A stretch of 64,000 bases of DNA, taken from contig JAQURS010000001.1 in NCBI GenBank assembly GCA_028715505.1, forward strand, positions 62,001-126,000, given 5' to 3'. The notes under the pieces were generated by a model. The model saw only the letters and a program-made list of their open reading frames with translations. It did no database searches and was not told where the DNA came from. The DNA is from Patescibacteria group bacterium. Its GTDB lineage: Bacteria > Patescibacteriota > Patescibacteriia > 2-12-FULL-60-25. Below are positions 1 to 64,000 of the stretch, piece after piece. Both the position numbers and the translations under genes were made by a program. Each line of letters starts with the position of its first letter. Position 1 is the first letter of the stretch.

Positions 1-884
1 GCTCCACCCAAATATTGGCAAACGCGGAAATGGTAAGTTTTAGTGCCAAGCCCAGACCAAGTGTCTTGGCGCACGGCCGAATCAGTCAGGTAATGATAGT
101 CGTTGCCCGGATAAACAGGATTGGCCGTTTCCGAGATCACGACTTTGAATCCTTTTTGCGCGTCGACTCCGTTGGTGGTCCAATTCAATTTGACCTTGCC
201 CGGATCGATTAAGGCGGCAGTCAGGTTGATCGTCCCGCTGACGGAGATGGAAGCGTTTTCATTTTTAGTCGCCTCGACGGCTGTTTTCTTTTCAGTCTTG
301 ATTTCCGCTTTCAAATATTCTTTGACCTCTTTGGCGTTCTTCAAGTAGGTTAGCAATCCGTTTTTATCCACGAAATAAGCTTGGCCCAAAGAATGCACGC
401 GTAAGATAATTTTATTCTTCAATTGTTTGAGCAAGGCTTTGCTGCCATTTTTAAGCTTGGAGTAATTTGCTTCGGAAATGCCGACCAAACCCGTTGCTTT
501 CTGAGTAGTTACCCGTGAGACATCGGCTGCCGGCGTCGCCGCGACGGCCGTCGCGGCGGTGTCATTGCCGACCTTGCCCATTAATTGGCTGCCCACCCAA
601 CCGACTTTGTCGCCGAATTTTACTTTGTACCAACCGTCAGTCTCGGCAATGACCGGCACGACCGTGCCCGCCGGCAGTACGGTCAGGATCTCTGAGCCCG
701 TCATGCAGGCAATGCTGCGCAATCTCGCGCCGATGTTGGTTTTGGCATTAAAACTCCGTTCGTAAACCGGATCTTGGCCGCAGTCCACGGCTTCAGCCGC
801 GTTGGTTTTTAGCGGCAATAAAGCGGTAAACGAGAGGCAAAAAAGGGCTAAGCCAGTCGCTTTTAAAATGGCATGGTTTTTCAT
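1..884 (-). CDS. Secreted SH3-domain protein (3' part outside window)
   Basis: The gene runs off the left edge, so its C terminus is missing; about 294 codons are visible. It opens with MKNHAILKATG and a hydrophobic stretch ending near LKTNAAEA, a signal peptide. Residues about 35-105 (RSFNAKTNIGARLRSIACM ... GWYKVKFGDKVGWVGSQLMG) fit a bacterial SH3 domain of the type that binds peptidoglycan. A Lys/Ala-rich linker follows, then a beta-rich segment (VKLNWTTNGVDAQKGFKVVI) resembling a fibronectin III fold. It is likely an exported envelope protein. It is divergent from the next gene with about 95 bp between. The ligand is unknown; the SH3 call is fairly secure. Confidence 0.75.
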   Translation of the reverse strand, partial: MKNHAILKATGLALFCLSFTALLPLKTNAAEAVDCGQDPVYERSFNAKTNIGARLRSIACMTGSEILTVLPAGTVVPVIAETDGWYKVKFGDKVGWVGSQLMGKVGNDTAATAVAATPAADVSRVTTQKATGLVGISEANYSKLKNGSKALLKQLKNKIILRVHSLGQAYFVDKNGLLTYLKNAKEVKEYLKAEIKTEKKTAVEATKNENASISVSGTINLTAALIDPGKVKLNWTTNGVDAQKGFKVVISETANPVYPGNDYHYLTDSAVRQDTWSGLGTKTYHFRVCQYLGG

Positions 885-980
885 ATGCATTCATCATACC
901 ATAACCCAGATGGCGCCCGCGAAAAATGTAAAGTACAATGGAACTGTCATTTTAAAACAAGCCGTAAGTTGGTATTAAAT

Positions 981-2474
981 ATGTTTTTTGATATTAAAAT
1001 CACTAGGGATACTTCAGAGGGCAACAAGTATCTGGAGATCATGGCCATCACCGTCTTGCTCACGGCCGTTTTTCATTTTTTGCCCGCCGATCATCCCATG
1101 GGCATCGCGTTTGCCATTTTTGTGGTGGCGCTGGCCATTGGAATGGTCTTGATAGCCGCTTTGGGGCGGAAACCTATTAATTCCTGGGCTTATGTTTTCC
1201 TTTTGCCGGTTTTGATCTCGGCCGTAGCCCAAGCCATCTACGCCAGCCCAGTGGTCCAAGGTTTGGGATTTGTCATCTCGCTTTCTTCTTTATGCTTTTT
1301 CGCCTTCTGGCTGACTGTTCCAAAACTTGAGTTTAAAAAAGTCAGGGAGTTTTGGCCGGCCATGTTCATTAAAGAGACGATTTGGCCATTCGGCGCGCTG
1401 ACTAAGATGACGGCCAAAATAAAAGGGGATAAGCGCTTGGGCGGAATTTTGATTGGCATCATTATCGCCCTGCCTTTTCTCATGATATTCATTGCGGCGT
1501 TCGCTTCGGCCGATCAATTGTTTGCCAAATCCTTCTCGAATATTTTTCAGAGCGTTGATTTTAGGATCTATATCTTTAAAACCATCCGCGACATTATTGT
1601 CGTCCTTTATCTGTTGGCGGCCGGCGGCACGATGCTGACCCGGTTGGTTGAAGGTAGGGAACCGGCTGATACCAAAAAAGAACAAACGGTTTTTGGCCAA
1701 ACGGTTTTCGTGACTTTTCTCGGTTTGATCAATGTATTATTTTTAATTTTCGTCGGTTTTCAATTCGCGTACTTTTTCGGCGGGGAGTCTTATCTGGTTT
1801 CGCAGGGAATTACTTACGCCAATTACGCCCGTGAAGGATTTTTCCAGCTGCTTTTCGTGGCTGGCGTGGTGTTTGCCATTACTTGGGTTATTTATTGGAT
1901 CACCGACATGCAGCAACGCTGGACTAAAATCATGAGCCTCGCCCTGATCGTCCAAACTGGCATTATCATCGCTTCGGCTTTGAAGCGCCTCATGCTTTAC
2001 ATCGACGTTTACGGCCTGACTCTCGCGCGATGGTGGGCCGCTTTCTGCATCATCCTGATCGGCCTGACCTTGCTCATGGTGTTCATCGCCGCTTTGAAAA
2101 AGATCGATTACTCGCCAGCCGCCAAATTCGCTTTCTTGGGCGTGCTCATCGTCAGTTCTTTGGCCTTGCTCGTTCCGTCGGAAAACATCATCGCCAATTA
2201 TAACGTCGATCGGTTTTTATCGGGCAAGGATAATATGGATATCTTTTATCTCGAACGATTATCTTCCGATGCCATGCAGGCCAAGATAAAATTGGCGGAA
2301 GCCACATGGACAAGGTGGCCTGGTTCCGGTGAAACCGCGAGCTACGATATAAAAGAAGAGTACGTTAATCACATGAAAAATACCGAAGCGCTAAAGCAAC
2401 GCATGTCCAGGTTGGGACTGGGCGTTTCGCTTTCTGATTACTTGGCGCTACAAAAAATTGAAGCTCTTAAATAA
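981..2474 (+). CDS. DUF4173/DUF4153 multi-pass membrane protein
   Basis: A 497-residue integral membrane protein with about twelve hydrophobic segments. The stretch YANYAREGFFQLLFVAG is the conserved signature of the DUF4173 family, whose function is not known. The start at 981 (MFFDIKITRD) is preferred; an upstream in-frame start at 873 would add a polar, non-conserved leader overlapping the divergent gene's start. The soluble C-terminal part after the last membrane span (NIIANYNVDRFLSGKDNMD) is typical of the family. The next gene begins two bases after the stop codon, so the two are probably co-transcribed. Confidence 0.8.
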   Translation: MFFDIKITRDTSEGNKYLEIMAITVLLTAVFHFLPADHPMGIAFAIFVVALAIGMVLIAALGRKPINSWAYVFLLPVLISAVAQAIYASPVVQGLGFVISLSSLCFFAFWLTVPKLEFKKVREFWPAMFIKETIWPFGALTKMTAKIKGDKRLGGILIGIIIALPFLMIFIAAFASADQLFAKSFSNIFQSVDFRIYIFKTIRDIIVVLYLLAAGGTMLTRLVEGREPADTKKEQTVFGQTVFVTFLGLINVLFLIFVGFQFAYFFGGESYLVSQGITYANYAREGFFQLLFVAGVVFAITWVIYWITDMQQRWTKIMSLALIVQTGIIIASALKRLMLYIDVYGLTLARWWAAFCIILIGLTLLMVFIAALKKIDYSPAAKFAFLGVLIVSSLALLVPSENIIANYNVDRFLSGKDNMDIFYLERLSSDAMQAKIKLAEATWTRWPGSGETASYDIKEEYVNHMKNTEALKQRMSRLGLGVSLSDYLALQKIEALK

Positions 2475-2475
2475 T

Positions 2476-3003
2476 ATGGAAAAAAATATTTTCGGCCTTC
2501 CGGAATACGATCTGGATGAGCCGTTTGTCGAGGAGAATGTCGCGGGTTTATCGGAAAAGGATCGGCGAAGGATTGAGCTGATCAATAGCATGGTTGAGCA
2601 GGAAGCTTCGGACACGGAAAAGTCCCCGCCGCCAGTCATGGAAGTCGAAACGACTGCGGAGGAAAGGGAAGAGAAAAGAAAACAAGCGCTTTTGAAAATC
2701 GCTTGGTCTGAAGTGACCGGGCAAGAGGGCAAAGACATCGAACATAGCTGGAAAGATTATTTCAATTCGTTGCCGGACGAAAAGATGAGCATGTTGAGCG
2801 CCTTGCATCCGGCAATGTTTAAAAAGATTGTGAAAGACGCTTTGGAACCGAAGCTGGTCGACCTGATGGCCGAAGATAAACAGCCGACTTTGGCGGACGT
2901 GGAAGAAATCGAACCCGCGGTTTTGGAAAAATTTAAACAAGAATTATCCAGACGCAAGAGTCAGCCTCCCAAGGCGGGAGATTTTTTCCAGACCGGCACG
3001 TAA
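2476..3003 (+). CDS. Hypothetical acidic cytoplasmic protein
   Basis: A 175-residue protein, rich in Glu, Asp and Lys, without signal peptide or membrane span. It starts at MEKNIFGLPEYDLDEPF, two bases after the DUF4173 gene, so translational coupling is likely. Predicted helical segments lie around KKIVKDALEPKLVDLMAEDK and in the Glu/Arg-rich middle. No known domain is recognised. The gene ends at a bidirectional terminator shared with the opposing gene. Its position suggests a partner or accessory of the DUF4173 protein, but this is inference. Confidence 0.65.
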   Translation: MEKNIFGLPEYDLDEPFVEENVAGLSEKDRRRIELINSMVEQEASDTEKSPPPVMEVETTAEEREEKRKQALLKIAWSEVTGQEGKDIEHSWKDYFNSLPDEKMSMLSALHPAMFKKIVKDALEPKLVDLMAEDKQPTLADVEEIEPAVLEKFKQELSRRKSQPPKAGDFFQTGT

Positions 3004-3037
3004 AAAAATAACCCGACTGAGTCATCGGGGTTTTTTT
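3002..3037. terminator. Bidirectional intrinsic terminator
   Basis: The stem CCCGA/TCGGG (3012-3016 with 3025-3029) has a T-run on the plus side and an A-run on its left, so it can terminate both converging genes. The minus-strand gene's TGA stop lies inside the hairpin. Confidence 0.75.
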
Positions 3038-3513
3038 AGGCGTGCCGCTATGTCCGGATGGGCTTCGTAATAGTCGTGCAACGAGGTAACGAGTTTTTGG
3101 CCGGTCTTGATCTGCCAGGCCAAAGACAGCATTCCGAAGATCTGGTTAAGCGCCAACCTGTACCAGATGTTATCCAGATATGCCTCGAACGCGGAAAGGG
3201 CGAAAGGGTCGAAATTGAGCGAGACTCTCATGTGAGCCTCAGCCGAAAGACAGATCGCGTCTCTTTGGTCGTCGCTCATGTCGTCCATCCGGATGACTTG
3301 TCGCTCAAGGCGTACTAACTGTTCGTCATCGAGCGTCAAATCTGGAAAACTTGGGTGACAGAGCGCGGCAGCCAGATCTCTTTCGAGCTGACCGTAGATC
3401 TCTTTGTTCGCAGTTGAGACGTAGCGCAGCACGACGTCCAGGAGCCGGGGAAGCACGGGAATCAGGCGACGCCGCTTTTCGAACCGGTCTTGTGAATTTA
3501 TCAGCTGGCCCAT
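3022..3513 (-). CDS. Hypothetical helical protein
   Basis: A 163-residue soluble protein of unknown function, mostly predicted helix (LLDVVLRYVSTANKEIYGQL; FEAYLDNIWYRLALNQIFGM). The start MGQLINSQDRF is chosen because GGAGG lies 7 bases before it; a start 11 codons upstream has no ribosome site. The promoter at 3541-3569 is TTGACA-17-TTGATT. This is the first of the genes here with the pattern strong -35, GGAGG and private terminator. No catalytic motif is seen. Confidence 0.65.
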   Translation of the reverse strand: MGQLINSQDRFEKRRRLIPVLPRLLDVVLRYVSTANKEIYGQLERDLAAALCHPSFPDLTLDDEQLVRLERQVIRMDDMSDDQRDAICLSAEAHMRVSLNFDPFALSAFEAYLDNIWYRLALNQIFGMLSLAWQIKTGQKLVTSLHDYYEAHPDIAARLKKPR

Positions 3514-3540
3514 GGCCAATCCTCCGTTTTGGGTAAGCCA

Positions 3541-3569
3541 AATCAACCATTTTTTCGCCTCTTTGTCAA
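3541..3569 (-). promoter_or_regulatory. Sigma-70 promoter of the gene at 3022-3513
   Basis: TTGACA on the minus strand (3564-3569), a 17-bp spacer, and TTGATT (3541-3546). It lies back to back with the plus-strand tRNA promoter. Confidence 0.55.
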
Positions 3570-3579
3570 GGCGTCGCGC

Positions 3580-3608
3580 TTGACAAATGGGCCTATCAAA
3601 CCTATCTT
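3580..3608 (+). promoter_or_regulatory. Promoter of the abnormal tRNA transcript
   Basis: TTGACA (3580-3585), 17-bp spacer, TATCTT (3603-3608). Transcription would begin about 3615, only a few bases before the tRNA acceptor stem. Confidence 0.65.
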
Positions 3609-3618
3609 AATGCAGAAC

Positions 3619-3707
3619 GCAGAGGTAGCTCAGTGGTAGAGCAGGAGGGCGAGTTTCGTAGGGATTCGCCGCCCTTCACGTCGCAGGTTCAAATCCTGCC
3701 CTCTGTA
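3619..3707 (+). tRNA. tRNA-like gene with enlarged anticodon arm
   Basis: The acceptor stem GCAGAGG/CCTCTGT, the D arm GCTC-loop-GAGC and the T arm GCAGG-TTCAAAT-CCTGC are all intact. The anticodon stem GGAGG/CCTTC encloses 24 bases instead of 7, so identity cannot be read. The inserted bases extend the stem to 8 pairs (GGAGGGCG/CGCCCTTC) with an 18-base loop. The 89-base length would suit a class II tRNA, but no standard anticodon arm plus long variable arm can be drawn. CCA is not encoded. It could be a tRNA with a 17-base insertion or intron, a tRNA-derived regulatory RNA, or a pseudogene. Confidence 0.6.
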
Positions 3708-3939
3708 CTGGGATGGGCCGCCGAATGAGCGTCCCCCTCCTCCCAAGCCGGCGGTTCCATCCCTTACTCTTGGAATGGTTGCGGACGGTAACCCCATCGT
3801 CGGCTTCCGTTCCCCTTACTTCCGCACCGGCCCGCCTCGGGTATCCAATCGCAAGATTGTAACTCCCTCGCCTTTGCGGAAAATCCCCGCGTTCCTGCCT
3901 CCTCCCAATCACTCCGGCAGACTCGTACGCGGGTTTTTT
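3708..3939 (+). ncRNA. Structured trailer downstream of the tRNA-like gene
   Basis: No gene is seen here. GGGATGG and CCGCCG (3710-3723) pair with CGGCGG and CCATCCC (3749-3763), giving a 13-pair hairpin directly after the tRNA-like fold. The segment ends at a terminator-like hairpin at 3886-3939. With the promoter at 3580 this suggests a single transcript of about 325 bases beginning with a tRNA fold. It does not carry the signatures of tmRNA or RNase P RNA that I know. Confidence 0.4.
3886..3939 (+). terminator. Terminator of the tRNA-like transcript
   Basis: CCCGCG (3886-3891) pairs with CGCGGG (3928-3933), with an inner CTGCC/GGCAG stem, followed by six T. Confidence 0.55.
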
Positions 3940-3952
3940 GTTACGCGAAGTA

Positions 3953-3981
3953 TTGACTTTTTTCAAATTAACCTGTATATA
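3953..3981 (+). promoter_or_regulatory. Promoter of the gene at 4004
   Basis: TTGACT (3953-3958), 17-bp spacer, TATATA (3976-3981), followed by AAAGGAGG 9 bases ahead of the start codon. Confidence 0.7.
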
Positions 3982-4003
3982 CGAGGCACAAAGGAGGTTC
4001 TGG

Positions 4004-5122
4004 ATGAGTACGAAAAAGACCGCACTTTCACAGGCCGAACAGCGTGAGCTCTACGCTCGCGAGGGTTGGTTCTTGAGCAACAATCTTGGCCAACTGCGCG
4101 AATGGTTGGATTCGCAAAAGTCCGCGCCCAAGCCGGATTTGCTACGTTGGCGAATGGCAACCAAAACATCGCCTCTTCTCAATCGGATATCATTGGATGC
4201 GCAAGAGCGCGGATGGGGCTCGGTTCTCCGAGACGTGGCCGAGCCGATCAAGGATTCGGACGAAGCCTATCAGGAGTATTTCCAATTGCTTCCCGGACAC
4301 GTCAAATGGTTTGCGGAAAGGCTGGTTCCGTCGGTCGTCAGCTTCAACATCGCGGATCACGATCGGATGGCTTACGTGGATTTGGCTGACGTCGTGGTAG
4401 CCCAGATGGACTTGGTCGATGACGAAGTCACGATCTTCCCCGTGCGCGAGGATGACCTGTTGGACGCCGCGTTGACCAGTTGGTCGCGTCAAGGCGACCG
4501 GACGGAACGTGCCAGGCAAACCTGTTGTGCCTGGATGCAATCAGCCTTGGAGCTACTCGAGTCCAAAGCCCGCGAATCGTTCGACTCTGCCGTGGCCGTA
4601 GCGCCCAGCGGACAGCGCGTCCTTAACGCCGACTACGTCGTAGTCTACAGCCGCGATTCCAAGAAGAAGCTCGGGTTCCACGCGTTCCGTCCAGCTACTT
4701 TCCAGCGACACAAGGTTCGGCTGGGCGCGTTGCACGTCGTGAAGCCGCCCATGCCGAACAAGAAGCGGACCGACGACGAATTGTTCGCGTGGGTCATGAA
4801 GAGCCTCGCGAAGAAGTCGATCCAAGAAGGCCTGGCCTCTAACCGACCGCAGATCTTCATCCAGATCGGCCTTCTCCGGATTCTCTTCATCGACAAGGTC
4901 TCTATCCCTGACGAGCTCAGGGCGTTGCTGGCCTCGACGGCGCCCGCGCCTCCGGATGAATCCGACAAGACGGTTCACTCTCCGCCTCCGGAGATGGAGC
5001 CTGACCTCCGTGCGCCCGCGCCTCCGCGGCCCGCCTTCACGCCAACTCTGCCCAGCGCAGTCGGTCCTTCTCTTCCGCCTGCTCAAGCCATCCCGCCTCC
5101 AGGCGGAATCCCTTCAACCTAG
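4004..5122 (+). CDS. Hypothetical protein with proline-rich C-terminal tail
   Basis: A 372-residue protein of unknown function. The start MSTKKTALSQAEQ follows AAAGGAGG at good spacing. The first 300 residues look globular and cytoplasmic, with alternating helices (REGWFLSNNLGQLREWLD) and hydrophobic strands (RPQIFIQIGLLRILFIDKV). The last 60 residues are a low-complexity Pro/Ala tail (SPPPEMEPD; PAPPRPAFTPTLP). A similar tail style ends the two paralogues at 35135 and 36198, although the globular parts do not look related. It is monocistronic, with its own promoter and terminator. Confidence 0.65.
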   Translation: MSTKKTALSQAEQRELYAREGWFLSNNLGQLREWLDSQKSAPKPDLLRWRMATKTSPLLNRISLDAQERGWGSVLRDVAEPIKDSDEAYQEYFQLLPGHVKWFAERLVPSVVSFNIADHDRMAYVDLADVVVAQMDLVDDEVTIFPVREDDLLDAALTSWSRQGDRTERARQTCCAWMQSALELLESKARESFDSAVAVAPSGQRVLNADYVVVYSRDSKKKLGFHAFRPATFQRHKVRLGALHVVKPPMPNKKRTDDELFAWVMKSLAKKSIQEGLASNRPQIFIQIGLLRILFIDKVSIPDELRALLASTAPAPPDESDKTVHSPPPEMEPDLRAPAPPRPAFTPTLPSAVGPSLPPAQAIPPPGGIPST

Positions 5123-5143
5123 ACCCGCCAGGGTCATTTTTTT
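5122..5143. terminator. Terminator between converging genes
   Basis: GACCC (5122-5126) pairs with GGGTC (5131-5135) and is followed by a T-run; it serves the plus-strand gene. Confidence 0.7.
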
Positions 5144-5618
5144 ATTTGTGGTACATGCGTCCTTCGCTGATCATAAGTGCGCGATAAATCTGCTCAAGCA
5201 AAACGACGCGCGCCAACGAGTGGGGGAGAGTCATCTTTCCAAACGAAAGTTTCAGATTAGCTTTGGATAATAGTTCCTCATCCAACCCCCACGAGCCGCC
5301 GATGAAAAATACAATGGGCCGACCAAGGTCGGCTTCGCGGACCAAGACGGAGGAGAATTCTTCTGAGGTGAATTGTTTCCCATGCTCATCCAGCGCGATC
5401 AGATAGGCATCTTCGGGTAAGTTCTTGAGCAGGCTCTCAGCCTCCCGCCTTTGAGCCTTTCGGACGTCCGGCTTGGCTGATCCTTGGTGGCCTTCGGCCG
5501 CTTCGAGTACCTCAAATTTGCCAAAAGCCGCGCTTCTGGCGAGGTACATTTGGGCAGCCTCTTTGCCCCAAGATTCCTGAGGTTTGCCAACAGCTCGAAC
5601 CTGGATGTGGGTTTTCAT
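5142..5618 (-). CDS. rlmH: 23S rRNA (pseudouridine1915-N3)-methyltransferase RlmH
   Basis: A 158-residue SPOUT-family methyltransferase, the usual length for RlmH (YbeA). It methylates pseudouridine 1915 in helix 69 of 23S rRNA within assembled 70S ribosomes using S-adenosylmethionine. Family signatures are clear: LIALDEHGKQFTSEEF, the glycine-rich FFIGGSWGLDEE and the trefoil-knot segment HSLARVVLLEQIYRA. It lies just upstream of and divergent from the 23S rRNA unit. The start MKTHIQVRAVGKPQ lacks a clear ribosome site, as is common for core genes here. Confidence 0.93.
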   Translation of the reverse strand: MKTHIQVRAVGKPQESWGKEAAQMYLARSAAFGKFEVLEAAEGHQGSAKPDVRKAQRREAESLLKNLPEDAYLIALDEHGKQFTSEEFSSVLVREADLGRPIVFFIGGSWGLDEELLSKANLKLSFGKMTLPHSLARVVLLEQIYRALMISEGRMYHK

Positions 5619-5641
5619 AAAATTTGGCTTATTTACGCCTC

Positions 5642-5670
5642 TTGACAGGGGCGAGGACTTACATTATTAT
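5642..5670 (+). promoter_or_regulatory. Promoter upstream of the rRNA unit
   Basis: TTGACA (5642-5647), exact 17-bp spacer, TATTAT (5665-5670). It is the best sigma-70 promoter between rlmH and the 23S gene. Confidence 0.7.
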
Positions 5671-5676
5671 ACGGGC

Positions 5677-5848
5677 ACGTCAAAAAACCAACTCCCTCAC
5701 ATTAAGCAATAAAGTCACATCGGGGGAGCAATGGAGAATCCACTAATCATGAGCATTTCGCAACTAGTCGAGTTCAACTCGACACAAGGCTAAGCCCATT
5801 GGAATCTCCGTAGGAGATGAGAATGCTTGGCCTCGGGCCAAGTTTTTT
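5677..5848 (+). ncRNA. Terminated leader RNA upstream of 23S rRNA
   Basis: About 170 bases lie between the promoter at 5642 and a perfect terminator at 5826-5848, so a discrete small RNA is expected. It contains a 7-pair hairpin GTCGAGT/ACTCGAC near 5780, a long-range CAATGG/CCATTG pairing and a TCTCC/GGAGA hairpin. A 20-codon reading frame (ATGGAGAATCCA start, ending TAA before the terminator) could encode a leader peptide, but its ribosome site is poor. It may be an independent sRNA, or an attenuator that rRNA transcription must read through. Confidence 0.45.
5826..5848 (+). terminator. Strong terminator ahead of 23S rRNA
   Basis: CTTGGCC (5826-5832), loop TCG, GGCCAAG (5836-5842), then six T. 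Transcription of the 23S gene from the upstream promoter would need antitermination. Confidence 0.75.
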
Positions 5849-5998
5849 AAAACCCAAGTGGAATCAGAGACGGCCACAGGACGGTTAATCAGAATCGACC
5901 CGTGTCCGCCTCATCCAGGTTCGGCCTGGAATGGGAAAGGCAGGAACTTCGACAATTTATTATCATCCTCTGCAATGATAAGCCGCAGAGGATTGATA

Positions 5999-6023
5999 GA
6001 AGATCATACGTACAAGGCATGTT
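5999..6023 (+). other. 5' arm of the 23S processing stem
   Basis: Bases 6001-6021 are complementary to 9198-9218 with one mismatch in 21, and GA/TC extends it outward. Such a long-range stem flanking 23S is the usual RNase III cleavage site in precursor rRNA. Confidence 0.7.
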
Positions 6024-6133
6024 CTGTCGGATATGAAAATATCCGGCAACAACATTTGTAAGTGTAATAAAAAGTAAAAGCGTACTAAAACGTATCGACT
6101 GTCCGCGCCAACCTCACGGTTGGAGCATTGGAC

Positions 6134-9169
<3,036 letters not shown>

Positions 9170-9197
9170 ATCCAATGTTGGATGGTTAGTGCGCACG

Positions 9198-9220
9198 CAT
9201 GCCTTGTACATATGATCTTC
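9198..9220 (+). other. 3' arm of the 23S processing stem
   Basis: Complementary to 6001-6021; see the 5' arm. Confidence 0.7.
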
Positions 9221-9281
9221 GATCTTTAGATAAGACGGCTTTGCCGTCGACCTCACTAAGCGATCAACTTGTTTGGTGGGG

Positions 9282-9397
9282 CCGGTGGCTCAAGCGAAGG
9301 GGTCACACCTGTTCCCATCTCGAACACAGCAGTTAAGCCCTTCAGCAGCGATGGTACTTGGACCCAACCCGGTCCTGGAAGAGTAGCCCGCTGCCGG
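9282..9397 (+). rRNA. rrf: 5S ribosomal RNA
   Basis: About 116 bases. Helix I is CCGGTGGC/GCTGCCGG. Conserved elements TCACACCTGTTCCCATC, CGAACACAGCAGTTAAGC and GCGATGGTACTTGG are present. It follows 23S by about 110 bases and is closed by a strong terminator. Its 3' end is duplicated at 10720-10743. Confidence 0.95.
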
Positions 9398-9402
9398 ACT
9401 AA
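9379..9402 (+). repeat. 24-bp direct repeat, copy 1 (5S rRNA 3' end)
   Basis: Twenty-four bases covering the 3' strand of 5S helix I plus ACTAA. They recur without mismatch at 10720-10743, and each copy is followed by an AACCTC/GAGGTT terminator. The two copies bound 1.34 kb. Confidence 0.85.
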
Positions 9403-9435
9403 AAATAAAACCTCGTGAAAGCGAGGTTTTATTTT
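9402..9435 (+). terminator. 5S rRNA operon terminator
   Basis: AAAATAAAACCTCG pairs with CGAGGTTTTATTTT around the loop TGAAAG. It is nearly symmetric, so it can act on both strands. Confidence 0.85.
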
Positions 9436-9496
9436 ATCCCATCTTTAATATAGTTTCTGAATAATAAGGCCGATGTTATAATACATCCTGTCATCT

Positions 9497-10093
9497 ATGT
9501 CACTGCAGTCATTTTTTGGTTATATCTCGGCGGTGTTAAGCATTCTCATGATTATCCCGTATGTACGCGATATTTTGAAAAAGAAAACTCGACCAGAACG
9601 TGCTTCATGGTTTATCTGGACTGTTCTTGGCTTTATTGCTTTTGCTTCTCAGCTTGCCAAAGGCGCCACGCATTCGCTCTGGTTGACTGCGGGGCAGACT
9701 TTGGCCGTCTTAGTCGTTTTTATACTCTCGATAAAATTCGGGACCGGAGGATTAGTCTCACGCGACATTAAGGCGCTCATCGCTGCTGGTTTTGGCCTAT
9801 TCATGTGGTATATCACGAGTGAACCGTTATTTGCTCTTGTGATGGTCATTTTTGTTGATGGTACAGGCACTCTCCTGACCGCGATTAAAGCCTACCAAGA
9901 ACCCGAGACCGAAACATTGATCACTTGGCTAATCTCTGGAACCTCAGGCATCTTCGGAGTTCTTGCGGTCGGTAATTTTGATCCCGTCCTCGTTGCGTAC
10001 CCTGTCTATATCGTGGCGGCGAATTTTATTATCGCTTCGCTATTGCTTCTTGGAAGGAAACGAATCCGTCAAACGGCGAATAAATTATTATAG
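9497..10093 (+). CDS. Seven-span membrane protein, PQ-loop-like
   Basis: A 198-residue integral membrane protein with about seven hydrophobic segments. The pattern IPYVRDILKKKTRPERASWF, with a conserved Trp and Pro pair in the first and fifth spans, recalls PQ-loop/SWEET-type transporters, but the PQ motif itself is not exact. An extended -10 (TGTTATAAT, ending 9482) lies 14 bases ahead of the start, so the mRNA has almost no leader. The gene is the first of two inside the interval bounded by the 5S-derived repeats. The substrate is unknown. Confidence 0.65.
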   Translation: MSLQSFFGYISAVLSILMIIPYVRDILKKKTRPERASWFIWTVLGFIAFASQLAKGATHSLWLTAGQTLAVLVVFILSIKFGTGGLVSRDIKALIAAGFGLFMWYITSEPLFALVMVIFVDGTGTLLTAIKAYQEPETETLITWLISGTSGIFGVLAVGNFDPVLVAYPVYIVAANFIIASLLLLGRKRIRQTANKLL

Positions 10094-10142
10094 GATCGGT
10101 TGTTCTAGTGTGTTTGTTTTGAATTATAAGTATAATGCTGCA

Positions 10143-10727
10143 ATGACCATCAACCAAGATCGACTTCAAGTCTTTTTCGCTCGTTTCCCCTTGCTTTTGC
10201 CTGTGGTCACGAAACTCAACGAAGCCGGGATCCCTTTCGCCATTGGCGGGAGCGGATGTCTTTATCTTTTTGGCAACGAACGGCAACCAGATGACGTTGA
10301 TATCTATTTGCCGGATGATAAGCATGATGAAGCCGATAAGCTTTTCGGAATTGAATCGTATACTTACAAATCAGAAATGGAGAACGTGCGAAATTCAAAT
10401 CCCCAGGGCGATCATTCCATTCAACTGACAAGTCATCTGACGCTGAGCTCGGATGGTAAAACCTATAAGATCAGCTTGAACGATCATGTTTTGAGCCATG
10501 CGACCAAATTTGAATACGAAGGTCAGACAATCCTGCTTCTTCCGGTTGAAGATGTTCTGCTTATAAAAGCTTTATTGCAGCGTGGCCCCGAAGTGAATAA
10601 GCACGACATCGAAGACATTCGCCGATTCCTGGCGATTCAACCAAATATTGATCGTGATTATCTAAAATCCCGCGTCCGTGAGTTAGGAGCGGAGGGGAGA
10701 GTCGGAAATATTTTTAATCAAGAGTAG
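10143..10727 (+). CDS. Nucleotidyltransferase-fold protein
   Basis: A 194-residue protein. IPFAIGGSGCLYLFGNER followed by PDDVDIYLPDD matches the GG/S and DxD pattern of the nucleotidyltransferase superfamily (MNT/AbiEii-like), where the two Asp bind metal. LLPVEDVLLIKALLQRG matches the following helix in that group. Targets in the family include tRNA, proteins and antibiotics; none can be assigned here. The start MTINQDRLQVFF is chosen because upstream codons overlap the membrane-protein gene in another frame. The stop codon lies inside the second 24-bp 5S repeat, so recombination there may have set the C terminus. No partner antitoxin is seen. Confidence 0.65.
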   Translation: MTINQDRLQVFFARFPLLLPVVTKLNEAGIPFAIGGSGCLYLFGNERQPDDVDIYLPDDKHDEADKLFGIESYTYKSEMENVRNSNPQGDHSIQLTSHLTLSSDGKTYKISLNDHVLSHATKFEYEGQTILLLPVEDVLLIKALLQRGPEVNKHDIEDIRRFLAIQPNIDRDYLKSRVRELGAEGRVGNIFNQE

Positions 10728-10743
10728 CCCGCTGCCGGACTAA
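10720..10743 (+). repeat. 24-bp direct repeat, copy 2 (5S-derived)
   Basis: An exact copy of 9379-9402. It overlaps the last codons and TAG stop of the nucleotidyltransferase gene. Confidence 0.85.
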
Positions 10744-10745
10744 TG

Positions 10746-10772
10746 AAAAAACCTCCATAACGGAGGTTTTTT
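10746..10772 (+). terminator. Second 5S-type terminator
   Basis: AAAACCTCC/GGAGGTTTT hairpin with T-run, similar to but not identical with the 5S terminator at 9402-9435. Confidence 0.75.
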
Positions 10773-10812
10773 CAATTCTTCTGAAACGGCTACTAGTCAC
10801 CGTTTCGGAAGG

Positions 10813-10842
10813 AATCCCGTCAATGAGCCCGACGGGAAGGGG
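10813..10842 (-). repeat. 3'-flank hairpin repeat, copy 1
   Basis: TCCCGTC/GACGGGA hairpin lacking a T-run, downstream of the 10867 gene. A sibling lies at 11374-11404, downstream of the next gene. Confidence 0.5.
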
Positions 10843-10866
10843 AGTGTGTGAGGATGGTTGCAGGTG

Positions 10867-11301
10867 TCAGCGCTTCTTGGCCGCTTCAGTGTAGAGGAGA
10901 GCGAGCCTTTTGAGCTCAATCAAAGTTTCAGGTGAGATCGCATCCTCGCGACCAGCTTGGAACAGCTCGCCCTTCAGCCCCGGGTTCTCGCTGATATTAT
11001 CTCCGTAGGTCGTGTACTCAGGAACAAGCGGGCCTGACGGATCTATCTTGATCATATTCTTGGTTTTGCATACCCATGTCGCTTTGCCCGTGATGTCTCC
11101 ATTTGCCAAGGCTTGCTCGACAGCCTGGTTAATCCTTTCGCGGAAAAATGTTGACATGCAGCACGGGCAAAGGAAGCTAATTTTACCTTCCCAGCAGTTT
11201 AGGATATAACCCTGCCCTGTTTCGATTACCAGGAAGAATAGGTAATGCGGGTCGAAGTAGCCTAAGTAATCGATTTTGGTCGTCCCTTTTATGTAATCCA
11301 T
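10867..11301 (-). CDS. Hypothetical protein with Cys cluster
   Basis: A 144-residue protein of unknown function. GGAGGGTTGAA precedes the start MDYIKGTTKIDYLG. The N-terminal half is strand-rich (HYLFFLVIETGQGYILNCWE). A CPCC motif near residue 46 (ISFLCPCCMSTFF) could bind metal or be redox active, but no second Cys pair is obvious. It probably shares the promoter of the upstream minus-strand gene (11414-12133), since both have the same style of hairpin in their 3' flank. Confidence 0.6.
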   Translation of the reverse strand: MDYIKGTTKIDYLGYFDPHYLFFLVIETGQGYILNCWEGKISFLCPCCMSTFFRERINQAVEQALANGDITGKATWVCKTKNMIKIDPSGPLVPEYTTYGDNISENPGLKGELFQAGREDAISPETLIELKRLALLYTEAAKKR

Positions 11302-11373
11302 TTCAACCCTCCGGTAGATTGTTGAAGTTCGTTCTCCCTATCATCCGACCAATTACTTGATCGTCTGAATTGA

Positions 11374-11404
11374 GATCCCGTCTATGAACCCGACGGGAAG
11401 GGAA
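11374..11404 (-). repeat. 3'-flank hairpin repeat, copy 2
   Basis: ATCCCGTC/GACGGGA hairpin downstream of the 11414 gene; the flanking GGGAAGG is also shared with copy 1. Confidence 0.5.
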
Positions 11405-11413
11405 GGAAGATTG

Positions 11414-12133
11414 TCAGAGACGGCCGCCCCAGTAGATCGTGTAGCCTGTTTCGTGAACTAGTTCGTCCCAGGCGGCATTGCATCCGAGACGGAGCAAATC
11501 CTCAGCCTTTTCTCTGCAGGCTTCGGCTAGTCTGCCCACGAAGTGCGGTCGGATGCCGGTGTAGCTGGTGATTTCTTTCATGCTCGTCCAAGCGCACATA
11601 TCCACGCAGTCCAGGTATTTTCTCATCACCACCGGACGCAACACGCCTTGCCAATCGGGTTTGTTTCCGGTGCGTTCGGCAAGATCGTAGATGGCTTCAC
11701 GTGCATCACGGAAGGTGTAGCGGCAGAAGCACCGGGCATATTCTCTCTGCGCTTTCTGCATCTCGATGGGCATCTCGAGTGCCGCTTTGAGCGCCTTTGG
11801 TTGGCGCTCGGCGTAGCCATCTACCGAGTAATGGATGTCCAGCGGGTCAGAGACGTTGGCAAGGATACTTACATCGCATCCTACTCGATCGCACAAGCCG
11901 CATAGCACGTGGTTTCCGTCCCATCCGTCCCATTTCCCCTCAATTTTCGGGGGGTTAAGGTCGAAGCCTACGACGATCACGTCTGGCTTGAGGTTGGCAA
12001 TCAGCTCGTAGGTTCGTTCGATGGACACGAAAGGTTCAAGCGGAAGAAGCTCATGGTCTTTTCCGCATCCGGACTCTTCCCATTGCTGTTTGACTTCATC
12101 CATCTTGCCGTCGATAAACAGTACTTTGGCCAT
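11414..12133 (-). CDS. Receiver-like protein of unknown function
   Basis: A 239-residue protein. Its first 100 residues (MAKVLFIDGKMDEVKQQWEE ... PDVIVVGFDL ... DVSILANVSDP) have the alternating strand/helix order of a CheY-like receiver, but the usual phospho-acceptor Asp pattern is altered, so this is a fold-level suggestion. The rest is helical with several Cys (CFCRYTF, LDCVDMCAW). The ribosome site AGAGGTGG precedes ATGGCC. The promoter at 12180-12208 is near consensus. It is probably co-transcribed with 10867-11301. Confidence 0.55.
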   Translation of the reverse strand: MAKVLFIDGKMDEVKQQWEESGCGKDHELLPLEPFVSIERTYELIANLKPDVIVVGFDLNPPKIEGKWDGWDGNHVLCGLCDRVGCDVSILANVSDPLDIHYSVDGYAERQPKALKAALEMPIEMQKAQREYARCFCRYTFRDAREAIYDLAERTGNKPDWQGVLRPVVMRKYLDCVDMCAWTSMKEITSYTGIRPHFVGRLAEACREKAEDLLRLGCNAAWDELVHETGYTIYWGGRL

Positions 12134-12179
12134 GGGCCACCTCTTTGTTCAGTTGTCGAGTTCCGATGTTTGATTAAGA

Positions 12180-12208
12180 ACTATATCAGAAATTTCGTTA
12201 ATTGTCAA
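12180..12208 (-). promoter_or_regulatory. Promoter of the 11414-12133 gene
   Basis: TTGACA on the minus strand (12203-12208), 17-bp spacer, TATAGT (12180-12185). Confidence 0.75.
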
Positions 12209-12282
12209 CAGTTTTGCTTATATTACGAACTTAAATACTAAAATTAGGCTATATTCTCAAGAATAGTTGTCGTCAAAAATAA

Positions 12283-12311
12283 TTGACAAAATGGCAATTT
12301 TATGTTATTAT
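12283..12311 (+). promoter_or_regulatory. Promoter giving a leaderless regulator mRNA
   Basis: TTGACA (12283-12288), 17-bp spacer, TATTAT (12306-12311). The ATG is only 8 bases past the -10, so the transcript should start at or next to the start codon. Confidence 0.75.
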
Positions 12312-12318
12312 CTTAAAT

Positions 12319-13113
12319 ATGCCAAAAATTATCGAGATTTTAAGCGCTTTTTCCTTATCGGACATGGAGTCTAAGATTTATTTATCCGCTTTGGGCATGG
12401 ATAAACCAGTTGTTACCCAAATAGCCAAAAAAATCGGCATGAACCGTACTGCTACGTATCACCACATTAACCATCTGCTCGAAAAGGGTTTTCTCAAGCA
12501 AAGCAGGAAGGGGAGAGTGGTACAGCTGGTAGCCGTCCCGCCGGTTGAGGTCGCGGAACGCTTCGATCGTCTGTCCACGGATTTCCGAAGCCTGGTCCCG
12601 CAACTCGAATCCCTGAAGAAGATCTCGCGCGAGACGCCCGTCATCGAGATCAAGGAATCGCGGCAAGGTTACGCCGAAGTTTATGAAGAACTCTCATCTT
12701 TACCCGAAGGAGCCATGTTCAGAGTTTTGGAAGGCGCCGCGGCCATGAAAAAGGAGTTGCATTTGCTGACCGAAAAGGAATTAAATAAGTTTTATAACAG
12801 GGTCGTTGAACGCAAAATCTTAACTCGCGCCATATTTACGTCGGAGTCAATTAATTTCGTCTACAGTGAATTGAGTCCGTCGAATCTAGATGTTTTGAAA
12901 AAACGCATTTGGCAATTAAAAACAATTTCCGAAAGTCAGTTGCCCTTTAGCCAACTCATGTTCGTTTATGGAGAAAAAATCGCGTTCATGTTCCCGGAAT
13001 CTTCATTGGTCATGACCATCAAACATAAGGGCATTGCCGACGCCATGGCGGCCATGTTCGAGGGATTGAATAGTTTCGCAAAACCAATCGAACGTCCTTG
13101 GGAAAGAAAATAA
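12319..13113 (+). CDS. TrmB-type transcriptional regulator
   Basis: A 264-residue protein. Residues about 5-75 form a winged helix-turn-helix: LSDMESKIYLSALGM, PVVTQIAKKIGMNRTATYHH as the recognition region, and the wing KQSRKGRVVQLVAV. This N-terminal arrangement is characteristic of the TrmB family, which often senses sugars. A short coiled stretch follows, then a C-terminal domain of mixed strands and helices (GAMFRVLEGAAAMKKEL ... LMFVYGEKIAFMF), as in other bacterial TrmB-like proteins. Its target is unknown. It starts 8 bases after the -10, so translation is leaderless. Confidence 0.8.
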   Translation: MPKIIEILSAFSLSDMESKIYLSALGMDKPVVTQIAKKIGMNRTATYHHINHLLEKGFLKQSRKGRVVQLVAVPPVEVAERFDRLSTDFRSLVPQLESLKKISRETPVIEIKESRQGYAEVYEELSSLPEGAMFRVLEGAAAMKKELHLLTEKELNKFYNRVVERKILTRAIFTSESINFVYSELSPSNLDVLKKRIWQLKTISESQLPFSQLMFVYGEKIAFMFPESSLVMTIKHKGIADAMAAMFEGLNSFAKPIERPWERK

Positions 13114-13144
13114 AAAAACACTCTCAGCGATTGCTTCAAGTGTC
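13113..13144 (-). terminator. Terminator of the 13136 gene
   Basis: On the minus strand ACACTT pairs with AGAGTGT, followed by seven T; it overlaps the gene's stop. Related hairpins lie at 13806 and 14382. Confidence 0.65.
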
Positions 13145-13729
13145 GAGGTGGTCGTACGGATGGTTTTGGTAGGGAGCTACGGAAATCACGTAGTCCTTGT
13201 TGATGAAGAAGTACATGTCGGGATAGCCCACTCGTTCGAGCTTGCAGTAGACGACCTGGCCGCGCCGCCCTTGTAGTTTATGCGCGTCCGGATCGACTCT
13301 TGTGAGCTTGGAGCATCCGGCGCTCAACTCGGAAACGCTCTGTTCCAGTTTCACGAACCTGGTTTCGTCGGCACCCGCCTCATTAAAGAAAGAAGCGTAA
13401 GCGTTCTTTGCGATGGCGGAGTGGTCCATGATCTTTCCCTGAGCCAGGGAAAGGGCGACGAACTCGAGTACCTGGTCGGGAGTCGGTTCGATGTACATGG
13501 TCCCGTAAATCCGGAAGAATTGGAGCATGGCAGTGATCTTTACCGCCCTCTCTGGATTATCCAGAGCCAGGTTCACCGTTTTACCGACGAGGTCTTCCGA
13601 CGCGCTGGCCTGGAAGTGCAGCAAGAGCATGGAAAACTCGACCCGAGCCAGGCCGAATGTCACTTTGCATACTGAGTTACTGACGGTGATTGCAATTCCC
13701 CCGGGTCGCACGTCATCAATCTTCCACAT
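13136..13729 (-). CDS. Hypothetical protein
   Basis: A 197-residue protein without recognisable domain. The start MWKIDDVRPGGIAITV follows AGGAAAGGGA; an in-frame start 14 codons upstream lacks a ribosome site. The N-terminal third is strand-rich (CKVTFGLARVEFSMLLLHFQ), the middle is helical (TPDQVLEFVALSLAQGK), and the C-terminal part is strand-rich again (YPDMYFFINKDYVISV). No signal peptide is seen. It is one of three neighbouring minus-strand cassettes with matching terminators. Confidence 0.6.
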   Translation of the reverse strand: MWKIDDVRPGGIAITVSNSVCKVTFGLARVEFSMLLLHFQASASEDLVGKTVNLALDNPERAVKITAMLQFFRIYGTMYIEPTPDQVLEFVALSLAQGKIMDHSAIAKNAYASFFNEAGADETRFVKLEQSVSELSAGCSKLTRVDPDAHKLQGRRGQVVYCKLERVGYPDMYFFINKDYVISVAPYQNHPYDHLDT

Positions 13730-13761
13730 GGCAGTTCCCTTTCCTGAAAGGATCTGGAAAA

Positions 13762-13790
13762 AGGTAACCACGATAAAGTGAGTTTGTCAA
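13762..13790 (-). promoter_or_regulatory. Promoter of the 13136 gene
   Basis: TTGACA (13785-13790), 17-bp spacer, TTACCT (13762-13767) on the minus strand. Confidence 0.6.
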
Positions 13791-13805
13791 CGGATTGGGA
13801 GACAA

Positions 13806-13837
13806 TAAAAAAGCACTCTTGAATCACAATGAGTGCT
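13806..13837 (-). terminator. Terminator of the 13865 gene
   Basis: Minus strand GCACTC/GAGTGC stem followed by six T. Confidence 0.75.
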
Positions 13838-13864
13838 GGAAATGAGAGCGACGGTGACACGCAG

Positions 13865-14287
13865 TTAGTTAATATCCGCGCGCTCCCTTTGAAGAGCATT
13901 AGCCATTCCGTCGATGATTTCGACCGCTCCTTTGAAATGGCGCAAAACTAGAGGCGTGCGGATGTAGACTACGGTCGACGGTTCGGTTCGTATGCTGCTC
14001 CATTGTTTTGCCGAACCCAAGAGGGAACTTCCCCGGTCGCTGTCCGCTCGCATGAAAATGTAAACCGGTTTGCTTCCGCGGCTCATCCGTTGTCTGATTT
14101 CTTCGCCCACAAGCCTTTGAGATTCTGGGAGTCGCCCCCAACACTTATCGCAGATCGCGCAGTTCGGGACGTCTATTTTGATTTCGCCGGGCAGCAGGAG
14201 TATACCCTTGGCTCGCTGTTCGAGCCTATAGAGTATTCCAAAGCCTTCATAGATTGTTTCTCTGCAGCAACCGCACGCAAGGGACAT
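13865..14287 (-). CDS. Hypothetical Cys-rich small protein
   Basis: A 140-residue protein. CGCC at residues 5-8 and CAICDKCW around 43-50 give two Cys clusters in the first 50 residues that could form a zinc site like a degenerate zinc ribbon. The C-terminal part (SKPVYIFMRADSDRG, STVVYIRTPLVLRHF) is strand-rich. AAGGAG precedes the start. It has its own promoter (14330-14358) and terminator. Function unknown. Confidence 0.6.
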   Translation of the reverse strand: MSLACGCCRETIYEGFGILYRLEQRAKGILLLPGEIKIDVPNCAICDKCWGRLPESQRLVGEEIRQRMSRGSKPVYIFMRADSDRGSSLLGSAKQWSSIRTEPSTVVYIRTPLVLRHFKGAVEIIDGMANALQRERADIN

Positions 14288-14329
14288 GGCTTACTCCTTG
14301 AAGGTACGTTTGGCATTGTTAACGTAAGG

Positions 14330-14358
14330 AGGCTAGCGTTTTTAGAGTAATAAGTCAA
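14330..14358 (-). promoter_or_regulatory. Promoter of the 13865 gene
   Basis: TTGACT (14353-14358), 17-bp spacer, TAGCCT (14330-14335) on the minus strand. Confidence 0.6.
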
Positions 14359-14381
14359 GCAATAAAACCGATGAGAAAAAG

Positions 14382-14412
14382 AAAAACACTCTCAGCTGTC
14401 GCTTCGAGTGCC
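14382..14412 (-). terminator. Terminator of the 14432 gene
   Basis: GCACTC/GAGAGTGT stem on the minus strand, closely similar to the hairpin at 13113-13144, with a short T-run. Confidence 0.6.
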
Positions 14413-14431
14413 AGAATATCGATGTGAGAGT

Positions 14432-14746
14432 TTATTTCTCTCGTTTCTTCTTTGTGCCGAAGGCGAGGTAAACGATCAGGGTTGGAAGAACGAGCAGCAG
14501 GACGATGCCGATGCCCCTGAGTTTGGGTTTGATCTCGATCGGGGCCGCGTCATAGATCATATATAAAAAGGGTGCGAAGGCCAGGATGCCGGCAATACTC
14601 GAGGCGATCGATACGACGTGCCGGATGATTTCGTTTGGACCTTTGGGAAGGCGGCGTTCGGCAAACAGGCCGATCGTGCATAGAACCATCCAGAACAAAA
14701 ACCAAAGCGGATAGTGGGAGACGATGAAGTCCGTTATTTGGTACAT
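14432..14746 (-). CDS. Small three-span membrane protein
   Basis: A 104-residue protein with three hydrophobic segments (PLWFLFWMVLCTIGLF; VSIASSIAGILAFAPFLYMI; GIGIVLLLVLPTLIVYLAF) and a Lys/Arg tail KKKREK. No known family is recognised. AAGAGGT precedes the start. Its leader, upstream of the start, resembles that of the previous cassette (both carry AGGTACGTTT on the plus strand), which suggests duplication of the regulatory segment. Confidence 0.6.
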   Translation of the reverse strand: MYQITDFIVSHYPLWFLFWMVLCTIGLFAERRLPKGPNEIIRHVVSIASSIAGILAFAPFLYMIYDAAPIEIKPKLRGIGIVLLLVLPTLIVYLAFGTKKKREK

Positions 14747-14802
14747 GACTACCTCTTTTAGGCTCGAAGGTACGTTTCCGTTGCATCATTCACGACTACG
14801 GG

Positions 14803-14831
14803 AGACTAGCGCTTTTTTGGAATTGGGTCAA
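14803..14831 (-). promoter_or_regulatory. Promoter of the 14432 gene
   Basis: TTGACC (14826-14831), 17-bp spacer, TAGTCT (14803-14808) on the minus strand. Confidence 0.6.
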
Positions 14832-14898
14832 GCATTAAAGCTGTCATAATCTTCAGAAAAACCAGTTAAGCAAGCAATTAATGATATAATGCCCGCGT

Positions 14899-16383
14899 AT
14901 GAAGCGTTTTAAACTCAAATCAACACTGAAAAGCGTCCTCATTTTGGCGGGCATTGGCATAGCCGTCGGACTGGCGATATTTGCCTTGGTCATTTTGATC
15001 CCGCGGCTTTTCAGGAAGCCGTCACTCCAAGCCGGGGGCAAATTCGTAGTGCCCGCCGCATCCTGGCACCCGGAAATCGCGACCAATGAATATTGGGATT
15101 ACGGGACTTTGAACAACCTTAAGCTTTACGTCAACAACACCGACCGCAACGTCATTTACGCGCTGAATCCAGAAACCGGAAAAATTGTTTGGAGCATCTG
15201 GGGCAAGGATTATGGGATCGACGGTTATGAAATCCGCATGAAAGATGACCATCTTTTTTTAAGCAGCGGGACGGGCGATAAGGATTACACTGGCCTTTGG
15301 GTTTTCGATAAGAACGGGCGCTTTGCCTGGAACCATGCTTTCCTTGGTTATTTGGACATGCCGCAAATGCTCTCGATTCCTGACGGGAAAGTCGTGCTCG
15401 AAAGTAGTTCTGATACGAGCTCGTGCTTAAAGGGCTGCGGTGTTTTATGTGAAGGCACTAAACCGCCAGAGGCTTGGTGCACCACGCATGAAACTTGGGC
15501 TTTTGAACTCGCGACTGGCAAAGTCGCTTGGGTCAACCGGACCGGTACTTATTTTGGCTGGGCCTTATCCTTGAATGACGATGGAAACATTGATTCTTCG
15601 GGCGGCGGGTGGGGAGGGTTTGTTCAAAACTACACTTTGAGTTCAAAAACCGGAGAAGTCATTAGCCATAAAGCGATTCTTTACAATGCCAGCGCGGGCG
15701 GTGGGTCGGGTTTGCAATACAACCAGGAAGATCAAACGGTATCTTTTATAAACGGTACCAACAGTTATATCCACGATACGAAATGGCAAGTAAAATCCGG
15801 CAGCAAATTGTATAAATTAATCAGCGAGCACGTGGACGACGGCAATTTAAGATTGACCGCCTTGGCCAATAATTTATTGATTGATGAAAAACTGAGCGAT
15901 GGTTCAAATCTGACGCATGCTTTTGACGCGAAAGACGGAAAATTCCTTTGGACGGTTGATTTGGATTCAAAGCATTTTAGTTTTTACAAGGCGATAGAAT
16001 ACGATGATTCATTGATTGTGCACTTACTTTATAAATCGGAATGCATCGATATTTGCGATACCTGTCCTAAAAATTCTTGGATTTGCGTTGACACAGAACC
16101 GTCAAAAGAATGCAAAGCTTGCCAAGAGAGACAGCTCGCAAAACCGGATTTTATTACCATGCAAATTATTAAAATCAATCGTCAAAATGGCACAATAGAT
16201 TGGAAATGGCACTATGGCAAAGAGTGGATCTACATTAACTCGATTGTTCCGAATAAAGATGAAACGATTGTTTCGGTTGGGGACGGGGAACCTTATGAAT
16301 ACCGCATTCTTGATTTAGTTACCGGCACGGATAGACCGGCTAAACCCGAAGATATGCCTAGCCCCGCGGGCCCTTTGGATTAG
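14899..16383 (+). CDS. Membrane-anchored PQQ-like beta-propeller protein
   Basis: A 494-residue protein with an N-terminal anchor (residues about 12-35) and an extracytoplasmic domain of PQQ-like propeller repeats: VIYALNPETGKIVWSIWG, TWAFELATGKVAWVNRTG, THAFDAKDGKFLWTVDLD and IIKINRQNGTIDWKWHYG each give the [A/I]xxxxGxxxW blade motif. Enzymatic PQQ ligands are not evident, so a structural or assembly role is more likely than quinoprotein catalysis. Two Cys-rich loops (CLKGCGVLC; CIDICDTCPKNSWIC) probably form disulfides. An extended -10 TATAAT ends 9 bases before the ATG, so the mRNA is leaderless. Confidence 0.8.
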   Translation: MKRFKLKSTLKSVLILAGIGIAVGLAIFALVILIPRLFRKPSLQAGGKFVVPAASWHPEIATNEYWDYGTLNNLKLYVNNTDRNVIYALNPETGKIVWSIWGKDYGIDGYEIRMKDDHLFLSSGTGDKDYTGLWVFDKNGRFAWNHAFLGYLDMPQMLSIPDGKVVLESSSDTSSCLKGCGVLCEGTKPPEAWCTTHETWAFELATGKVAWVNRTGTYFGWALSLNDDGNIDSSGGGWGGFVQNYTLSSKTGEVISHKAILYNASAGGGSGLQYNQEDQTVSFINGTNSYIHDTKWQVKSGSKLYKLISEHVDDGNLRLTALANNLLIDEKLSDGSNLTHAFDAKDGKFLWTVDLDSKHFSFYKAIEYDDSLIVHLLYKSECIDICDTCPKNSWICVDTEPSKECKACQERQLAKPDFITMQIIKINRQNGTIDWKWHYGKEWIYINSIVPNKDETIVSVGDGEPYEYRILDLVTGTDRPAKPEDMPSPAGPLD

Positions 16384-16449
16384 AACGGGTTGCTGGTTGA
16401 CAAAATCGTTCGTCTTGTCCAAGATGATGCCTACCGATGGAGGTTAGGG

Positions 16450-17049
16450 ATGACTATTGAAAACATGAACCTTTCAAGGCAGGTCACGAAACAACTTGCG
16501 GGAGCTTTGATGGCACCGCTCGATGCCGCCGAACTCAAGGAGATAGAGGCTTGGTTGTGCGATCAGCTAAGGGCCATGGCTCCCGAGAGGAAATCTTGGG
16601 AGTTGCTTTGGCACGACAAGGATCTGTTCTTCCGGCCGGACCTGGAAAGGCTGATCAACGGGAGCGTCGTAGGGAGCATCCGGTGCGGAGCGGAGTCGGT
16701 CGACGATCCGAGAAGCCTCGAACAATGGCCGCAAATTTCGTCCTCTCTCCAATTCATCCTGTCCTACACGGATAGGGAACAATTGGAAATCTATGAGGCA
16801 CCGGCGCCGATTCTCGTTGGTTTGAACAACGAGGTTTGGCGCATTGCTTCTAGGGTAGGTCAGGACGGCAAGCCGACCACGGAGCTCTCCGAACTTTGCC
16901 CAGGTGGTGCCATCGACGACATCTTGGCCGTCTTGCTCTGGAGCTGGGAAAAAGGACGGCCCAAGGCCAGCCAGGCCAGGGAGCGCCTGTGTGATTTGAC
17001 CGGACGATGTGTCTCTGACCGCCGTTTCGGTCGTACTTCTTCGCCGTAG
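16450..17049 (+). CDS. Hypothetical protein
   Basis: A 199-residue soluble protein of unknown function. The start MTIENMNLSRQV is chosen for its upstream GGAGGTTAGGG; an upstream TTG start at 16390 lacks support. It is helical at the N terminus (KQLAGALMAPLDAAELKEIE), with a Trp-rich middle (KSWELLWHDKDLFF) and a Lys/Arg-rich end. A TTGACA at about 16398 could be its -35, with a weak -10. Its codon use and signals match the other accessory genes. Confidence 0.6.
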   Translation: MTIENMNLSRQVTKQLAGALMAPLDAAELKEIEAWLCDQLRAMAPERKSWELLWHDKDLFFRPDLERLINGSVVGSIRCGAESVDDPRSLEQWPQISSSLQFILSYTDREQLEIYEAPAPILVGLNNEVWRIASRVGQDGKPTTELSELCPGGAIDDILAVLLWSWEKGRPKASQARERLCDLTGRCVSDRRFGRTSSP

Positions 17050-17074
17050 ATCGATTGATCACGGCTATTTTTTT
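17043..17074 (+). terminator. Terminator of the 16450 gene
   Basis: GCCGT (17043-17047) pairs with ACGGC (17061-17065), followed by a run of T; it overlaps the stop codon. Confidence 0.7.
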
Positions 17075-17075
17075 A

Positions 17076-17101
17076 TAAAAAAACGGCCGATGTTCTGGCC
17101 G
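17076..17101 (-). terminator. Terminator of the 17113 gene
   Basis: Minus strand CGGCC/GGCCG stem followed by seven T. Confidence 0.7.
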
Positions 17102-17112
17102 CAAGGACATGC

Positions 17113-17784
17113 TTAGTTCAGCATGCCGTTTCCGCCTGTTTGGGGCGGCGGTATGTCGGGTATGGATACCTTCATGGCGTTCTGGCAGTTCTGGCAGCGC
17201 ACCAGTATCTGCTTTTTGCCACCGAGCTTATCCGCGGCGATGACGTACTTAGCGCCGCATTTCCCACAGGTAAAACTGATCATCTTGTCTGATCCTTGGG
17301 TCGCCTCCTGCGAGATAATGGAAGGTGCGTTGGCCTGGACCGGCGGCACGTTATCCTTTTCAGGTTCCTCCCAGTCCCAACTTTCGGATGGAGAAACGCT
17401 GCCCACGCGGATTTGGCGATAGAGGGCGTGAACGTGTTCGAGGTTGGGCCCCTGAATATGAGCCTTGATCCGTTGGCCGTCCTCGGTTCTGTCCAGCTTG
17501 GCCGTAGCGGTCTCGTACTTGTATTGTCCCAATGTCTTGGTTGGACAATTTCTATGGAGAGTGATGAACCAACTGTAGCAGGTAACATGCTCACGGAGAG
17601 TGGGCGGGGTGATTTCAGAGACCGGCAGTTGGTCGTTCTTCACCTCATAGTAAGGACGTCCATCAGCATCCAAACAGATCGGGACGTCTTTAAACCGAAT
17701 CTTGATGCCTTTGACGATTACTTTGCCGATCTTTTGCAAAATGTGTTCGCGCGCTTCGTTTGAAAGGTACAATCTCAGAGCCAT
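17113..17784 (-). CDS. Protein with C-terminal MJ0042-like zinc ribbon
   Basis: A 223-residue protein. The start MALRLYLSNEAREH follows AAAGGAG; upstream in-frame codons are unsupported. The N-terminal 140 residues show no known fold. Near the C terminus, MISFTCGKCGAKYVIAADKL, then CQNCQNAMKVS, has the CxxC...CxxC spacing and KLGGKKxxVRC pattern of the MJ0042 zinc-ribbon family, which usually occurs at the ends of bacterial membrane or regulatory proteins. A Pro/Gly tail follows. Role unknown; nucleic-acid or protein binding is plausible. Confidence 0.65.
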   Translation of the reverse strand: MALRLYLSNEAREHILQKIGKVIVKGIKIRFKDVPICLDADGRPYYEVKNDQLPVSEITPPTLREHVTCYSWFITLHRNCPTKTLGQYKYETATAKLDRTEDGQRIKAHIQGPNLEHVHALYRQIRVGSVSPSESWDWEEPEKDNVPPVQANAPSIISQEATQGSDKMISFTCGKCGAKYVIAADKLGGKKQILVRCQNCQNAMKVSIPDIPPPQTGGNGMLN

Positions 17785-17910
17785 GGCCTTTCTCCTTTCT
17801 TCGTCATGCGCCGTCCGCGTCCCCTTGAGGATGGGCGGTACAGGCAGGATCGAGAGATCGCCCGCAGCCATTTACGGGCAACGGGAATATTTAAGCATTC
17901 TTTAAGCAAA

Positions 17911-17938
17911 ATGAAAACGCCCGCCAAAAGGCGGACGG
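17911..17938 (-). terminator. Terminator downstream of the 18042 gene
   Basis: Minus strand CCGCC/GGCGG stem with loop TTTT, followed by GTTTTCATTTTG. Confidence 0.6.
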
Positions 17939-17949
17939 TTTCTTGTAAG

Positions 17950-17993
17950 GTACTCATGATCTCATTAACTTTCGCTGATGAAATCGTGGGTAC
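17950..17993 (-). repeat. Flanking hairpin repeat, copy A
   Basis: GTACTCATGAT pairs with ATCGTGGGTAC. A sibling at 19140-19185 flanks the other side of the 18042 gene. A second strong hairpin, CGGAGCGCC/GGCGCTCCG (17995-18027), follows. Confidence 0.55.
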
Positions 17994-18041
17994 TTCGGAG
18001 CGCCGAGGAAAATTTGGCGCTCCGATGTGGAAGTGAAAGGG

Positions 18042-19079
18042 CTAGGGGATGACGGCCTTGATGGCTTCGTCGTAGGTGGCCTGGTCGATGCCGAGCTTCC
18101 GGAAGAGCTGGTCGAGAGATGCTATCCCCATATGCAGCTCATTGTTCAGCATGTATTCCAGATCCTTGTCTTGGAGCTGGTTCAGACAGCCCATCCAATT
18201 CGATTGCTCACTGTTGGCCAGAGTCTCAATGGCATCGATCCACCGTTTCGCGGCGGAAAGCCGTTGTTCGTCGGTCAGGGGAGAGCTGATTCGCAGGGTC
18301 TCGAGGAATACTTCCTTGAGAGTGTTCCTGATCTCGCAAATCTCCTTTTCGAGGTTGGTACCGATTGTTTCAGGAAGTACGTCCAGGGTTTCGCCCATGA
18401 ATTCGCTTCCCTCGAATAGGGTCTTAACGGTCTCCTCCCATTCCTTAACCAGATCGAGCCACCGCTCTTCCGCCGCGACCTTGGCATGATCCGCGATGTT
18501 TTCGGACAACGGGCAGACGAATACGTGCGAGCGGTTGTAGTCCGGCCCCCAGTGCTTGAGGCAGTTCAGGTGGTCATTTGATCCGCCGCGGTTTCTCCTG
18601 ATGATCAAGCACGCGGACGGTTCGTCGGTGGTCGGGAAGAGGTTGATTGAGAGAAAATGCCTCTTCTCGCCAACGGGCAGGTCGCGCTGATCCTTGGGCT
18701 GGATGATGCGGACGTTGATTTCCACCCGCGCGAACATCACGCCGTCCGCGTCAGGCTTGAGACCATCCCGCAGATGAACATTCACGCCGCGTACTTCCGC
18801 CAGGTCGTACTCCGGCCTGCGAGTCTCGGCATTTTCCTCGATGTGCTTGGTCGCGAACTGGGTGCCGTCGCCTTTCATGAGGCTTACGACGGCAACGCCG
18901 TCCCAAAGCCGATGCTTGCCGATGGGGAGCTTGGTGATGGCGAAGCCGTTCTCGTCCGTCTCCAGGATCTTCACGTGATCGGCGTATTGCCGACTGCCAG
19001 CCAAATCCTTTTGGGTAAAGCGGCCTCGGCCGTCAAGAATCTGTCCGCCTTCTTTGTCATGATGTTGTGGTCTCGCCAT
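18042..19079 (-). CDS. Hypothetical 345-residue protein
   Basis: Unknown function. The start MARPQHHDKEGGQ follows GGAGGACGAG. Residues about 20-180 are strand-rich (RLWDGVAVVSLMKGDG; GVMFARVEINVRIIQP; EPSACLIIRRNRGGSNDH), ending at CLKHWGPDYNRSHVFVCPL. The second half is helical with heptad character (EERWLDLVKEWEETVKTLFE; LEKEICEIRNTLKEVFLE), suggesting an oligomerising region. It has a good promoter (19222-19250) and is bracketed by a pair of related hairpins. Confidence 0.6.
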   Translation of the reverse strand: MARPQHHDKEGGQILDGRGRFTQKDLAGSRQYADHVKILETDENGFAITKLPIGKHRLWDGVAVVSLMKGDGTQFATKHIEENAETRRPEYDLAEVRGVNVHLRDGLKPDADGVMFARVEINVRIIQPKDQRDLPVGEKRHFLSINLFPTTDEPSACLIIRRNRGGSNDHLNCLKHWGPDYNRSHVFVCPLSENIADHAKVAAEERWLDLVKEWEETVKTLFEGSEFMGETLDVLPETIGTNLEKEICEIRNTLKEVFLETLRISSPLTDEQRLSAAKRWIDAIETLANSEQSNWMGCLNQLQDKDLEYMLNNELHMGIASLDQLFRKLGIDQATYDEAIKAVIP

Positions 19080-19139
19080 CTCGTCCTCCAAGGGCTCGGT
19101 TTAACCGAGTGTTTGGCCTAAGAATTTAGGCATTTGAAT

Positions 19140-19185
19140 GTACTCATGACCCCGCCAATCGGTTGATTGGTGAAATCGTGAGTAT
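19140..19185 (-). repeat. Flanking hairpin repeat, copy B
   Basis: GTACTCATGA pairs with ATCGTGAGTAT; same ends as copy A with a different interior. It lies in the 5' leader of the 18042 gene. Confidence 0.55.
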
Positions 19186-19221
19186 ATTCAGGCACGGCTT
19201 TGGCATTGTAAATGACTGCTA

Positions 19222-19250
19222 AATATAGCATAAAAATGCGATTTTGTCAA
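19222..19250 (-). promoter_or_regulatory. Promoter of the 18042 gene
   Basis: TTGACA (19245-19250), 17-bp spacer, TATATT (19222-19227) on the minus strand. Confidence 0.7.
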
Positions 19251-19708
19251 TCCCTTTAAGCTACATTGCTTAAGAATTTTTGGCTAATTATAGCCCCATT
19301 TTTCTAATTTTCTTTTTGTTTTCTTTTTCTTTCCACTTTTGTAAACAAAAGTGGAGCAAAATTTTCGGGGCCTCACGTTCCGCTCTCTCTTTATGGTACT
19401 CATTTACAAAGTCCTGGCTCCATTGTTCGGCCCCGAACCCCTTCGAGGCTATTAATCCCTTAATACTTCCTTAGGAATTCCTTTCGGAAGGGGCCCCACA
19501 TCGAGCACCGCAAGACGACTTATGGAGTGAGCGGCCTTTATGCGAAGGCGTTTGTTCGAGTGTAGAGATGTATACGAGCCAGCCGAGCCCGCGAACGATC
19601 ATTAGTCGTGCGAGGAGCGCAGATCATGGGGCGTATTGGGGGTTAAGGGGTACTTGTACGAGCAAGTACCCCTTAGAAAAAAGAAAAACAAAAACAAAAA
19701 TTATAAAT
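19251..19708. other. Gene-free stretch with strong palindromes
   Basis: No convincing gene. It opens with T-rich tracts, a perfect 10-bp palindrome with AA loop (19333-19354, CCACTTTTGT/ACAAAAGTGG), a CCCCTTC/GAAGGGG pairing (about 19438-19494), and a 12-pair hairpin at 19645-19674 (AAGGGGTACTTG/CAAGTACCCCTT). It ends in an A-rich tract that is roughly complementary in style to the opening tract. It may be a structured RNA or a degenerate mobile unit. Confidence 0.35.
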
Positions 19709-19738
19709 AAAAAAATCGTCTGTAGGATCACAGACGAC
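19709..19738 (-). terminator. Terminator of the nucleoside phosphorylase gene
   Basis: Minus strand TCGTCTGT/ACAGACGA stem followed by seven T, directly after the TAG stop. Confidence 0.8.
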
Positions 19739-20578
19739 CTAGATCTGCTCGATGAGTCGCTCGAGATACTCGCCGAGCAGGGCAGAGGACTGCTTGGCGC
19801 GCGTCTGGTTGGTCTCGTGCGAATGTTCTTCGTCCATCGTGTTCGTGATGAACGAAAGACAAACGGCCGAGGCGCTCGGGTAAAGGGCGATCGTGCACAA
19901 CTCGGGCAAGAGGCTCATGCCCACGGTCATGGCGCCGGTGTTGCGCAGAATGTACTTGTCGTACTTCCTGCCTTCGAAGAAAGGTCCGCGCACCATGGCG
20001 TAACCGCCGGAGTGGGTGAGCAGGACGGCTCCGTCCTTGACCACCTTGATATCCAAGGCGTTGGCTCTCATCCCGCGATCGAGTCTGTCTTCGGGAGAAC
20101 AGAACTCGCCGGCGTAAAGCGGCATGGGCGGCGCGAACAAAGTGACCAACCCATCCGCGATCACGAGATCGCCCACTTTGCATTCGTGCTTGAGGCTGCC
20201 AACCGCGTTGGTCAGGATGAACTTGCGTACGCCTAATTCAAGCAACATCTGCACCTGAAGTCTGACCAACTCGGGAAGGCGGGGATCGCTCGGATGCTCG
20301 TTCAGGTGGATCCTGCCTTGGAGCGCGATGATTCGTTTGCCGGCAACCTCGCCGGACCAGACTCGGCGCGCGTGGCCTTCGAGCGGCTGCAAGCCGTCGA
20401 ATCCGGGAATCTCCTTGAAAGGCACGCTGGCCGCGCCCATGATATTCAACGCGTCGCCCCAGCCCGTGCCCAGGATAATGCCGATCTCGGGCACAGCCTC
20501 ATCCTCGCCGAATTGTCTTTTCAAAAACCAACTGGCAGCGTTAGCGCGTCTTTGGGCTACTTCGATCTCTGTTGTCAT
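19739..20578 (-). CDS. punA: Purine nucleoside phosphorylase (PNP/MTAP family)
   Basis: A 279-residue phosphorolytic enzyme of purine salvage, converting inosine/guanosine and phosphate to base and ribose-1-phosphate. Family motifs: IGIILGTGWGD (phosphate loop), GHARRVWSGEVAGKRIIALQ, RIHLNEHP, ILTNAVGSLKHECKVGDLVI, the purine-site region GPFFEGRKYDKYILRNTG and AMTVGMSLLPE. Length fits trimeric PNPs. AAGGAGGAAGCC precedes the start, and the promoter at 20618-20646 is TTGACA-17-TAACTT. It carries accessory-type signals although it is metabolic. Exact substrate (guanosine/inosine versus methylthioadenosine) cannot be fixed. Confidence 0.85.
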   Translation of the reverse strand: MTTEIEVAQRRANAASWFLKRQFGEDEAVPEIGIILGTGWGDALNIMGAASVPFKEIPGFDGLQPLEGHARRVWSGEVAGKRIIALQGRIHLNEHPSDPRLPELVRLQVQMLLELGVRKFILTNAVGSLKHECKVGDLVIADGLVTLFAPPMPLYAGEFCSPEDRLDRGMRANALDIKVVKDGAVLLTHSGGYAMVRGPFFEGRKYDKYILRNTGAMTVGMSLLPELCTIALYPSASAVCLSFITNTMDEEHSHETNQTRAKQSSALLGEYLERLIEQI

Positions 20579-20617
20579 GGCTTCCTCCTTGGAACTAGTT
20601 CTCGAAAAAGCAGGAGG

Positions 20618-20646
20618 AAGTTAGCAATTCTGACCATAAGTGTCAA
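20618..20646 (-). promoter_or_regulatory. Promoter of the nucleoside phosphorylase gene
   Basis: TTGACA (20641-20646), 17-bp spacer, TAACTT (20618-20623) on the minus strand. Confidence 0.65.
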
Positions 20647-20772
20647 TTGTGTCCTAACTTAAAACTAGAGGCGGTCGGTTATTGGAGTCAAGCGCGATTG
20701 GGCTTAACTGTTGCTTTTTCCTTTAGGGCTGTTAAAATTCACTCGTCATTGTCCTTTGAAAGGGGTAGAGCC

Positions 20773-21444
20773 ATGCAGATTACCAGAATTCAAGACTTGG
20801 AGAGTCTGCTGCCTCGCAATCGGTGTTACGTGGCCGGCAGTAATTCCTCAGAGGAAGATGTTCGGGTCAAGTTTACCGCCTCGCGTCCTACCCACGAGAA
20901 CCTGTACGGCATATATCTTTCGAGTCCCGATGAGGCTTGGAGTGCCATTTGGAGGGCAGTGGTCATCGTCGAAGTTCTGGGTGAGCACAGGATAGAGTAT
21001 TTCCCACCCAGTCCCAAAGAAGGCGATTTGGTTGGTGGGATTGGGATTTCTGGTTACCTCGCGACTGGTAACATCAGCCTCGCATCCCCGGCCTACCTCT
21101 ACTTCTACGATTTCGATCCCAAGTCCGTCGAGGGATTGACGACCGTGGATCTGAGTCAGTGGTGCCCAAACGGCAAACACAAGTCCCTGGAGGGGCTTGG
21201 TTTCGCCAAAAGGACGATAGACGGGAAGACTGTATTTTCCGTCGCATACGATCGCCCGATGCTCATCCGGATCGACCAATGGCAATGCGTAGCGGTCAAT
21301 ATAGCTCTGAGACCCGTGGTCAAAGCTGTGTTGATGCCAGACTTCGTTTCCGAACTAAGTCACAAAGTCCTTGACCTGAGGCAAGGCGTCCAACTCACGG
21401 TCACGCCGTCCAAGGCTGATCCAACTTCCCGCCCAGCTGCTTAA
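20773..21444 (+). CDS. Hypothetical protein
   Basis: A 223-residue protein of unknown function, strand-rich throughout (YGIYLSSPDEAWSAIWRAVV; GDLVGGIGISGYLATGN; AYLYFYDFDPKSVEGL). The start MQITRIQDLESLL follows AAAGGGG; an in-frame start 42 codons upstream is rejected because it runs through the promoter. The end is a short flexible tail. It is divergent from the nucleoside phosphorylase gene, but no functional link is visible. Confidence 0.6.
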   Translation: MQITRIQDLESLLPRNRCYVAGSNSSEEDVRVKFTASRPTHENLYGIYLSSPDEAWSAIWRAVVIVEVLGEHRIEYFPPSPKEGDLVGGIGISGYLATGNISLASPAYLYFYDFDPKSVEGLTTVDLSQWCPNGKHKSLEGLGFAKRTIDGKTVFSVAYDRPMLIRIDQWQCVAVNIALRPVVKAVLMPDFVSELSHKVLDLRQGVQLTVTPSKADPTSRPAA

Positions 21445-21460
21445 GCGGGCTTTTTCTTTT
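21428..21460 (+). terminator. Terminator of the 20773 gene
   Basis: CCCGC (21428-21432) pairs with GCGGG (21445-21449), then T-run; it overlaps the end of the coding region. Confidence 0.7.
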
Positions 21461-21485
21461 AAATAAGCTATAATAATAGCCAGTT

Positions 21486-21983
21486 ATGCCCAAGATGGAG
21501 GTTTCAAGGCTGCCAGAAAGCGCTCAGGTCATAGATTATGGCGTAAATCAGCCTAAAGATCGGCCTGATGTCAAAGAAGTCCATTCCGAAGCCGATGCCG
21601 ATGCTTTTGATTCTGGCATGTTTTTGGCCAGGAATCCTTTTTTTGATGAAAAGGCCGAAGCCTTGTTTAGGGCCAGGATCCCGGAACAGAAAACCGGGGT
21701 CAAAGTCGAACGCTTATTGCTCCAGTCATCCGCCAACCAGATTGATCGAGGGTTGGTCGAAGAACCGGATAAGTTCAACCGTCCCTGGATCTTTTTGATG
21801 GATGAGATTCAATACAAAAATGTCATGGCATACCTTGAGCATCTTTCGCGGCTTGGCCATCAAGACGCGGCCGCCATCCGGCAAAAAATTTCAGACTTTG
21901 TGGACTTGAATAAGGATGAATCAGAGGTCCTCTTGGGCTATCTTTTAGATCGGGAAAGATATTTGGACGCGGAAAAGAAATAA
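21486..21983 (+). CDS. Hypothetical cytoplasmic protein
   Basis: A 165-residue protein with no recognised domain. TATAAT (21469-21474) lies 12 bases before the ATG, so the leader is at most a few bases. The N-terminal half is acidic and probably disordered (VHSEADADAFDSG). The C-terminal half is helical (QYKNVMAYLEHLSRLGHQDA; QKISDFVDLNKDESEVLLGY). No neighbour suggests a function. Confidence 0.6.
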   Translation: MPKMEVSRLPESAQVIDYGVNQPKDRPDVKEVHSEADADAFDSGMFLARNPFFDEKAEALFRARIPEQKTGVKVERLLLQSSANQIDRGLVEEPDKFNRPWIFLMDEIQYKNVMAYLEHLSRLGHQDAAAIRQKISDFVDLNKDESEVLLGYLLDRERYLDAEKK

Positions 21984-22048
21984 TGCGGTATTTTAAGTAA
22001 AACCCAAGTAGTGTCCACCTTATTCACATCCTGCATAACTCAATATCT

Positions 22049-22072
22049 AATCTCTACTTAGCGGAGATTTTT
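22049..22072 (+). terminator. Terminator downstream of the 21486 gene
   Basis: AATCTC/GGAGATT stem followed by a T-run. Confidence 0.55.
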
Positions 22073-22096
22073 AGTTTGTATCAAAGTTGGATACAA

Positions 22097-22272
22097 TGAT
22101 TATGGGTCAAGTGAGAGATATTCGCCGGTGCACCTTACATACCCACCACCCACTAAAAAACAAACGGCGAACATCAAAACACACCACATTCTCCAAAAGG
22201 AGATTGGCAAATAAAAATCAGTGCCAAAGCCGCACTGAAAACCGCCCCACAAAATCGTGGGGCGTTTGTTTT
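22097..22272 (+). ncRNA. Candidate small structured RNA
   Basis: A chain of hairpins joined by A-rich linkers: TTCGCCG with CGGCGAA (about 22117-22171), ATTCTCC/GGAGAT, CAGTGC/GCACTG, and the terminator GCCCCAC/GTGGGGC plus T-run (22243-22272). There is no credible reading frame. A TACAAT at about 22091 could be its -10. It resembles no RNA family I can name. Confidence 0.45.
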
Positions 22273-22760
22273 ATCCGAAGCAATTTTTCCGATGGACCTT
22301 GTGGCTAGATTGCTCACGAATCAGAGAAAGCATTCCGTCCATCCTAGCTCTCAGCAATCCATTTCTTTAAGGCTATATTCCCCCCCGATCGACGGCTATA
22401 CTCCAACTCCTTTACAATGACTGACATCAAAGCTTCTTAGCTAGAGATGAGATTAGTTTAAGCCTGGATCTATTAAGTCACCGAACGCCCGACCTGGGAG
22501 ATAGAAGGGTGAGGGCTTAATGGGATCCAAGGCCTATCTCTTTATCTGGAGTCGTTAGTTAGAATAAGGAGGATGGGTACTCTTAGTCGTCTTATGGTCG
22601 CCCATGTCGATGGCGGGAGTTAAAGCTCTTTATTACGTTGGTGGATGTATGGAGTAGCCCTAGGTCGAACCCAGCGGTTAAAGGCTCACGTATTCCCTAA
22701 GAGCTAAAGGTCAAAGCGGATGTCAAAGACAGGCTAGGAAGTAGAAAAAAATTTTGGCTA
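22273..22760. other. Gene-free, purine-rich stretch
   Basis: No reading frame with a plausible ribosome site. The stretch from about 22390 to 22745 is rich in short complementary blocks (GAGATAG with CTATCTC near 22497-22545; GGATCTATTAAG and TTAATGGGATCC). It ends in an A/T tract. It could be a long structured RNA, but I cannot assign it to a family. Confidence 0.3.
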
Positions 22761-22891
22761 AGTTGCATTGATGTGGATAAAAATGGGGACAAGTTTTCTA
22801 TTAAATTTATCCCGTTGTCATTTTGAATCACCCCACAAGTTATTAACAGGTAAATGAGAAAATATTATTGCTAAGTATAGCTAAAATCTAT

Positions 22892-22972
22892 ATGTCGGCT
22901 GTATTGATTATAATGATTGTTGCGTGGTGGGGAGATAGAAAAAGAAAAGCAATTAAACAAACCAAAACTTAA
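22892..22972 (+). CDS. 26-residue single-span membrane peptide
   Basis: Reads MSAVLIIMIVAWWGDRKRKA then IKQTKT: a hydrophobic span of 13 residues with a WW edge followed by a strongly basic tail, the classic topology of small inner-membrane proteins. An intrinsic terminator begins at 22973, the base after the stop. No strong ribosome site is seen, so a leaderless or weak start is possible. Known small proteins of this type modulate transporters or kinases; no such role can be assigned here. Confidence 0.45.
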   Translation: MSAVLIIMIVAWWGDRKRKAIKQTKT

Positions 22973-22996
22973 GGCGGCCTGCAAAGGCCGTCTTTT
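22973..22996 (+). terminator. Terminator after the small membrane peptide
   Basis: GGCGGCCT (22973-22980), loop GCAA, AGGCCGTC (22985-22992), then TTTT. Confidence 0.8.
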
Positions 22997-23122
22997 AATA
23001 CATTTATCCACAGATTACATTAATCTCACTCAGGAATCTTTTTTGGCTCAACCAAGGGATAATTTATTTAACTCCAATTTTCTGGTTTAATATATGCAGG
23101 GCCAGAAAGCTCATTCATTTAT

Positions 23123-26100
23123 ATGCCAAAACAAAATATCCGTACTTTGCCTAAAATTTATTTGATTGCCGGAATCTTTTTTTCGGCTTTTTTTGTCTTC
23201 ATGGCAAAGCCTGAACGAGCTTTGGCGGCACCCTGCGCTATATCTGGTGATAATGTGATGATCGCGTCCAGTTGTACTTTGTTAAGCGGAAATACTTACA
23301 CTTACACGGGTACCCTGACAATTCCTATAGATGTTGTAGTTACCGTAACTTTTGAGCCCGAACTTCCCTCGCAAACGGTCATAAACTCCGACAATATAGT
23401 GATGAACGGCACCATTAATTTAAATGGCCAAGGATATCTTGCTGGTGGAGGAACTGGAGCGGGCGTTGACGGCGGAGGTGGGTATGGAGGCGTCGGTGGA
23501 GGAACAAGCGGCGGCATTACGTATGGTAGCGCCACGGAGCCGACCGATCTCGGGTCGGGAGGATCTGGTTATGCGGGCGGTGGTTCTATTAAATTAGTAG
23601 CGACGGACATCACTCTCGGGGGAAGCATTACAGCTAATGGAGCCAGTACGCTAGAAGTAGTCTTAGGTGCCGGTTCGGGAGGTTCAATCTGGATTGCGGC
23701 CTCGGGGACTTTAAGCGGCTCAGGCTCTTTGACTGCTAATGGCGGTGATAGTCCGGCTGGCGGAGGTGGCGGAGGAAGGATTAAGGTTACGGCGGGGGCC
23801 TCCACATTTACCGGAACGGGCACGGCCACAAAAGGCTCGGGCGGTACTCCAGCGGCTGCTGATGGCACGGTTCAGTTACCGACGAATCCGACTATTTCCG
23901 GTTTAATAAAATCGCCAAGTGCGGTGGCTGGAGATGAATCGATGGATATAACTATCCGCGGTACCAATTTTGTGCCCACTTCGGTCGCGAGAATGGACGG
24001 AGTTGATAAAAACACGGAATATTTCAGCGCGACGGCCATGATTATGCATTTGACGGCAGCGGACGTGAGCGCAGCCGGAACTTTTAACGTCACGGTTTAT
24101 AATTCTTCAACCGGAGAAGGAAGTAATTCAAAAACGCTTACTTTGGTGAACGGCGAACCAACATTGGATGGCGTCACGCCTTCGAGCAAATACGTTTTGG
24201 ACACGGATCTGACCCTCGCGTTGACCGGATCAAAATTCGTAACGGCCTCGCAAGTGTTTTTAGATTCGGTTGTCAGGGCTTTGAGTTACGTCGGACCGAC
24301 CCAGCTCACCGTGACTTTATTGAGTTCTGACTTAGCCATCGCCGGGTCGCACTTAATCGAAGTCGTTAACCCGACTCCGGGCGGAGGAACGTCAACAGCT
24401 GCGACTTTTGTGGTGCACATCAGACCGGCCCCGCCGGGCGGCGGCGCTTCGTCCGTTTCGTATAACTACACGACCAACAACAATCCAAGCGCTCCCTTGG
24501 CCGGATTTGGCAAAGCGTTAGACTCTTCAAGCATCAAATGGAATTTTTCTTCAACCCCGAGTAATAACATCCAAGGATTCAAACTGGTCGATTCAAATAC
24601 AGGCGCGGAATATGCGACGATCGCTGATCCAAATGCAAAATACATAATTGAAACCGGCTTGAGCGCGTCGACGACTTATTGTGACAGGGCTGTTAAATCC
24701 TATAGTGCGTCAGCCAGTTCTGTTGTTGAACCTTCATCGATCTTCCCTTGCGAGGTGACCTTGCCCATGGCCATGGCCACGTCGTCCGAGTTTGTTTCCA
24801 ATCCCATCAAGATCATCAACACTGGAATCGAAGAATTAGAGTTGGGTTGGACTGCTACCTCGTCCGATATCGGAAAAAACCAACCATACGGCTTCTATAT
24901 TCCCGCGCTTTCAAAATGGGTCGCGCCTGACGCCAGTTCAACGGCCGGCATTTTAGTCTACAAATTAGCCGCCTTGCCTTTTTACCAGACCATCGGCCAG
25001 TGGGGCCAAAATTTCAGATTAATTGGTTTGGATTCCGATACGCCCTATAAATTCTTGGTTTCGAAAACCAACAGCGGCGTTTGGGAATTCTCCGTCACTA
25101 CCACCAAAGGTGCGCTTAATTTTGAAGCCGAAATGGAAATGATTCTGCAGTCAGAGGAACCGATGCCCACGTCCTCAACGACCTTAAGCGTATTAAGCGG
25201 CGCGGCCCAGCGATCGTGGCCTTCACTCGCGCCCGTGGTTTTCTTGGGTACGGCCGCTCTGGTCTATCACCATCACATCAAAAGGAGAAAGAAACCAACC
25301 TCGCATAAAAAGAAATCGGGAACTAAAAAGCCTAGAACTAGGAGTACGAAGAAGACTGGACGCAGAACTAAATTAGCCTCGCTGTTATTGATTCTCGGAA
25401 TTGGCGCCGCGTCCATTTTGGGTTTTTCGGCCCTGCCGGCCAAAGCGGAGGGCGTTCAGACGTTGACCTACAGCATAAAATTCAAGAATACGGGAACCAA
25501 AACGGCTAAAAACGTTTTAGTGTCCGACCCGATCCCGACTGGCGCGATTTACTATCCGGGCTCTTTGAGGGTCGATGGAGTAAGCCAGACGGATACTCAC
25601 GACGCTGACAACGCGTGGTATTCGACGGGCCCAGACCAGGCGAATTTCTTTTGGGCATCGGTCGCGCCCGGAGTGTCCCACGAGATGAAATTTAGCGTTT
25701 ACCTGCAGTCCGGGGTCAAATACGAGCAAGTCAGCAACTCGGCGACCCTGCAGCCGGAAAACGCGGACCCGGGGTCTCTCCCAATTTCCATCCACGAGCA
25801 ATCCGTTTGCGGGAACGGCAAGATCGAAGTCAAACGCGATAGCAATGGTAACCCCATCCTCTCGAGCGGCAAGGTTGTTTGGGAGGTTTGTGATGACGGC
25901 GCGAACAACGCCAAGGGCTACGGTTGGTGCAATGCTGATTGTTCGGCCGTTGATTTGCCGCCCTCCAATCTTTGCGGTAACGCGAAAATCGATGAATGGA
26001 CCAATTTGAAAACAGGTGAGTCTTATAAGGAAACCTGCGATCAGGGAACGTTAAACGGCCAGCCCGGCAAATGCAATTTGACCTGCAATGGCACCGTCCC

Positions 26101-27328
26101 CTTGCCGCCGCCAAAGCCTAAACCGCCCGAGCCCAAGAAGGAAGAAGAAAAGCAGCCTGAGCAGGCGGAAGAGGTTCAGCAACCGGTCGCTTCAGGTGGT
26201 ACCGTTGCCACTACCACTCTTCAAATTCCGACCACGACCGAGCCCGTCGTCGCTCCTGTTTCGACCTCTACCACGACCACGGTTGAAGCGCCTACCTTGG
26301 AAACGCTTCCGCCCACTTCGTCGGGCACGACTCGAGTCGACGCGATCAGTATGGTCATAACTCAGGCCGCAGCTAAGGCATCCAAAGCCCTTGCCTCGCC
26401 TGAAGTCGAGCAAACAGCCATCCCGGTAGTTGGCATCGTGACGGCAGCCAACGTCGTTACGGCTGGCGGCTGGATCCCGTTGTTGAACTACCTTTATTAC
26501 ATCTTCACCCAACCGATCATGTTGATCGGCCGCCGTCGAAAACAGAAATACGGCGTGGTATACAACAGCTTGAGCAAGTTACCTCTTGATTTGGCGGCCG
26601 TGCGCGTAAAGGATAATTCCGGCCGGATCGTCCAGACTAAGGTGACAGATAGGCAGGGGAGATACAATTTCCTTATTCCCAAAGGACAATATACTTTAGA
26701 TATCTCAAAACCCGGATACGTTTTCCCGACTAGTTTGCTTTCCGGTAAAACTCAAGACGTGGATTACATCGATCTGCTGACAAATAATAAATTGTCTTTG
26801 GGAACTGACGCGATCGTTTCTAACAACATCCCGCTTGATCCTAAGGAAGATATGCGCACGCCGGGCGAGATCAAACGTAAGGCGGCGCTTCGTCACCTGC
26901 AAGGCGGAATTTCGCTTTTGACGGCATTGCTTTCCGTGGGTGCCGTGATCTTAGTCCCGAGCTACCAATACATCGGTTTAGCGATTTTCCAATTGGTGAC
27001 TTACGTCGTCTTCCGCCGTCTGGCTTACCGCAAGCCTTCAGCTTCGTTTGGGCAGGTTCAAGACGCGCGTACGGGCAAAGCGGTCAAAAACGCGGTCGTC
27101 CGCGTGTTGGACGCGCAATTCAACCGCATTCTCGAAACTCAGGTGGCGGATTCGAACGGACATTACGCGTTCCTGGTTGGCAAAGGAAAATTTTACATTA
27201 CGGCTACCAAAGCTGGTTACGCGCCGCTTAGGAGTGAGGTCATTGATTGCAGCAACGCTAAGGGAGCGACCGTGATCGACAAGCAATTGAAGTTGACTCA
27301 AGTCGCGCAAGCCACGGCTCGAGCGTAA
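23123..27328 (+). CDS. Giant surface protein: Gly-rich, IPT, DUF11, carboxypeptidase-like
   Basis: A 1401-residue multi-domain cell-surface protein. In order: signal peptide (1-35); Gly-rich beta-helix-like region (about 110-255); two IPT/TIG immunoglobulin-like domains (about 257-440); a fibronectin-like region; a membrane span near 705-720 followed by a very basic stretch (HHHIKRRKKPTSHKKK); a second hydrophobic span that ends like a signal peptide (SALPAKAEG, about 760-775); a DUF11-type domain (LTYSIKFKNTGTKTAKNVLV); two CGNGKIE/CGNAKID Cys-rich modules; a Pro/Thr linker; a membrane span (near 1130); and two carboxypeptidase-regulatory-like domains separated by two more spans. The internal signal-like segment suggests fusion of two secreted proteins. 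Confidence 0.8.
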   Translation: MPKQNIRTLPKIYLIAGIFFSAFFVFMAKPERALAAPCAISGDNVMIASSCTLLSGNTYTYTGTLTIPIDVVVTVTFEPELPSQTVINSDNIVMNGTINLNGQGYLAGGGTGAGVDGGGGYGGVGGGTSGGITYGSATEPTDLGSGGSGYAGGGSIKLVATDITLGGSITANGASTLEVVLGAGSGGSIWIAASGTLSGSGSLTANGGDSPAGGGGGGRIKVTAGASTFTGTGTATKGSGGTPAAADGTVQLPTNPTISGLIKSPSAVAGDESMDITIRGTNFVPTSVARMDGVDKNTEYFSATAMIMHLTAADVSAAGTFNVTVYNSSTGEGSNSKTLTLVNGEPTLDGVTPSSKYVLDTDLTLALTGSKFVTASQVFLDSVVRALSYVGPTQLTVTLLSSDLAIAGSHLIEVVNPTPGGGTSTAATFVVHIRPAPPGGGASSVSYNYTTNNNPSAPLAGFGKALDSSSIKWNFSSTPSNNIQGFKLVDSNTGAEYATIADPNAKYIIETGLSASTTYCDRAVKSYSASASSVVEPSSIFPCEVTLPMAMATSSEFVSNPIKIINTGIEELELGWTATSSDIGKNQPYGFYIPALSKWVAPDASSTAGILVYKLAALPFYQTIGQWGQNFRLIGLDSDTPYKFLVSKTNSGVWEFSVTTTKGALNFEAEMEMILQSEEPMPTSSTTLSVLSGAAQRSWPSLAPVVFLGTAALVYHHHIKRRKKPTSHKKKSGTKKPRTRSTKKTGRRTKLASLLLILGIGAASILGFSALPAKAEGVQTLTYSIKFKNTGTKTAKNVLVSDPIPTGAIYYPGSLRVDGVSQTDTHDADNAWYSTGPDQANFFWASVAPGVSHEMKFSVYLQSGVKYEQVSNSATLQPENADPGSLPISIHEQSVCGNGKIEVKRDSNGNPILSSGKVVWEVCDDGANNAKGYGWCNADCSAVDLPPSNLCGNAKIDEWTNLKTGESYKETCDQGTLNGQPGKCNLTCNGTVPLPPPKPKPPEPKKEEEKQPEQAEEVQQPVASGGTVATTTLQIPTTTEPVVAPVSTSTTTTVEAPTLETLPPTSSGTTRVDAISMVITQAAAKASKALASPEVEQTAIPVVGIVTAANVVTAGGWIPLLNYLYYIFTQPIMLIGRRRKQKYGVVYNSLSKLPLDLAAVRVKDNSGRIVQTKVTDRQGRYNFLIPKGQYTLDISKPGYVFPTSLLSGKTQDVDYIDLLTNNKLSLGTDAIVSNNIPLDPKEDMRTPGEIKRKAALRHLQGGISLLTALLSVGAVILVPSYQYIGLAIFQLVTYVVFRRLAYRKPSASFGQVQDARTGKAVKNAVVRVLDAQFNRILETQVADSNGHYAFLVGKGKFYITATKAGYAPLRSEVIDCSNAKGATVIDKQLKLTQVAQATARA

Positions 27329-27414
27329 TAGGGTAAAATTTGTGCACAGTGAAATCGGTCTTGAAGCGATTGGTTTGTGATATACTTTACACACTCGAAT
27401 TGACAAACTTTTTT

Positions 27415-28242
27415 ATGATTAAGAAACCCCGGACAATCAAGGCTGCCAGCGCCAAAGCCGCTGCCGCCCAACCCAAGCCGATTGAACCTCCCAAAACTAA
27501 AACTTCGATTTATCTCGTGCTGTTGGCCATCATCGTACTTACGGCCATAGCGCTCATGGTTAACCAAAAAATTAAATCGCGGCAACAACCCGCGCAAAAT
27601 TCGGCGACTCAGACGGCGCAGACCGACCAAGCGAAGAAAGCCATGGATAAGTCTGATATCCAGTCCTTGATCGCGCGTGTGGGCAGTTTGATCATGGTTA
27701 ATGCCAACGAGGAGCCGACTATTGCCACGGTCCAAGACGCGGAGGCTTTGCGCAAGAGTAATCCGGTTTTTTACAAGGACGCAGAAAATGGCGACCGCTT
27801 GTTGGTTTGGTCGGATAAAGCCGTGTTGTACAGCACTCGTTTGGACAAATTGTTGGCCGTCATGCCCATTACAGGGCAAGCCGGGGTCATTGGTCCTTCG
27901 TCTACTTCCACCCAAGCGACCCTGAACTCAACGACCAGCACCATCGCGTCGGAAAAGGCCACGATTGAGGTCAGGAATGGCACAAGAACGGCCGGTTTGG
28001 CCAAATCCATGGCTAGCACGCTTAAGGCTGAAGGTTTGAAAGTTGGCATTGTGGGGGACCTATATGAGAAAGATCATGCCAAGACTGTCATATATATGTT
28101 AACCGACAAGGACATGCCGGCCACCCTGAATGCTCTTGAGACTGTCACTCGGAACGCGGAAGTCACCAAACCGCCCGTTGGGAACTTTGGATTTAAGGGC
28201 GACTTCGTGGTAATCGTGGGCAGCGATTTCGTAAAGCCTTAA
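27415..28242 (+). CDS. Membrane protein with LytR_C domain
   Basis: A 275-residue protein with a cytoplasmic N-terminal tail, one membrane span (about 31-49, IYLVLLAIIVLTAIALMV) and a long extracytoplasmic part. The last 90 residues (IEVRNGTRTAGLAKSMAST, LKAEGLKVGIVGDLYEKD, DFVVIVGSDF) match the LytR cell-envelope C-terminal domain, usually found beside or attached to LCP wall-polymer ligases. No LCP catalytic domain is present. It follows the giant surface protein by under 90 bases, with a TATACT at 27380 as likely -10. A role in wall-polymer or surface-protein organisation is inferred. Confidence 0.8.
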   Translation: MIKKPRTIKAASAKAAAAQPKPIEPPKTKTSIYLVLLAIIVLTAIALMVNQKIKSRQQPAQNSATQTAQTDQAKKAMDKSDIQSLIARVGSLIMVNANEEPTIATVQDAEALRKSNPVFYKDAENGDRLLVWSDKAVLYSTRLDKLLAVMPITGQAGVIGPSSTSTQATLNSTTSTIASEKATIEVRNGTRTAGLAKSMASTLKAEGLKVGIVGDLYEKDHAKTVIYMLTDKDMPATLNALETVTRNAEVTKPPVGNFGFKGDFVVIVGSDFVKP

Positions 28243-28266
28243 ACAAATTATTCACAGGTGATTAAA

Positions 28267-28309
28267 GCCTCTGTATGCCAATAAAATGGCTAAACAGAGG
28301 TTTTATTTT
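28267..28309 (+). terminator. Terminator of the LytR_C gene
   Basis: CCTCTGT/ACAGAGG stem with an inner GCCA/TGGC pairing, then TTTTATTTT. Confidence 0.8.
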
Positions 28310-28315
28310 AAGTGT

Positions 28316-28345
28316 TTGAGTACAACTAGTAGTCAAGCGTATAAT
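28316..28345 (+). promoter_or_regulatory. Promoter of the 28352 RNA
   Basis: TTGAGT (28316-28321), 18-bp spacer, consensus TATAAT (28340-28345). Confidence 0.65.
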
Positions 28346-28351
28346 GATTAC

Positions 28352-28604
28352 AGACCCCAAGAAAGGGGACCCGCACCTTTAAAAAATCATCCATCGCATC
28401 AAGCTGTGGATGATATCCCGTAAGACAAATCGCCGCACACCCGCGGAGGAAAGTCAGACGGACAAATAAAAACCAAAGCCTGTCTATTTGACGGGCAAGC
28501 AAAATCGCCAAAATAGCGGTTTTTGCGTTTCACGATTTTACCTGCCATGCTTGGGTTAAAATCGTAAAGCTGCATGCGACTCTTTGGGTCTTATGCGGCT
28601 TTTT
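28352..28604 (+). ncRNA. Structured RNA with RNase P-like GGAGGAAAGUC
   Basis: A transcript of about 250 bases is bounded by a consensus promoter and a terminator (28568-28604). Hairpins: CCCC/GGGG, ATCATCCA/TGGATGAT, a two-part stem CCCGT-CAAAT/ATTTG-ACGGG, and ACGATTTTA/TAAAATCGT. Around 28425-28455 the bases AATCGCCGC, then GCGGAGGAAAGTC, resemble the 5' part of bacterial RNase P RNA (conserved region I and the helix before it). The matching 3' strand with ACAGAA is not found, and the length is far below the normal 350-400, so identity is open: a truncated RNase P relative, or another RNA. Confidence 0.45.
28568..28604 (+). terminator. Terminator of the 28352 RNA
   Basis: AGCTGCAT pairs with ATGCGGCT (one wobble), then TTTT. 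Confidence 0.7.
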
Positions 28605-28625
28605 GCGTTGTGTTAGGATGTGTCC

Positions 28626-29870
28626 ATGAAAATTATCGCCGATCTACACATACATTCCAGGTTTTCCAGGGCTTGCTCCAAAGCTTTAACGATCCCGAAT
28701 ATTGCCAAGTTTTGCGAGAGGAAGGGTATCCAATGGGTGGCAACCGGCGACGCCTTGCACCCGGTTTGGAGAAGGGAAATTGGCGAACTTCTGGAAGATA
28801 GGGGTGGCGCACTCTATTTAAAAGATAACTCATCGCCCACTGCCTTTTGCCTATCAACCGAAGTTTCTTGCATCTATAAACGGGGCGATAAGACCCGCCG
28901 GCTCCACCATGTCATTCTTTTTCCGGATCTAGCCAGCCTGGATAAGGTTATCCAAGTCTTGGATGGCCGGGGTTTTAACTTGAAAAGCGACGGAAGGCCT
29001 ATTATGGGGTTGGATTCCGAAGAGCTCTTAAAGATCTTGCTGGACATCGATCCCAGGATTTTATTGATTCCAGCTCATGCCTGGACGCCTTGGTTCGCGA
29101 TTTTTGGATCAAAATCAGGTTTTGACTCGCTGGAAGAGTGTTTTGGCGAGCATTCAAAATACATTTACGCCATTGAGACGGGCCTTTCTTCAGACCCGCC
29201 CATGAACTGGCGGGTGAGCGCTTTAGATCGCCTATTCTTGATCAGCAACAGCGACGCGCATTCGAACGAAAACCTGGGGCGCGAAGCTAACGTCTTCGAG
29301 ATGGACAAGCCGGATTTCACGGAATTGCGCCGCATCTTGGTTGAGCATGACAATTCGAGATTTATTGAGACTTTGGAATTCTTTCCCGAAGAAGGCATGT
29401 ACCACGTGGACGGTCACGCGGACTGTAAATTTTATTGCGAACCCGAAAAAACCAAGAAGCTGGGCGGCCGTTGTCCGAATTGCGGCAAGTTGCTGACTGT
29501 CGGCGTCCTTTCGCGCGTGAACGATCTCGCTGACCGTCCGGTCAATCCACCCAAGCCGCCGAAAGCCGCCGCTTACAGGAGTTTGGTCCCTTTGCGCGAG
29601 CTTATCGCCGAAGCCCTGGGCAAGTCCAAAATCAGCAAAACGGTCCAGGTAGAGTACGAAGCCATGCTTGGCAAGGCCAGCGAGTTCGCGTATTTGATGG
29701 ATTTGAGCGAGCAAGAGCTTTCTGAGAAGTGCCGTCCGGAAGTTGCCCTGGCCGTTTCAAAGATGAGAAGGAGAGAAGTGGAGATCCAGCCGGGTTATGA
29801 CGGCATCTATGGCAAGGTGCGCGTGCGGGACGCCTCATCCCTCCGGCCCAAACAATCCAGCTTGTTATAA
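28626..29870 (+). CDS. Endonuclease Q-like PHP-domain nuclease
   Basis: A 414-residue protein matching the EndoQ type: an N-terminal PHP domain (IIADLHIHSRFSR, RLHHVILFPDL, LIPAHAWTPWF, SNSDAHS supply the metal-binding His/Asp), then a zinc module (CKFYCEPEK ... GGRCPNCGKLLTVGVLSR) and a helical C-terminal region. EndoQ enzymes, first described in Thermococcales and later in a few bacteria, cut DNA 5' of deaminated bases (uracil, hypoxanthine) and abasic sites. AGGA stands before the ATG at 28626; the GTG two codons earlier is less likely. A mutM glycosylase gene lies 5 kb away. The family call is strong; activity is inferred. Confidence 0.82.
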   Translation: MKIIADLHIHSRFSRACSKALTIPNIAKFCERKGIQWVATGDALHPVWRREIGELLEDRGGALYLKDNSSPTAFCLSTEVSCIYKRGDKTRRLHHVILFPDLASLDKVIQVLDGRGFNLKSDGRPIMGLDSEELLKILLDIDPRILLIPAHAWTPWFAIFGSKSGFDSLEECFGEHSKYIYAIETGLSSDPPMNWRVSALDRLFLISNSDAHSNENLGREANVFEMDKPDFTELRRILVEHDNSRFIETLEFFPEEGMYHVDGHADCKFYCEPEKTKKLGGRCPNCGKLLTVGVLSRVNDLADRPVNPPKPPKAAAYRSLVPLRELIAEALGKSKISKTVQVEYEAMLGKASEFAYLMDLSEQELSEKCRPEVALAVSKMRRREVEIQPGYDGIYGKVRVRDASSLRPKQSSLL

Positions 29871-29871
29871 A

Positions 29872-29904
29872 AATAAAATCCCCCGACTTACGTCAGGGGA
29901 TTTC
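29872..29904. terminator. Bidirectional terminator
   Basis: ATCCCC and GAC pair with GTC and GGGGAT, with T-rich tracts on both strands; it serves the EndoQ-like gene and the opposing Lys-rich peptide gene. Confidence 0.75.
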
Positions 29905-29935
29905 CTCCTATAGGAGAAGATCAATAAGAAAAAAT

Positions 29936-30004
29936 TTACAGCTTCTTCTTCTTGGTTGCCTTCTTCTTAGTCGTCTTCTTCTTGGCGGCCTTTTTCTTTG
30001 CCAT
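29936..30004 (-). CDS. 22-residue lysine-rich peptide
   Basis: Reads MAKKKAAKKKTTKKKATK then KKKL: 14 lysines in 22 residues with AA/TT/AT spacers in a KKK repeat. A strong ribosome site (AGGAAGGTGA) stands 6-7 bases upstream, there is an extended -10 promoter (30094-30119) with two leader hairpins (CAGAAG/CTTCTG and CCGG/CCGG), and a terminator downstream. These signals argue it is really and strongly expressed. The composition resembles the tails of H1-like nucleoid proteins or ribosome-binding peptides; binding to DNA or RNA is inferred. Confidence 0.65.
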   Translation of the reverse strand: MAKKKAAKKKTTKKKATKKKKL

Positions 30005-30093
30005 GAAAATCACCTTCCTTTCTTAATTGATTTGCTCCGGTTTAAAAAACCGGTCGCATGTGCACAGAAGTAAACTTCTGTAACCACCTCTTG

Positions 30094-30119
30094 ATTATAA
30101 CATAAATTTGGCATGTCAA
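30094..30119 (-). promoter_or_regulatory. Promoter of the Lys-rich peptide gene
   Basis: Extended -10 TGTTATAAT on the minus strand (core 30094-30099). A TTGACA lies at 30114-30119 but with a 14-bp spacer, so the extended -10 probably does the work. Confidence 0.6.
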
Positions 30120-30416
30120 GAAGATTTTTACCTCAACTGTCACGCCATGCCGAAGGATGATTTGGAAAGAAAATCGGCGATTGTAAATGAAAAAAATTCG
30201 AAATATCTTTTTGAAAATATTTTTATTTTTTATTTGTTACGGGAAAAGGAAAATTTTTCTTGCGGTAATTTGGCGCAACAAAGGTAAAAAATAGTTTTTT
30301 TAGTTGGAAATGACGATTGAGTGGCGGTTTTAAAAAAGATGGACGAAATATTTTTTTAAAAAATTTATTTGCATGAAAGAAAAAAGATCGATAAAGGAAT
30401 GCCTTCCCAAAGATGT
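30120..30416. other. AT-rich intergenic stretch, no gene seen
   Basis: Long T and A tracts with no reading frame of coding character. It separates the divergently regulated Lys-peptide gene from the downstream end of the 31341-30417 operon. Confidence 0.5.
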
Positions 30417-30590
30417 TTATTTATCCACAGCCCTGACGGTAGCGCACTCGACGCAGAGGCATTTGTTCTCAGGAAGAGCCTGCCCGCATTCGCAATGACA
30501 AATTTTATTTTCGCAGATCATGGGTTCGTAACATTTGGGACACATGCATTCTTCGTCTTGAATTGGATTGGAGCATTTGGCGCAATTCAT
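30417..30590 (-). CDS. 57-residue zinc-ribbon protein
   Basis: Starts MNCAKCSNPIQDEECMCPKC and continues with CxxxxCHCxC and CxCxxC clusters: twelve Cys in 57 residues, giving several CxxC pairs typical of double zinc ribbons. It begins 4 bases after the stop codon of the upstream membrane protein gene, so the two form an operon. A role in protein or RNA binding is inferred from the fold only. Confidence 0.7.
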   Translation of the reverse strand: MNCAKCSNPIQDEECMCPKCYEPMICENKICHCECGQALPENKCLCVECATVRAVDK

Positions 30591-30594
30591 AATT

Positions 30595-31341
30595 TTAGGG
30601 TTGTTTGGCGAAATCGAAAGTCGAGATTACGTCCCTGATTGAGATTACCCTGACTTTGCGTCCGATCTTTTGGTTGGGAGGCGTTTGCATCCAAATCAAA
30701 TGTGTCGTCGTGCCGTTCCTCAAGACTTCGAAAACGGCCGCCTTGTTTTGGCTTCGGCCGTCCGTCAAAAAACCTTCCTTGCCGTAGAACAGGGTTCCGT
30801 CCACCAGATAGGCCGCGTCGGTGGAAGTCGCCAACCGGGCCACCAACCGTTCTTTGGCGGTTTGGTTATCCGCGGAGATCATGAGCCATGGCCCGTCATT
30901 GGTTTGTGAGGTGATGCTGGTCCCGCTGGCGGCCACGGCCAATAGGTCTTCACCGTCCTGAACTACGTATGAACCTGAGGGATACTTAAGCGAAAGCCCT
31001 TGGGCGGTCGAAACGGCCATTTGCCAGTCGGAGGTCAGGGAAGCGGGAGCGGGCGAAAGAGTTTCGGCCACGGCCAAAAGTTCGCGTTCAAGCTGCAGGG
31101 TTTTAATGGCGGTTTGGGCTTTGGTAACTTCCTGGTTGGCTTGCTCTAATTTAGCGTTGGCTTCCTGGACGGCGGCTTGCTGATCCTGTTTGGCTTGCAG
31201 GGCATCTATCTTAGCTCGTTCGGCCTCCTTGGCCAGGTTTTGCCTGTCCTGGTTGGCTAAATGCAAAAAATATCCGGTGCCTACACCCACTACGGCGGCT
31301 CCGAGCAGGACGGCTAACAAGATGGACCACGCGCGCCTCAT
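30595..31341 (-). CDS. Membrane-anchored coiled-coil protein
   Basis: A 248-residue protein. The start MRRAWSILLAVLL is chosen over an in-frame start 37 codons upstream that overlaps the Nudix gene. An N-terminal span (residues 5-28) is followed by a long coiled coil (about 30-95, AKEAERAKIDALQAKQDQQA) and an extracytoplasmic globular domain (about 105-248) of strand-rich character (LSLKYPSGSYVVQDGEDLLA). A TATACT lies about ten bases upstream, so it is close to leaderless. It heads an operon with the zinc-ribbon gene. Function unknown. Confidence 0.65.
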   Translation of the reverse strand: MRRAWSILLAVLLGAAVVGVGTGYFLHLANQDRQNLAKEAERAKIDALQAKQDQQAAVQEANAKLEQANQEVTKAQTAIKTLQLERELLAVAETLSPAPASLTSDWQMAVSTAQGLSLKYPSGSYVVQDGEDLLAVAASGTSITSQTNDGPWLMISADNQTAKERLVARLATSTDAAYLVDGTLFYGKEGFLTDGRSQNKAAVFEVLRNGTTTHLIWMQTPPNQKIGRKVRVISIRDVISTFDFAKQP

Positions 31342-31388
31342 ATGGCGGAGAGTATAGTCAGGCAGAAAAAACAAGTCGAGAGGATAAC

Positions 31389-31958
31389 TCACGCCTGATG
31401 TTTGGAAAATTTTCGCACAATTTCCGGATCTTGGATTAGATTCAGGAAACAAAGCATCGCGTCAAGTTGCCGAAGCTCGTACTTCCGACAGCGCTCGATG
31501 ATTTTTGGTATGGGTTCGCGCAGAACCCGGATCTTTTCCCCGCAGTCCGCGCCTCGTCTGCTTCCGTCCTCGCTTAAGTCGGTTGCCAAAAAGAAGGTTT
31601 TTTCAAAACGCGACGAATTTTTAAGGCCGTAACGCCAAATAGGGATCATTGTTCCCGCTTGGAAGCCGGTTTCTTCGACAAGTTCGCGTCGAGCGGCTTC
31701 TTCGTGGGTCTCGCCTTTATCGACCTGTCCTCCGGGGAAATCAAAAAAAGATTCGCTGCCCGGATGCAGCTGCTCCGTCAGTAAAATTTCATCCGGGGTA
31801 ATGAAAGCGAAAACGGTCACGCTGTCCGGTCGGATCAGATATTCGAAAGTTTTGGTTGATCCGTCAAATTGTACGCGGGGTGCCTGGAATATTTTGTAAC
31901 GGACGCCTTCAAAGACGAGTTTGGAATCGGTGGGAGGGGAAATGGGCATAACGGCCAC
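31389..31958 (-). CDS. Nudix hydrolase (ADP-ribose pyrophosphatase-like)
   Basis: A 189-residue protein with a perfect Nudix box GGQVDKGETHEEAARRELVE followed by ETGF. Nudix enzymes cleave nucleoside diphosphates linked to another group using Mg2+ held by the box glutamates. The N-terminal strand segment (YKIFQAPRVQFDG, PDSVTVFAFI) and the position of the box fit ADP-ribose/NDP-sugar pyrophosphatases. The start may be at 31958 or three codons later. It lies 48 bases upstream of the next minus-strand gene. Confidence 0.88.
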   Translation of the reverse strand: MAVMPISPPTDSKLVFEGVRYKIFQAPRVQFDGSTKTFEYLIRPDSVTVFAFITPDEILLTEQLHPGSESFFDFPGGQVDKGETHEEAARRELVEETGFQAGTMIPIWRYGLKNSSRFEKTFFLATDLSEDGSRRGADCGEKIRVLREPIPKIIERCRKYELRQLDAMLCFLNLIQDPEIVRKFSKHQA

Positions 31959-32046
31959 GATTGACTTTATGGCGAAAAATCAATATTATACAGCCGTCTT
32001 GGATCCGTCCAGGAGTCTGGGCCGTACTACGACCCTGCATCGACTC

Positions 32047-32122
32047 GGGCCGTTAGCTTAGTTGGTAGAGCGCCGCGTTTGCAACGCGGAGGTCGCCGGT
32101 TCAAATCCGGCACGGTCCACCA
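32047..32122 (+). tRNA. tRNA-Ala (anticodon TGC)
   Basis: A 76-base cloverleaf including an encoded CCA end. Acceptor GGGCCGT/ACGGTCC carries the G3-U70 wobble that identifies alanine tRNAs. The anticodon stem is CCGCG/CGCGG with loop TTTGCAA, anticodon TGC. T arm GCCGG-TTCAAAT-CCGGC. A terminator follows at once. Confidence 0.97.
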
Positions 32123-32125
32123 AGC

Positions 32126-32147
32126 AAAATCCCCTAAGGGGATTTTT
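32126..32147 (+). terminator. Terminator of tRNA-Ala
   Basis: AAAATCCCC/GGGGATTTTT hairpin with short loop TAA. Confidence 0.8.
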
Positions 32148-32213
32148 GCGTTAAAGCGGGTTTGGCAAATTTTTGGTAAAATACTGGCGAAGTTTAAATT
32201 TTAAGATTTTAAT

Positions 32214-32825
32214 ATGCAAAAATGGAACGTTTTGCCGGATGACTCGATCATTCGGGCGGCAGCCGACGCGTTGGCTTCAAACGGCATCCGGGCCTTGATA
32301 GTCGAAAACGGCGAAGAAGCCAAACGGAAGGTTTTCGAGTTGGTTCCCGAAGGCAGCGAAGTCATGGCCATGTCTTCGCAAACCAACGAAGCCATTGGTA
32401 CCTACGCTTTCATCGATGAATCGGGAAAATATTCCCCGATCAAGAAGAAATTCGCCGCCATGGATCCCAAAACCCAACAACAAGCCATGAACGCCATGGG
32501 TGCCGCCCCGGCTTACGCCATTGGCAGCGTGCATGCCGTAACCAAGGACGGACACGTTATGATTGCTTCAGCCACCGGTAGCCAACTTCCGGCTTACGCG
32601 TACGCGGCCATGAACGTGATCTGGGTGGTGGGCGCGCAGAAAATCGTACAAGACATGGATGAGGGCTTGAAACGAATTTATGAATACTGTCTTCCTTTGG
32701 AAGACGCGCGCGCTAAGAAAGCTTACGGTTATGGCAGCGGAGTCAATAAAATCCTGATCATCAACAAAGAAGTTAAGCCCGGGCGGTTGACGATGGTGAT
32801 CGTCAAAGAAGTTTTGGGGTTTTAA
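32214..32825 (+). CDS. LUD-domain (LutC/YkgG-like) protein
   Basis: A 203-residue protein of the LUD/DUF162 family. Conserved parts: GIRALIVENGEEAKRKVFEL, PEGSEVMAMSSQTNEAIG, GSVHAVTKDGHVMIASATGS, and IWVVGAQKIVQDMDEGLKRI. LutC belongs to lactate-utilisation complexes with iron-sulfur partners LutA/B, but those are not nearby, so the stand-alone form may have another role. No strong ribosome site is seen. Confidence 0.85.
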   Translation: MQKWNVLPDDSIIRAAADALASNGIRALIVENGEEAKRKVFELVPEGSEVMAMSSQTNEAIGTYAFIDESGKYSPIKKKFAAMDPKTQQQAMNAMGAAPAYAIGSVHAVTKDGHVMIASATGSQLPAYAYAAMNVIWVVGAQKIVQDMDEGLKRIYEYCLPLEDARAKKAYGYGSGVNKILIINKEVKPGRLTMVIVKEVLGF

Positions 32826-32837
32826 AAAAGCCCGCGG

Positions 32838-33449
32838 TTAGTTTTTGGCCGAAGGCTGCGATAGTACGTGCTCGATGCATTCCCACATGCCGAACCGGAC
32901 GAAATGCACGTCGGCGATCATGCCGACGCGGCGCACGGTCGTCGATTCCAACTCGATGCCTTGCGGATCGCTGGCAAGCGTCAGCTGCTGTCGGAATTGT
33001 TCCAGCACTAAGGGATGGTCGTAACGTTCCATGTTGGCTTGTTCCCGCGGGTTCAAGTCTTGGAAACCGTCGATTTGAAAGGTGCTGAATTTTTCGGCCC
33101 GATGCAGATCGAGGGAGGCCAGGCTGGCGTAATGGGCGTTATTCAGGTCAGGCAGGTCCACGTCTAGAACCCAGTCAAGATAATGACCGGCGTACACTTG
33201 GACGGATCCAAGCGAGATTTCTTTTCCGATCAGCTTGGTTCGGAGTATTTGGAGCACTTCTCCGATGAGCTCGGGCGACGCCATCTCGAGCATGGCGTAA
33301 TACAACGAGAGGTGAACGTAATCCTCCATCTTGTTTTTGGCGTTCGGGACCATCCGGCGGACCAGATCTTTGGCCGCTTGGATGGTCTCGCCGTCGGGTA
33401 TGACGACAAACCCATGGCATCCGCTTATCCGGTGATTCATCCTACCCAT
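32838..33449 (-). CDS. Hypothetical protein, possibly 2H-phosphoesterase-like
   Basis: A 203-residue protein. The start MGRMNHRISGCHGFVV follows GGAGG by 8 bases. HLSLYYAM near residue 46 recalls one HxS/T motif of 2H phosphoesterases, and VHFVRFGMWE near the C terminus is where a second could lie, but the second Thr/Ser is absent. The middle is strand-rich (VQVYAGHYLDWVLDVDLPDL). The assignment is weak. It has a private promoter and converges on the LUD gene. Confidence 0.55.
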   Translation of the reverse strand: MGRMNHRISGCHGFVVIPDGETIQAAKDLVRRMVPNAKNKMEDYVHLSLYYAMLEMASPELIGEVLQILRTKLIGKEISLGSVQVYAGHYLDWVLDVDLPDLNNAHYASLASLDLHRAEKFSTFQIDGFQDLNPREQANMERYDHPLVLEQFRQQLTLASDPQGIELESTTVRRVGMIADVHFVRFGMWECIEHVLSQPSAKN

Positions 33450-33469
33450 TTGGCGAACCTCCGCACATG

Positions 33470-33498
33470 AATTTAGTTAAGAAAACGCGGAGTGTCAA
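33470..33498 (-). promoter_or_regulatory. Promoter of the 32838 gene
   Basis: TTGACA (33493-33498), 17-bp spacer, TAAATT (33470-33475) on the minus strand. Confidence 0.65.
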
Positions 33499-33503
33499 GG
33501 TAA

Positions 33504-33530
33504 ATAAAAAGACCGGTCAACCGGTTTTTC
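33504..33530 (-). terminator. Terminator of the 33619 gene
   Basis: ACCGG/CCGGT stem with loop TTGA, then CTTTTTATTT on the minus strand. Confidence 0.65.
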
Positions 33531-33618
33531 TCTAATCTGCCAGTGAGTTTGGGCTCATGGGCAAGTTGGAGGCGCCGACAAGTTTCGGCGCGAAGGGAAA
33601 GGACGAGAGGAAAATGGA

Positions 33619-34152
33619 TCAGAGGGGCGGGATGCCGTCGTAGAGGGCGCTGCGCTGGAACTGCGAATCGTCGAGTTCGAACTTGTCGCATTCCTCGAGC
33701 GGCTCGACGACCTTGCCGATCAAGCCGTAGATGAGGATCTCGAGGAATGGTGATTCGCCAATGGCTAGGACGTGCGAGTCGTTCGGCAAGCTCAGGACAA
33801 AGTCGGCAAACTCTGTGGCCATCCGGAACGATTCCTCCTTGATGAGCGGATGCTCGGGCCTGACTGTCTGGCCACACTCATTTTCGTAGATCTCGAACTC
33901 CATCGTACGAACGGTGCAGAGCGCGGAGGGGACGATCAGGTTCGAAGCGGCGAAGTCACCGGCGCCTTCGGCCATAGCGCAGGCTGTTTGGGCGGCGTAG
34001 AAAGACCCGGAGATCAGGACGTGCGTGTAGCCCTTTCCCCTGAGTTGTTCCGCACCGACTCGCTTGGCTTGGCGCAAGCCGTCCGGCGAGAGCAGGTTCT
34101 GGCGATCTCCCGTATCCTTCAGCGCGTGAAGACGAAACTCGATTTTTCTCAT
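33619..34152 (-). CDS. Degenerate histidine phosphatase-like protein
   Basis: A 177-residue protein laid out like the SixA/phosphoglycerate mutase superfamily: FRLHALKDTGDRQNLLSPDG, then LRQAKRVGAEQLR, HVLISGSFYAAQTACAMAEG and HVLAIGESPFLEILIYGL. However, the RHG triad reads RLHA, the second Arg of SPxxRAxQT reads Ala (SFYAAQT), and the second His (VISH in SixA) is Glu (IGES). With at least two catalytic residues changed it is probably not an active phosphatase; a binding role is inferred. It has a clear promoter at 34201-34228. Confidence 0.65.
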   Translation of the reverse strand: MRKIEFRLHALKDTGDRQNLLSPDGLRQAKRVGAEQLRGKGYTHVLISGSFYAAQTACAMAEGAGDFAASNLIVPSALCTVRTMEFEIYENECGQTVRPEHPLIKEESFRMATEFADFVLSLPNDSHVLAIGESPFLEILIYGLIGKVVEPLEECDKFELDDSQFQRSALYDGIPPL

Positions 34153-34200
34153 CTCATACCTCCGGTTTTGGCCGAATGGCCGTTTGTCAGGAACGACAAA

Positions 34201-34228
34201 AGAATAGCCACATTGGTTAAAAAGTCAA
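34201..34228 (-). promoter_or_regulatory. Promoter of the 33619 gene
   Basis: TTGACT (34223-34228), 16-bp spacer, TATTCT (34201-34206) on the minus strand. Confidence 0.6.
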
Positions 34229-34245
34229 GTCTTGGGCTGTTCCAA

Positions 34246-35055
34246 TCACTTCTGGCAATTAGGGCAATAATGCGTGCCTCGTTGCGCCACGACGGTGCGG
34301 ACGATGGGCGTGCCGCAGACTTTGCAGGGGAGTCCTTTGCGTTGGTAGACGCGGAGAACTTTTTCGAATTTGCCTTCTTGGCCGTAGGCATCCAAATAAT
34401 CCTGGGAACTGGTGCCTTTAAGCTCGATGGCTTGCTTTAAGACTTCCTGGACCGCTTTAGCGAGCTTAAGCCGATCGTCAGCCGTCAAGCTCCCAAGCTT
34501 GCGGGTCGGCCTGATCTTGGAGCGGAACAGGGCCTCGTCCGCGTAAATGTTTCCCACGCCCGCCAAAACCTCTTGGTTAAGCAGGGCCGATTTTACGTTG
34601 CGGGTTTTGGGACTTTTAAAAAGCGCCGCGAGTTGCTCGGATTTTATTTCCAGAGGCTCAGGCCCGTATTCGCTCAACTTTTTTTTCAAAGCTTCGCTTG
34701 AGAGAAAATTTATCGTTCCGAACTGGCGCATGTCGGACCAGACTAAATGGTAAGGTCCGATTTCAAAAACCATCCGATCGTGTTTGCCGGGCTGATATTT
34801 TTTATCAACCAAAATAACTCTTCCGGTCAGCTTAAGATGGATGGTCACGCTCGAGCCATCCGTGAATCTCCAGATTAAAAGCTTGGCGCGGCGATCAATC
34901 ATCTTAATTTTTTTACCCGTGACAGCTTTGGCAAAAGCTTGTCCGTGGGGCGTTTCACGCCCGGTTTTCAGTATCCGGACGGATTTAATCGTCTGGTTTT
35001 TTAGCTTAGCATTTAACTGCCGGCGTATGGTTTCGACTTCGGGAAGTTCGGGCAT
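34246..35055 (-). CDS. mutM: Formamidopyrimidine-DNA glycosylase MutM (Fpg)
   Basis: A 269-residue base-excision repair glycosylase/AP lyase acting on 8-oxoguanine and FaPy lesions. The N terminus MPELPEVETIRR supplies catalytic Pro2 and Glu3; RRAKLLIW holds the conserved Lys. The helix-two-turn-helix region (LLNQEVLAGVGNIYADEALF) and the C-terminal zinc finger (CKVCGTPIVR ... THYCPNCQK) are complete. Length is normal. Confidence 0.96.
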   Translation of the reverse strand: MPELPEVETIRRQLNAKLKNQTIKSVRILKTGRETPHGQAFAKAVTGKKIKMIDRRAKLLIWRFTDGSSVTIHLKLTGRVILVDKKYQPGKHDRMVFEIGPYHLVWSDMRQFGTINFLSSEALKKKLSEYGPEPLEIKSEQLAALFKSPKTRNVKSALLNQEVLAGVGNIYADEALFRSKIRPTRKLGSLTADDRLKLAKAVQEVLKQAIELKGTSSQDYLDAYGQEGKFEKVLRVYQRKGLPCKVCGTPIVRTVVAQRGTHYCPNCQK

Positions 35056-35085
35056 ATGCGGTTAGTCTACCAATCCCCAAAGCCG

Positions 35086-35114
35086 TTGACAAAGGCTGGT
35101 TTTTCTGGTAACAC
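35086..35114 (+). promoter_or_regulatory. Promoter of the 35135 gene
   Basis: TTGACA (35086-35091), 17-bp spacer, TAACAC (35109-35114). Confidence 0.6.
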
Positions 35115-35134
35115 GGGTGCCAGGAGGTTGAACC

Positions 35135-36094
35135 ATGGCAGACCACAATCGTTTCCTGGCTCTTCGTGGGGAATGGTCTGATATGGTGGACCATTACCTC
35201 GCGTCGGATGATGGGCAATTCGCCCTTTACACCCTACCTGAAGAAGACGAAGGAATCCTCAGACGGATGCTGCTTGAATACGCGGATCTCATCTCCCCAA
35301 ATAGGGACGCGGTCAGGACTCAGTTCGAAAGTTTTCGCAAGGAAACTTTCATGGAGTGCTACGAATGCCTGCTTGGCCGCGGTCTGACTAGGGAGATAGC
35401 TGAGCTCAAGTGCATTGAAATCAGGAACTTGGCGAGGGATGTGGCCAGCAAGATAACGGTCATGTTCCCGACGACTCCTAACCGCGACCTTGAGGACGAC
35501 ATCCCACTTCCCCCCGCGGTGAACCAGGCTCTGGATTTGGCTCTTCAATCTGATTTTGATCCCGACAAGGCGATTGACGTTTCGGATGTTGAAGATCCCG
35601 CCAGTCGTAGAACCAAGCGTGCGCCTGAAGAGGCCATCGCCGATTTGAGGGCCAAAGCTCGCAGGAGCGATGATCCTCCGATTGAACCGCACAAAACCGT
35701 ACCGGCGGGTGAAGTGCTCAAGGGGATAAGGGCCAAAGGACTGCAAGAAATCCAGAGAGTCTATTCGCAGACTCATATGGAAGTCATAAGCGATTCAAAC
35801 CCGCCTCAGTTTCACGCCTCAGTCCATCCCGCCTCTCCACCGCCCGCGCCTGAACCGGGCGTGGAACTCGGAATCGAGTCTTCGATTCCTCCGCCTCCGG
35901 CTAGTGATCCTCCGCCAGAACCGGAACCGCTTCCAACCGTGCCTGTCGCGGACAGGGTCTTCTCTGAAGAGGATCGGGAAAGCTTCACCGGCGAAACCAC
36001 TTTAAGCGATGATGAGTACAACGGCATTGTCGACGCGGAAATCGAAGGATCGGGTTGCTTCGCCCCTCCCTCTAAGCCAGCCAACCAAGGCTGA
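35135..36094 (+). CDS. Hypothetical protein, tandem paralogue 1 with Pro-rich tail
   Basis: A 319-residue protein. CAGGAGG precedes the start. Residues about 5-115 form a helical domain (LRGEWSDMVDHYLASDDGQF; LLEYADLISPNRDAVRTQF; AELKCIEIRNLARDV) that is clearly related to the next gene's domain by position of WxDL/M, YL, GQ, LL, (Y/H)A, L(I/L)xP and VR. A charged linker follows, then a Pro-rich tail beginning HASVHPASPPPAPEP and ending in an acidic segment. Unknown function. Confidence 0.65.
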   Translation: MADHNRFLALRGEWSDMVDHYLASDDGQFALYTLPEEDEGILRRMLLEYADLISPNRDAVRTQFESFRKETFMECYECLLGRGLTREIAELKCIEIRNLARDVASKITVMFPTTPNRDLEDDIPLPPAVNQALDLALQSDFDPDKAIDVSDVEDPASRRTKRAPEEAIADLRAKARRSDDPPIEPHKTVPAGEVLKGIRAKGLQEIQRVYSQTHMEVISDSNPPQFHASVHPASPPPAPEPGVELGIESSIPPPPASDPPPEPEPLPTVPVADRVFSEEDRESFTGETTLSDDEYNGIVDAEIEGSGCFAPPSKPANQG

Positions 36095-36096
36095 AC

Positions 36097-36122
36097 GACG
36101 GCACCTCTAGCCGTCTTTTTTT
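36097..36122 (+). terminator. Terminator of the 35135 gene
   Basis: GACGGC/GCCGTC stem followed by seven T. The same stem ends the next gene. Confidence 0.8.
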
Positions 36123-36148
36123 GTTGCGTCCTGATGTTGGGCGAGGCA

Positions 36149-36176
36149 TTGACAAATTCGATTTTCCTGCTATCTT
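36149..36176 (+). promoter_or_regulatory. Promoter of the 36198 gene
   Basis: TTGACA (36149-36154), 16-bp spacer, TATCTT (36171-36176). Confidence 0.65.
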
Positions 36177-36197
36177 GGATCGAAAGGGAGGTGGACC

Positions 36198-36803
36198 ATG
36201 ACGGAAGAAGAACGGCAGGTCGTGAGTAAAGAATGGTGTGATCTTTCCACCAGGTATCTTAAAACCCCCGAAGGTCAGGCGATCATCCAAGGTCTCTTGA
36301 AAGGCGAGCTGAACGTGTTTTTGCAGATACTTTTAGCTCACGCTCACTTGCTCCGTCCGGATGGCACTGATGTACGGTCTCGCTGTTTCAGGCGCCGGTC
36401 GGATTTGATGCTCGAGCTCTTCGAGAAGATACAGAAGGCCCATCCGGATTCCGAAGAGGATCAGATAGTCGCCAGGAGGAGATGCTACGGCCTTTTCCAA
36501 AAAGCGACCAATGTGGCTCAGTGCATCATCTCCAAAAAAGATGAGCAGCTGAACCTTAATAAGGGACAGGAAACGGTTAGGCCGCCGGACAAGGAGCTCG
36601 CGGCCTTGGTAGCCGGTTCCGCCAAATCCTCATCGTCTCACCCGGTACTGAAACCGACGGTGCCGGTAAGCTCCGTTGAGGGTTCCGAGCAGACGTCGCT
36701 CGCCTTTATGGCGCTCGCGCTTGAAATTGATCCGCCCGCGTCGGCACCGGAAACTCATACATCCATACACCCGGCCTTGCCACCGCCGGCTCGAGGATCC
36801 TAA
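36198..36803 (+). CDS. Hypothetical protein, tandem paralogue 2
   Basis: A 201-residue protein. GGGAGGTGG precedes the start. The N-terminal domain (KEWCDLSTRYLKTPEGQAII; LLAHAHLLRPDGTDVRSR; RRRCYGLFQKATNVAQCI) parallels that of the gene at 35135, so the pair arose by duplication. The tail ends THTSIHPALPPPARGS, matching the paralogue's SVHPASPPPA. Both genes keep separate promoters and near-identical terminators, so the duplication unit included regulatory DNA. Confidence 0.65.
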   Translation: MTEEERQVVSKEWCDLSTRYLKTPEGQAIIQGLLKGELNVFLQILLAHAHLLRPDGTDVRSRCFRRRSDLMLELFEKIQKAHPDSEEDQIVARRRCYGLFQKATNVAQCIISKKDEQLNLNKGQETVRPPDKELAALVAGSAKSSSSHPVLKPTVPVSSVEGSEQTSLAFMALALEIDPPASAPETHTSIHPALPPPARGS

Positions 36804-36826
36804 GTTCCGGCCAGCAGTTAAACAAA

Positions 36827-36854
36827 GACGGCCTCTCAGCCGTCTCTTTTTTTT
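36827..36854 (+). terminator. Terminator of the 36198 gene
   Basis: GACGGC/GCCGTC stem followed by TCTTTTTTTT. Confidence 0.8.
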
Positions 36855-36895
36855 GCGCCCCTCTCTTGATGTAAGAGAGGGGAAGGGGGGGTGAG

Positions 36896-37882
36896 TTAAA
36901 CTTTGGCCGGCGTCAAAGCTTTTTTGCCTTTGAGCACCGCGATGATATTCTTGGCCGCGATTTCTGACATGTCGCGCCGAGCCGCTTCCGTGGCGCTTGC
37001 GATATGGGGAGTCAAAATTACGTTTTCAAAACTTTTAAGCTCCAAATTGTCTCGCAGATCACAATCGATGGCCGGTTCACACTCAAAAACATCCAAACCG
37101 GCGCCGGCGATTTTTTTGGATCGCAGGGCTTTGAGCAAAGCTTTCTCATCCACCACCGGACCGCGAGACGTGTTGATCAGGAAAGCTCCAGGTTTCATCA
37201 TGGCCAGTTGTTTGGTCGAAATCATGTGGCGCGTCGAGGGCAGGAGGGGAACGTGCAAGGAAATGAAATCCGCCTTTTTCAAAAGATTCACCAGGCTGAC
37301 TTTTTTAGCGCCCAACTGTTTTTCCAATTCCGAATTCGGCCGCATGTCGCTGTAAATCAACTTCATGCCAAAGCCGTTTACGGCCCGCCTAGCCACCATG
37401 CTGCCAATGCGGCCCGCGCCGATCAAGCCCAAAGTTTTACCATAGACGTCCACGCCGTTTAAAAGCATGGGAGCCCAGCCTTTATATTGGCCGTGTTTGG
37501 AAAAATGGTCCGCTTCGGCGATCCTTCTCGCGAGCGCCATCATCAGGGCAAAAGTCTCCTCGGCCACGGACTCGTTGACCTTGTCGCTCGGCGTATTGGT
37601 AACGGTCACGTTGTGTTTTTTGGCGGCTTGAAGGTCAACATTATCAAAACCCACGGCATAATTGGCCACGACTTTGAGGCGCGGCCCGGCCGCTTTGAAA
37701 ACATCCTCGTCGATTTTGTCGGTCAGAAGCGAAAGCAAAGCATCTTTGCCTTTAACGCCAGCCAAGAGTTCCTTTTTTTCTATCATTTGGTCCTTGGGAT
37801 AGACCGTGATCTTATAACCGGCTTTTTTGAGCAAAGCCAAACCCGCGGGATGGATTTTACGGGTGACGAAAACTTCTTTCAT
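36896..37882 (-). CDS. D-isomer-specific 2-hydroxyacid dehydrogenase
   Basis: A 328-residue NAD(P)-dependent enzyme of the glyoxylate/hydroxypyruvate reductase (D-glycerate dehydrogenase) type. It has the NAD-binding GKTLGLIGAGRIGSMVARRA, substrate-side VVANYAVGFDNVDLQAAKKH, the catalytic Arg in INTSRGPVVDEKALLKAL, the Glu in DVFECEPAID and the catalytic His in ILTPHIASAT. It overlaps the upstream transporter gene by 4 bases, as the last gene of a kinase-transporter-dehydrogenase operon. The substrate is likely a short 2-hydroxyacid such as D-glycerate or glycolate. Confidence 0.9.
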   Translation of the reverse strand: MKEVFVTRKIHPAGLALLKKAGYKITVYPKDQMIEKKELLAGVKGKDALLSLLTDKIDEDVFKAAGPRLKVVANYAVGFDNVDLQAAKKHNVTVTNTPSDKVNESVAEETFALMMALARRIAEADHFSKHGQYKGWAPMLLNGVDVYGKTLGLIGAGRIGSMVARRAVNGFGMKLIYSDMRPNSELEKQLGAKKVSLVNLLKKADFISLHVPLLPSTRHMISTKQLAMMKPGAFLINTSRGPVVDEKALLKALRSKKIAGAGLDVFECEPAIDCDLRDNLELKSFENVILTPHIASATEAARRDMSEIAAKNIIAVLKGKKALTPAKV

Positions 37883-38850
37883 ACTGTGCGCTTAATTCGT
37901 TTTTTAGTCTTTAACTTATCAAGATGGACGGCGTAAGCCGCGATCCAACGGAAAGGCGGCAAAAGGACGTTGATGACGAGCAGAATTATGACCAATTGCG
38001 TCATGAGCCGGCTGCTTGGGAAATAACGGTTGGCGATGTAGAGGGCTAAAGTGTTATTCAAATAAACCATGCAAAGCGCCAAAGTGGCCTTTTCGGCGTT
38101 GGACCGCCACCAGGCCATGAGAAAGGCGAGAGCAGTCAGTCCGCCGATGTAAATCAGCATGACGATGATCAAGCCGATATCCCTGCCCGAAAGGATGATT
38201 GGTCCTTGACCCGTAGTATCGCCCACGATCGCGGCGATGAGAACGCCAAATGTCCAGACCGCTACGTTCCGCCAGATTGGATCGTATTTTTTGACGATTT
38301 TTGGGGCTTTACGTTGGAACAAGGCGGCCAGGATAAATGGTATGACGATGGTGATGAATAGGTTGCCGAAGAGCGTGAAAACGGGGACCGGAACCATTTG
38401 TCCGATGGCTAACCAAAAAACGACCGGGATGGTAATCGGCGCGAGCAATGAAGTCGCGGCCGTTACGACTAGAGCGAGAGAAGTTTTACCCCCGAAAAGA
38501 TCCGCGATCAGCGCGATGGTCATGCCGGTTGGCATGGCGCCCATTATTAAAAAGGCCAAAGCCCAGTCAGGCGAGAAGACGGCCGGCGGCAACCACATGG
38601 CGAGCGGCAAGAAAACAAGCATGAAAGCCGTGGCCATGGCCATCATTTTCCAATCTTTGGCATAACCCATCAGCTCCTTTAAGTTCAGCCGTAAACTTGA
38701 GGTGAAGAAAATCAGCATGAGCAAATAAGTGCCGTACGGGGCGATTGGCTTGAAATATTTTGGCAATAAAATGCCGGCAATGATGCCGATCAGCACGACC
38801 ATGATCTGGTTTTCCGCGAAAATATGCTTGACGCGTTCCCAGATACTCAT
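37879..38850 (-). CDS. SBF-family (bile acid:sodium symporter-like) transporter
   Basis: A 323-residue membrane protein with about ten hydrophobic spans. The regions GAMPTGMTIALIADLFGGKT and LALVVTAATSLLAPITIPVV match the crossover/sodium-site parts of the SBF fold. Bacterial members move organic anions such as pantoate, 2-keto acids or sulfonates with sodium. It overlaps both neighbours by 4 bases (ATGA), so the three are translationally coupled. A carboxylic acid substrate handled by the dehydrogenase is a reasonable inference. Confidence 0.85.
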   Translation of the reverse strand: MSIWERVKHIFAENQIMVVLIGIIAGILLPKYFKPIAPYGTYLLMLIFFTSSLRLNLKELMGYAKDWKMMAMATAFMLVFLPLAMWLPPAVFSPDWALAFLIMGAMPTGMTIALIADLFGGKTSLALVVTAATSLLAPITIPVVFWLAIGQMVPVPVFTLFGNLFITIVIPFILAALFQRKAPKIVKKYDPIWRNVAVWTFGVLIAAIVGDTTGQGPIILSGRDIGLIIVMLIYIGGLTALAFLMAWWRSNAEKATLALCMVYLNNTLALYIANRYFPSSRLMTQLVIILLVINVLLPPFRWIAAYAVHLDKLKTKKRIKRTV

Positions 38851-39848
38851 AAATTTTTGATTTTTATCCGCTTTAAAGCTTTTTGGTCGGGGTATTGCTT
38901 TAGGATGCCGGCTTTGGCGCCCATGTGCGTGATGACGCCTAAGCTATTAAGCAACCCAACCTTCAAACCTTCCTCGCAACTGCCGGTTTTAAGATACGCG
39001 GCCACGAAACCGCTGCCAAAAGAATCGCCCGCGCCAGTCGTATTGATCCGTTTGCCGGGCAAGGCTGGAGAATATAAAAGTCTTTTTGATTTCTTATCAA
39101 AAACATAAGCGCCGTTTTTCCCGTCCGTGACGACCATGGCGACTTTCGGCAGATTCGTGAGCTTTTTGAGAACGGCTGGCAAGTTATCTTTTGATTCTTT
39201 GGCGAGCGCGGCCGCTTCCTCGCGGTTCATGATCAAGATATCCGTCATTTTGAGCAGGGGAGCAAGCGCCTTGAGGCCGTTGGCCAACTCGCCATTGCCT
39301 GGATTCCAAGCGATTTTTGATCCGTATCGTCTCATTTGAGATACTACGGTTCGATTTTTTTTCAGATTTCCGCCCAGGGAAGTCAGATACAACCATCGAG
39401 CTTTTAAATTACGGTAAGCGATTTGGTTTGGATCCAATTCAGAAGTAGCGCCGCGGTAAACTAGGATGCTGCGTTGACCGGTGCCGGCCAATAAGATCAC
39501 GGAATAAGCAGTTTTCGCATCTTCGATGATCTGCACGCCTCGGTCATCGATCTTTTCGTTTTTAAAAACTTTCAAAATATCTTGGCCATTCGGATCATCG
39601 CCCAAGGCGCAGACGCAGGTAGTATCCAAACCAAAACGCCCGAACGTCACGGCCGCGTTAGTGGCCCCGCCTCCGGTTTCAAAAATCACTTCGTCGAGCG
39701 GGATCTTGGCGCCCATGGCAAAACAGGCGTCAAAACCGTCAGGCGCGGTCTTATCAGGCATCCTTTCAAAGTGTTTGCTTTTAACAAAAACATCCCTGGA
39801 ACCGGCCCCCACGGCGCATACGTCGTACTTGCGAAAAAGGCGAAACAT
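38847..39848 (-). CDS. PfkB/ribokinase-family carbohydrate kinase
   Basis: A 333-residue kinase. GGGATNAAVTFGRFGL is the N-terminal family signature and INTTGAGDSFGSGFVAAYL the C-terminal one, with the catalytic Asp in GAGDS. An insertion near the N terminus (about residues 25-55) is longer than usual. TATAAT lies 9 bases before the start, so the operon mRNA is leaderless. The substrate (sugar, nucleoside or glycerate-like) cannot be decided; the operon partners favour a sugar acid or a sugar linked to a 2-hydroxyacid. Confidence 0.88.
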   Translation of the reverse strand: MFRLFRKYDVCAVGAGSRDVFVKSKHFERMPDKTAPDGFDACFAMGAKIPLDEVIFETGGGATNAAVTFGRFGLDTTCVCALGDDPNGQDILKVFKNEKIDDRGVQIIEDAKTAYSVILLAGTGQRSILVYRGATSELDPNQIAYRNLKARWLYLTSLGGNLKKNRTVVSQMRRYGSKIAWNPGNGELANGLKALAPLLKMTDILIMNREEAAALAKESKDNLPAVLKKLTNLPKVAMVVTDGKNGAYVFDKKSKRLLYSPALPGKRINTTGAGDSFGSGFVAAYLKTGSCEEGLKVGLLNSLGVITHMGAKAGILKQYPDQKALKRIKIKNL

Positions 39849-39908
39849 CTGACGGTATTATACCATATTTGTGGCTTAACCATTTAGATGATAATGTTTT
39901 CGTAAATT

Positions 39909-41660
39909 ATGAAAAAAATTATCCTTTGCCTGGCGCTTTTTCTGGCCTTGCCGATGGCGGTTTTGGCGGCTAAGCCGGTGGAAAAAATAAAACCCACCAT
40001 CAAAGTGGAGATGCCGCCCGTTGAAACCATCCAAGATTTTAAAGTCCAGGCCGAGCTAGGCGCCGACCGGCTGCTGAAAGTCACGGAAACCATCAATTAT
40101 GATTTCACTTCAACTCCCAGGCATGGAATTTATCGGAACATACCCGAAAGCTACATCCGCAACGGGATGACTTATGATTTGGGGTTTGATGTCGTTCAAG
40201 TTTCGCGGGATGGCCAGCCCGAACAATACCAACAATCGCGCCAAGGCAAGATACTGACTTTAAAGATCGGAAAAGCTGACGAGACCATTTCCGGCCGTCA
40301 TGTTTACACCATCGTTTATAAAACCAACCAGGCCGTTAACTTTTTTGATGATGGGCATTCCGAGCTTTACTGGAACGTGACCGGCAACGATTGGCAGGTT
40401 GACATTGGGCAAGCTTCATTTTTTCTGAAATCGCCCATGGGCGAGGCCACTTCGACTTTGAGGTTCGTCTGCTATACCGGTGAAATCGGGTCGGTTGAGG
40501 AAGCTTGTGATATGCGGCCGGAAAACGGTGGCTATCTGGTTTCGGCTAAACGTGTTTTGTACCCGGGCGAAGGCTTGACGGTGGTGTTTGGTTTTCCTAA
40601 AGGCGTGATCGCGCCCGAAACTTTTTGGGAAGCTACCCAAAGGATCCTAAGCGATAACTGGGTTCTGTTTATCCCGTTCATCATCTTGGCTTTGATGATT
40701 TATTACTGGGCCACGCGCGGTAAGGATCCGCCGCCCGAAACGGTTATCCCGCAATACGAGACTCCTCGCGGCATGAGCCCGGCCGTGCTCTCCGGAGCTT
40801 TAGGCAACGGCAGCATCCCGCACCGCGGCATTACGGCCACCATCATCGACATGGCCAGAAAGGATTACCTCCACATCGAATACAAAACTGAAAAAGGTTT
40901 ATTTTCGGAATCTCAGAGTTACACTTTCATCAAGCGCAATAAGCCCGTCGAAAATCTGAACTCGAATGTTGAGGGAATCGTTTGGGACGGTCTATTTGAT
41001 AGTGGCACGCGTGATAAGTCGACCTTTGATGAACTGAAAGACGATAAGTTTTATTTGGATGTCCAAAACGCGACCAAAGAGGCGACTAAAGAACTCCAAA
41101 AGTTGAACATATTCGTGGCTAGTCCGTACGCCGTCCGAGCGTTTTACATCGCGGGGGCTGTCATCCTCTTCATGGTCGTTCGCGTTTTGGGCGGCGACGC
41201 GCCGATCGCCACTGGAGCGGCTATGGCCTCGGCCATAATCGTGGCCGTGGTCGGCTGGTTCATGCCTAGGCGCACCAAGGATGGCACTTCGATCGTGGCT
41301 GAAGTTAAAGGTTTCAAATGGTTTTTGTCAGTCACCGAAGAGGAGCGTCTTAAATTCCACAACGCTCCGGCCCGCACTCCCGAACAGTTCATGGAGCTTC
41401 TACCGGCTGCCATCGCGCTCGGCGTAGAAAAGGAGTGGGCCAAACAATTTGAGGACTTGCAGCTACCGCCGCCCGAATGGGCCAAGGGCGACGCGCATCT
41501 CTTTACGACTTTGGCTTTGGCCAACGCCATCTCGCATCTCGATACTTCTTCCGCCACGATTTATTCTCCGCCTTCCAGCTCAGCGGGCGGCGGCGGTTCT
41601 GGTTTTTCGGGCGGCGGTTCAGGCGGAGGTTTTGGAGGCGGTGGTGGTGGGAGTTGGTAA
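39909..41660 (+). CDS. DUF2207 membrane protein
   Basis: A 583-residue protein: signal peptide (1-20), an extracytoplasmic DUF2207 domain (about 45-230, LKVTETINYDFTSTPRHGIY, NIPESYIRNG), membrane spans near 250-270, 410-430 and 440-455, and a cytoplasmic domain with EVKGFKWFLSVTEEERLKFH, the usual second conserved block of the family. It ends in a Gly/Ser-rich tail (GGGGSGFSGGGSGGGFGGGG). DUF2207 proteins are common in small-genome bacteria and their function is unknown. It is divergent from the PfkB operon. Confidence 0.9.
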   Translation: MKKIILCLALFLALPMAVLAAKPVEKIKPTIKVEMPPVETIQDFKVQAELGADRLLKVTETINYDFTSTPRHGIYRNIPESYIRNGMTYDLGFDVVQVSRDGQPEQYQQSRQGKILTLKIGKADETISGRHVYTIVYKTNQAVNFFDDGHSELYWNVTGNDWQVDIGQASFFLKSPMGEATSTLRFVCYTGEIGSVEEACDMRPENGGYLVSAKRVLYPGEGLTVVFGFPKGVIAPETFWEATQRILSDNWVLFIPFIILALMIYYWATRGKDPPPETVIPQYETPRGMSPAVLSGALGNGSIPHRGITATIIDMARKDYLHIEYKTEKGLFSESQSYTFIKRNKPVENLNSNVEGIVWDGLFDSGTRDKSTFDELKDDKFYLDVQNATKEATKELQKLNIFVASPYAVRAFYIAGAVILFMVVRVLGGDAPIATGAAMASAIIVAVVGWFMPRRTKDGTSIVAEVKGFKWFLSVTEEERLKFHNAPARTPEQFMELLPAAIALGVEKEWAKQFEDLQLPPPEWAKGDAHLFTTLALANAISHLDTSSATIYSPPSSSAGGGGSGFSGGGSGGGFGGGGGGSW

Positions 41661-41716
41661 TTCTCAGAAAAAGAAAAAGCCCTGAGGAGTCTCAGGGGGA
41701 AGTGAACCAGGACGGT

Positions 41717-42436
41717 TCACTTTTTGCTATCGGGAGGAAGGGGCGGCGGTCCGGCTTTCAGGGACTTCGGCATGCCTTGCTCGACCCTGTTGGCCACGGC
41801 GCGCAAGTCCTTGGCACGCAAGAACTTCACCAGCTCCTTGGCCAAGGCGGAAGCGTTTTCCTTTTCGAAGTTCGGCATTGATTGCGTTACTTCGGCGTGG
41901 AAGGCAGCCACGAAGAATCTCGTCAGCTTGCGCTTGAGTTTCATGAGATCGTCGGTCCAAGGCCACCGGCCATGCTTGAGTAGGTTCAGGAAAGCGTCCA
42001 TCTCGTTCTTGGTGAACTTGATGTCCGGGTCGAGCGTGATCCCAAACTTGTTCAGCTCCTGGATGAAACCCATGCGAAGTACTTCTTCCGCGGGTTTGCT
42101 GGCCGAGCTGGCCGCTTCGGCTGGCGCCTCATCCTGCTGGTCGAAGGCGGCGAACATGCCATCTTGGGTGCCGGTAATAGCCGGTCCGTTCGTGAGCTGG
42201 GCTCCATCGCTTGCTTCCTTGAGGGCGATGGCGTCTGGATCGCCGAGATCGTTCAACTGGATCGTTCCCGACGGAGTCTCGCTGACCTCGACGCTTGCGT
42301 CATCCTTGCCCTCGATCGGCGGACCAGCCTTGAGCTCATCTTGATCTTTGGGAGCTTCAGGTACGGCGAATACGTTGCCCAAAGCCTTGGAAGGCTTAAC
42401 CGGTTCCTGCGGAGAGTTGGACTTGGGGGGACGCAT
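41717..42436 (-). CDS. Hypothetical Ala/Pro-rich protein
   Basis: A 239-residue protein. The start MRPPKSNSPQEPVK follows GGAGG 11 bases away and 32 bases after the upstream stop. The first 120 residues are low-complexity (Pro, Ala, Asp, Glu), probably disordered. Residues about 120-225 are helical (EEVLRMGFIQELNKFG; LTRFFVAAFHAEVTQSM; ALAKELVKFLRAKDL). The end GPPPLPPDSKK is a short proline tail. It is second in an operon with the next gene. Unknown function. Confidence 0.6.
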   Translation of the reverse strand: MRPPKSNSPQEPVKPSKALGNVFAVPEAPKDQDELKAGPPIEGKDDASVEVSETPSGTIQLNDLGDPDAIALKEASDGAQLTNGPAITGTQDGMFAAFDQQDEAPAEAASSASKPAEEVLRMGFIQELNKFGITLDPDIKFTKNEMDAFLNLLKHGRWPWTDDLMKLKRKLTRFFVAAFHAEVTQSMPNFEKENASALAKELVKFLRAKDLRAVANRVEQGMPKSLKAGPPPLPPDSKK

Positions 42437-42468
42437 TGTGACGCGTTCCTCCAGCTCCTCGCCCTCCG

Positions 42469-43377
42469 CTACGGTGCTTTTGGGGAGTCGCCCTCTCCGG
42501 GCTTGGGCTCCTCGCCGGCTGGCGCCTGCCATCCTTCCGCCAAAGGTTCGTCGAGCTTGAGTTCTCCTTCGGCCTTTTTGCGCTCGGGGAAACCGAGCTG
42601 CTCACGGATGGTGTCGAAGATCTTCTTGAAGCTTGAGGAAGGCAATCCTTCGAGCATGCTCTCGATGGGAATGATCCGTATGTCGTCATCGGGCTCGAAA
42701 GTCTTCTTGCGGGCGAAGTAGTCCAGACGCTGTATCATGACCTCGGCCAGAAGTTCTGGCTTGATCAGCTTGACGTAGTCCAGGGCGTTGATGGATTGGA
42801 GTAGCCGAAGCGGGTTGATCGGACGTTCGTGGAACTTGGTTGCTCCGTTGTCGTCTTCGTAGTGCCGTTCCAGCTCCAAGCAACTCGTGATGACCGTGGC
42901 CAGGAAGGCCTTGGTCGCCGGCGAGTTGTCGTTCCAGTCGATTCGTCCGACGAGTTGGTCGTAACGCTTTGCGCGGTCCGTGTGGACCATGAGCGATGAC
43001 GCGTCGAACATCCTGATCTGGTCAACTGCCAGCTTCGCGCTGGAAAGCCTGATCCTATCGAGCAGGTTGGCTTGCAGGTCGGCAGGCATGTCGCGGAAAG
43101 CAACGACCGGCAGGTCGGCGGAAATGCCTTCGAGCATGTACTTCAGCCGAAGGTCTGGCCGATCACCGGCTTCCCCGAGACGTTCCTTGATGCACCAGTC
43201 CTCGAGTTGGGCTTCGGCCGGGTACCAGGGTGGGGGACTCTCTGCCAAAGCCTTGAACCACTCGGCCATTATCTGGCAATCGAGATGGAGTTCGTAGAAC
43301 TTGGCGGCCTCGGCCTTGCGGGCATCGTCGAATTCGGGTTTGGGGTCCTTGTTCTTGTAAATGATAGGTTCGAACAT
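42469..43377 (-). CDS. Hypothetical 302-residue helical protein
   Basis: The start MFEPIIYKNKDPKPEF follows CTGGAGGAGACG; 13 upstream codons are rejected. Predicted to be mostly helical (FYELHLDCQIMAEWFKALAE; LLDRIRLSSAKLAVDQIRMF; KAFLATVITSCLELERHY), without membrane spans, ending in a Pro/Glu-rich tail (PAGEEPKPGEGDSPKAP). It is first in an operon with 41717-42436. No enzyme motif is seen. Confidence 0.6.
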   Translation of the reverse strand: MFEPIIYKNKDPKPEFDDARKAEAAKFYELHLDCQIMAEWFKALAESPPPWYPAEAQLEDWCIKERLGEAGDRPDLRLKYMLEGISADLPVVAFRDMPADLQANLLDRIRLSSAKLAVDQIRMFDASSLMVHTDRAKRYDQLVGRIDWNDNSPATKAFLATVITSCLELERHYEDDNGATKFHERPINPLRLLQSINALDYVKLIKPELLAEVMIQRLDYFARKKTFEPDDDIRIIPIESMLEGLPSSSFKKIFDTIREQLGFPERKKAEGELKLDEPLAEGWQAPAGEEPKPGEGDSPKAP

Positions 43378-43446
43378 CGTCTCCTCCAGTTTCGATGGCT
43401 GGGCAAAACTTCTCAAAAAATAAGGTTTTTGTCAACCTCCCGAGCA

Positions 43447-43476
43447 ACAAAAAGACCGCCTTGTAAGCGGTCTTTT
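43447..43476. terminator. Bidirectional terminator
   Basis: AAAAAGACCGC/GCGGTCTTTTT hairpin; it ends the 45172-43552 operon on the minus strand. Confidence 0.8.
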
Positions 43477-43551
43477 TGGCCTCTGAAAGCACCAAATATT
43501 GATGATCTCGGAGGTTGCCGCGTCGTCGAGAACCGACGGGCGGTAAGTGGC

Positions 43552-43809
43552 TCAGCGAAAGAGAGCCGAAAGGGCGGGGTAGTAGGCGATGGAGAGGACG
43601 ATGACGACCCCAAGAAAGGCGAGGATTACGGGGAAGCGGAGCCTCCGGCGCAAGCCTTCCAATACTTTGGTCTTTTCGAGCTCGTCCTTGAGTCCGGCGT
43701 TTTCACTCCGGAGCTTGGCAAGCTCTTCGTCCTTGTCCTTGATCAACATCTGATAGGCCTTGCAGATCTCGGCAGGATCCACTTGGCTTGGTAGCAGTCC
43801 CTCGGTCAT
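43552..43809 (-). CDS. Tail-anchored coiled-coil protein
   Basis: An 85-residue protein: a coiled coil (about residues 20-50, LIKDKDEELAKLRSENAGLK) followed by one C-terminal membrane span (FPVILAFLGVVIVLSIAYY). It starts 7 bases after the upstream lipoprotein gene's stop with GAGGACG as ribosome site, so the two are coupled. It may act as a scaffold at the membrane; this is inferred from topology only. Confidence 0.65.
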   Translation of the reverse strand: MTEGLLPSQVDPAEICKAYQMLIKDKDEELAKLRSENAGLKDELEKTKVLEGLRRRLRFPVILAFLGVVIVLSIAYYPALSALFR

Positions 43810-43816
43810 TACGTCC

Positions 43817-45172
43817 TCACTCGCAGCCGATGATGGCTGCCTTGGCGACGAAGGAGGCGTCCTTCTGTTGCTCGGTGTAGGCCACCATTATGCTATCGAG
43901 CGAATTGCCGACAGCTCGAGGGTAGTTCATGTAGTAACCCTTCACGTCCTGGACCACGACGAGCGGCTCCGTGATGGGCTTCATCGCGTCGTCAAAGACG
44001 CGAAGCTTCACCTTGAGCATCACTTGATCGTACTCGACGGCAGCGAGGCTGTTGCCGATTGATGACACCATCTGATCCCGAGGTACATCGAGAGTTGTCA
44101 CGTTTCCGCCGGACTGGCCGATGAGCGAGACGTGGGCGAAAAAATCACCGCCCTTGTTCTCATACCACCTTAGGGCAAAGAGGCCGTCGGGTCGCGCGGT
44201 CATCTCTCCAGTGTAGGCATCGTCGGCGGATCCGACAGGAAACTGCGCCAAATCGATTCGGATCATGGTGCTGTCCGCCTGTCGCAGAAAGACGCTGGCT
44301 GTTCGCGTGCCCTTGTCGTCCACCGTATTGACGGCCGCGCCGACTACGTCTCCCGAAACGGCCAAGCCAGTTACGGTATTCTGCACGTTCAGATCCTTGC
44401 CGCTCGCGAGCACGAGTTGATTGCCGATTACGCCGTTGGGAGCGACGTATCGGATGACGGCTGAGGATGTGTTGATCGTGAGGTCGAAGACGGTCTGGGA
44501 CATCCAGTAACCACCATTCTCCAGGCCGGCGAGATTCGCGGCGGGATAGGTTGGGTCTTCGTAGTCCACGGTCAGGGCATTGCCGATGACTCGGGCAGTC
44601 CGAAAGCGTTCGCCTTGGGTCGTCATGGCCGCGTAGCCCAGCAAGTATCCCTGTGGTGAGCCGTAAGCGACGATGCCGAACATGTCCGTGGTATCCGCCA
44701 CGGTCACGTCGCCTGCCGAGTTGCCTTCGAAATCCAGCGTCCTGAGCGCGCAGGTTGAGCCTGCCACGCACAAGGCTAGGCCAAAGCCCTTGGCGCCCAC
44801 GGCAGGAATGAAGGTCGGATCGGTTGCTCCGAAATCGACCGTGGTTTTGACGGCGCACTTCATGAGCGTCGTCGAAGTCTCGGCCTGAGCGTCCGCTTCC
44901 AACTCGGCATCCGGAGCCGCGGCTTCCGCTATGGCGTCCGAACCGGCGTCCGGTTCATCCGGGCACTGGCAGGGGTTGTACCCCGAGCCGTCGGACTTGC
45001 AGACCTGGACGCCTTTGTCGCCACCCAGGCAGCCGCAGCTGATCTGGGCACCGGAGATGCAGACGGACGCGGCCGCGTCGGGAAGGCCTTCGCCTTCTCC
45101 GATCAGGACATGGTCTTCGCAACCGACCAGAGCCACCAACGCAAACAACACCATCAACTTGAGATGTTTCAT
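43817..45172 (-). CDS. Lipoprotein with Cys-rich module and beta-propeller-like body
   Basis: A 451-residue lipoprotein: signal peptide MKHLKLMVLFALVALVGC with lipobox LVGC. Then a Cys-rich module (CISGAQISCGCLGGDKGVQ, VCKSDGSGYNPCQCP), an Asp/Ala linker, and a body with repeated strand pairs (VTVADTTDMFGIVAYGSPQG; NTVTGLAVSGDVVGAAVN) like a beta-propeller. The Cys module and DA-rich linker strongly resemble lipoproteins of Myxococcota, where this layout is frequent. AAAGGAA precedes the start. Its 5' leader contains the structured repeat at 45181-45314. Confidence 0.7.
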   Translation of the reverse strand: MKHLKLMVLFALVALVGCEDHVLIGEGEGLPDAAASVCISGAQISCGCLGGDKGVQVCKSDGSGYNPCQCPDEPDAGSDAIAEAAAPDAELEADAQAETSTTLMKCAVKTTVDFGATDPTFIPAVGAKGFGLALCVAGSTCALRTLDFEGNSAGDVTVADTTDMFGIVAYGSPQGYLLGYAAMTTQGERFRTARVIGNALTVDYEDPTYPAANLAGLENGGYWMSQTVFDLTINTSSAVIRYVAPNGVIGNQLVLASGKDLNVQNTVTGLAVSGDVVGAAVNTVDDKGTRTASVFLRQADSTMIRIDLAQFPVGSADDAYTGEMTARPDGLFALRWYENKGGDFFAHVSLIGQSGGNVTTLDVPRDQMVSSIGNSLAAVEYDQVMLKVKLRVFDDAMKPITEPLVVVQDVKGYYMNYPRAVGNSLDSIMVAYTEQQKDASFVAKAAIIGCE

Positions 45173-45180
45173 CTTCTATT

Positions 45181-45314
45181 CCTTTCGAAGAGCGTGTCGA
45201 GCCGAGCTCGACGGTTAGCGGTCGGGTGCCGCGGTCAGAGTCTGTTCCCGCTTAAAGCGCCAAACGTTTAGCGATTTAAGTGGGAGCCTCGAGAGTTCGA
45301 GGCGTGAGGAAGGT
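45181..45314 (-). repeat. Structured 5' leader repeat, copy 1
   Basis: A 134-base unit nearly identical to 46640-46774, each directly upstream of a lipoprotein start. Conserved hairpins: GTCGAGC/GCTCGAC (loop differs between copies), CTTAAA-x-CGC/GCG-x-TTTAAG (45251-45280) and GCCTCGA/TCGAGGC. In copy 2 the CGC/GCG pair is CGT/ACG, a compensatory change, so selection on RNA structure is likely. Confidence 0.75.
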
Positions 45315-45319
45315 ACGCG

Positions 45320-46630
45320 TCAGGGCTTGATGCCAAGCTCGACTTCGATGTCTGCTTGGGGGTACTTGAGCAGCCAGATGTAGTCGTCGGCCGAAGCGAG
45401 CGAGCTGCCCATCGTGTAGTCCACGAAGAAGTTATCCGCGATCAGGTACGTCCTGGCCTGGACCTCGCCTGGGTAAGGATAGATCCCTTCGAGAATCTGC
45501 GGCGAAGCCATCCGCAGGACATGGTGGTAGTCCACCACGTATCTCTTTGGATCTGTGGCGATGCCCATGATGTAAGCGCCGGGACGGCGAGTCACGTTGC
45601 CGCCGCCGAGGGGAATGGCGGCCAACTCAGCTTCGGTGATCTCGAGCACGTTCTGGCACACGGCATCATAGTCGTGAATCGGGATCGAATTGATATCAAG
45701 CGGCGCGTACCACGAGTCGAGCTCGATGCTCGTCGGGAAGACGTACCGCTTGCCGTTGCTGCCGAAGTAGTAGACGGAGTGGATGCCACTGGCTTTGATC
45801 AGATCGCCGGGTTTGAGATTTCCCAGGCTCACCTTCTTGAACGTGCCGCAGCAACCCAAATACGCTTTTTGCGGATCGGGGTCGTACGGGTCGCAGTAGA
45901 CAGCTTCCGAACTTGCTCCATCGCTGCCAGCGTCAGATCCAGCATCGTATCCTTCCGGCGGAGTCACGGTCTTGATCACGTCTTTGTGATTGATCACGAT
46001 TTCCGTATCTCCGTTGTCTGCCGATGCCAAAGCCACGGAAGCCTGGAACTGGTTGTTGTACAGTGTCCCAGGATAGGCTTCGTCGAGCGCGATGTTGATC
46101 GTAAAGCGCAGGTGGACGCATCCGTCAGCCTTGACCGTGAACGGATTGTGGAAGTCCGCGTAGGCGATCTGAGTTCCTGGTCCGCTGACGAGATTCACGG
46201 GTCCGGAAACGGTGTCCGCCCACCAATTGCCCCGCAGCCTCGCGCCGCTGAAGTTCCACTTGTCTTCTATGTGCAAGGGCTGGCCGTCTTGCAGGTTTTT
46301 GAGCTGCACGCGGATGTCCTTGGCGACGATGTCGCGGCAGGAATTGGCGCAATAGTTCATGCCCAAAAATACGGCGTCTTCAAACCCTGCCGGATAGGTG
46401 GAAAGGAAGTCCGGCTGGTTGCCTTCTTCTTTTTCCGTAATCGTCAGGGTCGGTTCGCAGCTGGCTTCGGCTTTGCCTCCGTCGGGTTGGACGGGGGGCG
46501 CGGCGTCGGTCGCGGGCGAGCTGGACGATGGCGTGACGAACGTCTGGTAATAGTTGTTCTCAACTTTCCCGCCGCACGCCATGCCAAGCGTAACCAACGC
46601 AAACGACGTCATCATCTTGATGAAGCTCAT
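45320..46630 (-). CDS. Lipoprotein with the shared KGSG/YRPG domain
   Basis: A 436-residue lipoprotein: signal peptide ending GMAC, then a Ser/Pro/Asp linker. Residues about 65-225 form a strand-rich domain (IRVQLKNLQDGQPLHIEDKW; FTVKADGCVHLRFTINIALD). A second Asp/Ser linker (YDAGSDAGSDGASSE) leads to a C-terminal domain (about 275-420): LIKASGIHSVYYFGSNGKRY, IPLGGGNVTRRPGAYIMGIA, TDPKRYVVDYHHVLR. This is the same domain as in the three secreted proteins at 54-57 kb, with an insertion. AAAGGGG precedes the start, and the structured leader repeat lies upstream. Confidence 0.7.
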   Translation of the reverse strand: MSFIKMMTSFALVTLGMACGGKVENNYYQTFVTPSSSSPATDAAPPVQPDGGKAEASCEPTLTITEKEEGNQPDFLSTYPAGFEDAVFLGMNYCANSCRDIVAKDIRVQLKNLQDGQPLHIEDKWNFSGARLRGNWWADTVSGPVNLVSGPGTQIAYADFHNPFTVKADGCVHLRFTINIALDEAYPGTLYNNQFQASVALASADNGDTEIVINHKDVIKTVTPPEGYDAGSDAGSDGASSEAVYCDPYDPDPQKAYLGCCGTFKKVSLGNLKPGDLIKASGIHSVYYFGSNGKRYVFPTSIELDSWYAPLDINSIPIHDYDAVCQNVLEITEAELAAIPLGGGNVTRRPGAYIMGIATDPKRYVVDYHHVLRMASPQILEGIYPYPGEVQARTYLIADNFFVDYTMGSSLASADDYIWLLKYPQADIEVELGIKP

Positions 46631-46639
46631 GTATTTGCC

Positions 46640-46774
46640 CCTTTCGAAGAGCGTGTCGAGCCAAGCTCGACGGTTAGCGGTCGGGTGCCGCGGTCAGAGT
46701 CTGTTCCCGCTTAAAGCGTCAAATGATTTAACGATTTAAGTGGGAGCCTCGAGAGTTCGAGGCGTGAGGAAGGT
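46640..46774 (-). repeat. Structured 5' leader repeat, copy 2
   Basis: A 135-base copy of 45181-45314. The stem at 46710-46740 shows the compensatory C-G to T-A exchange. Confidence 0.75.
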
Positions 46775-46804
46775 TCGATCGCGGCTCTGGCGAGCCACGG
46801 AATT

Positions 46805-48928
46805 TTAGTTGGAGAGGATGGTTGCCTTATCTCGGTTCTGGACCAAGTACGAGTTGGTCCAGTCCTTGGAGCCAAGCACCGAGGAGTTGTGGGGCAGCTC
46901 GCTTTGGTCGCTCCAGACCATGTCGCCGAGGACATGCCACCAAACATTTTGCCCATTGAGCTCCCCGATGTTGAAGACATTCGGGAAGCCTCCGTAAGGC
47001 GCGTACGAATCGTTGTTCAGGAGTTGGCCCCTCGCGACGGTGCTGGGTTGGTAGCTCAGGAACTTGGTCTTGACCGAGTTACCCGGGGTTGTGGTCAGGG
47101 TGACGGCTCGTAAGCAATACAGGTAACCCGATCCGCAGATGATGTCCTCATCGACCAGCGAAGCGGCGACCGTCAAATGCTCTTGGCTGGCAGGCTTGCA
47201 GCTCGTCTTGAGATCGGTGCCGAGGACGGCATCGGTAACGTTGAAGCTTGCCAGGTCGACCATCGTCGAACCGCGGTAAAGCTTGAAGTTGCAGACTTGC
47301 ACTCCACTCATCCCGCTAGTCTCAACGCTGAACATCTCTTGCTTGTACGCCGTGCAATCCGTCGGACTCGCCGCGGCGACCGAGACTTGCCAGCAGTGCA
47401 GAGCCATCTCCGCGTTGTAGAGCACGGGCGTGATTGGGTTATGCACGGTCACGATCGGCTTGACCTTGCGCAACACCATGGGATTCGGCTTGTCGCTCGG
47501 CGTGTACTTGGTCGGGATCTGGACGCCGTTTGAATCGGCGAACTTCACCAGGCGCAAGCACGGCGCGTGGCCGCTTCTCGAAACCGTGTTGTCGCCCGGA
47601 AACGAGCTGCTCGGCATGACGGGTTGCGTCTTGCCAAGGAGCGTTGCCTTGAGGCAGCCCTTGGCTGGAAGCGTCACACTGTCACCGGGATTGCCCATCC
47701 CGAAAGCGACTTGGAACATGTCGAAGGCCGATGAGCTCATGTGAGCCGTAGTCCCTTCGAAAGTTGAGTCGACCAAGGTGAAATCGCCACCCGCCCCATC
47801 GCAGGCTTGCTGGATGGTAGGGTAGGCGAATGTCACGGGGCTGTCGGTGAGATTGCAGACGTCCTGCTTGCTGAACTGATACATCGCATCGAAGCCAGCC
47901 ACGATGATGTCCGAAGCTGGCGTGTCAAGCGACGTCTTTACCTCGAGCACCGGTTGGAGCGGCAGGATCGTGAAGTTCGCGCTGGTCGTGTCAGGCGTCC
48001 AGAGGTACTCGTCCGAATTCATCGGACGGTCCACCGGCTCGTCTCCGCCAGCCTTCACAATCGCGCCCAATCCGATGTCCTGGATCTGGTATACCTGGTT
48101 GTAGAGTTCGCCGGGGGCGTCTTCCACGTTCCAGATATCCGTAACCACGCTCAGGATCTTGCACGTGCCAGCGTCCATGGAAACCGTGTCACCGTGAAAC
48201 TGCGCGCGTTGAGGCATGGTTTCTCCAGGACCGGTTTTGAGCTCGGTCGGCCCCATGACAGTCGTCGTGCCATCCTGCAACCTGATGGTGCGGAAGTAGC
48301 GGGTGCCCATCGAGCCTTCTGTCCTTGCGCCGTTCGAGACTTTCTGGAAGAAGAGCTCGTTGGAAAAGAGCTCGATCTTCTTGGTGGTGCAGAGCTGCAG
48401 CTTGTGAAGCTTGGCTCCATCCGTGCCGGCAACGAACTCCGTGGGCGATCCGGGTGAGCCGCTGATAGTCAGGATTGCCTGAGTACCAGCCTCGGCTTCC
48501 GCCTCGACAAGAGCATCGCTCTCGGCCTCGGCGTCCGCGTCAGCGCCGGTCTCGACTGCCAACGCATCCGCATCGGCATCGCTTCCGGCGTCCGCCTCGG
48601 TCGAAGTCTCGGCTCCGGAATCTGCTTCCGCGAGCGCGTCGGCTTCTGCCTCGGCTTGCGCGTCAGAATCGGTGGCCGCGTCCGTCGCGATCGCATCGTG
48701 TCCCGCGTCTTGCGGAACCCCGGGGCACTCGCAGGGATAGAATTCGTGGCCAGAGGCCTTGCAGATCTGGGTACCCTTGCCTTCCGCGCAACCGCACGAG
48801 ACTTGGGCGCCAGGAATGCAGCTCGGCGAGTTGTCGGTCGAAGCCAACTCCTCATCGGCGTCGTTTCGGCCGCCGCAGGCCGTAAACAGCACTGAGGCAA
48901 ACAGGCACAGCAAGATCTTCCAATTCAT
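46805..48928 (-). CDS. Large lipoprotein with Cys-rich module and DA-repeat linker
   Basis: A 707-residue lipoprotein: signal MNWKILLCLFASVLFTAC with lipobox FTAC. A Cys-rich module (CIPGAQVSCGCAEGKGTQIC, ASGHEFYPCECP) is homologous to that of the 43817 protein. Residues about 75-150 are an Asp/Ala/Glu repeat linker (SDAQAEAEADALAEADSGAE). The remaining 550 residues are strand-rich with scattered Cys pairs and no recognised domain. Codon repetition in the linker suggests expansion by slippage. CAAGGAGAGG precedes the start, with a promoter at 49014-49042. Confidence 0.7.
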   Translation of the reverse strand: MNWKILLCLFASVLFTACGGRNDADEELASTDNSPSCIPGAQVSCGCAEGKGTQICKASGHEFYPCECPGVPQDAGHDAIATDAATDSDAQAEAEADALAEADSGAETSTEADAGSDADADALAVETGADADAEAESDALVEAEAEAGTQAILTISGSPGSPTEFVAGTDGAKLHKLQLCTTKKIELFSNELFFQKVSNGARTEGSMGTRYFRTIRLQDGTTTVMGPTELKTGPGETMPQRAQFHGDTVSMDAGTCKILSVVTDIWNVEDAPGELYNQVYQIQDIGLGAIVKAGGDEPVDRPMNSDEYLWTPDTTSANFTILPLQPVLEVKTSLDTPASDIIVAGFDAMYQFSKQDVCNLTDSPVTFAYPTIQQACDGAGGDFTLVDSTFEGTTAHMSSSAFDMFQVAFGMGNPGDSVTLPAKGCLKATLLGKTQPVMPSSSFPGDNTVSRSGHAPCLRLVKFADSNGVQIPTKYTPSDKPNPMVLRKVKPIVTVHNPITPVLYNAEMALHCWQVSVAAASPTDCTAYKQEMFSVETSGMSGVQVCNFKLYRGSTMVDLASFNVTDAVLGTDLKTSCKPASQEHLTVAASLVDEDIICGSGYLYCLRAVTLTTTPGNSVKTKFLSYQPSTVARGQLLNNDSYAPYGGFPNVFNIGELNGQNVWWHVLGDMVWSDQSELPHNSSVLGSKDWTNSYLVQNRDKATILSN

Positions 48929-49013
48929 TGAACCTCTCCTTGTCTAAGGAACGGGTCGGGAACCGTTCCGTTTATCCGCCAAAGTTTTTCCCGTATGAAT
49001 CGATCACTTTTTG

Positions 49014-49042
49014 ACCTTATTTATTTTCGGCCAGTGAGTCAA
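49014..49042 (-). promoter_or_regulatory. Promoter of the 46805 gene
   Basis: TTGACT (49037-49042), 17-bp spacer, TAAGGT (49014-49019) on the minus strand. Confidence 0.6.
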
Positions 49043-49132
49043 CTCATATGGGATCCCGAACTCGCGAGGTAAATTTGCGGTTCAGGATACGTGAACATCC
49101 GGGATGGATGTTGGAAGGGGCGAAAGGGCGAA

Positions 49133-50068
49133 CTAGGCAGCGCAACTCATGTTCTCGAGCTTGATGAGGTCCGTTACTTGCTTGAGCTGATCCTTATCGA
49201 GGCCCGTCAGCTCAAGGAAACGAGGCATCACGCGTTTCTTGATCAGATCGACGTTCTGCTTCTTGATGCCGAACCGCTCGCCGATCTCGCGGAAACTCAG
49301 ATCGCCCTCAAAGCCCAGAAGTAGGCGGCAAATCTGCGTGTCCTGAGTGCCGAACTCGTCAGCCAGGTTGTCGAACGCCGTCAGGATCTTGGCCAGAAGA
49401 CGTTCGTATTTTTCCCAGAGCCGCTTTTCCGAGAGGAGCTCCTCGGCATCGGGATCTTCGTTGGCGACGCAGCCGGCATTCGTGAGTGACGAGTCGTCAT
49501 TCACGGGAGCCTGCAGGGCGATGTTCTTGGCGCTGATGGTGCCCAGATACCGCTCGACCTGTTCGATGCCCATGGCCTTGCAAGGCTTGTCGGTTCGCGC
49601 CTTCAGTTTGTTCAGGACATCTTCGGCCGTAGGAGGCTCTTCGAAATCCTTCTTCATCTGGCGTACTTTCCGGAGCTGCCTGCTCTGCCATTCCGTCATG
49701 CGGCACGGCTCGTGATCCGGACGGTTGGCGGCAACGTAGTCCCGGATCGCGTTGAATACGGTCCGGTTTCCGTACGCCATGACGTTGGCACGTTCAGGAT
49801 TGTAGGCCTGCGACGTGGCGATCATGTCCTGGAGAGCGAGAACGCCCTCATGGAGCAACTCGACGAGAGGCAGGCCCGAAAGGTAGAACTTCTTCGCGAT
49901 GATCAGTACGTCCATGATGCAGCTCGCGATGACCCGCACGTAAGCGTTTTGAAGGTCATCCTTGGAAGCCTCCGTGCCGCGGATTATGGCGAACAGCTTC
50001 ACGCGTTCTCCATCCGTGATGGTGGAAGGATATGAAGCGTATGCCTTGAGGTATTCGTGGAGTTCCAT
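49133..50068 (-). CDS. Sigma-70 family RNA polymerase sigma factor
   Basis: A 311-residue sigma factor. Region 2 is about residues 37-115 (DLQNAYVRVIASCIMDVLII, LPLVELLHEGVLALQDMIAT, YGNRTVFNAIRDYVAANRP), a region 3-like part follows (EEPPTAEDVLNKLKARTDKP), and region 4 lies near 240-295 (DTQICRLLLGFEGDLSFREI, GERFGIKKQNVDLIKKRVMP) with its helix-turn-helix. There is no region 1.1, so it is an alternative or accessory sigma. AAAGGATGG precedes the start. It sits in the lipoprotein block, and no anti-sigma gene is adjacent. Which promoters it serves is unknown. Confidence 0.85.
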   Translation of the reverse strand: MELHEYLKAYASYPSTITDGERVKLFAIIRGTEASKDDLQNAYVRVIASCIMDVLIIAKKFYLSGLPLVELLHEGVLALQDMIATSQAYNPERANVMAYGNRTVFNAIRDYVAANRPDHEPCRMTEWQSRQLRKVRQMKKDFEEPPTAEDVLNKLKARTDKPCKAMGIEQVERYLGTISAKNIALQAPVNDDSSLTNAGCVANEDPDAEELLSEKRLWEKYERLLAKILTAFDNLADEFGTQDTQICRLLLGFEGDLSFREIGERFGIKKQNVDLIKKRVMPRFLELTGLDKDQLKQVTDLIKLENMSCAA

Positions 50069-50204
50069 GGCAATCCATCCTTTCGGGGGTTGCTGAATGT
50101 CGGTTTGAAGGTACTGCGGTACTTCCGGTCCGAGTTACTCTGCTAGAGAGTCGCTCGGACTGGAGCCCGAGAGTTCGGGCAAAGGTGGGAGTGTTCGGTG
50201 GGAA
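50069..50204 (-). promoter_or_regulatory. Structured leader of the sigma factor gene
   Basis: The leader holds GCCCGA/TCGGGC, TCCGAG/CTCGGA and GGAAGTACC-type hairpins. The first has the same loop (ACTC) as the GCCTCGA/TCGAGGC hairpin of the two leader repeats at 45.2 and 46.7 kb, so it may be a diverged relative. Confidence 0.4.
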
Positions 50205-50606
50205 CTACTTGCGCTTGATGACCTTGGGCCACATGACTTCGACGCTGGCTTCGAGGCGCTTGAGCCGCTCGTCGAGATCCCTGAGCCGCTCGCTCTGGAA
50301 GGGAGCCATCTTGAGCTCCTTGCGAACGCGCTCGACCGTGTCGTAGATCGTCATGATCATCTGCTCATCGGCGAGAGCGCGGCTCTTGAGTTGCGCGCTT
50401 TCTTTGTCGAGCAGCCTGATGTTGTTCTCGAGCTGGCTGAGGCGCTGGTTCTGATCGGAGTCGAGACGCATGGTGCGTCCGTCCTGCCGGTCGAGGTAGG
50501 CCACCTTTCGCTCGAGTTCGTTTTGCGCCGCGCAGCCGGTAAGCGGCAACGCGAGGATGAGGGCCAGTACGGCCATGGAACCGGGTTTGCGGAGTCCGGG
50601 TTTCAT
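50205..50606 (-). CDS. Small coiled-coil lipoprotein
   Basis: A 133-residue lipoprotein with signal peptide and lipobox LTGC, followed by an almost continuous coiled coil (QNELERKVAYLDRQDGRTMR; LSQLENNIRLLDKESAQLKS; ERLRDLDERLKRLEASVEVM). The layout resembles Lpp or the N terminus of CpoB/YbgF. TAGGAGG precedes the start. The promoter at 50718-50746 is nearly consensus. It lies upstream of the sigma factor and may share its transcript. Confidence 0.7.
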   Translation of the reverse strand: MKPGLRKPGSMAVLALILALPLTGCAAQNELERKVAYLDRQDGRTMRLDSDQNQRLSQLENNIRLLDKESAQLKSRALADEQMIMTIYDTVERVRKELKMAPFQSERLRDLDERLKRLEASVEVMWPKVIKRK

Positions 50607-50717
50607 CTGAAATTCCTCCTAGGGACTTGGTTTAGCGACGGTTTAAGTCGGAGTCCCTGTCTTTACCCGTGATTTCCTCCTGGGCGAAGACAGAAATTCC
50701 GCTTAAAATAACTAAAA

Positions 50718-50746
50718 ATAATAGCATAAATTAGCCATTTTGTCAA
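50718..50746 (-). promoter_or_regulatory. Promoter of the 50205 lipoprotein
   Basis: TTGACA (50741-50746), 17-bp spacer, TATTAT (50718-50723) on the minus strand. The spacer begins AAATGGC, as in the regulator promoter at 12283. Confidence 0.75.
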
Positions 50747-50785
50747 GGCTGCTAGAGCAATATTTTGGCTAAGATTAGCAAAATC

Positions 50786-50809
50786 AAAATGGCTCAGTTG
50801 AGCCATTTT
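50786..50809. terminator. Terminator downstream of fba
   Basis: AAAATGGCTCA/TGAGCCATTTT perfect hairpin, usable on both strands. Confidence 0.75.
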
Positions 50810-50830
50810 GGAGTTTTTATCATTATATGG

Positions 50831-51748
50831 TCAGGCCTTACCTTCGCTTTTGAACAAGATCATTTTCCGCATGGCGATCTCGCGCATCAGGATTATGGCT
50901 GGTTCAAGCAGTTTTCGGGGGTCGATCACGTTACCCATCTGATCCACCGCTTCGCGGATGCCGGCCGTGAAACCCAACCTCAAATCAGTATCAATGTTTA
51001 TCTTGCTGACGCCGTATTTGATGGCCTGCTTGATGTCTTCGTCCAAAACGCCGCGAGCTTTGCCCAGTTTGGCGCCGTGGTATTCGGCCAGTTTAACGAC
51101 GTCTTCCATCACGCCCGAAGCGCCGTGCAACACGATCGGATTTTTGACGAGCCTGGCGATCTTCTTTAACCGTTCGATATCAAGGTGAGTCTCGCCTTTG
51201 AATTTGAAAGCCCCGTGTGCCGTACCGATGGCCACAGCCAAACTATCGCACTTGGTTTCTTTTACGAACTTGGCCGCCTGCTCAGGATTTGTGAGGTGCG
51301 CGTCTTTTTCCTCCACGCTCACGAAATCCTCGATGCCCGCGATGGCGCCGATCTCGGCTTCGACGCTGACTTTTTTAGCGCGCGCCCAAGCCACGACTTG
51401 TTTTGTTTTAGCGACGTTCTCTTTTAGCGGGAGCGACGAGCCGTCGAACATCACGCTGGTGTAACCTTTTTGGATGGCTTCCTTAATAAGTTTAAGATTT
51501 TTTCCGTGATCCAAATGTAAAGCCATGGGAATCGGCGCCTTGGCCGCGACTTTGGCCATGGCGATCAGGTAATCCATGCCCGCGTACTCGATCGCGCCTT
51601 CGGAAGTCTGCACGATAATGGGGGAGCGCATCTTAACGGCCGCGGCCACGATGGCTTTGAGCGCTTCCAAGTTGTTGATGTTCAAAGCGGGCACGGCGTA
51701 ATGCCTTTCGCGCGCCGATTTGAGGATTTTAATGGCTGGTACGAGCAT
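50831..51748 (-). CDS. fba: Class II fructose-bisphosphate aldolase
   Basis: A 305-residue zinc-dependent aldolase, cleaving fructose-1,6-bisphosphate to dihydroxyacetone phosphate and glyceraldehyde-3-phosphate. Family motifs: YAVPALNINNLEALKAIV, MALHLDHGKNLKLIKEAI (His zinc ligand and catalytic Asp), SVMFDGSSLPLKENV, VSVEAEIGAIAG, AVAIGTAHGAFKF and VLHGASGV, GVSKINIDTDLR. It could also be a tagatose-bisphosphate aldolase of the same family. It is the last gene of the tkt operon, starting 4 bases after the preceding stop. Confidence 0.93.
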   Translation of the reverse strand: MLVPAIKILKSARERHYAVPALNINNLEALKAIVAAAVKMRSPIIVQTSEGAIEYAGMDYLIAMAKVAAKAPIPMALHLDHGKNLKLIKEAIQKGYTSVMFDGSSLPLKENVAKTKQVVAWARAKKVSVEAEIGAIAGIEDFVSVEEKDAHLTNPEQAAKFVKETKCDSLAVAIGTAHGAFKFKGETHLDIERLKKIARLVKNPIVLHGASGVMEDVVKLAEYHGAKLGKARGVLDEDIKQAIKYGVSKINIDTDLRLGFTAGIREAVDQMGNVIDPRKLLEPAIILMREIAMRKMILFKSEGKA

Positions 51749-51752
51749 AAAA

Positions 51753-52319
51753 TTATTTTTTTTCTAAGGCGTTAATCAACTCAGCGACTACTGTTAATTC
51801 AGCTTGGGCCTCGGCCAGCAATATTTGGTTGGATCCTTGCGATTCGGATTGAGAGGTCGCCTGCCTTAGGTTGGCCGCCTTGTCCTTCTCGATGGCTTTT
51901 AAAGTCAAAATAAGATCGGCGGGCAAAGGATGGCCTGAATTCAAGTTATCATAAGCTTCGATCAAACTCATGTACCTTAGTTTGTGTCCCAACAAAAAAT
52001 CTTCCTGCTTTTTGATGTCATCAATGGTGTACTCTTTGTAGACCAAGCCTTTCATGTGACGTCGTTCACTCTTGGGTTTTCTCATGCTAGTCAACAATGC
52101 GTCGGCGGCCTGCACGGACCCTTTCTCAAATTCCAATTGTTTAACTAAAAAAGGCAAAAGCCTGGTTTTGAGTTTTGATTCGGGGGTTTCCCGCATGGTT
52201 TTTTGAGATCGAGGATTTTCGGGCGGGGCGGGTGGAAGCTTACCTTCCTTGCGCAGTTGGGCGATCTGGTCCGGTGTCAAACAAATGTTGGCCTTGGGAT
52301 CTTCGAATTTCTTGGACAT
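51753..52319 (-). CDS. Hypothetical helical protein in the tkt-fba operon
   Basis: A 188-residue soluble protein without known domain. The N-terminal 60 residues are polar (LPPAPPENPRSQKTMRETPE). The rest is helical with coiled-coil tendency (FLLGHKLRYMSLIEAYDNLN; LILTLKAIEKDKAANLRQAT; LAEAQAELTVVAELINALEK). It lies between tkt C-terminal and fba genes with gaps of 1 and 4 bases, so it is part of the operon. Any role in sugar-phosphate metabolism is guesswork. Confidence 0.65.
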   Translation of the reverse strand: MSKKFEDPKANICLTPDQIAQLRKEGKLPPAPPENPRSQKTMRETPESKLKTRLLPFLVKQLEFEKGSVQAADALLTSMRKPKSERRHMKGLVYKEYTIDDIKKQEDFLLGHKLRYMSLIEAYDNLNSGHPLPADLILTLKAIEKDKAANLRQATSQSESQGSNQILLAEAQAELTVVAELINALEKK

Positions 52320-52320
52320 A

Positions 52321-53298
52321 TTATTTACGATTGATGGCTTTTAAAGCCGCTTTGACGATGTTTTCCTTGGTCATACCGTATTTTGCCAGCAATTCGTCCG
52401 GGGCGCCAGACTCGCCGAATTTATTGGGCATGCCGATTGGTTCGACGGGCACGGGATATCTCTTGGCCAGGCACTCGGATACTGCCCCGAAAAGTCCGCC
52501 CATAAGCTGATGCTCCTCGACCGTCACGGCGCAATGGGTCTTTTTGACAGACTGGACGATGGTTTTGGCGTCCAAGGGTTTGATGGTGTGCGAATTGATA
52601 ACTTCGGCTTCGATGCCTTGTTCGGCCAGCATCTCGGCTGCCATCAATGTTTGGTGGAGCAGGGGACCGCAGGCGATGATCGTCACGTCATAACCCTCGC
52701 GGCAAAGATTGGCCTGGCCGATTTTAAAAGGTGTTTGTTTGACCGTGATGACCGGCGTCTTCTCGCGTCCGAAACGGAAGTAAACCGGGCCTTTATGGGC
52801 CGCGGCGGCCAACGTACATTTCCTGGTTTCTTCCGCGTCGCACGGAGCTATGACGACTAGACCCGGAATGGCGCGGGTGATGGCCATGTCTTCGAGCGCC
52901 TGATGAGTCGCGCCGTCCGGACCCACGCTCACGCCAGTGTGGGCGCCCGCAATTTTGACGTTGGCTTTTGAATAACAAACTGAAACGCGCAGCTGGTCCC
53001 AGTTCCTACCCGGCGAGAAGACGGCGTAAGAAGACACGAAGGGAATTTTGCCGGTCAAAGCCAAACCGGCCGCCACGCCCATCATGTTTTGTTCAGCCAC
53101 GCCGCACTCCACGAAACGGTTGGGGTATTTTTTTTGAAAGGGGAGCACGCGAGTGGATTCGCCCACGTCGGCCGTCAGGACAACAACTTTGGGATTGCTT
53201 TTGCCCAGCTCCAACAAACCTTCGCCATAGCCGTCGCGCGTGGCTTTTTTCTCGACCGTCTTATACATCCAGTATTTGCTTAAACTTATGGGCTTCAT
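52321..53298 (-). CDS. tkt: Transketolase, C-terminal subunit
   Basis: A 325-residue protein holding the pyrimidine-binding and C-terminal domains of transketolase: VVVLTADVGESTRVLPF, RFVECGVAEQNMMGVAAGLA (the Glu that activates thiamine diphosphate), HTGVSVGPDGATHQALEDMA, and GYDVTIIACGPLLHQTLMAA. The start MKPISLSKYWMYK is chosen because it overlaps the upstream subunit's stop (ATGA); earlier in-frame codons lie inside that gene. Split transketolases are common in archaea and small bacteria. Confidence 0.93.
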   Translation of the reverse strand: MKPISLSKYWMYKTVEKKATRDGYGEGLLELGKSNPKVVVLTADVGESTRVLPFQKKYPNRFVECGVAEQNMMGVAAGLALTGKIPFVSSYAVFSPGRNWDQLRVSVCYSKANVKIAGAHTGVSVGPDGATHQALEDMAITRAIPGLVVIAPCDAEETRKCTLAAAAHKGPVYFRFGREKTPVITVKQTPFKIGQANLCREGYDVTIIACGPLLHQTLMAAEMLAEQGIEAEVINSHTIKPLDAKTIVQSVKKTHCAVTVEEHQLMGGLFGAVSECLAKRYPVPVEPIGMPNKFGESGAPDELLAKYGMTKENIVKAALKAINRK

Positions 53299-54116
53299 AG
53301 CTTGCTTAATTCTTCCAAAGCTTGTTTGGCTTCTTTGGGATTCGGGGCTTTGCCGTGCCATTCGTATTTATTCTCCATGAAACTCACGCCTTTGCCTGGG
53401 ATTGTATGACAAATTATTGCCGTGGGTTTGGATTGATTTTTCGCGCGGCGCATGGCTTTGATAATCAAAGGCATTTTATGCCCGTTAATTTCGATGACTT
53501 TCCAGTTGAATGCCTTTAATTTCTTTTTGAAAATTTCGAGCGGCATGACGTCTTCCGTGTTGCCGCTGATTTGTATTCGGTTGCGATCGATCAGAGCCGT
53601 CAAACCGCCAAGCTTGAGTTTACCGGCCAGCATAAAAGCTTCCCAAGTCTGGCCTTCGTCAAACTCGCCGTCACTCATCAGGCACCAAACGTGGAAGGGT
53701 GATTTATCCATCCTGCCGGCGATGGCCATGCCAACCGCTTGCGAGATGCCTTGGGAAAGCGGCCCCCCGGACGTCTCAATGCCAATATCGAAATGATTAT
53801 TTGAATGCCCTTGCAGCCGTGATCCAAGCCGGCGAAGCGTCATCAATTCCTTAATCGGAAAATATCCGCGGCGGGCCAAAGCCGAATACAGGACGGGGCA
53901 GATGTGGGCGTTCGAAAGCACCACGCGGTCGCGCTTGGGGTTATGCTTTTTTTGCGGATCGAGGTTGGCTTCGTCTCCAAAATAAAGCGCCGTCAAAACG
54001 TCGGCCATGCCAAGCGAACCGGCGGGATGGCCGGAACCGGCTTGGGCGATCATCTTAATCACGTCCTGCCGTATCAGGTTCGCGGTTTCTTCCATTTGGC
54101 GGATCGCAAGGTCCAT
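53295..54116 (-). CDS. tkt: Transketolase, N-terminal subunit
   Basis: A 273-residue thiamine-diphosphate-binding half: IAQAGSGHPAGSLGMADVLT, RDRVVLSNAHICPVLYSAL, DIGIETSGGPLSQGISQAVG, and the ThDP/Mg2+ motif MSDGEFDEGQTWEAF continuing through LIDRNRIQISG. It works with the next gene's product in the non-oxidative pentose-phosphate pathway. A TACAAT -10 lies 11 bases before the ATG, so the operon mRNA has little or no leader. It starts the tkt-tkt-unknown-fba operon. Confidence 0.94.
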   Translation of the reverse strand: MDLAIRQMEETANLIRQDVIKMIAQAGSGHPAGSLGMADVLTALYFGDEANLDPQKKHNPKRDRVVLSNAHICPVLYSALARRGYFPIKELMTLRRLGSRLQGHSNNHFDIGIETSGGPLSQGISQAVGMAIAGRMDKSPFHVWCLMSDGEFDEGQTWEAFMLAGKLKLGGLTALIDRNRIQISGNTEDVMPLEIFKKKLKAFNWKVIEINGHKMPLIIKAMRRAKNQSKPTAIICHTIPGKGVSFMENKYEWHGKAPNPKEAKQALEELSKL

Positions 54117-54147
54117 ATCCTGCGATATTGTATCACGATCCGGGCAT

Positions 54148-54181
54148 AAAAAAGAGACGCGGTTTTTCGCGTCTCTGTTTT
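54148..54181 (-). terminator. Terminator of the 54195 gene
   Basis: AGAGACGCG/CGCGTCTCT stem followed by a T-run on the minus strand. The same stem style ends the 56540 gene. Confidence 0.8.
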
Positions 54182-54194
54182 ATTCGATTACGTG

Positions 54195-54983
54195 TTATTT
54201 AACGTTGACCGTGCCTACGATCGATGAATGCAGCCCATCGTAATACTGGAATGAGCCGGTCGTGTTGAACGTGTGGCTGTATGACTGGTTGTAGGAAAGG
54301 TTGTCCGATTGGAAGCCGTCGCTCTTCACGCTGTGCGAAGCGCTGTCTTGGTTGGTCCAGGTAACAGTCGCGCCTTTCTTGACGGTGATGGTGGCCGGAA
54401 CGAAGCCGGAAAGCGTGCTGCCAATGGAGATGGCCGCGACCGTGTCGTCAAAACCCTTATCCTGCGAGATGGTGGTCGTCATGGTCATGACGTTCGACGG
54501 GGTAAATTCGCTGGCGCTCGTGATGGCGTTGCCGACTTTGTAGTTGGTGAAGAAAGCATCCGGCACGTCGTCGATTTGGTTTTTCCAATTGATGTTGTAA
54601 AGAGTCTGGGCCAACTGCTCGGTCGAAACGTGGCGCAGATAACCGCCGCGGTCCACGGCGTAGACTTTCGGATCAGTCGTGATTTTAACCATCTTCTTAC
54701 CCGGGCGATAAGTCACGTTGCCGCCAAGGGGAATGGTCTGGAGCATGTAATCAGGGATTTGGAGAACGCCGTCGAAATTGCTATACCAGGTGAAATAAGT
54801 CTTTTCGTTCGGGAAGACCAGGCGTTTGCCGTTTTCCGCGAAATAGTAAACGGTCTGGCCCGATCCTTTGATCAGGTCGCCGGCGTTAAAAGCGGTCGTG
54901 ACCGCGGCCTGGCTGGCGATTGGCATGACCAAACCCATGGCCATGGCGGCAGCCGAGGCTAAACTGATGGCTCGTTTAAACAT
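54195..54983 (-). CDS. Secreted KGSG/YRPG-domain protein with cupredoxin-like C terminus
   Basis: A 262-residue protein: signal peptide (1-27); the shared domain (about 35-150: LIKGSGQTVYYFAENGKRLV, IPLGGNVTYRPGKKMVKITT, DDVPDAFFTNYKVG); and a C-terminal cupredoxin fold (about 175-262: PATITVKKGATVTWTNQD, SASHSVKSDG, then YYDGLHSSIVGTVNV). The first copper His (ASHSV) and the second (GLHSS) are present, but the blue-copper Cys position is Asp (DGLH instead of CxxH) and the Met position is Ile. It is therefore unlikely to hold a type 1 copper. It follows a private terminator/promoter arrangement within the metabolic block. Confidence 0.72.
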   Translation of the reverse strand: MFKRAISLASAAAMAMGLVMPIASQAAVTTAFNAGDLIKGSGQTVYYFAENGKRLVFPNEKTYFTWYSNFDGVLQIPDYMLQTIPLGGNVTYRPGKKMVKITTDPKVYAVDRGGYLRHVSTEQLAQTLYNINWKNQIDDVPDAFFTNYKVGNAITSASEFTPSNVMTMTTTISQDKGFDDTVAAISIGSTLSGFVPATITVKKGATVTWTNQDSASHSVKSDGFQSDNLSYNQSYSHTFNTTGSFQYYDGLHSSIVGTVNVK

Positions 54984-55047
54984 AAAAATTAAATGAGGAT
55001 TAAGATTGAACTTATTGATTATGTCTTGTTTCAGGCAAAAACGTCAA

Positions 55048-56460
55048 TTATTGGACGGTCACTGTCGTTGAGTTTTCATTAGTTGCCCCAAGCGGATCAG
55101 TTGCTTTGCCGTAAAAAGTTATCGTGCCTTTTTGCGTCCAAGGCCCGGTCGTGACTATACAGAGGGCGGCGCCGTCGCAGTGTTTGAGTAGTTTATGGTT
55201 GGCATCATAAACATCGGTCGAGGCCGTGCCGTCCTGGTCCGATCCGCTGACGGTAATATCTACCGTTTCGCCCGCGTAAATCCAAGGCTTGGCGGCCAAG
55301 ACTTGCACGGCCGGCACGTCGTTGTCCGAAAGGGTGATGGTTTTGATCGCGGTGTAGTAAACCCGTCCCAAGATGTCGGTTATGGTTCCCTGGGCGGTGT
55401 AAACCGTCCCGACGGTTCCCGTGAAAGCCTCGCTCCATTTGCATGAGCGGCCGGGATAATCGCAACCCTTGTGCGCGTTGCCGTTCACGTAGATCGTGAT
55501 ATTTTTAACGTCGATTCCCAAATCGGTTTCAACCGTGATGCCGGTGAATTGGCCGGGCCGGATGACTGGTTGGTCAATCGTGATCAAAGCGCCTTGATCG
55601 GGCGAGGTACTGGTGGCAACGGGGATATTAACGGTTTTAGTCACCTCGGTCATGTCGATGCCTTGAGCGATGGCTTTGGCCACGTAAGTCGTTTTATCGA
55701 AACTTCCGGGGACTTTATAGCTGCCGGAACATAAGGTCGTGAAATTGCAGGTCGTCACCAATTTGTCGTCGAAAAACAGAGTAATCAGCCGCATGCCTTT
55801 GGCGTAAGCGGCGGTGGCATTCAGTCCAACCGTGTCGTTGACGTGCAAAGTGGTTTTATCGCTGACCAATTTAAGGTCTATCGCGTCAGCGTTAGAGCTT
55901 GTGCTGGTTGTGTTCTGGTTGTCGCTCGGAAAAGTCGAAACGGTCGCTTTGTCGACGTCGATGCTGGTGGCCTGGGTTGTTGCCTGAGACGGATCGTAAT
56001 CCGAAACGGAAACGATCGGCGATCCGGTTTTATAATTGGTAAAGAAAGCGTCCGGCACGTCATCCACTTTTTTGGACCAGTCTGATCCGTAGAGCGTTGT
56101 GGCTAAAGCTTCCGTCGTCACGTGGCGGAGCGTGCCGTTGGCGGCCACGGCGTAGACTTTGGGGTCGGTCGTGATTTTGACGAGCTTGACTCCGGGTCGG
56201 TAAGTCACGTTGCCGCCGAGTGAGATGGCGGCCATCTGAACGTCATCGATCGTTCTGACTCCCGAAAAATCGCTGTACCAAGTTTTGTAAGTGTTTTCGG
56301 TCGGGAAGACGAGGCGCTTGCCGTTTTGACTAAGATAATAAACAGCTTGGCCTGAGCCTTTAATGAGCGTGCCCGGTCCTAATGTTCCGGCTTTGGCCGG
56401 CAAGGCGGAGAGGCAGAACAGGGCGGCTAAGCCCAGGGAAATCAAGGAAAAATGTCGCAT
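55048..56460 (-). CDS. Secreted KGSG/YRPG-domain protein with Ig-like repeats
   Basis: A 470-residue protein: signal peptide (1-25); the shared domain (about 28-150: LIKGSGQAVYYLSQNGKRLV, ISLGGNVTYRPGVKLVKITT, DDVPDAFFTNYKTG); a Ser/Thr/Asp linker; then three strand-rich Ig-like segments (about 200-470), each with a Cys pair (CNFTTLC; CDYPGRSC; CDGAALC). The small Cys loops suggest disulfides in an exported protein. The Ig-like part may reach or bind another surface. Confidence 0.7.
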   Translation of the reverse strand: MRHFSLISLGLAALFCLSALPAKAGTLGPGTLIKGSGQAVYYLSQNGKRLVFPTENTYKTWYSDFSGVRTIDDVQMAAISLGGNVTYRPGVKLVKITTDPKVYAVAANGTLRHVTTEALATTLYGSDWSKKVDDVPDAFFTNYKTGSPIVSVSDYDPSQATTQATSIDVDKATVSTFPSDNQNTTSTSSNADAIDLKLVSDKTTLHVNDTVGLNATAAYAKGMRLITLFFDDKLVTTCNFTTLCSGSYKVPGSFDKTTYVAKAIAQGIDMTEVTKTVNIPVATSTSPDQGALITIDQPVIRPGQFTGITVETDLGIDVKNITIYVNGNAHKGCDYPGRSCKWSEAFTGTVGTVYTAQGTITDILGRVYYTAIKTITLSDNDVPAVQVLAAKPWIYAGETVDITVSGSDQDGTASTDVYDANHKLLKHCDGAALCIVTTGPWTQKGTITFYGKATDPLGATNENSTTVTVQ

Positions 56461-56486
56461 ATGATTATGAGTATATCATTCGATTA

Positions 56487-56527
56487 TAAAAAAGTAGAGA
56501 CGCCCGATTGGGCGTCTCTGGTTTTGA
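56487..56527 (-). terminator. Terminator of the 56540 gene
   Basis: AGAGACGCCC/GGGCGTCTCT stem followed by a T/A-rich tract on the minus strand. Confidence 0.75.
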
Positions 56528-56539
56528 ACACGGATTTTA

Positions 56540-57073
56540 TCAATTAGTCGGAGCGGGCAAGCCTTTGTCCTGCCAGATGGCCGTGGCGGACGCCAGCTCG
56601 TTGGCCACGTTGAACTCGATGGAGTTCTGCAAGTTGGTCCCGTACTGGTAGTTGGTGAAGAAAGCGTCCGGCACGTCATCCACTTTTTTTGACCAGTCCG
56701 ATCCGTAGAGCGTAACCGCCATGGCCTCGTCTTTAACCCACCTCAAGTATCCGCCTTTGGAAACGGCGTAGACTTTGGGATCGGTCGTGATTTTGACGAG
56801 CTTGGAACCGGGGCGATAAGTCACGTTGCCGCCGAGCGGAATCGATGAAAGGTCGGAATCGGAAATCTTTACGACCTTCGAATAATCATTGCCGTACCAA
56901 GAAGCGTAGGTCTTCTCGGTTGGGAAGACGAGGCGTTTGCCGTTGGTGGCGTAATAATAAACCGCCGCTCCCGAGCCCTTGATCAACGTGTTTGGTTGCA
57001 CGCTCAAAGCATGGGTTGGCATGGCGTAGGCCAGAAAGATGGCGGCCGCCGCGAACATCATCAGTTTTTTCAT
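56540..57073 (-). CDS. Secreted KGSG/YRPG-domain protein, minimal form
   Basis: A 177-residue protein: signal peptide (MKKLMMFAAAAIFLAYAMP, 1-23) and little more than the shared domain (LIKGSGAAVYYYATNGKRLV, IPLGGNVTYRPGSKLVKITT, DDVPDAFFTNYQYG), with a short C-terminal helix. It therefore shows the domain's natural limits, about 120 residues. The start at 57073 is preferred over one six codons upstream, which lacks a signal-peptide-like N terminus. Confidence 0.7.
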   Translation of the reverse strand: MKKLMMFAAAAIFLAYAMPTHALSVQPNTLIKGSGAAVYYYATNGKRLVFPTEKTYASWYGNDYSKVVKISDSDLSSIPLGGNVTYRPGSKLVKITTDPKVYAVSKGGYLRWVKDEAMAVTLYGSDWSKKVDDVPDAFFTNYQYGTNLQNSIEFNVANELASATAIWQDKGLPAPTN

Positions 57074-57083
57074 AAAATTCACG

Positions 57084-57112
57084 TCTGTCATTCCCGCGAA
57101 GGCGGGAATCCA
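57084..57112. repeat. Palindromic GCGGGAAT element
   Basis: ATTCCCGC-GAAG-GCGGGAAT hairpin with flanking TC/CCAG. This palindrome resembles a widespread intergenic repeat seen in many bacteria. A single copy was noticed here. Confidence 0.5.
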
Positions 57113-57121
57113 GAAAATTAA

Positions 57122-57784
57122 TTAATTATTAATTAGCTGTTTGTAAGCAAAGGAAGGATCTTTAGCCATGAAGATGGCACCCGCGGCATTCAAACGGTCG
57201 GCTCCAGCCTTAATAATCGTCTTGGCGTTCTTCAAACTGATTCCTCCGTCCACGCCGATCCTGATCTTCGGACGTTTGCGCAAGGTTCGGAGAGTTTTAA
57301 GCGCTTCAGGCATGAACTTCTGTCCCGATCTGCCGGGCTTGACTCCCATCACCAAGACTTCATCGATTAAACCTGGTTTAAGGAAAGGTCGCAACTCCTC
57401 GAGCGAAGTGCCGGGGCTGATGGCCAGGCCCGGTTCGATTTTAAACTCACGCGTCATTTCAATCAACTCGCCGTGTTCGATCGGAGCCTCGATGTGCCAG
57501 ATGGCGCGTTTGAGTTCAAGATATTCATGCCACTCGCGGATAATACTCCAAGGGTCTTCGACCATGAGATGCAATTCGATGGCCGGAACGTCCTCCGGGG
57601 GATTAAGCAAATACTCGGCGAACCAACGTCCGTTGTTCAAATCGCGGGGCGTTTTATTTTTGACGAACAGGCCGTCCATGACGTCGATCTGCACGGTCTT
57701 GGAAAGTTTGGCCGCGGCCTCCAGTTTCTTAAAAAATTCTTTTTTGCTTTGGGCCAGAATGGCCGGAATGATTTCGAGTTTCAT
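57122..57784 (-). CDS. rpe: Ribulose-phosphate 3-epimerase
   Basis: A 220-residue TIM-barrel enzyme interconverting ribulose-5-phosphate and xylulose-5-phosphate. Matching segments: IIPAILAQSKKEFFKKLE, TVQIDVMDGLFVKNKT (catalytic Asp), IELHLMVEDPW, EVLVMGVKPGRSGQKFMPEA, and IRIGVDGGISLKNAKTI (second Asp). The phosphate-binding loop near AGADRLNAAGAIF is present. The usual IxPSxL start reads IIPAIL and the central His/Met pattern is slightly divergent. It begins one base after the rpiB stop. Confidence 0.87.
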   Translation of the reverse strand: MKLEIIPAILAQSKKEFFKKLEAAAKLSKTVQIDVMDGLFVKNKTPRDLNNGRWFAEYLLNPPEDVPAIELHLMVEDPWSIIREWHEYLELKRAIWHIEAPIEHGELIEMTREFKIEPGLAISPGTSLEELRPFLKPGLIDEVLVMGVKPGRSGQKFMPEALKTLRTLRKRPKIRIGVDGGISLKNAKTIIKAGADRLNAAGAIFMAKDPSFAYKQLINN

Positions 57785-57785
57785 A

Positions 57786-58211
57786 TTATCCTAACTGTTT
57801 GACTCTTCGCACGTGCCGTGCGGCCGTGGAAGCCCGGGTCTTTAAAAAAGCGTCAATCATCTTGGCGGCTTTGGATTCGTCCGCGTGGTTCCAGCCCGAA
57901 AGGCAGAGTACGTTAATGTCGTTGTGCTCGCGCGCTTGTTTCACTTCTTCGGTCGAGTGGCCCACGGCCGCGCGGATGCCTTTGGCGCGGTTGGCCGCTA
58001 TACAAACTCCGACTCCGCTGCCGCAGAATAAGATGCCTCGACCAGCTTTGGATAATTTGCCCGTGAGTTTTTTTGCCACGCCCGGGTAGTCGTCGCCGTC
58101 CTTGAAAATCGGCGTCAGGTCCACGAGTTTGTTGCCTAGCCTGGAGAGGTGCGCCTTAAGCCTGTCTTTGAGCGCGAAGCCCGCGTGATCGGCCGCAAGA
58201 TAAATTGTCAT
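57786..58211 (-). CDS. rpiB: Ribose-5-phosphate isomerase B
   Basis: A 141-residue RpiB/LacAB-family enzyme converting ribose-5-phosphate and ribulose-5-phosphate. Key segments: IYLAADHAGFALKDRLKAHL, DDYPGVAKKLTGKL, GRGILFCGSGVGVCIAANRA (with the catalytic Cys in FCGSG), KGIRAAVGHSTEEVKQAREH and NDINVLCLSG. It is divergent from ileS. With rpe, the tkt genes and fba it completes a non-oxidative pentose-phosphate set. Confidence 0.94.
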   Translation of the reverse strand: MTIYLAADHAGFALKDRLKAHLSRLGNKLVDLTPIFKDGDDYPGVAKKLTGKLSKAGRGILFCGSGVGVCIAANRAKGIRAAVGHSTEEVKQAREHNDINVLCLSGWNHADESKAAKMIDAFLKTRASTAARHVRRVKQLG

Positions 58212-58297
58212 ACTTGAATAATCATAAACTACAAACCCGAATCGAGAAAGAGTTTGGAGTTGACCAACCGCATTTTTTGAGCCAATATATGCGCTAT

Positions 58298-61264
58298 ATG
58301 TCAGATAAAAACGCGCAACCGCCAGCCAGGCCGGATTTCCCGAAAATGGAAGAAGAGATCTTGGAATTTTGGGAGAAGCACAACATTTTTGAACGATCGA
58401 TCGAGGAACGCCCCGAAAACAAGCGTTTCGTTTTTTACGATGGTCCGCCGTTCGCCACCGGCTTGCCTCACCACGGCCATTTGCTGCAAAGCGCGCTTAA
58501 GGACGCCGTGCCGCGTTACTGGACCATGAACGGTTACCGCGTGGAGCGCGTTTGGGGTTGGGATTGCCACGGCATGCCAATCGAAAACATGATCGAAAAG
58601 GAATTAGGATTGAATTCTCGCCGCGAAATTTTGGAATACGGCATCGATAAGTTCAACGCCGCTTGTCGCGCGTCGGTTTTGATGTACGACAAGGAATGGC
58701 GCAAGTACATCCACCGGTTCGGCCGTTGGGTGGACATGGACCACGCCTACAAGACGATGGACGACTCTTACATCGAGTCCGTTTGGTGGTCTTTTTCAGA
58801 ACTCTACAAAAAGAGTTTGGTCTACAAGGATTTTCGCGTCTCGTTATATTGCCCGCGTTGCGCCACACCGCTTTCAAACTCAGAGGTCACGATGGGCCAT
58901 TCGTATCGCGACGAAGAGGATCCGGCCATCACCATCAAATTCAAAGTCGTGGGACAGGACAAGACTTATCTGCTGGCTTGGACGACCACGCCTTGGACCC
59001 TGCCGGCCAACACAGGCATAGCCGTCAACCGCGATTTGACCTATCTCAAATTGTACATCCCCGAAAAGGACGAGTATTGGATTATTGCCGAATCGCGCAA
59101 GGACGAAGTTTTGAATGAGCTCATTCGCCAAGACCTGACGGACGAGAATTCTCAGAAAGAAGCCGTGCACGTGGAGCGCCGCTTGGAGGGCAAGGAGCTG
59201 ATCGGCTGGCACTATGAGCCGCTTTTCACTTTCCTGCCGATCCCCGAAGGCCTTGATGCTTATCGCGTGGTCGACATGCCTTACGTCAGCGCGGCCGACG
59301 GCACGGGCTTGGTCCACACGGCCCCGGCTTTTGGCGAAGACGACTTCAACGCCTCCAAAGTCCACAAACTCCCGGTCCTCCTTACGGTCGACGAGGACGG
59401 CAAGATGCTGCCCGAGCTCGGGGCTTTCGCCAAACTTCCGATCAAGCAGGCTGATCCTCTGGTAGTGGATGATTTGGAAAAGCGGGGATTGCTCGTCAAA
59501 AACGAACGCATTGTGCACAGCGTGCCCGAATGTTACCGCTGCAAAACTTTGCTCATGTACAAGGCTCAAACCGCCTGGTTCGTGAACATCAACAAGCTCC
59601 GTCCCAAGATGTTGGACGCTGCCAAAAAAATCCATTGGGTGCCCGAATCCTTCAAGGAAGGTCGTTTTGGCAATGGTTTGGCCACGGCTCCGGATTGGTG
59701 CATCTCGCGTACTCGTTACTGGGGCGCACCCATGCCGGTTTGGGAATGCGAAGAGTGCCATGAACGGAAAATTATCGGTTCAATCGCAGAACTTAAGGAA
59801 GCGGCTGGTGGCCATCTGCCCAAAGGTTGGGACATGCACCGCCCTGGCATCGACCTGGTTGAACTTAAGTGCGAAAAATGCGGCGGCGCCATGAAGCGCA
59901 CGACTTTTACTTTTGATTGTTGGCTGGAATCCGGCGGCATGCCCTACGCCTCGATCCATTATCCTTTCGAGAACCGCGAAAAATTCGAGGAGCATTTCCC
60001 GTCCGACTTCATCGGCGAAGCCCAAGACCAAACCCGCGGCTGGTTCTACAACATGCACGTGCTTTCGAGCGGCTTGTTCGGCAAGCCGGCCGCCAAAAAC
60101 ATCGTGGCCACGGGCATGATCCTGGCCGCCGACGGCAAGAAGATGTCCAAGTCGCAGAAAAATTTCACCGACCCGTACGCCTTGATGGAAAAAATGGGGG
60201 CTGACGCGTTGCGCGTTTACCTGCTTTCTTCGCCGGTCATGCAGGCCGAAGCCATCAACTTTTCTGACGAAGAGTGCGCCCAGATGCAACGCGCGGTTTT
60301 TGGCATCCTTTGGAACGTGCGGCAGTTTTACATGACTTACGCCGAAGGCAAGCGCGTCGAAATCCAAAAACCGAGGAGCATGCACGTTTTGGACCGTTGG
60401 ATTTTCTCGCGTTTGGAATCCTTGGCCAAAGAGATCACGGAGAACATGGACAATTACGATTTGGCCAACGCCTTGCGTCCGCTCCGCCCGTTCGTGGATG
60501 ATTTTTCGACCTGGTGGCTGCGCCGCTCGCGCGAACGCATGAAGCAAGTGGAAGACCCGGACGACGTTTTGGACGCGTTGCGCACCTTGCGCGAAGTTTT
60601 ACTCGTCCTCTCGCGGCTCATGGCGCCGTTCGCGCCCTTCTTTGCCGAACGTCTGTACCAAGATTTGGAAGGGGAGAAGATGTCGGTTCATTTGGATCGC
60701 TGGCCCAAGTTTGACGAGCGGGCCATGGATGAGAGGTTGGAAAAAGACATGGTTTGGGTGCGCGACGTGGTTACGGCCGGCCTTGAAGCCCGCGTGCAAG
60801 CCAAGTTGCCCGTGCGGCAAGCCCTGGCTTCAATCAAGATCAACCTGAAAGCCCCGGCCGAGCTTAAGCGCCTTTCGGTTAAAACTGACTTGCTTGGTTT
60901 GATCCGCGACGAGTTAAACGTGGAACAAGTTAAACTCAACCAAGCCCAGGCTGATCAGATCGAGGATTGGACTATTGCCTTGGACGTAGAGTTGACGCCC
61001 GAGCTTTTGAAGAAGGGTTTTTACCGGGAATTAGTGCGACATATCATGCAGCTCCGCAAACAGTCTGGTTTGACGCCGACCGATAAGATTAAACTCGGCG
61101 TTCAAACGGATAACCAGGAAGCCAGCCAATGGCTCGAAGATTTAAAGCCTGAGCTGGCCAAAGAAATCAAAGCCGAATCTATCGATATGGACAAAACGGA
61201 TTCAGGTACTGATACTGAATTAATGCGGTGGAACGGGTACGAAATTCAGATTTGGCTTAAATAA
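58298..61264 (+). CDS. ileS: Isoleucyl-tRNA synthetase, eukaryote/archaeal-like
   Basis: A 988-residue class I aminoacyl-tRNA synthetase charging tRNA-Ile. HIGH box: PPFATGLPHHGHLL (residues about 50-63); KMSKS near residue 615. The GLPHHGH form and YRVERVWGWDCHGMPIENMI are typical of the type 2 (eukaryotic and archaeal) enzyme, which is often mupirocin-resistant. The editing domain (YLLAWTTTPWTLPANTGIAV) is present, as are Cys pairs (YCPRCATPL; CEECHERK; LKCEKCGG). The start MSDKNAQPPARPDFP is chosen because CAATAT and TTGACC lie just upstream, giving a leaderless mRNA. No clear terminator follows. Confidence 0.95.
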   Translation: MSDKNAQPPARPDFPKMEEEILEFWEKHNIFERSIEERPENKRFVFYDGPPFATGLPHHGHLLQSALKDAVPRYWTMNGYRVERVWGWDCHGMPIENMIEKELGLNSRREILEYGIDKFNAACRASVLMYDKEWRKYIHRFGRWVDMDHAYKTMDDSYIESVWWSFSELYKKSLVYKDFRVSLYCPRCATPLSNSEVTMGHSYRDEEDPAITIKFKVVGQDKTYLLAWTTTPWTLPANTGIAVNRDLTYLKLYIPEKDEYWIIAESRKDEVLNELIRQDLTDENSQKEAVHVERRLEGKELIGWHYEPLFTFLPIPEGLDAYRVVDMPYVSAADGTGLVHTAPAFGEDDFNASKVHKLPVLLTVDEDGKMLPELGAFAKLPIKQADPLVVDDLEKRGLLVKNERIVHSVPECYRCKTLLMYKAQTAWFVNINKLRPKMLDAAKKIHWVPESFKEGRFGNGLATAPDWCISRTRYWGAPMPVWECEECHERKIIGSIAELKEAAGGHLPKGWDMHRPGIDLVELKCEKCGGAMKRTTFTFDCWLESGGMPYASIHYPFENREKFEEHFPSDFIGEAQDQTRGWFYNMHVLSSGLFGKPAAKNIVATGMILAADGKKMSKSQKNFTDPYALMEKMGADALRVYLLSSPVMQAEAINFSDEECAQMQRAVFGILWNVRQFYMTYAEGKRVEIQKPRSMHVLDRWIFSRLESLAKEITENMDNYDLANALRPLRPFVDDFSTWWLRRSRERMKQVEDPDDVLDALRTLREVLLVLSRLMAPFAPFFAERLYQDLEGEKMSVHLDRWPKFDERAMDERLEKDMVWVRDVVTAGLEARVQAKLPVRQALASIKINLKAPAELKRLSVKTDLLGLIRDELNVEQVKLNQAQADQIEDWTIALDVELTPELLKKGFYRELVRHIMQLRKQSGLTPTDKIKLGVQTDNQEASQWLEDLKPELAKEIKAESIDMDKTDSGTDTELMRWNGYEIQIWLK

Positions 61265-61339
61265 CGTAAAAAACGATCGATTAACGTCATTCGTCATATT
61301 TCGAAAACGTTTCTCGTATCACAAATACCTTAAGACCGG

Positions 61340-61368
61340 TTGACAAGCGCTTAAAAATGCGCTAACTT
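61340..61368 (+). promoter_or_regulatory. Promoter of the Ser/Thr kinase gene
   Basis: TTGACA (61340-61345), 17-bp spacer, TAACTT (61363-61368). Confidence 0.65.
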
Positions 61369-61435
61369 AAGCAATTCCCCTAATGGGAGGGGATGCCGTT
61401 GTTTGACAACTCACGCTAGCTAAAGGAGCGGCGTC

Positions 61436-63241
61436 ATGTTCAAAGCAAATGAAATCGTTTGCGGCAGATACAAGGTTTTGGACCGTCCGTTTGCTGGGGG
61501 CATGGCCGCCGTTTACCCGGCCGAAGATATCGTGACTCACGAGCAGGTCGCCCTCAAGATCCTCATACAGTTGAATAGTGATGAGGTCGTGGAACGCTTT
61601 AAGAGAGAGATTGCGGCTATGACTGAGCTCGAACATCCGCACATCGTCCGGATTTTGGGCGAAGCAGTCTACCCCTGGGCTCAGAACGAAACCGCGTCGA
61701 TCGCGGTGCTCGAGTGGATCGACGGCGGAATGTCTCTTGAGACGCTTTCCTACGAGTACCAGTGCGACATGCCTCTTTCGTTGGTCGTCAGCCTGACGTA
61801 TCAGGTTGCTGATGCTATCGCCTATGCCCACAGCAAGGGATTCGTCCATCGCGACCTTAAGCCGAGCAATGTCTTGCTCGATTTGAACGTCGATGGGGCA
61901 ATGATCGCCAAGGTCTCTGACTTTGGGACGGTGCTCATGCAAGCGGATGTCAAGCTCACGGTTACTGGAACGACACTTGGCACGCCGCTCTATATGAGCC
62001 CTGAGCAAGGATTAGCACAGGCTTTCCCTCCGGCAGTTGATGTCTTTGCCCTTTGGGCAATCTTGTATGAGTTGCTGACCAGCCGTCGGCCGTACGTGCA
62101 CAAGATGCACCCCATCCCCGAGACGTACGCCGAACACTGCATCAAGGTCTGGCCACAGGTCCAAAGCGGCGAGCTCAAGCTCGAGCCGGCCGCGACCTTC
62201 AATGGCAAAGTGACGCCCGAGTTGGACGCCATGATTGCCAGAGGTTTGGCGGGCAAGCCGGCTGATCGGCCCACCATGGAAGAGTCCAGGGATTTCCTGA
62301 AGCGCTTCTGGGAGCAATTGGGTCCGGAGCAGGACGAGAAGGACCATCACGTGGTGGTGCCTAGCTCGATTCCGCCTCGCCCCAATCCCTTCGCCGAGAC
62401 CATGGCCACTCCGGTCTCCGTCGCGATCAACAAGATCGCGGAAGCCAAGCTGGCGACCAGGACGATGCTTGGGTTGGGCATAGCTCAACCTAGGTTACCG
62501 ACTGGTCTGACCAGGGAAGCGCTCAAGACGGCCAGCAAGCACCTCAAGCCCGTTCCGGTCAGGATCAACTACGTTGACCAGCCGCCGACCGTCTCCAAGA
62601 CGGCAGCGACCCTCGTAAGGCAGGCACCGGCACAAGCCGAAAAGCCCGCAGATCCTCAACCGGCTTCGAGAAGGGGCAAGATCGCCAAGAAGGCCAAACC
62701 GCAATCGGTGGTTGTGCCGCTTCCGTTGCCCGCGCCTCAGGAACCTGTTCGGCCGAGCCAGCCCGAGCTCCAAGCTCCGGTTGTCCCGCCGATCATGGCG
62801 CCATTGCCGCAGGCCGCGATACCGAGTCGGATCAATACGGTGACGGTGCCGTCCTTGCGCCGCGAAACGGCCAAGCGGCCTGCTCCGCGTTTCAGCTCGG
62901 CCTTGCCGGTCCTGATCGTCTGCCTGTTGATCACGGGAATCGGTTGGGCAACTTCTTCATCTTGGTTGCCGCAAATGAAAGCCCTCTTTAGCTTCCAGGC
63001 GAGCGCGAGCTCGGCACAAGCTCCGACTGAATCGGCCGCGCCCTCGCAGCCCATTCCGGTTACACCGGCCACCAGCCAACCGCCGCGAGCCATTCCCATC
63101 GTTCCGGTCAACCCAACCGCGCACCTTCCAACTACGCCTGCCAGGCCCAGAACCTACGGCAAGCATCCTCGTGGGACGGTCACCGAAGGCAATGTCGAAG
63201 GACTGCCTCCGGGTGCCGCGCCGCCCATCGAAAACCCCTAA
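61436..63241 (+). CDS. Membrane Ser/Thr protein kinase (Hanks type)
   Basis: A 601-residue kinase. The catalytic domain spans about 10-300: glycine loop FAGGMAAVY, ATP-site Lys41 (VALKIL), Glu58, HRDLKPSNVLLDL with catalytic Asp140, DFGT at 162-165 and the activation-loop end GTPLYMSPEQG. A long Pro/Ala/Lys linker (about 300-480) precedes a membrane span near 485-505 (LPVLIVCLLITGIGWAT) and a Ser/Pro-rich exterior tail without PASTA repeats. TAAAGGAGCGG precedes the start. The kinase is apparently active. Length and linker style resemble myxobacterial kinases. Confidence 0.9.
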   Translation: MFKANEIVCGRYKVLDRPFAGGMAAVYPAEDIVTHEQVALKILIQLNSDEVVERFKREIAAMTELEHPHIVRILGEAVYPWAQNETASIAVLEWIDGGMSLETLSYEYQCDMPLSLVVSLTYQVADAIAYAHSKGFVHRDLKPSNVLLDLNVDGAMIAKVSDFGTVLMQADVKLTVTGTTLGTPLYMSPEQGLAQAFPPAVDVFALWAILYELLTSRRPYVHKMHPIPETYAEHCIKVWPQVQSGELKLEPAATFNGKVTPELDAMIARGLAGKPADRPTMEESRDFLKRFWEQLGPEQDEKDHHVVVPSSIPPRPNPFAETMATPVSVAINKIAEAKLATRTMLGLGIAQPRLPTGLTREALKTASKHLKPVPVRINYVDQPPTVSKTAATLVRQAPAQAEKPADPQPASRRGKIAKKAKPQSVVVPLPLPAPQEPVRPSQPELQAPVVPPIMAPLPQAAIPSRINTVTVPSLRRETAKRPAPRFSSALPVLIVCLLITGIGWATSSSWLPQMKALFSFQASASSAQAPTESAAPSQPIPVTPATSQPPRAIPIVPVNPTAHLPTTPARPRTYGKHPRGTVTEGNVEGLPPGAAPPIENP

Positions 63242-63267
63242 CGTCTTCGCCGTCCTGGCGAACGACG

Positions 63268-63306
63268 AACTCCCGATCCAACCATCCTCGGATCAGGGAG
63301 TTTTTT
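63268..63306 (+). terminator. Terminator of the kinase gene
   Basis: AACTCCC/GGGAGTT with inner GATC/GATC pairing, followed by six T. Confidence 0.75.
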
Positions 63307-63332
63307 CGTTATAAAAAATGACGCAGGTCGCG

Positions 63333-63821
63333 TCAGTATTGGCCTGATCCCCAGAACGTGGACCAGATAGATCTACTCGAATTGCGCGGGGGATCAGGAG
63401 GAGGGTGAAGGTGCGATTCAACGCATTTGCCATTTACGAAAGCGCGGTCAAACCGGCATTCGCGGCACCAGGTGACGACGTGCTTGGTGCATTTGTCATT
63501 GGCCGTACGAGGCGTCATCTCTTTGCACTTGTCGCAGTACTTGACCTCGTGTTCCTGGCATTGGCCGCCCCGATGCTTCGTGTTGCGGTTGCAAACTCGG
63601 CAGAATTCTTGCTTGGGAGCGTTGCGGACCGGCTTGGGCATGCGCGCCCTAATGATGGCCTCGGCCTTCTCGCCGCCCAAGAGGTCGTTGACGACGGCCT
63701 TCCGGAGTTCGCTTCGGGATTTGAAATTGGAGCGCGTCTGTGTAGCCTTCCGAACCCTGCTCAGGATTTGGCGCACGCACCGTCGCTTGTTCTTGCTCAA
63801 TCGGGTGTAATTCTCAGCCAT
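63333..63821 (-). CDS. Cys-rich protein with three zinc-knuckle repeats
   Basis: A 162-residue protein. The basic N-terminal half (RLSKNKRRCVRQILSRVRKA) is followed by three repeats of the form CxxC-x(8-10)-G/D-x-C: CRVCNRNTKHRGGQC, CDKCKEMTPRTANDKC and CRECRFDRAFVNGKC, each followed by a His/Glu-rich linker (QEHEV, TKHVV, VESHLH). A Cys3His zinc site per repeat is plausible. The basic N terminus suggests nucleic-acid binding. AAGGAGG precedes the start. Confidence 0.65.
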   Translation of the reverse strand: MAENYTRLSKNKRRCVRQILSRVRKATQTRSNFKSRSELRKAVVNDLLGGEKAEAIIRARMPKPVRNAPKQEFCRVCNRNTKHRGGQCQEHEVKYCDKCKEMTPRTANDKCTKHVVTWCRECRFDRAFVNGKCVESHLHPPPDPPRNSSRSIWSTFWGSGQY

Positions 63822-63851
63822 GGTACCTCCTTGGAGTTGAACACCGCCGGT

Positions 63852-63880
63852 AATTTAATGGCAGATGGCTTTTACGTCAA
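63852..63880 (-). promoter_or_regulatory. Promoter of the 63333 gene
   Basis: TTGACG (63875-63880), 17-bp spacer, TAAATT (63852-63857) on the minus strand. Its -35 overlaps that of ruvA by two bases. Confidence 0.6.
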
Positions 63881-63899
63881 GCGGCATCTGCGGTATGCT
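63871..63899 (+). promoter_or_regulatory. Promoter of ruvA
   Basis: TTTACG (63871-63876), 17-bp spacer, TATGCT (63894-63899); the ATG is 10 bases past the -10. Confidence 0.6.
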
Positions 63900-63908
63900 G
63901 TAGCCCGT

Positions 63909-64000
63909 ATGTTGGTCACTTTGCAGGGCAGGATTACCGAAGTTTTTTTGGATTTTTTTATTTTGGAAGTCAGTGGCCTTGGCTACCGTTTGAGGGCGCA
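63909..64000 (+). CDS. ruvA: Holliday junction DNA helicase subunit RuvA (5' part)
   Basis: Only the first 30 codons lie in the window: MLVTLQGRITEVFLDFFILE then VSGLGYRLRA. This is the start of the RuvA oligonucleotide-binding domain, whose usual form is M-I-x-x-LxGxxxE...xVxGVGYxV. RuvA binds four-way junctions and recruits the RuvB motor. The start codon follows a -10 box closely, so the mRNA is leaderless. Confidence 0.8.
   Translation, partial: MLVTLQGRITEVFLDFFILEVSGLGYRLRA

Follow-up and report, generated by a model that had tools for sequence, protein, structure and literature searches.

How did two protein-coding genes come to lie between an intact 5S rRNA gene and a second, exact copy of that gene's last nucleotides? 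This arrangement occurs in a 64-kb stretch of a Patescibacteria genome (G000; contig JAQURS010000001.1, positions 62,001 to 126,000), to which we refer as the window. A sequence-only reading had interpreted it as the trace of site-specific insertion at an RNA gene 3′ end. The 24-bp repeat on which that reading was built, AAGAGTAGCCCGCTGCCGGACTAA, proved to be exact at both 9379-9402 and 10720-10743, with the copies spaced 1341 bp apart (Table 1). Because Rfam placed the 5S end at 9399, the repeat consists of the last 21 nt of 5S followed by TAA, a direct repeat built from the 5S 3′ end beside a 5S gene that is itself intact. With up to three mismatches allowed, we found no third 24-mer copy in the window and only two occurrences of the 20-nt core of the repeat in the 1.07-Mb genome; shuffled sequence gave 0 matches. 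These shuffles and the whole-genome count rule out a chance origin of the repeat. The 5S-derived core, TAGCCCG-CTGC-CGGACTA on the minus strand, is an imperfect palindrome. As had also been noted, a terminator follows each copy, the arms of the first (9402-9415 and 9422-9435) being complementary at 14 of 14 positions, and the stop codon of the nucleotidyltransferase gene (TAG, 10725-10727) lies inside the second copy.

Table 1. Features of the 5S locus in the window and of a related element in the same genome
Feature	Position	Strand	Basis or remark
23S rRNA gene	6135..9170	+	Rfam RF02541; context
5S rRNA gene; 3′ end = proposed attB	9281..9399	+	Rfam RF00001, 84.8 bits
24-bp repeat copy 1 (5S 3′ end + TAA), 5S-proximal junction	9379..9402	+	exact match
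Terminator 1	9402..9435	+	perfect 14-nt inverted repeat
Cargo gene 1: hydrophobic (membrane) protein, 198 aa	9497..10093	+	
Cargo gene 2: nucleotidyltransferase (PF14907/DUF2204), 194 aa	10143..10727	+	Pfam
24-bp repeat copy 2; proposed displaced end of original 5S gene	10720..10743	+	exact match
Terminator 2	10744..10774	+	stem of 13 pairs
tRNA-Met element, window's genome	G000:C3:53248-62671 (L241)		9.4 kb; recombinase, 26-bp repeat, terminator after each copy

We consider it probable, at roughly three chances in four, that the 5S 3′ end is an attachment site (attB) for a family of tRNA-type tyrosine recombinases and that 9403-10719 is a unit inserted in this way. In the proposed route, the 5S 3′ end in this lineage would serve as chromosomal attB for tyrosine-recombinase elements that elsewhere target tRNA 3′ ends. 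An incoming element would bring a 5S 3′-end copy and, behind it, a terminator of its own, so that recombination would leave a complete and terminated 5S gene at the left, with the original 5S end and its terminator displaced to the right edge. The interval at 9403-10719 would be an inserted unit of this kind; as it lacks a recombinase, it would either have been moved by an enzyme acting in trans or be the residue left after deletion of most of a larger element. By analogy with an empty-site contig described below, terminator 1 probably arrived with the insert and terminator 2 is probably the original 5S terminator. Terminator 2 is similar to the 5S terminator of a relative (G005; TAATGAAAAAACCCTCGAAAGAGGGTTTTTTCAATT).

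The interval differs from its surroundings in composition, with a GC content of 43.9% versus 52.5 ± 4.0%, in the bottom 1.3% of the window. Its cargo had been described as a seven-span membrane protein and a nucleotidyltransferase; Pfam confirmed the second assignment, and the upstream ORF encodes a hydrophobic protein with no match in Pfam, PHROG or PADLOC. Homologues of this hydrophobic protein occur in 25 of 96 relatives, and the nucleotidyltransferase is patchy, occurring in 6 of the 380 class genomes. In three of these (G026, G061 and G275) it does not lie at 5S, and in the distant G275, a genome of another family, homologues of both cargo genes are neighbors away from 5S (L246), where the protein adjoining the nucleotidyltransferase homologue is 49% identical to that of cargo gene 1. 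Together, the two cargo genes form a pair of patchy distribution. At L246, the pair is flanked by aldo-keto-reductase-like and Fic-like genes, named by inspection, and is not at an RNA gene. Profile searches of the ORFs in 9403-10719 gave no recombinase match, as the sequence-only reading had held, and neither arm-type sites nor a terminal motif common to both edges of the interval was found, so that the interval alone is not autonomous.

Two further genomes, G001 and G035, have nucleotidyltransferase homologues near 5S with no second copy of the 5S end, and the position of this gene could therefore partly reflect old synteny. Taken further, these cases would fit an ancestral gene order in which the nucleotidyltransferase had long stood behind 5S and the 5S end with its terminator was copied behind the gene to act as its terminator. 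We consider such an origin very improbable: the gene is rare in the class and lies elsewhere in the three genomes named above, its identity between the window's genome and G001 of the same genus (68%) equals that with G035 of another genus (69%), and the same 5S-end copy accompanies other genes in the two further cases described below. Neither Xer identities nor nucleotidyltransferase identities separated vertical from horizontal descent.

To place the window among its relatives, we located 5S in 69 of 96 related genomes, in which it is nearly always single, and read the DNA downstream of it in 40. Within the window's genus, the distance from 5S to the common downstream gene ranges from 4.5 to 18 kb, with gene content that hardly overlaps between genomes. 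In none of the other eight genomes of the genus did we find the two cargo genes together with both copies, which answers the suggestion that all relatives might share them. When 41 5S loci were scanned for 5S-end copies by gapped local alignment, the window scored 24 and G006 scored 18; all other loci and the controls scored at most 13. A decayed copy in G095 scored 13, equal to the best control, and was not counted, and core-like matches in G014 and G019 were dismissed as chance, since on inspection they lay inside unrelated sequence. No recombinase was found near 5S in 41 genomes of the family, and a scan of IMG/VR for the 5S core found none. A methyltransferase-like gene behind 5S in G001 (L064 / L069) has on both sides, in inverted orientation, a terminator-like sequence, AAACTGAAAAC..CACCCCGAGGAGCT. 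We also observed partial copies of the 5S 3′ end, 40-55 nt long, in other families of the class, at 888 bp (G072, L234), 88 bp (G290, L235) and 119 bp (G291, L236) behind 5S; the far copies of G072 and G290 end in nucleotides that do not match the 5′ strand of the host's own 5S.

The arrangement in the window recurs with different cargo. In G006 (MWCR01000001.1, Parcubacteria ADurb.Bin192), a member of the window's genus, an APH-type kinase gene separates 5S from AGCCCGTCGCCGGACTAA, which follows 861 bp downstream, and the interval closes with an 18-bp copy of the 5S end that contains the TAA stop codon of the kinase. When 84,980 genomes were scanned for the 5S core, we obtained contig C116 (JAQUKQ010000116.1), on which an HNH gene lies between two 5S-end copies 771 bp apart; behind the far copy, in which about 56 nt of 5S are retained, come a terminator (ATCCCTTAACGGGGAT) and then a minus-strand gene. 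The same HNH gene with the same left terminator lies directly behind 5S in G002, with two extra ORFs instead of a second copy.

A further search for the core identified C200, a contig of the same metagenome bin as C116, which carries a complete 5S gene (87.1 bits) followed by a terminator and then by a convergent gene for a 385-aa recombinase of the tyrosine type (Phage_integrase PF00589, 1.6e-31; Phage_int_SAM_3), with an HTH_17 gene directly behind it. The ends of C200 and C116 overlap by exactly 127 bp at 100% identity, as is the case for adjoining contigs of an assembly graph, and joining them yields a 10,990-bp element bounded by the 5S end on one side and by a second 5S-end copy on the other. 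Behind this element comes the HNH interval with its own far copy, an order that fits accretion in which the HNH unit entered first and the large element later and closer to 5S. Genes for LexA, a staphylococcal-nuclease homologue, a ThsB-type TIR protein, an E2-like protein and a PDC-M50A protein are among the cargo of the element. A 20-mer, CATTGCCCACCTGTTGCCCA, occurs at each of its edges, about 120 bp inward and in the same orientation, and by its placement these copies are candidate arm sites of the integrase. The element also contains a LOOT RNA (RF03000, 68.5 bits; L192:7955-8085, minus strand).

A third contig of this bin, C197 (JAQUKQ010000197.1), represents the empty site, with a complete 5S gene, one terminator identical to that of C116 (ATCCCTTAACGGGGAT) and a flank 92% identical to that of the filled site, with the same downstream gene; neither element nor insert sequence was found on it. 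Its 5S is 100% identical to that of the congener G002, indicating that these contigs of a Desulfobulbaceae-labelled bin were mis-binned, and the bin is a mixture of two strains. Contig coverage is low according to the record titles (3.8x for C116 and 5.1x for C197), and the evidence for both the element and the empty site comes from this one bin, STD1_110 of the Sandtown D1 sample. The comparison proposed to test the sequence-only reading, empty against filled sites in related genomes, thus came out in favor of insertion for this sister lineage, in which C197 and C116 share a flank, and gave no empty counterpart among relatives for the window's own flank. As a consequence, we infer insertion at the window from the anatomy of the interval and from its sister cases. 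The general claim of site-specific insertion at an RNA gene 3′ end is supported by these relatives, both through the empty and filled sites and through the integrase-bearing element.

The partial 5S copies in tandem in G290, G291 and G072, together with the length of the far copy on C116, could suggest a route that requires no dedicated enzyme, either a RecA-type single crossover between a circle and the 5S 3′ end or a tandem duplication of 5S in which most of the second copy was later lost. We find both variants improbable. Repeats of 18-24 bp would give homologous recombination very little length to act on, the same 5S coordinates are occupied by a recombinase-bearing element, and the intervals are filled by unrelated genes. 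Tandem duplication of 5S, which had been named as a possible alternative, does not explain the window, where 5S recurs in no more than its last 21 nt after 1.3 kb of unrelated genes and gives no second Rfam match.

The recombinase on C200 belongs to a family that is otherwise found at tRNA genes. Relatives at E ≤ 1e-30 were present in 35 of 380 class genomes, and at most of the 30 loci that we fetched, the 3′ end of a tRNA (or tmRNA) gene adjoins the 3′ end of the recombinase gene in convergent orientation. Phage collections contained only distant integrases, the best about 31% identical. The best match, 55% identical, is encoded in the window's own genome, by an element at tRNA-Met rather than at 5S (Table 1). 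This element resembles the 5S system in its recombinase, in its RNA 3′-end repeat and in the terminator after each copy, and differs in its target, in its length and in carrying its own recombinase. A copy of the RNA gene end plus a terminator looks like the normal junction layout of this recombinase family, and the 5S system seems to be a variant of such a tRNA-type family with a different target. At the same tRNA-Met, G001 has a 23.8-kb element.

If the window interval did enter through this attachment site, its small size can be accounted for in two ways. The short intervals may be remnants, in which full-length recombinase elements inserted at the 5S end and then lost the recombinase and arm sites by internal deletion, and we give this slightly less than an even chance. 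Consistent with such decay, a full-length element is present at the same site on C200 and C116, arm-like terminal repeats are absent from the short intervals, and the 5S-end copies of G290 and G291, solo or in tandem at spacings of 88 and 119 bp, resemble nearly empty residues. No recombinase that could act on 5S in trans was seen in the genomes that hold short units, which speaks for remnants and against mobilization in trans. However, in all three short intervals (window, G006 and HNH), the last gene runs to its natural end right at the 5S-derived copy, and its stop codon lies within that copy or on the edge of it, an outcome that random deletion would not favor.

This abutment is better matched by compact non-autonomous cassettes, each a gene with a 5S-like site and a terminator, that would be moved in trans in the manner of integron cassettes. 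The three short units contain different genes in one orientation and one layout, with the gene end followed by the 5S-derived copy and then by the terminator, and the HNH unit lies directly behind 5S in G002 and behind the 11-kb element on C116 with the same left terminator. Nevertheless, this HNH unit has orthologous flanks in both, so it may have been inherited rather than moved twice, and we regard cassettes as a tentative and rather unlikely explanation. It is somewhat more doubtful still that Patescibacteria possess integron-like single-gene cassettes that tRNA-type recombinases would move in trans and that would stack behind a single 5S gene.

Insertion at tRNA and tmRNA gene ends is textbook knowledge. 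To our knowledge, the end of a 5S rRNA gene has not been described as a place where insertions recur and for which a recombinase is identified, and we found no precedent for a 5S attachment site in the open-access literature, where candidate papers mention 5S in gene counts only. As in tRNA and tmRNA 3′-end islands with phage-type tyrosine recombinases, the RNA gene end is restored by a copy and the displaced end with its terminator lies at the far edge; the full-length relative further shares with them a recombinase convergent beside the RNA gene, defense cargo, LexA and HTH_17. In contrast to these islands, the target is 5S rRNA, and the window interval measures 1.3 kb and has no recombinase. 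Because 5S is usually single in these small genomes, an element must restore it exactly. Integron gene cassettes are similar in that short single genes abut a recombination site in one orientation and accrete beside a fixed site; they differ in that the site here is a piece of the 5S rRNA gene and mobilization in trans is hypothetical, with no IntI and no sign of attC in the general searches of this analysis. The 5S end is a defined place in which mobile defense genes of uncultured Patescibacteria can be sought, and it allows a test of how integrases change from one RNA target to another. Were the tentative cassette explanation true, the end of the rRNA operon would be a gene-collecting platform.

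Other repeats lie further downstream in the window. A 31-nt repeat (90%) at 10814-10844 and 11375-11405 forms a CCCGTC...GACGGG hairpin behind each of two neighboring minus-strand genes, and a 35-nt repeat (83%) at 13108-13142 and 14376-14410 is located close to gene ends within the variable region that follows 5S.

Follow-up and report, generated by a model that had tools for sequence, protein, structure and literature searches.

We analysed a 64,000-nucleotide stretch of patescibacterial DNA (hereafter, the window) and found that four proteins of different architecture encoded within it share a module which, according to structure modeling, is composed of two successive copies of one β-α unit. 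This fixed tandem of two ~57-residue repeats with the fold of the EccB repeats probably functions as a non-covalent cell-envelope anchor. Proteins bearing the module would be exported, the terminal module would bind peptidoglycan, or a glycopolymer attached to it, in the cell's own wall, and the remainder of the carrier, be it an S-layer-like β-sandwich chain, a glycosidase, a cupredoxin or Ig domains, would be displayed. The module could thereby work like the SLH domain, without sequence relation to it, as a "foot" for many different surface proteins. That the module binds, what it binds, and that this ligand is the cell's own are points that we infer from the evidence below.

An initial annotation had described a domain of about 120 residues in the proteins beginning at positions 56540, 55048, 54195 and 45320. 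The shared domain was confirmed by alignment, which showed near-unbroken identities over about 130 residues in the four carriers (all on the - strand), and by a domain profile. Its extent required revision: a domain of ~130 residues plus a tail of ~20 residues is common to all four, and the conserved unit, about 150 residues long and internally duplicated, has eight carriers in the genome. The tail is helical, lies at the end of the unit, and often ends in I-x-x-DKG. The protein at 56540-57091 (183 aa; domain at 56543-57007, structure model) contains little beyond the module, as initially noted. Its repeat 1 (56822-56998; C1:118822-118998) and repeat 2 (56630-56812) were located with a repeat profile in which its own sequence is a row; repeat 2 also corresponds to the second E-E-E-H-H-E-H set in the model. 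With this copy as the reference, identity over the domain was 61-66% for the proteins at 55048 and 54195. The former (55048-56460, 470 aa) carries an N-terminal module (55987-56382; repeats at 56206-56376 and 56014-56196); the region described as Ig-like repeats does follow the module, but its Pfam match is weak (Big_7, E 1). In the latter (54195-54983, 262 aa), the module (54495-54890; repeats at 54714-54881 and 54522-54704) precedes a cupredoxin-like domain (54207-54479), whose assignment was upheld by PF13473 (E 4.4e-7). The fourth carrier, a putative lipoprotein of 436 aa (45320-46630), has the anticipated diverged, insertion-bearing module at its C-terminus (45371-45817, by alignment and domain profile), with 40% identity to the reference over the domain and a match of about 1e-46 to a domain profile whose 8 rows include its own sequence. 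All four proteins appear to be exported, as was proposed, given their signal-like N-termini, and the lipoprotein label reflects an N-terminal Cys motif; both were judged by eye. In the cupredoxin-like domain of 54195, the usual Cys ligand position is occupied by Asp (YYDGLH). The Cys is present in relatives at loci L011, L022 and L093 (e.g., YHCGIH, YYCGIH) and absent from most homologues; because this copper ligand has been lost, the domain in 54195 probably no longer holds type-1 copper.

Across an alignment of 106 diverse module sequences, 8 columns do not vary and over 30 hardly do. Such conservation makes it very unlikely that the module is a structural spacer without ligand, kept since it is well folded and exported, even though no catalytic motif was recognised in it and the nearly single-domain protein at 56540 could be a remnant.

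Consistent with the proposal that the domain belongs to no named family, no Pfam or NCBIfam model exceeded its curated cut-off on the module or on the wider repeat described below, and literature searches found no paper on the module. Matches to DUF3483, NdhS, AstE_AspA_hybrid and G2F were below cut-off and mutually inconsistent, and were dismissed as chance. An AlphaFold2 model of the module (106 sequences; pLDDT 96.7, pTM 0.89) gave a first set of elements in the order E E E H E H E, a second in the order E E E H H E H, and a pair of helices at the end. The call of an internal duplication, which was absent from the initial annotation, as was the larger family, was made because of this model and the repeat profile; when the two repeats alone were aligned to each other with hhalign, no useful probability resulted. 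The best structural matches in the PDB were EccB repeats (3x3m, Z 6.0, rmsd 2.0 Å over 53 residues; 5cyu, Z 6.0), followed by weaker matches to the endolysin LysIME-EF1 (Z 3.4) and to PlyCB (Z 2.6). A search of viral structures yielded phage lysins with M23, CHAP, amidase or lysozyme domains, only at E 0.05-1.3. In sequence, the profiles matched antibodies and BURRH repeats in the PDB; the latter reached 1e-4 by adding up fragments of less than 5 bits, and all these matches were rejected as chance. Thus, the possibility of a new fold, raised initially, was not borne out: the predicted structure consists of EccB-type repeats. EccB1 has four repeats, each a four-stranded sheet with two helices, the first of which was likened to PlyCB, a peptidoglycan-binding protein through which a lysin is held at the cell wall; the authors state that experimental data on whether EccB1 binds the wall are still lacking (PMC4769845).

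Weak matches of the domain profile outside the window's class came from proteins in which a single repeat of ~57 residues clearly recurs two to six times (G-T-L-[IV]-K ... V-Y-L-[IV]-x-N-G-x-K-R ... F ... V ... [LI]-x-x-[YL]-P-x-G). Even with all sequences of the window's class excluded from its construction, a repeat profile matched 56540, 55048 and 54195 at 6e-12, 2e-11 and 2e-10, respectively, and shuffled controls gave nothing below 1.5. In this leave-class-out test, repeat 1 scored strongly (iE 8.9e-9 in 56540) and repeat 2 alone weakly (iE 0.1-1.3); 45320 was below significance (0.076) and was placed by the domain profile instead. The same profile matched CgeD of B. subtilis (2e-12), a CDP-glycerol glycerophosphotransferase-like protein of Priestia (3e-15), a PGF-pre-PGF surface protein of the methanogen Methanomethylovorans (2e-14), and three actinophage proteins (7e-10 to 1.6e-4), with Streptomyces phages accounting for two matches near 1e-9. 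Streptomyces EccB was marginal at 0.41, and reached 0.013 once repeats of the class were added. Among the profile libraries used, one profile only captured the repeat convincingly, PHROG 9616, whose function is unknown: it matched the wider repeat at locus L131 at 6.1e-32 and module relatives at loci L061 and L017 at 1.1e-6 and 2e-5, and had no match at E<=1 to 56540 or 55048 of the window. Judged by these matches, the relation of the window module to PHROG 9616 is homology of the repeat, not family membership. Scans of viral contigs yielded no relative when the query was the module or a consensus repeat, and near copies only when it was a phage protein. The possibility of a distribution restricted to Patescibacteria, raised initially, therefore survives in part: the fixed two-repeat form appears to be so restricted, but the repeat itself, on sequence grounds, is not, as it occurs also in phage, Bacillus, Priestia and a methanogen. 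It is conceivable, though we would not yet favor it, that a widespread and as yet unrecognised wall-glycopolymer-binding family, with this repeat as its founding unit, unites EccB, Bacillus spore and teichoic-acid glycosyltransferases, and actinophage and patescibacterial surface proteins, with the two-repeat form replacing SLH in the window's class as the anchor of the S-layer and most surface enzymes.

The domain profile matched 54 of 57 near relatives, with 4-13 copies per genome within the family. In an even sample of the phylum (381 genomes: 34 of the window's class and 347 others), it matched 31 of the 34 genomes and, weakly, 31 of the 347; the wider repeat was found in all 34 and in 67 of the others. 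A contig scan with one peptide pattern placed named loci, among its best 77, in Uhrbacteria, Falkowbacteria, Kerfeldbacteria, Buchananbacteria, Paceibacter and Parcubacteria; most of these lineages we take to fall in class ABY1. One contig, labelled Candidatus Methylomirabilis (L042), encodes a typical patescibacterial module protein of ~1,200 aa and may be misbinned.

A search of the whole 1.07-Mb genome with 56540 recovered 8 module copies, all at E <=7.6e-19. Besides the four in the window, one is on C20, in a protein that is truncated by the end of the contig and belongs to a family of ~1,300 residues, one on C6, in an open frame of 1,747 aa, one on C1 (at 216 kb), in a protein of 286 aa, and one on C2, in a lipoprotein-like protein of 287 aa. 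The genome also encodes a 488-aa protein (C2:86.8 kb) with an N-terminal domain of ~200 residues and four repeats. Its ~490-aa counterpart in several genomes (L146:1735-3198) has the same arrangement; the N-terminal domain holds an INPKYLL.LLQKEQSL motif and looks lytic-transglycosylase-like by eye, and in some genomes a similar protein runs on into a D-Ala-D-Ala carboxypeptidase. In the window, the genes at 56540, 55048 and 54195 lie between RPE/RpiB and split transketolase genes (52321-58211), and this RpiB-RPE-[module proteins]-TktN-TktC block is kept whole or in part in 20 loci of those compared. Two similar intergenic hairpins (AAAGAGACGC...GCGTCTCT), at 54148-54181 and 56491-56524, resemble related transcription terminators. 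Next to 45320 lies a gene for a 707-aa lipoprotein-like protein without the module (46805-48928), which matches the C-terminal half of the tail of the S-layer-like carrier discussed below (E 2e-41); 45320 has the module and a weak match to that tail (0.004). A third lipoprotein-like gene beside these two (43817-45172) shares their style of Asp/Ala/Glu-rich linker and had no Pfam match over cut-off.

Among 140 domain-bearing frames (some loci overlap), the module was N-terminal in 109, C-terminal in 18, nearly alone in 9 and otherwise placed in 4; each protein has one module, mostly terminal. Its partners include a GH10 xylanase (7.6e-78), a right-handed β-helix, Big_1/Invasin_D3, Rha78A-type Ig domains and cupredoxins. 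The wider repeat is fused in three genomes to Peptidase_S11, a D-Ala-D-Ala carboxypeptidase (E 2.8e-30 to 2.5e-27), and elsewhere to S8 subtilase, GH123, Lysyl_oxidase/GSDH, SH3_3 or LamG. The most widespread carrier, of about 1,200-1,500 residues, consists of the module, often a third repeat, and a tail of ~1,100 residues, which makes up a single family extending to other classes (L134, 1.8e-150; L135, 2.7e-73). When the first 703 residues of the ~1,300-residue carrier were modeled, the third repeat was followed by a chain of β-sandwiches, and the closest solved folds were sialidase N-terminal β-sandwiches and Ig-type strings. The architecture seen, an N-terminal module plus a β-sandwich chain, makes this carrier a candidate S-layer protein. 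That S-layer-like and minor surface proteins carry the same module would also suit a protein-protein docking part that joins the minor proteins to the lattice protein or to each other rather than to a wall polymer, and EccB repeats do pack on each other via hydrophobic residues (PMC4769845). We consider such docking improbable; the wider repeat is found in proteins unrelated to any S-layer, namely those of phage, CgeD and the Priestia protein.

Terminal position, one module per protein, varied cargo and relatives on peptidoglycan enzymes are, taken together, the mark of an anchor that attaches to the wall non-covalently, as SLH does. The initial suggestion of a general surface or attachment module thus gains support from the terminal position, the varied exported partners, the paralogous expansion throughout the class and the wall-active partners of the wider repeat, and across the whole class the fixed tandem form appears to serve as a surface anchor specific to this lineage. 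Given that the genome encodes MurC and that no SLH, sortase or PG_binding_1 match was found in the whole of it, another anchor is plausible; a different patescibacterial lineage was reported to have 8-10 SLH genes (PMC13059738). SLH and the repeat occurred together in 1 of the 381 genomes versus 11 expected (Fisher 2.6e-5), though genomes are not independent, and by family the overlap was not significantly reduced (2 versus 4.1 expected, p 0.25).

The module could instead be an outward-facing adhesin that binds a glycan or protein on the surface of a host cell, with its partner domains holding it on the patescibacterium. Patescibacteria are inferred epibionts (PMC13059738), the multiple paralogues per genome would be in keeping with such a role, and homologous repeats occur in phage proteins whose genes lie close to that of a minor tail protein or to some other large gene. 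We nonetheless regard an adhesin as unlikely, for the wider repeat is fused to a wall enzyme, the D-Ala-D-Ala carboxypeptidase; the module comes first after the signal sequence in S-layer-like proteins, the usual place of an anchor; and its sequence is strongly conserved throughout the class, whereas host-recognition surfaces tend to diversify.

Several observations weigh against the favored reading of a wall anchor. The PlyCB and LysIME matches are weak, and a Z near 6 may stem from an arrangement that is widely shared. Homologous repeats are also found in some probably cytoplasmic enzymes (CgeD and the glycerophosphotransferase), and so the ancestral role may be general glycopolymer binding or only scaffolding. 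Moreover, two lipoprotein-like carriers (45320 and the C2 copy) would already be anchored in the membrane. How CPR bacteria build and dress their envelope is unclear (PMC5220378), and a class-wide anchor would provide a handle on the patescibacterial surface proteome, in that the module would mark proteins as likely to be displayed at the surface, with the S-layer-like carrier as a concrete candidate. It would also give the EccB repeats, for which peptidoglycan contact has been proposed (PMC4769845), a testable function.

Compared with known systems, the module most resembles repeats R1-R4 of EccB (T7SS_ESX1_EccB, PF05108/TIGR03919), with a repeat of ~55 residues comprising a four-stranded sheet and two helices. 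The likeness concerns the repeat, not EccB as a whole: EccB arranges four repeats around a core domain, with a transmembrane helix, inside a secretion complex, whereas in the module two repeats stand free at a terminus of diverse exported proteins. The window proteins had no match to the EccB profiles, and EccB was the sole, weak sequence match of the wider repeat at L146 (E 0.061 in Pfam, 0.089 in NCBIfam; 12.4 bits versus a cut-off of 27). The window's module genes are not in a type VII secretion locus; three of the four lie in the pentose-phosphate block conserved in relatives. PlyCB, the wall-binding subunit of the phage C1 lysin, gave a low-scoring structural match (Z 2.6) to one module repeat; it is a subunit of an octameric ring and no sequence relation was found. 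The small actinophage proteins of PHROG 9616 likewise have two tandem copies of the repeat, but they stand alone and no signal-like N-terminus was seen in them. SLH (PF00395), a helical domain usually present in three copies, had no sequence match to the window proteins, and in the sample it was present in other Patescibacteria and in none of the window's class. What the module would share with SLH, under the anchor reading, is the role of a terminal, repeated, non-covalent anchor of the S-layer and of minor enzymes.
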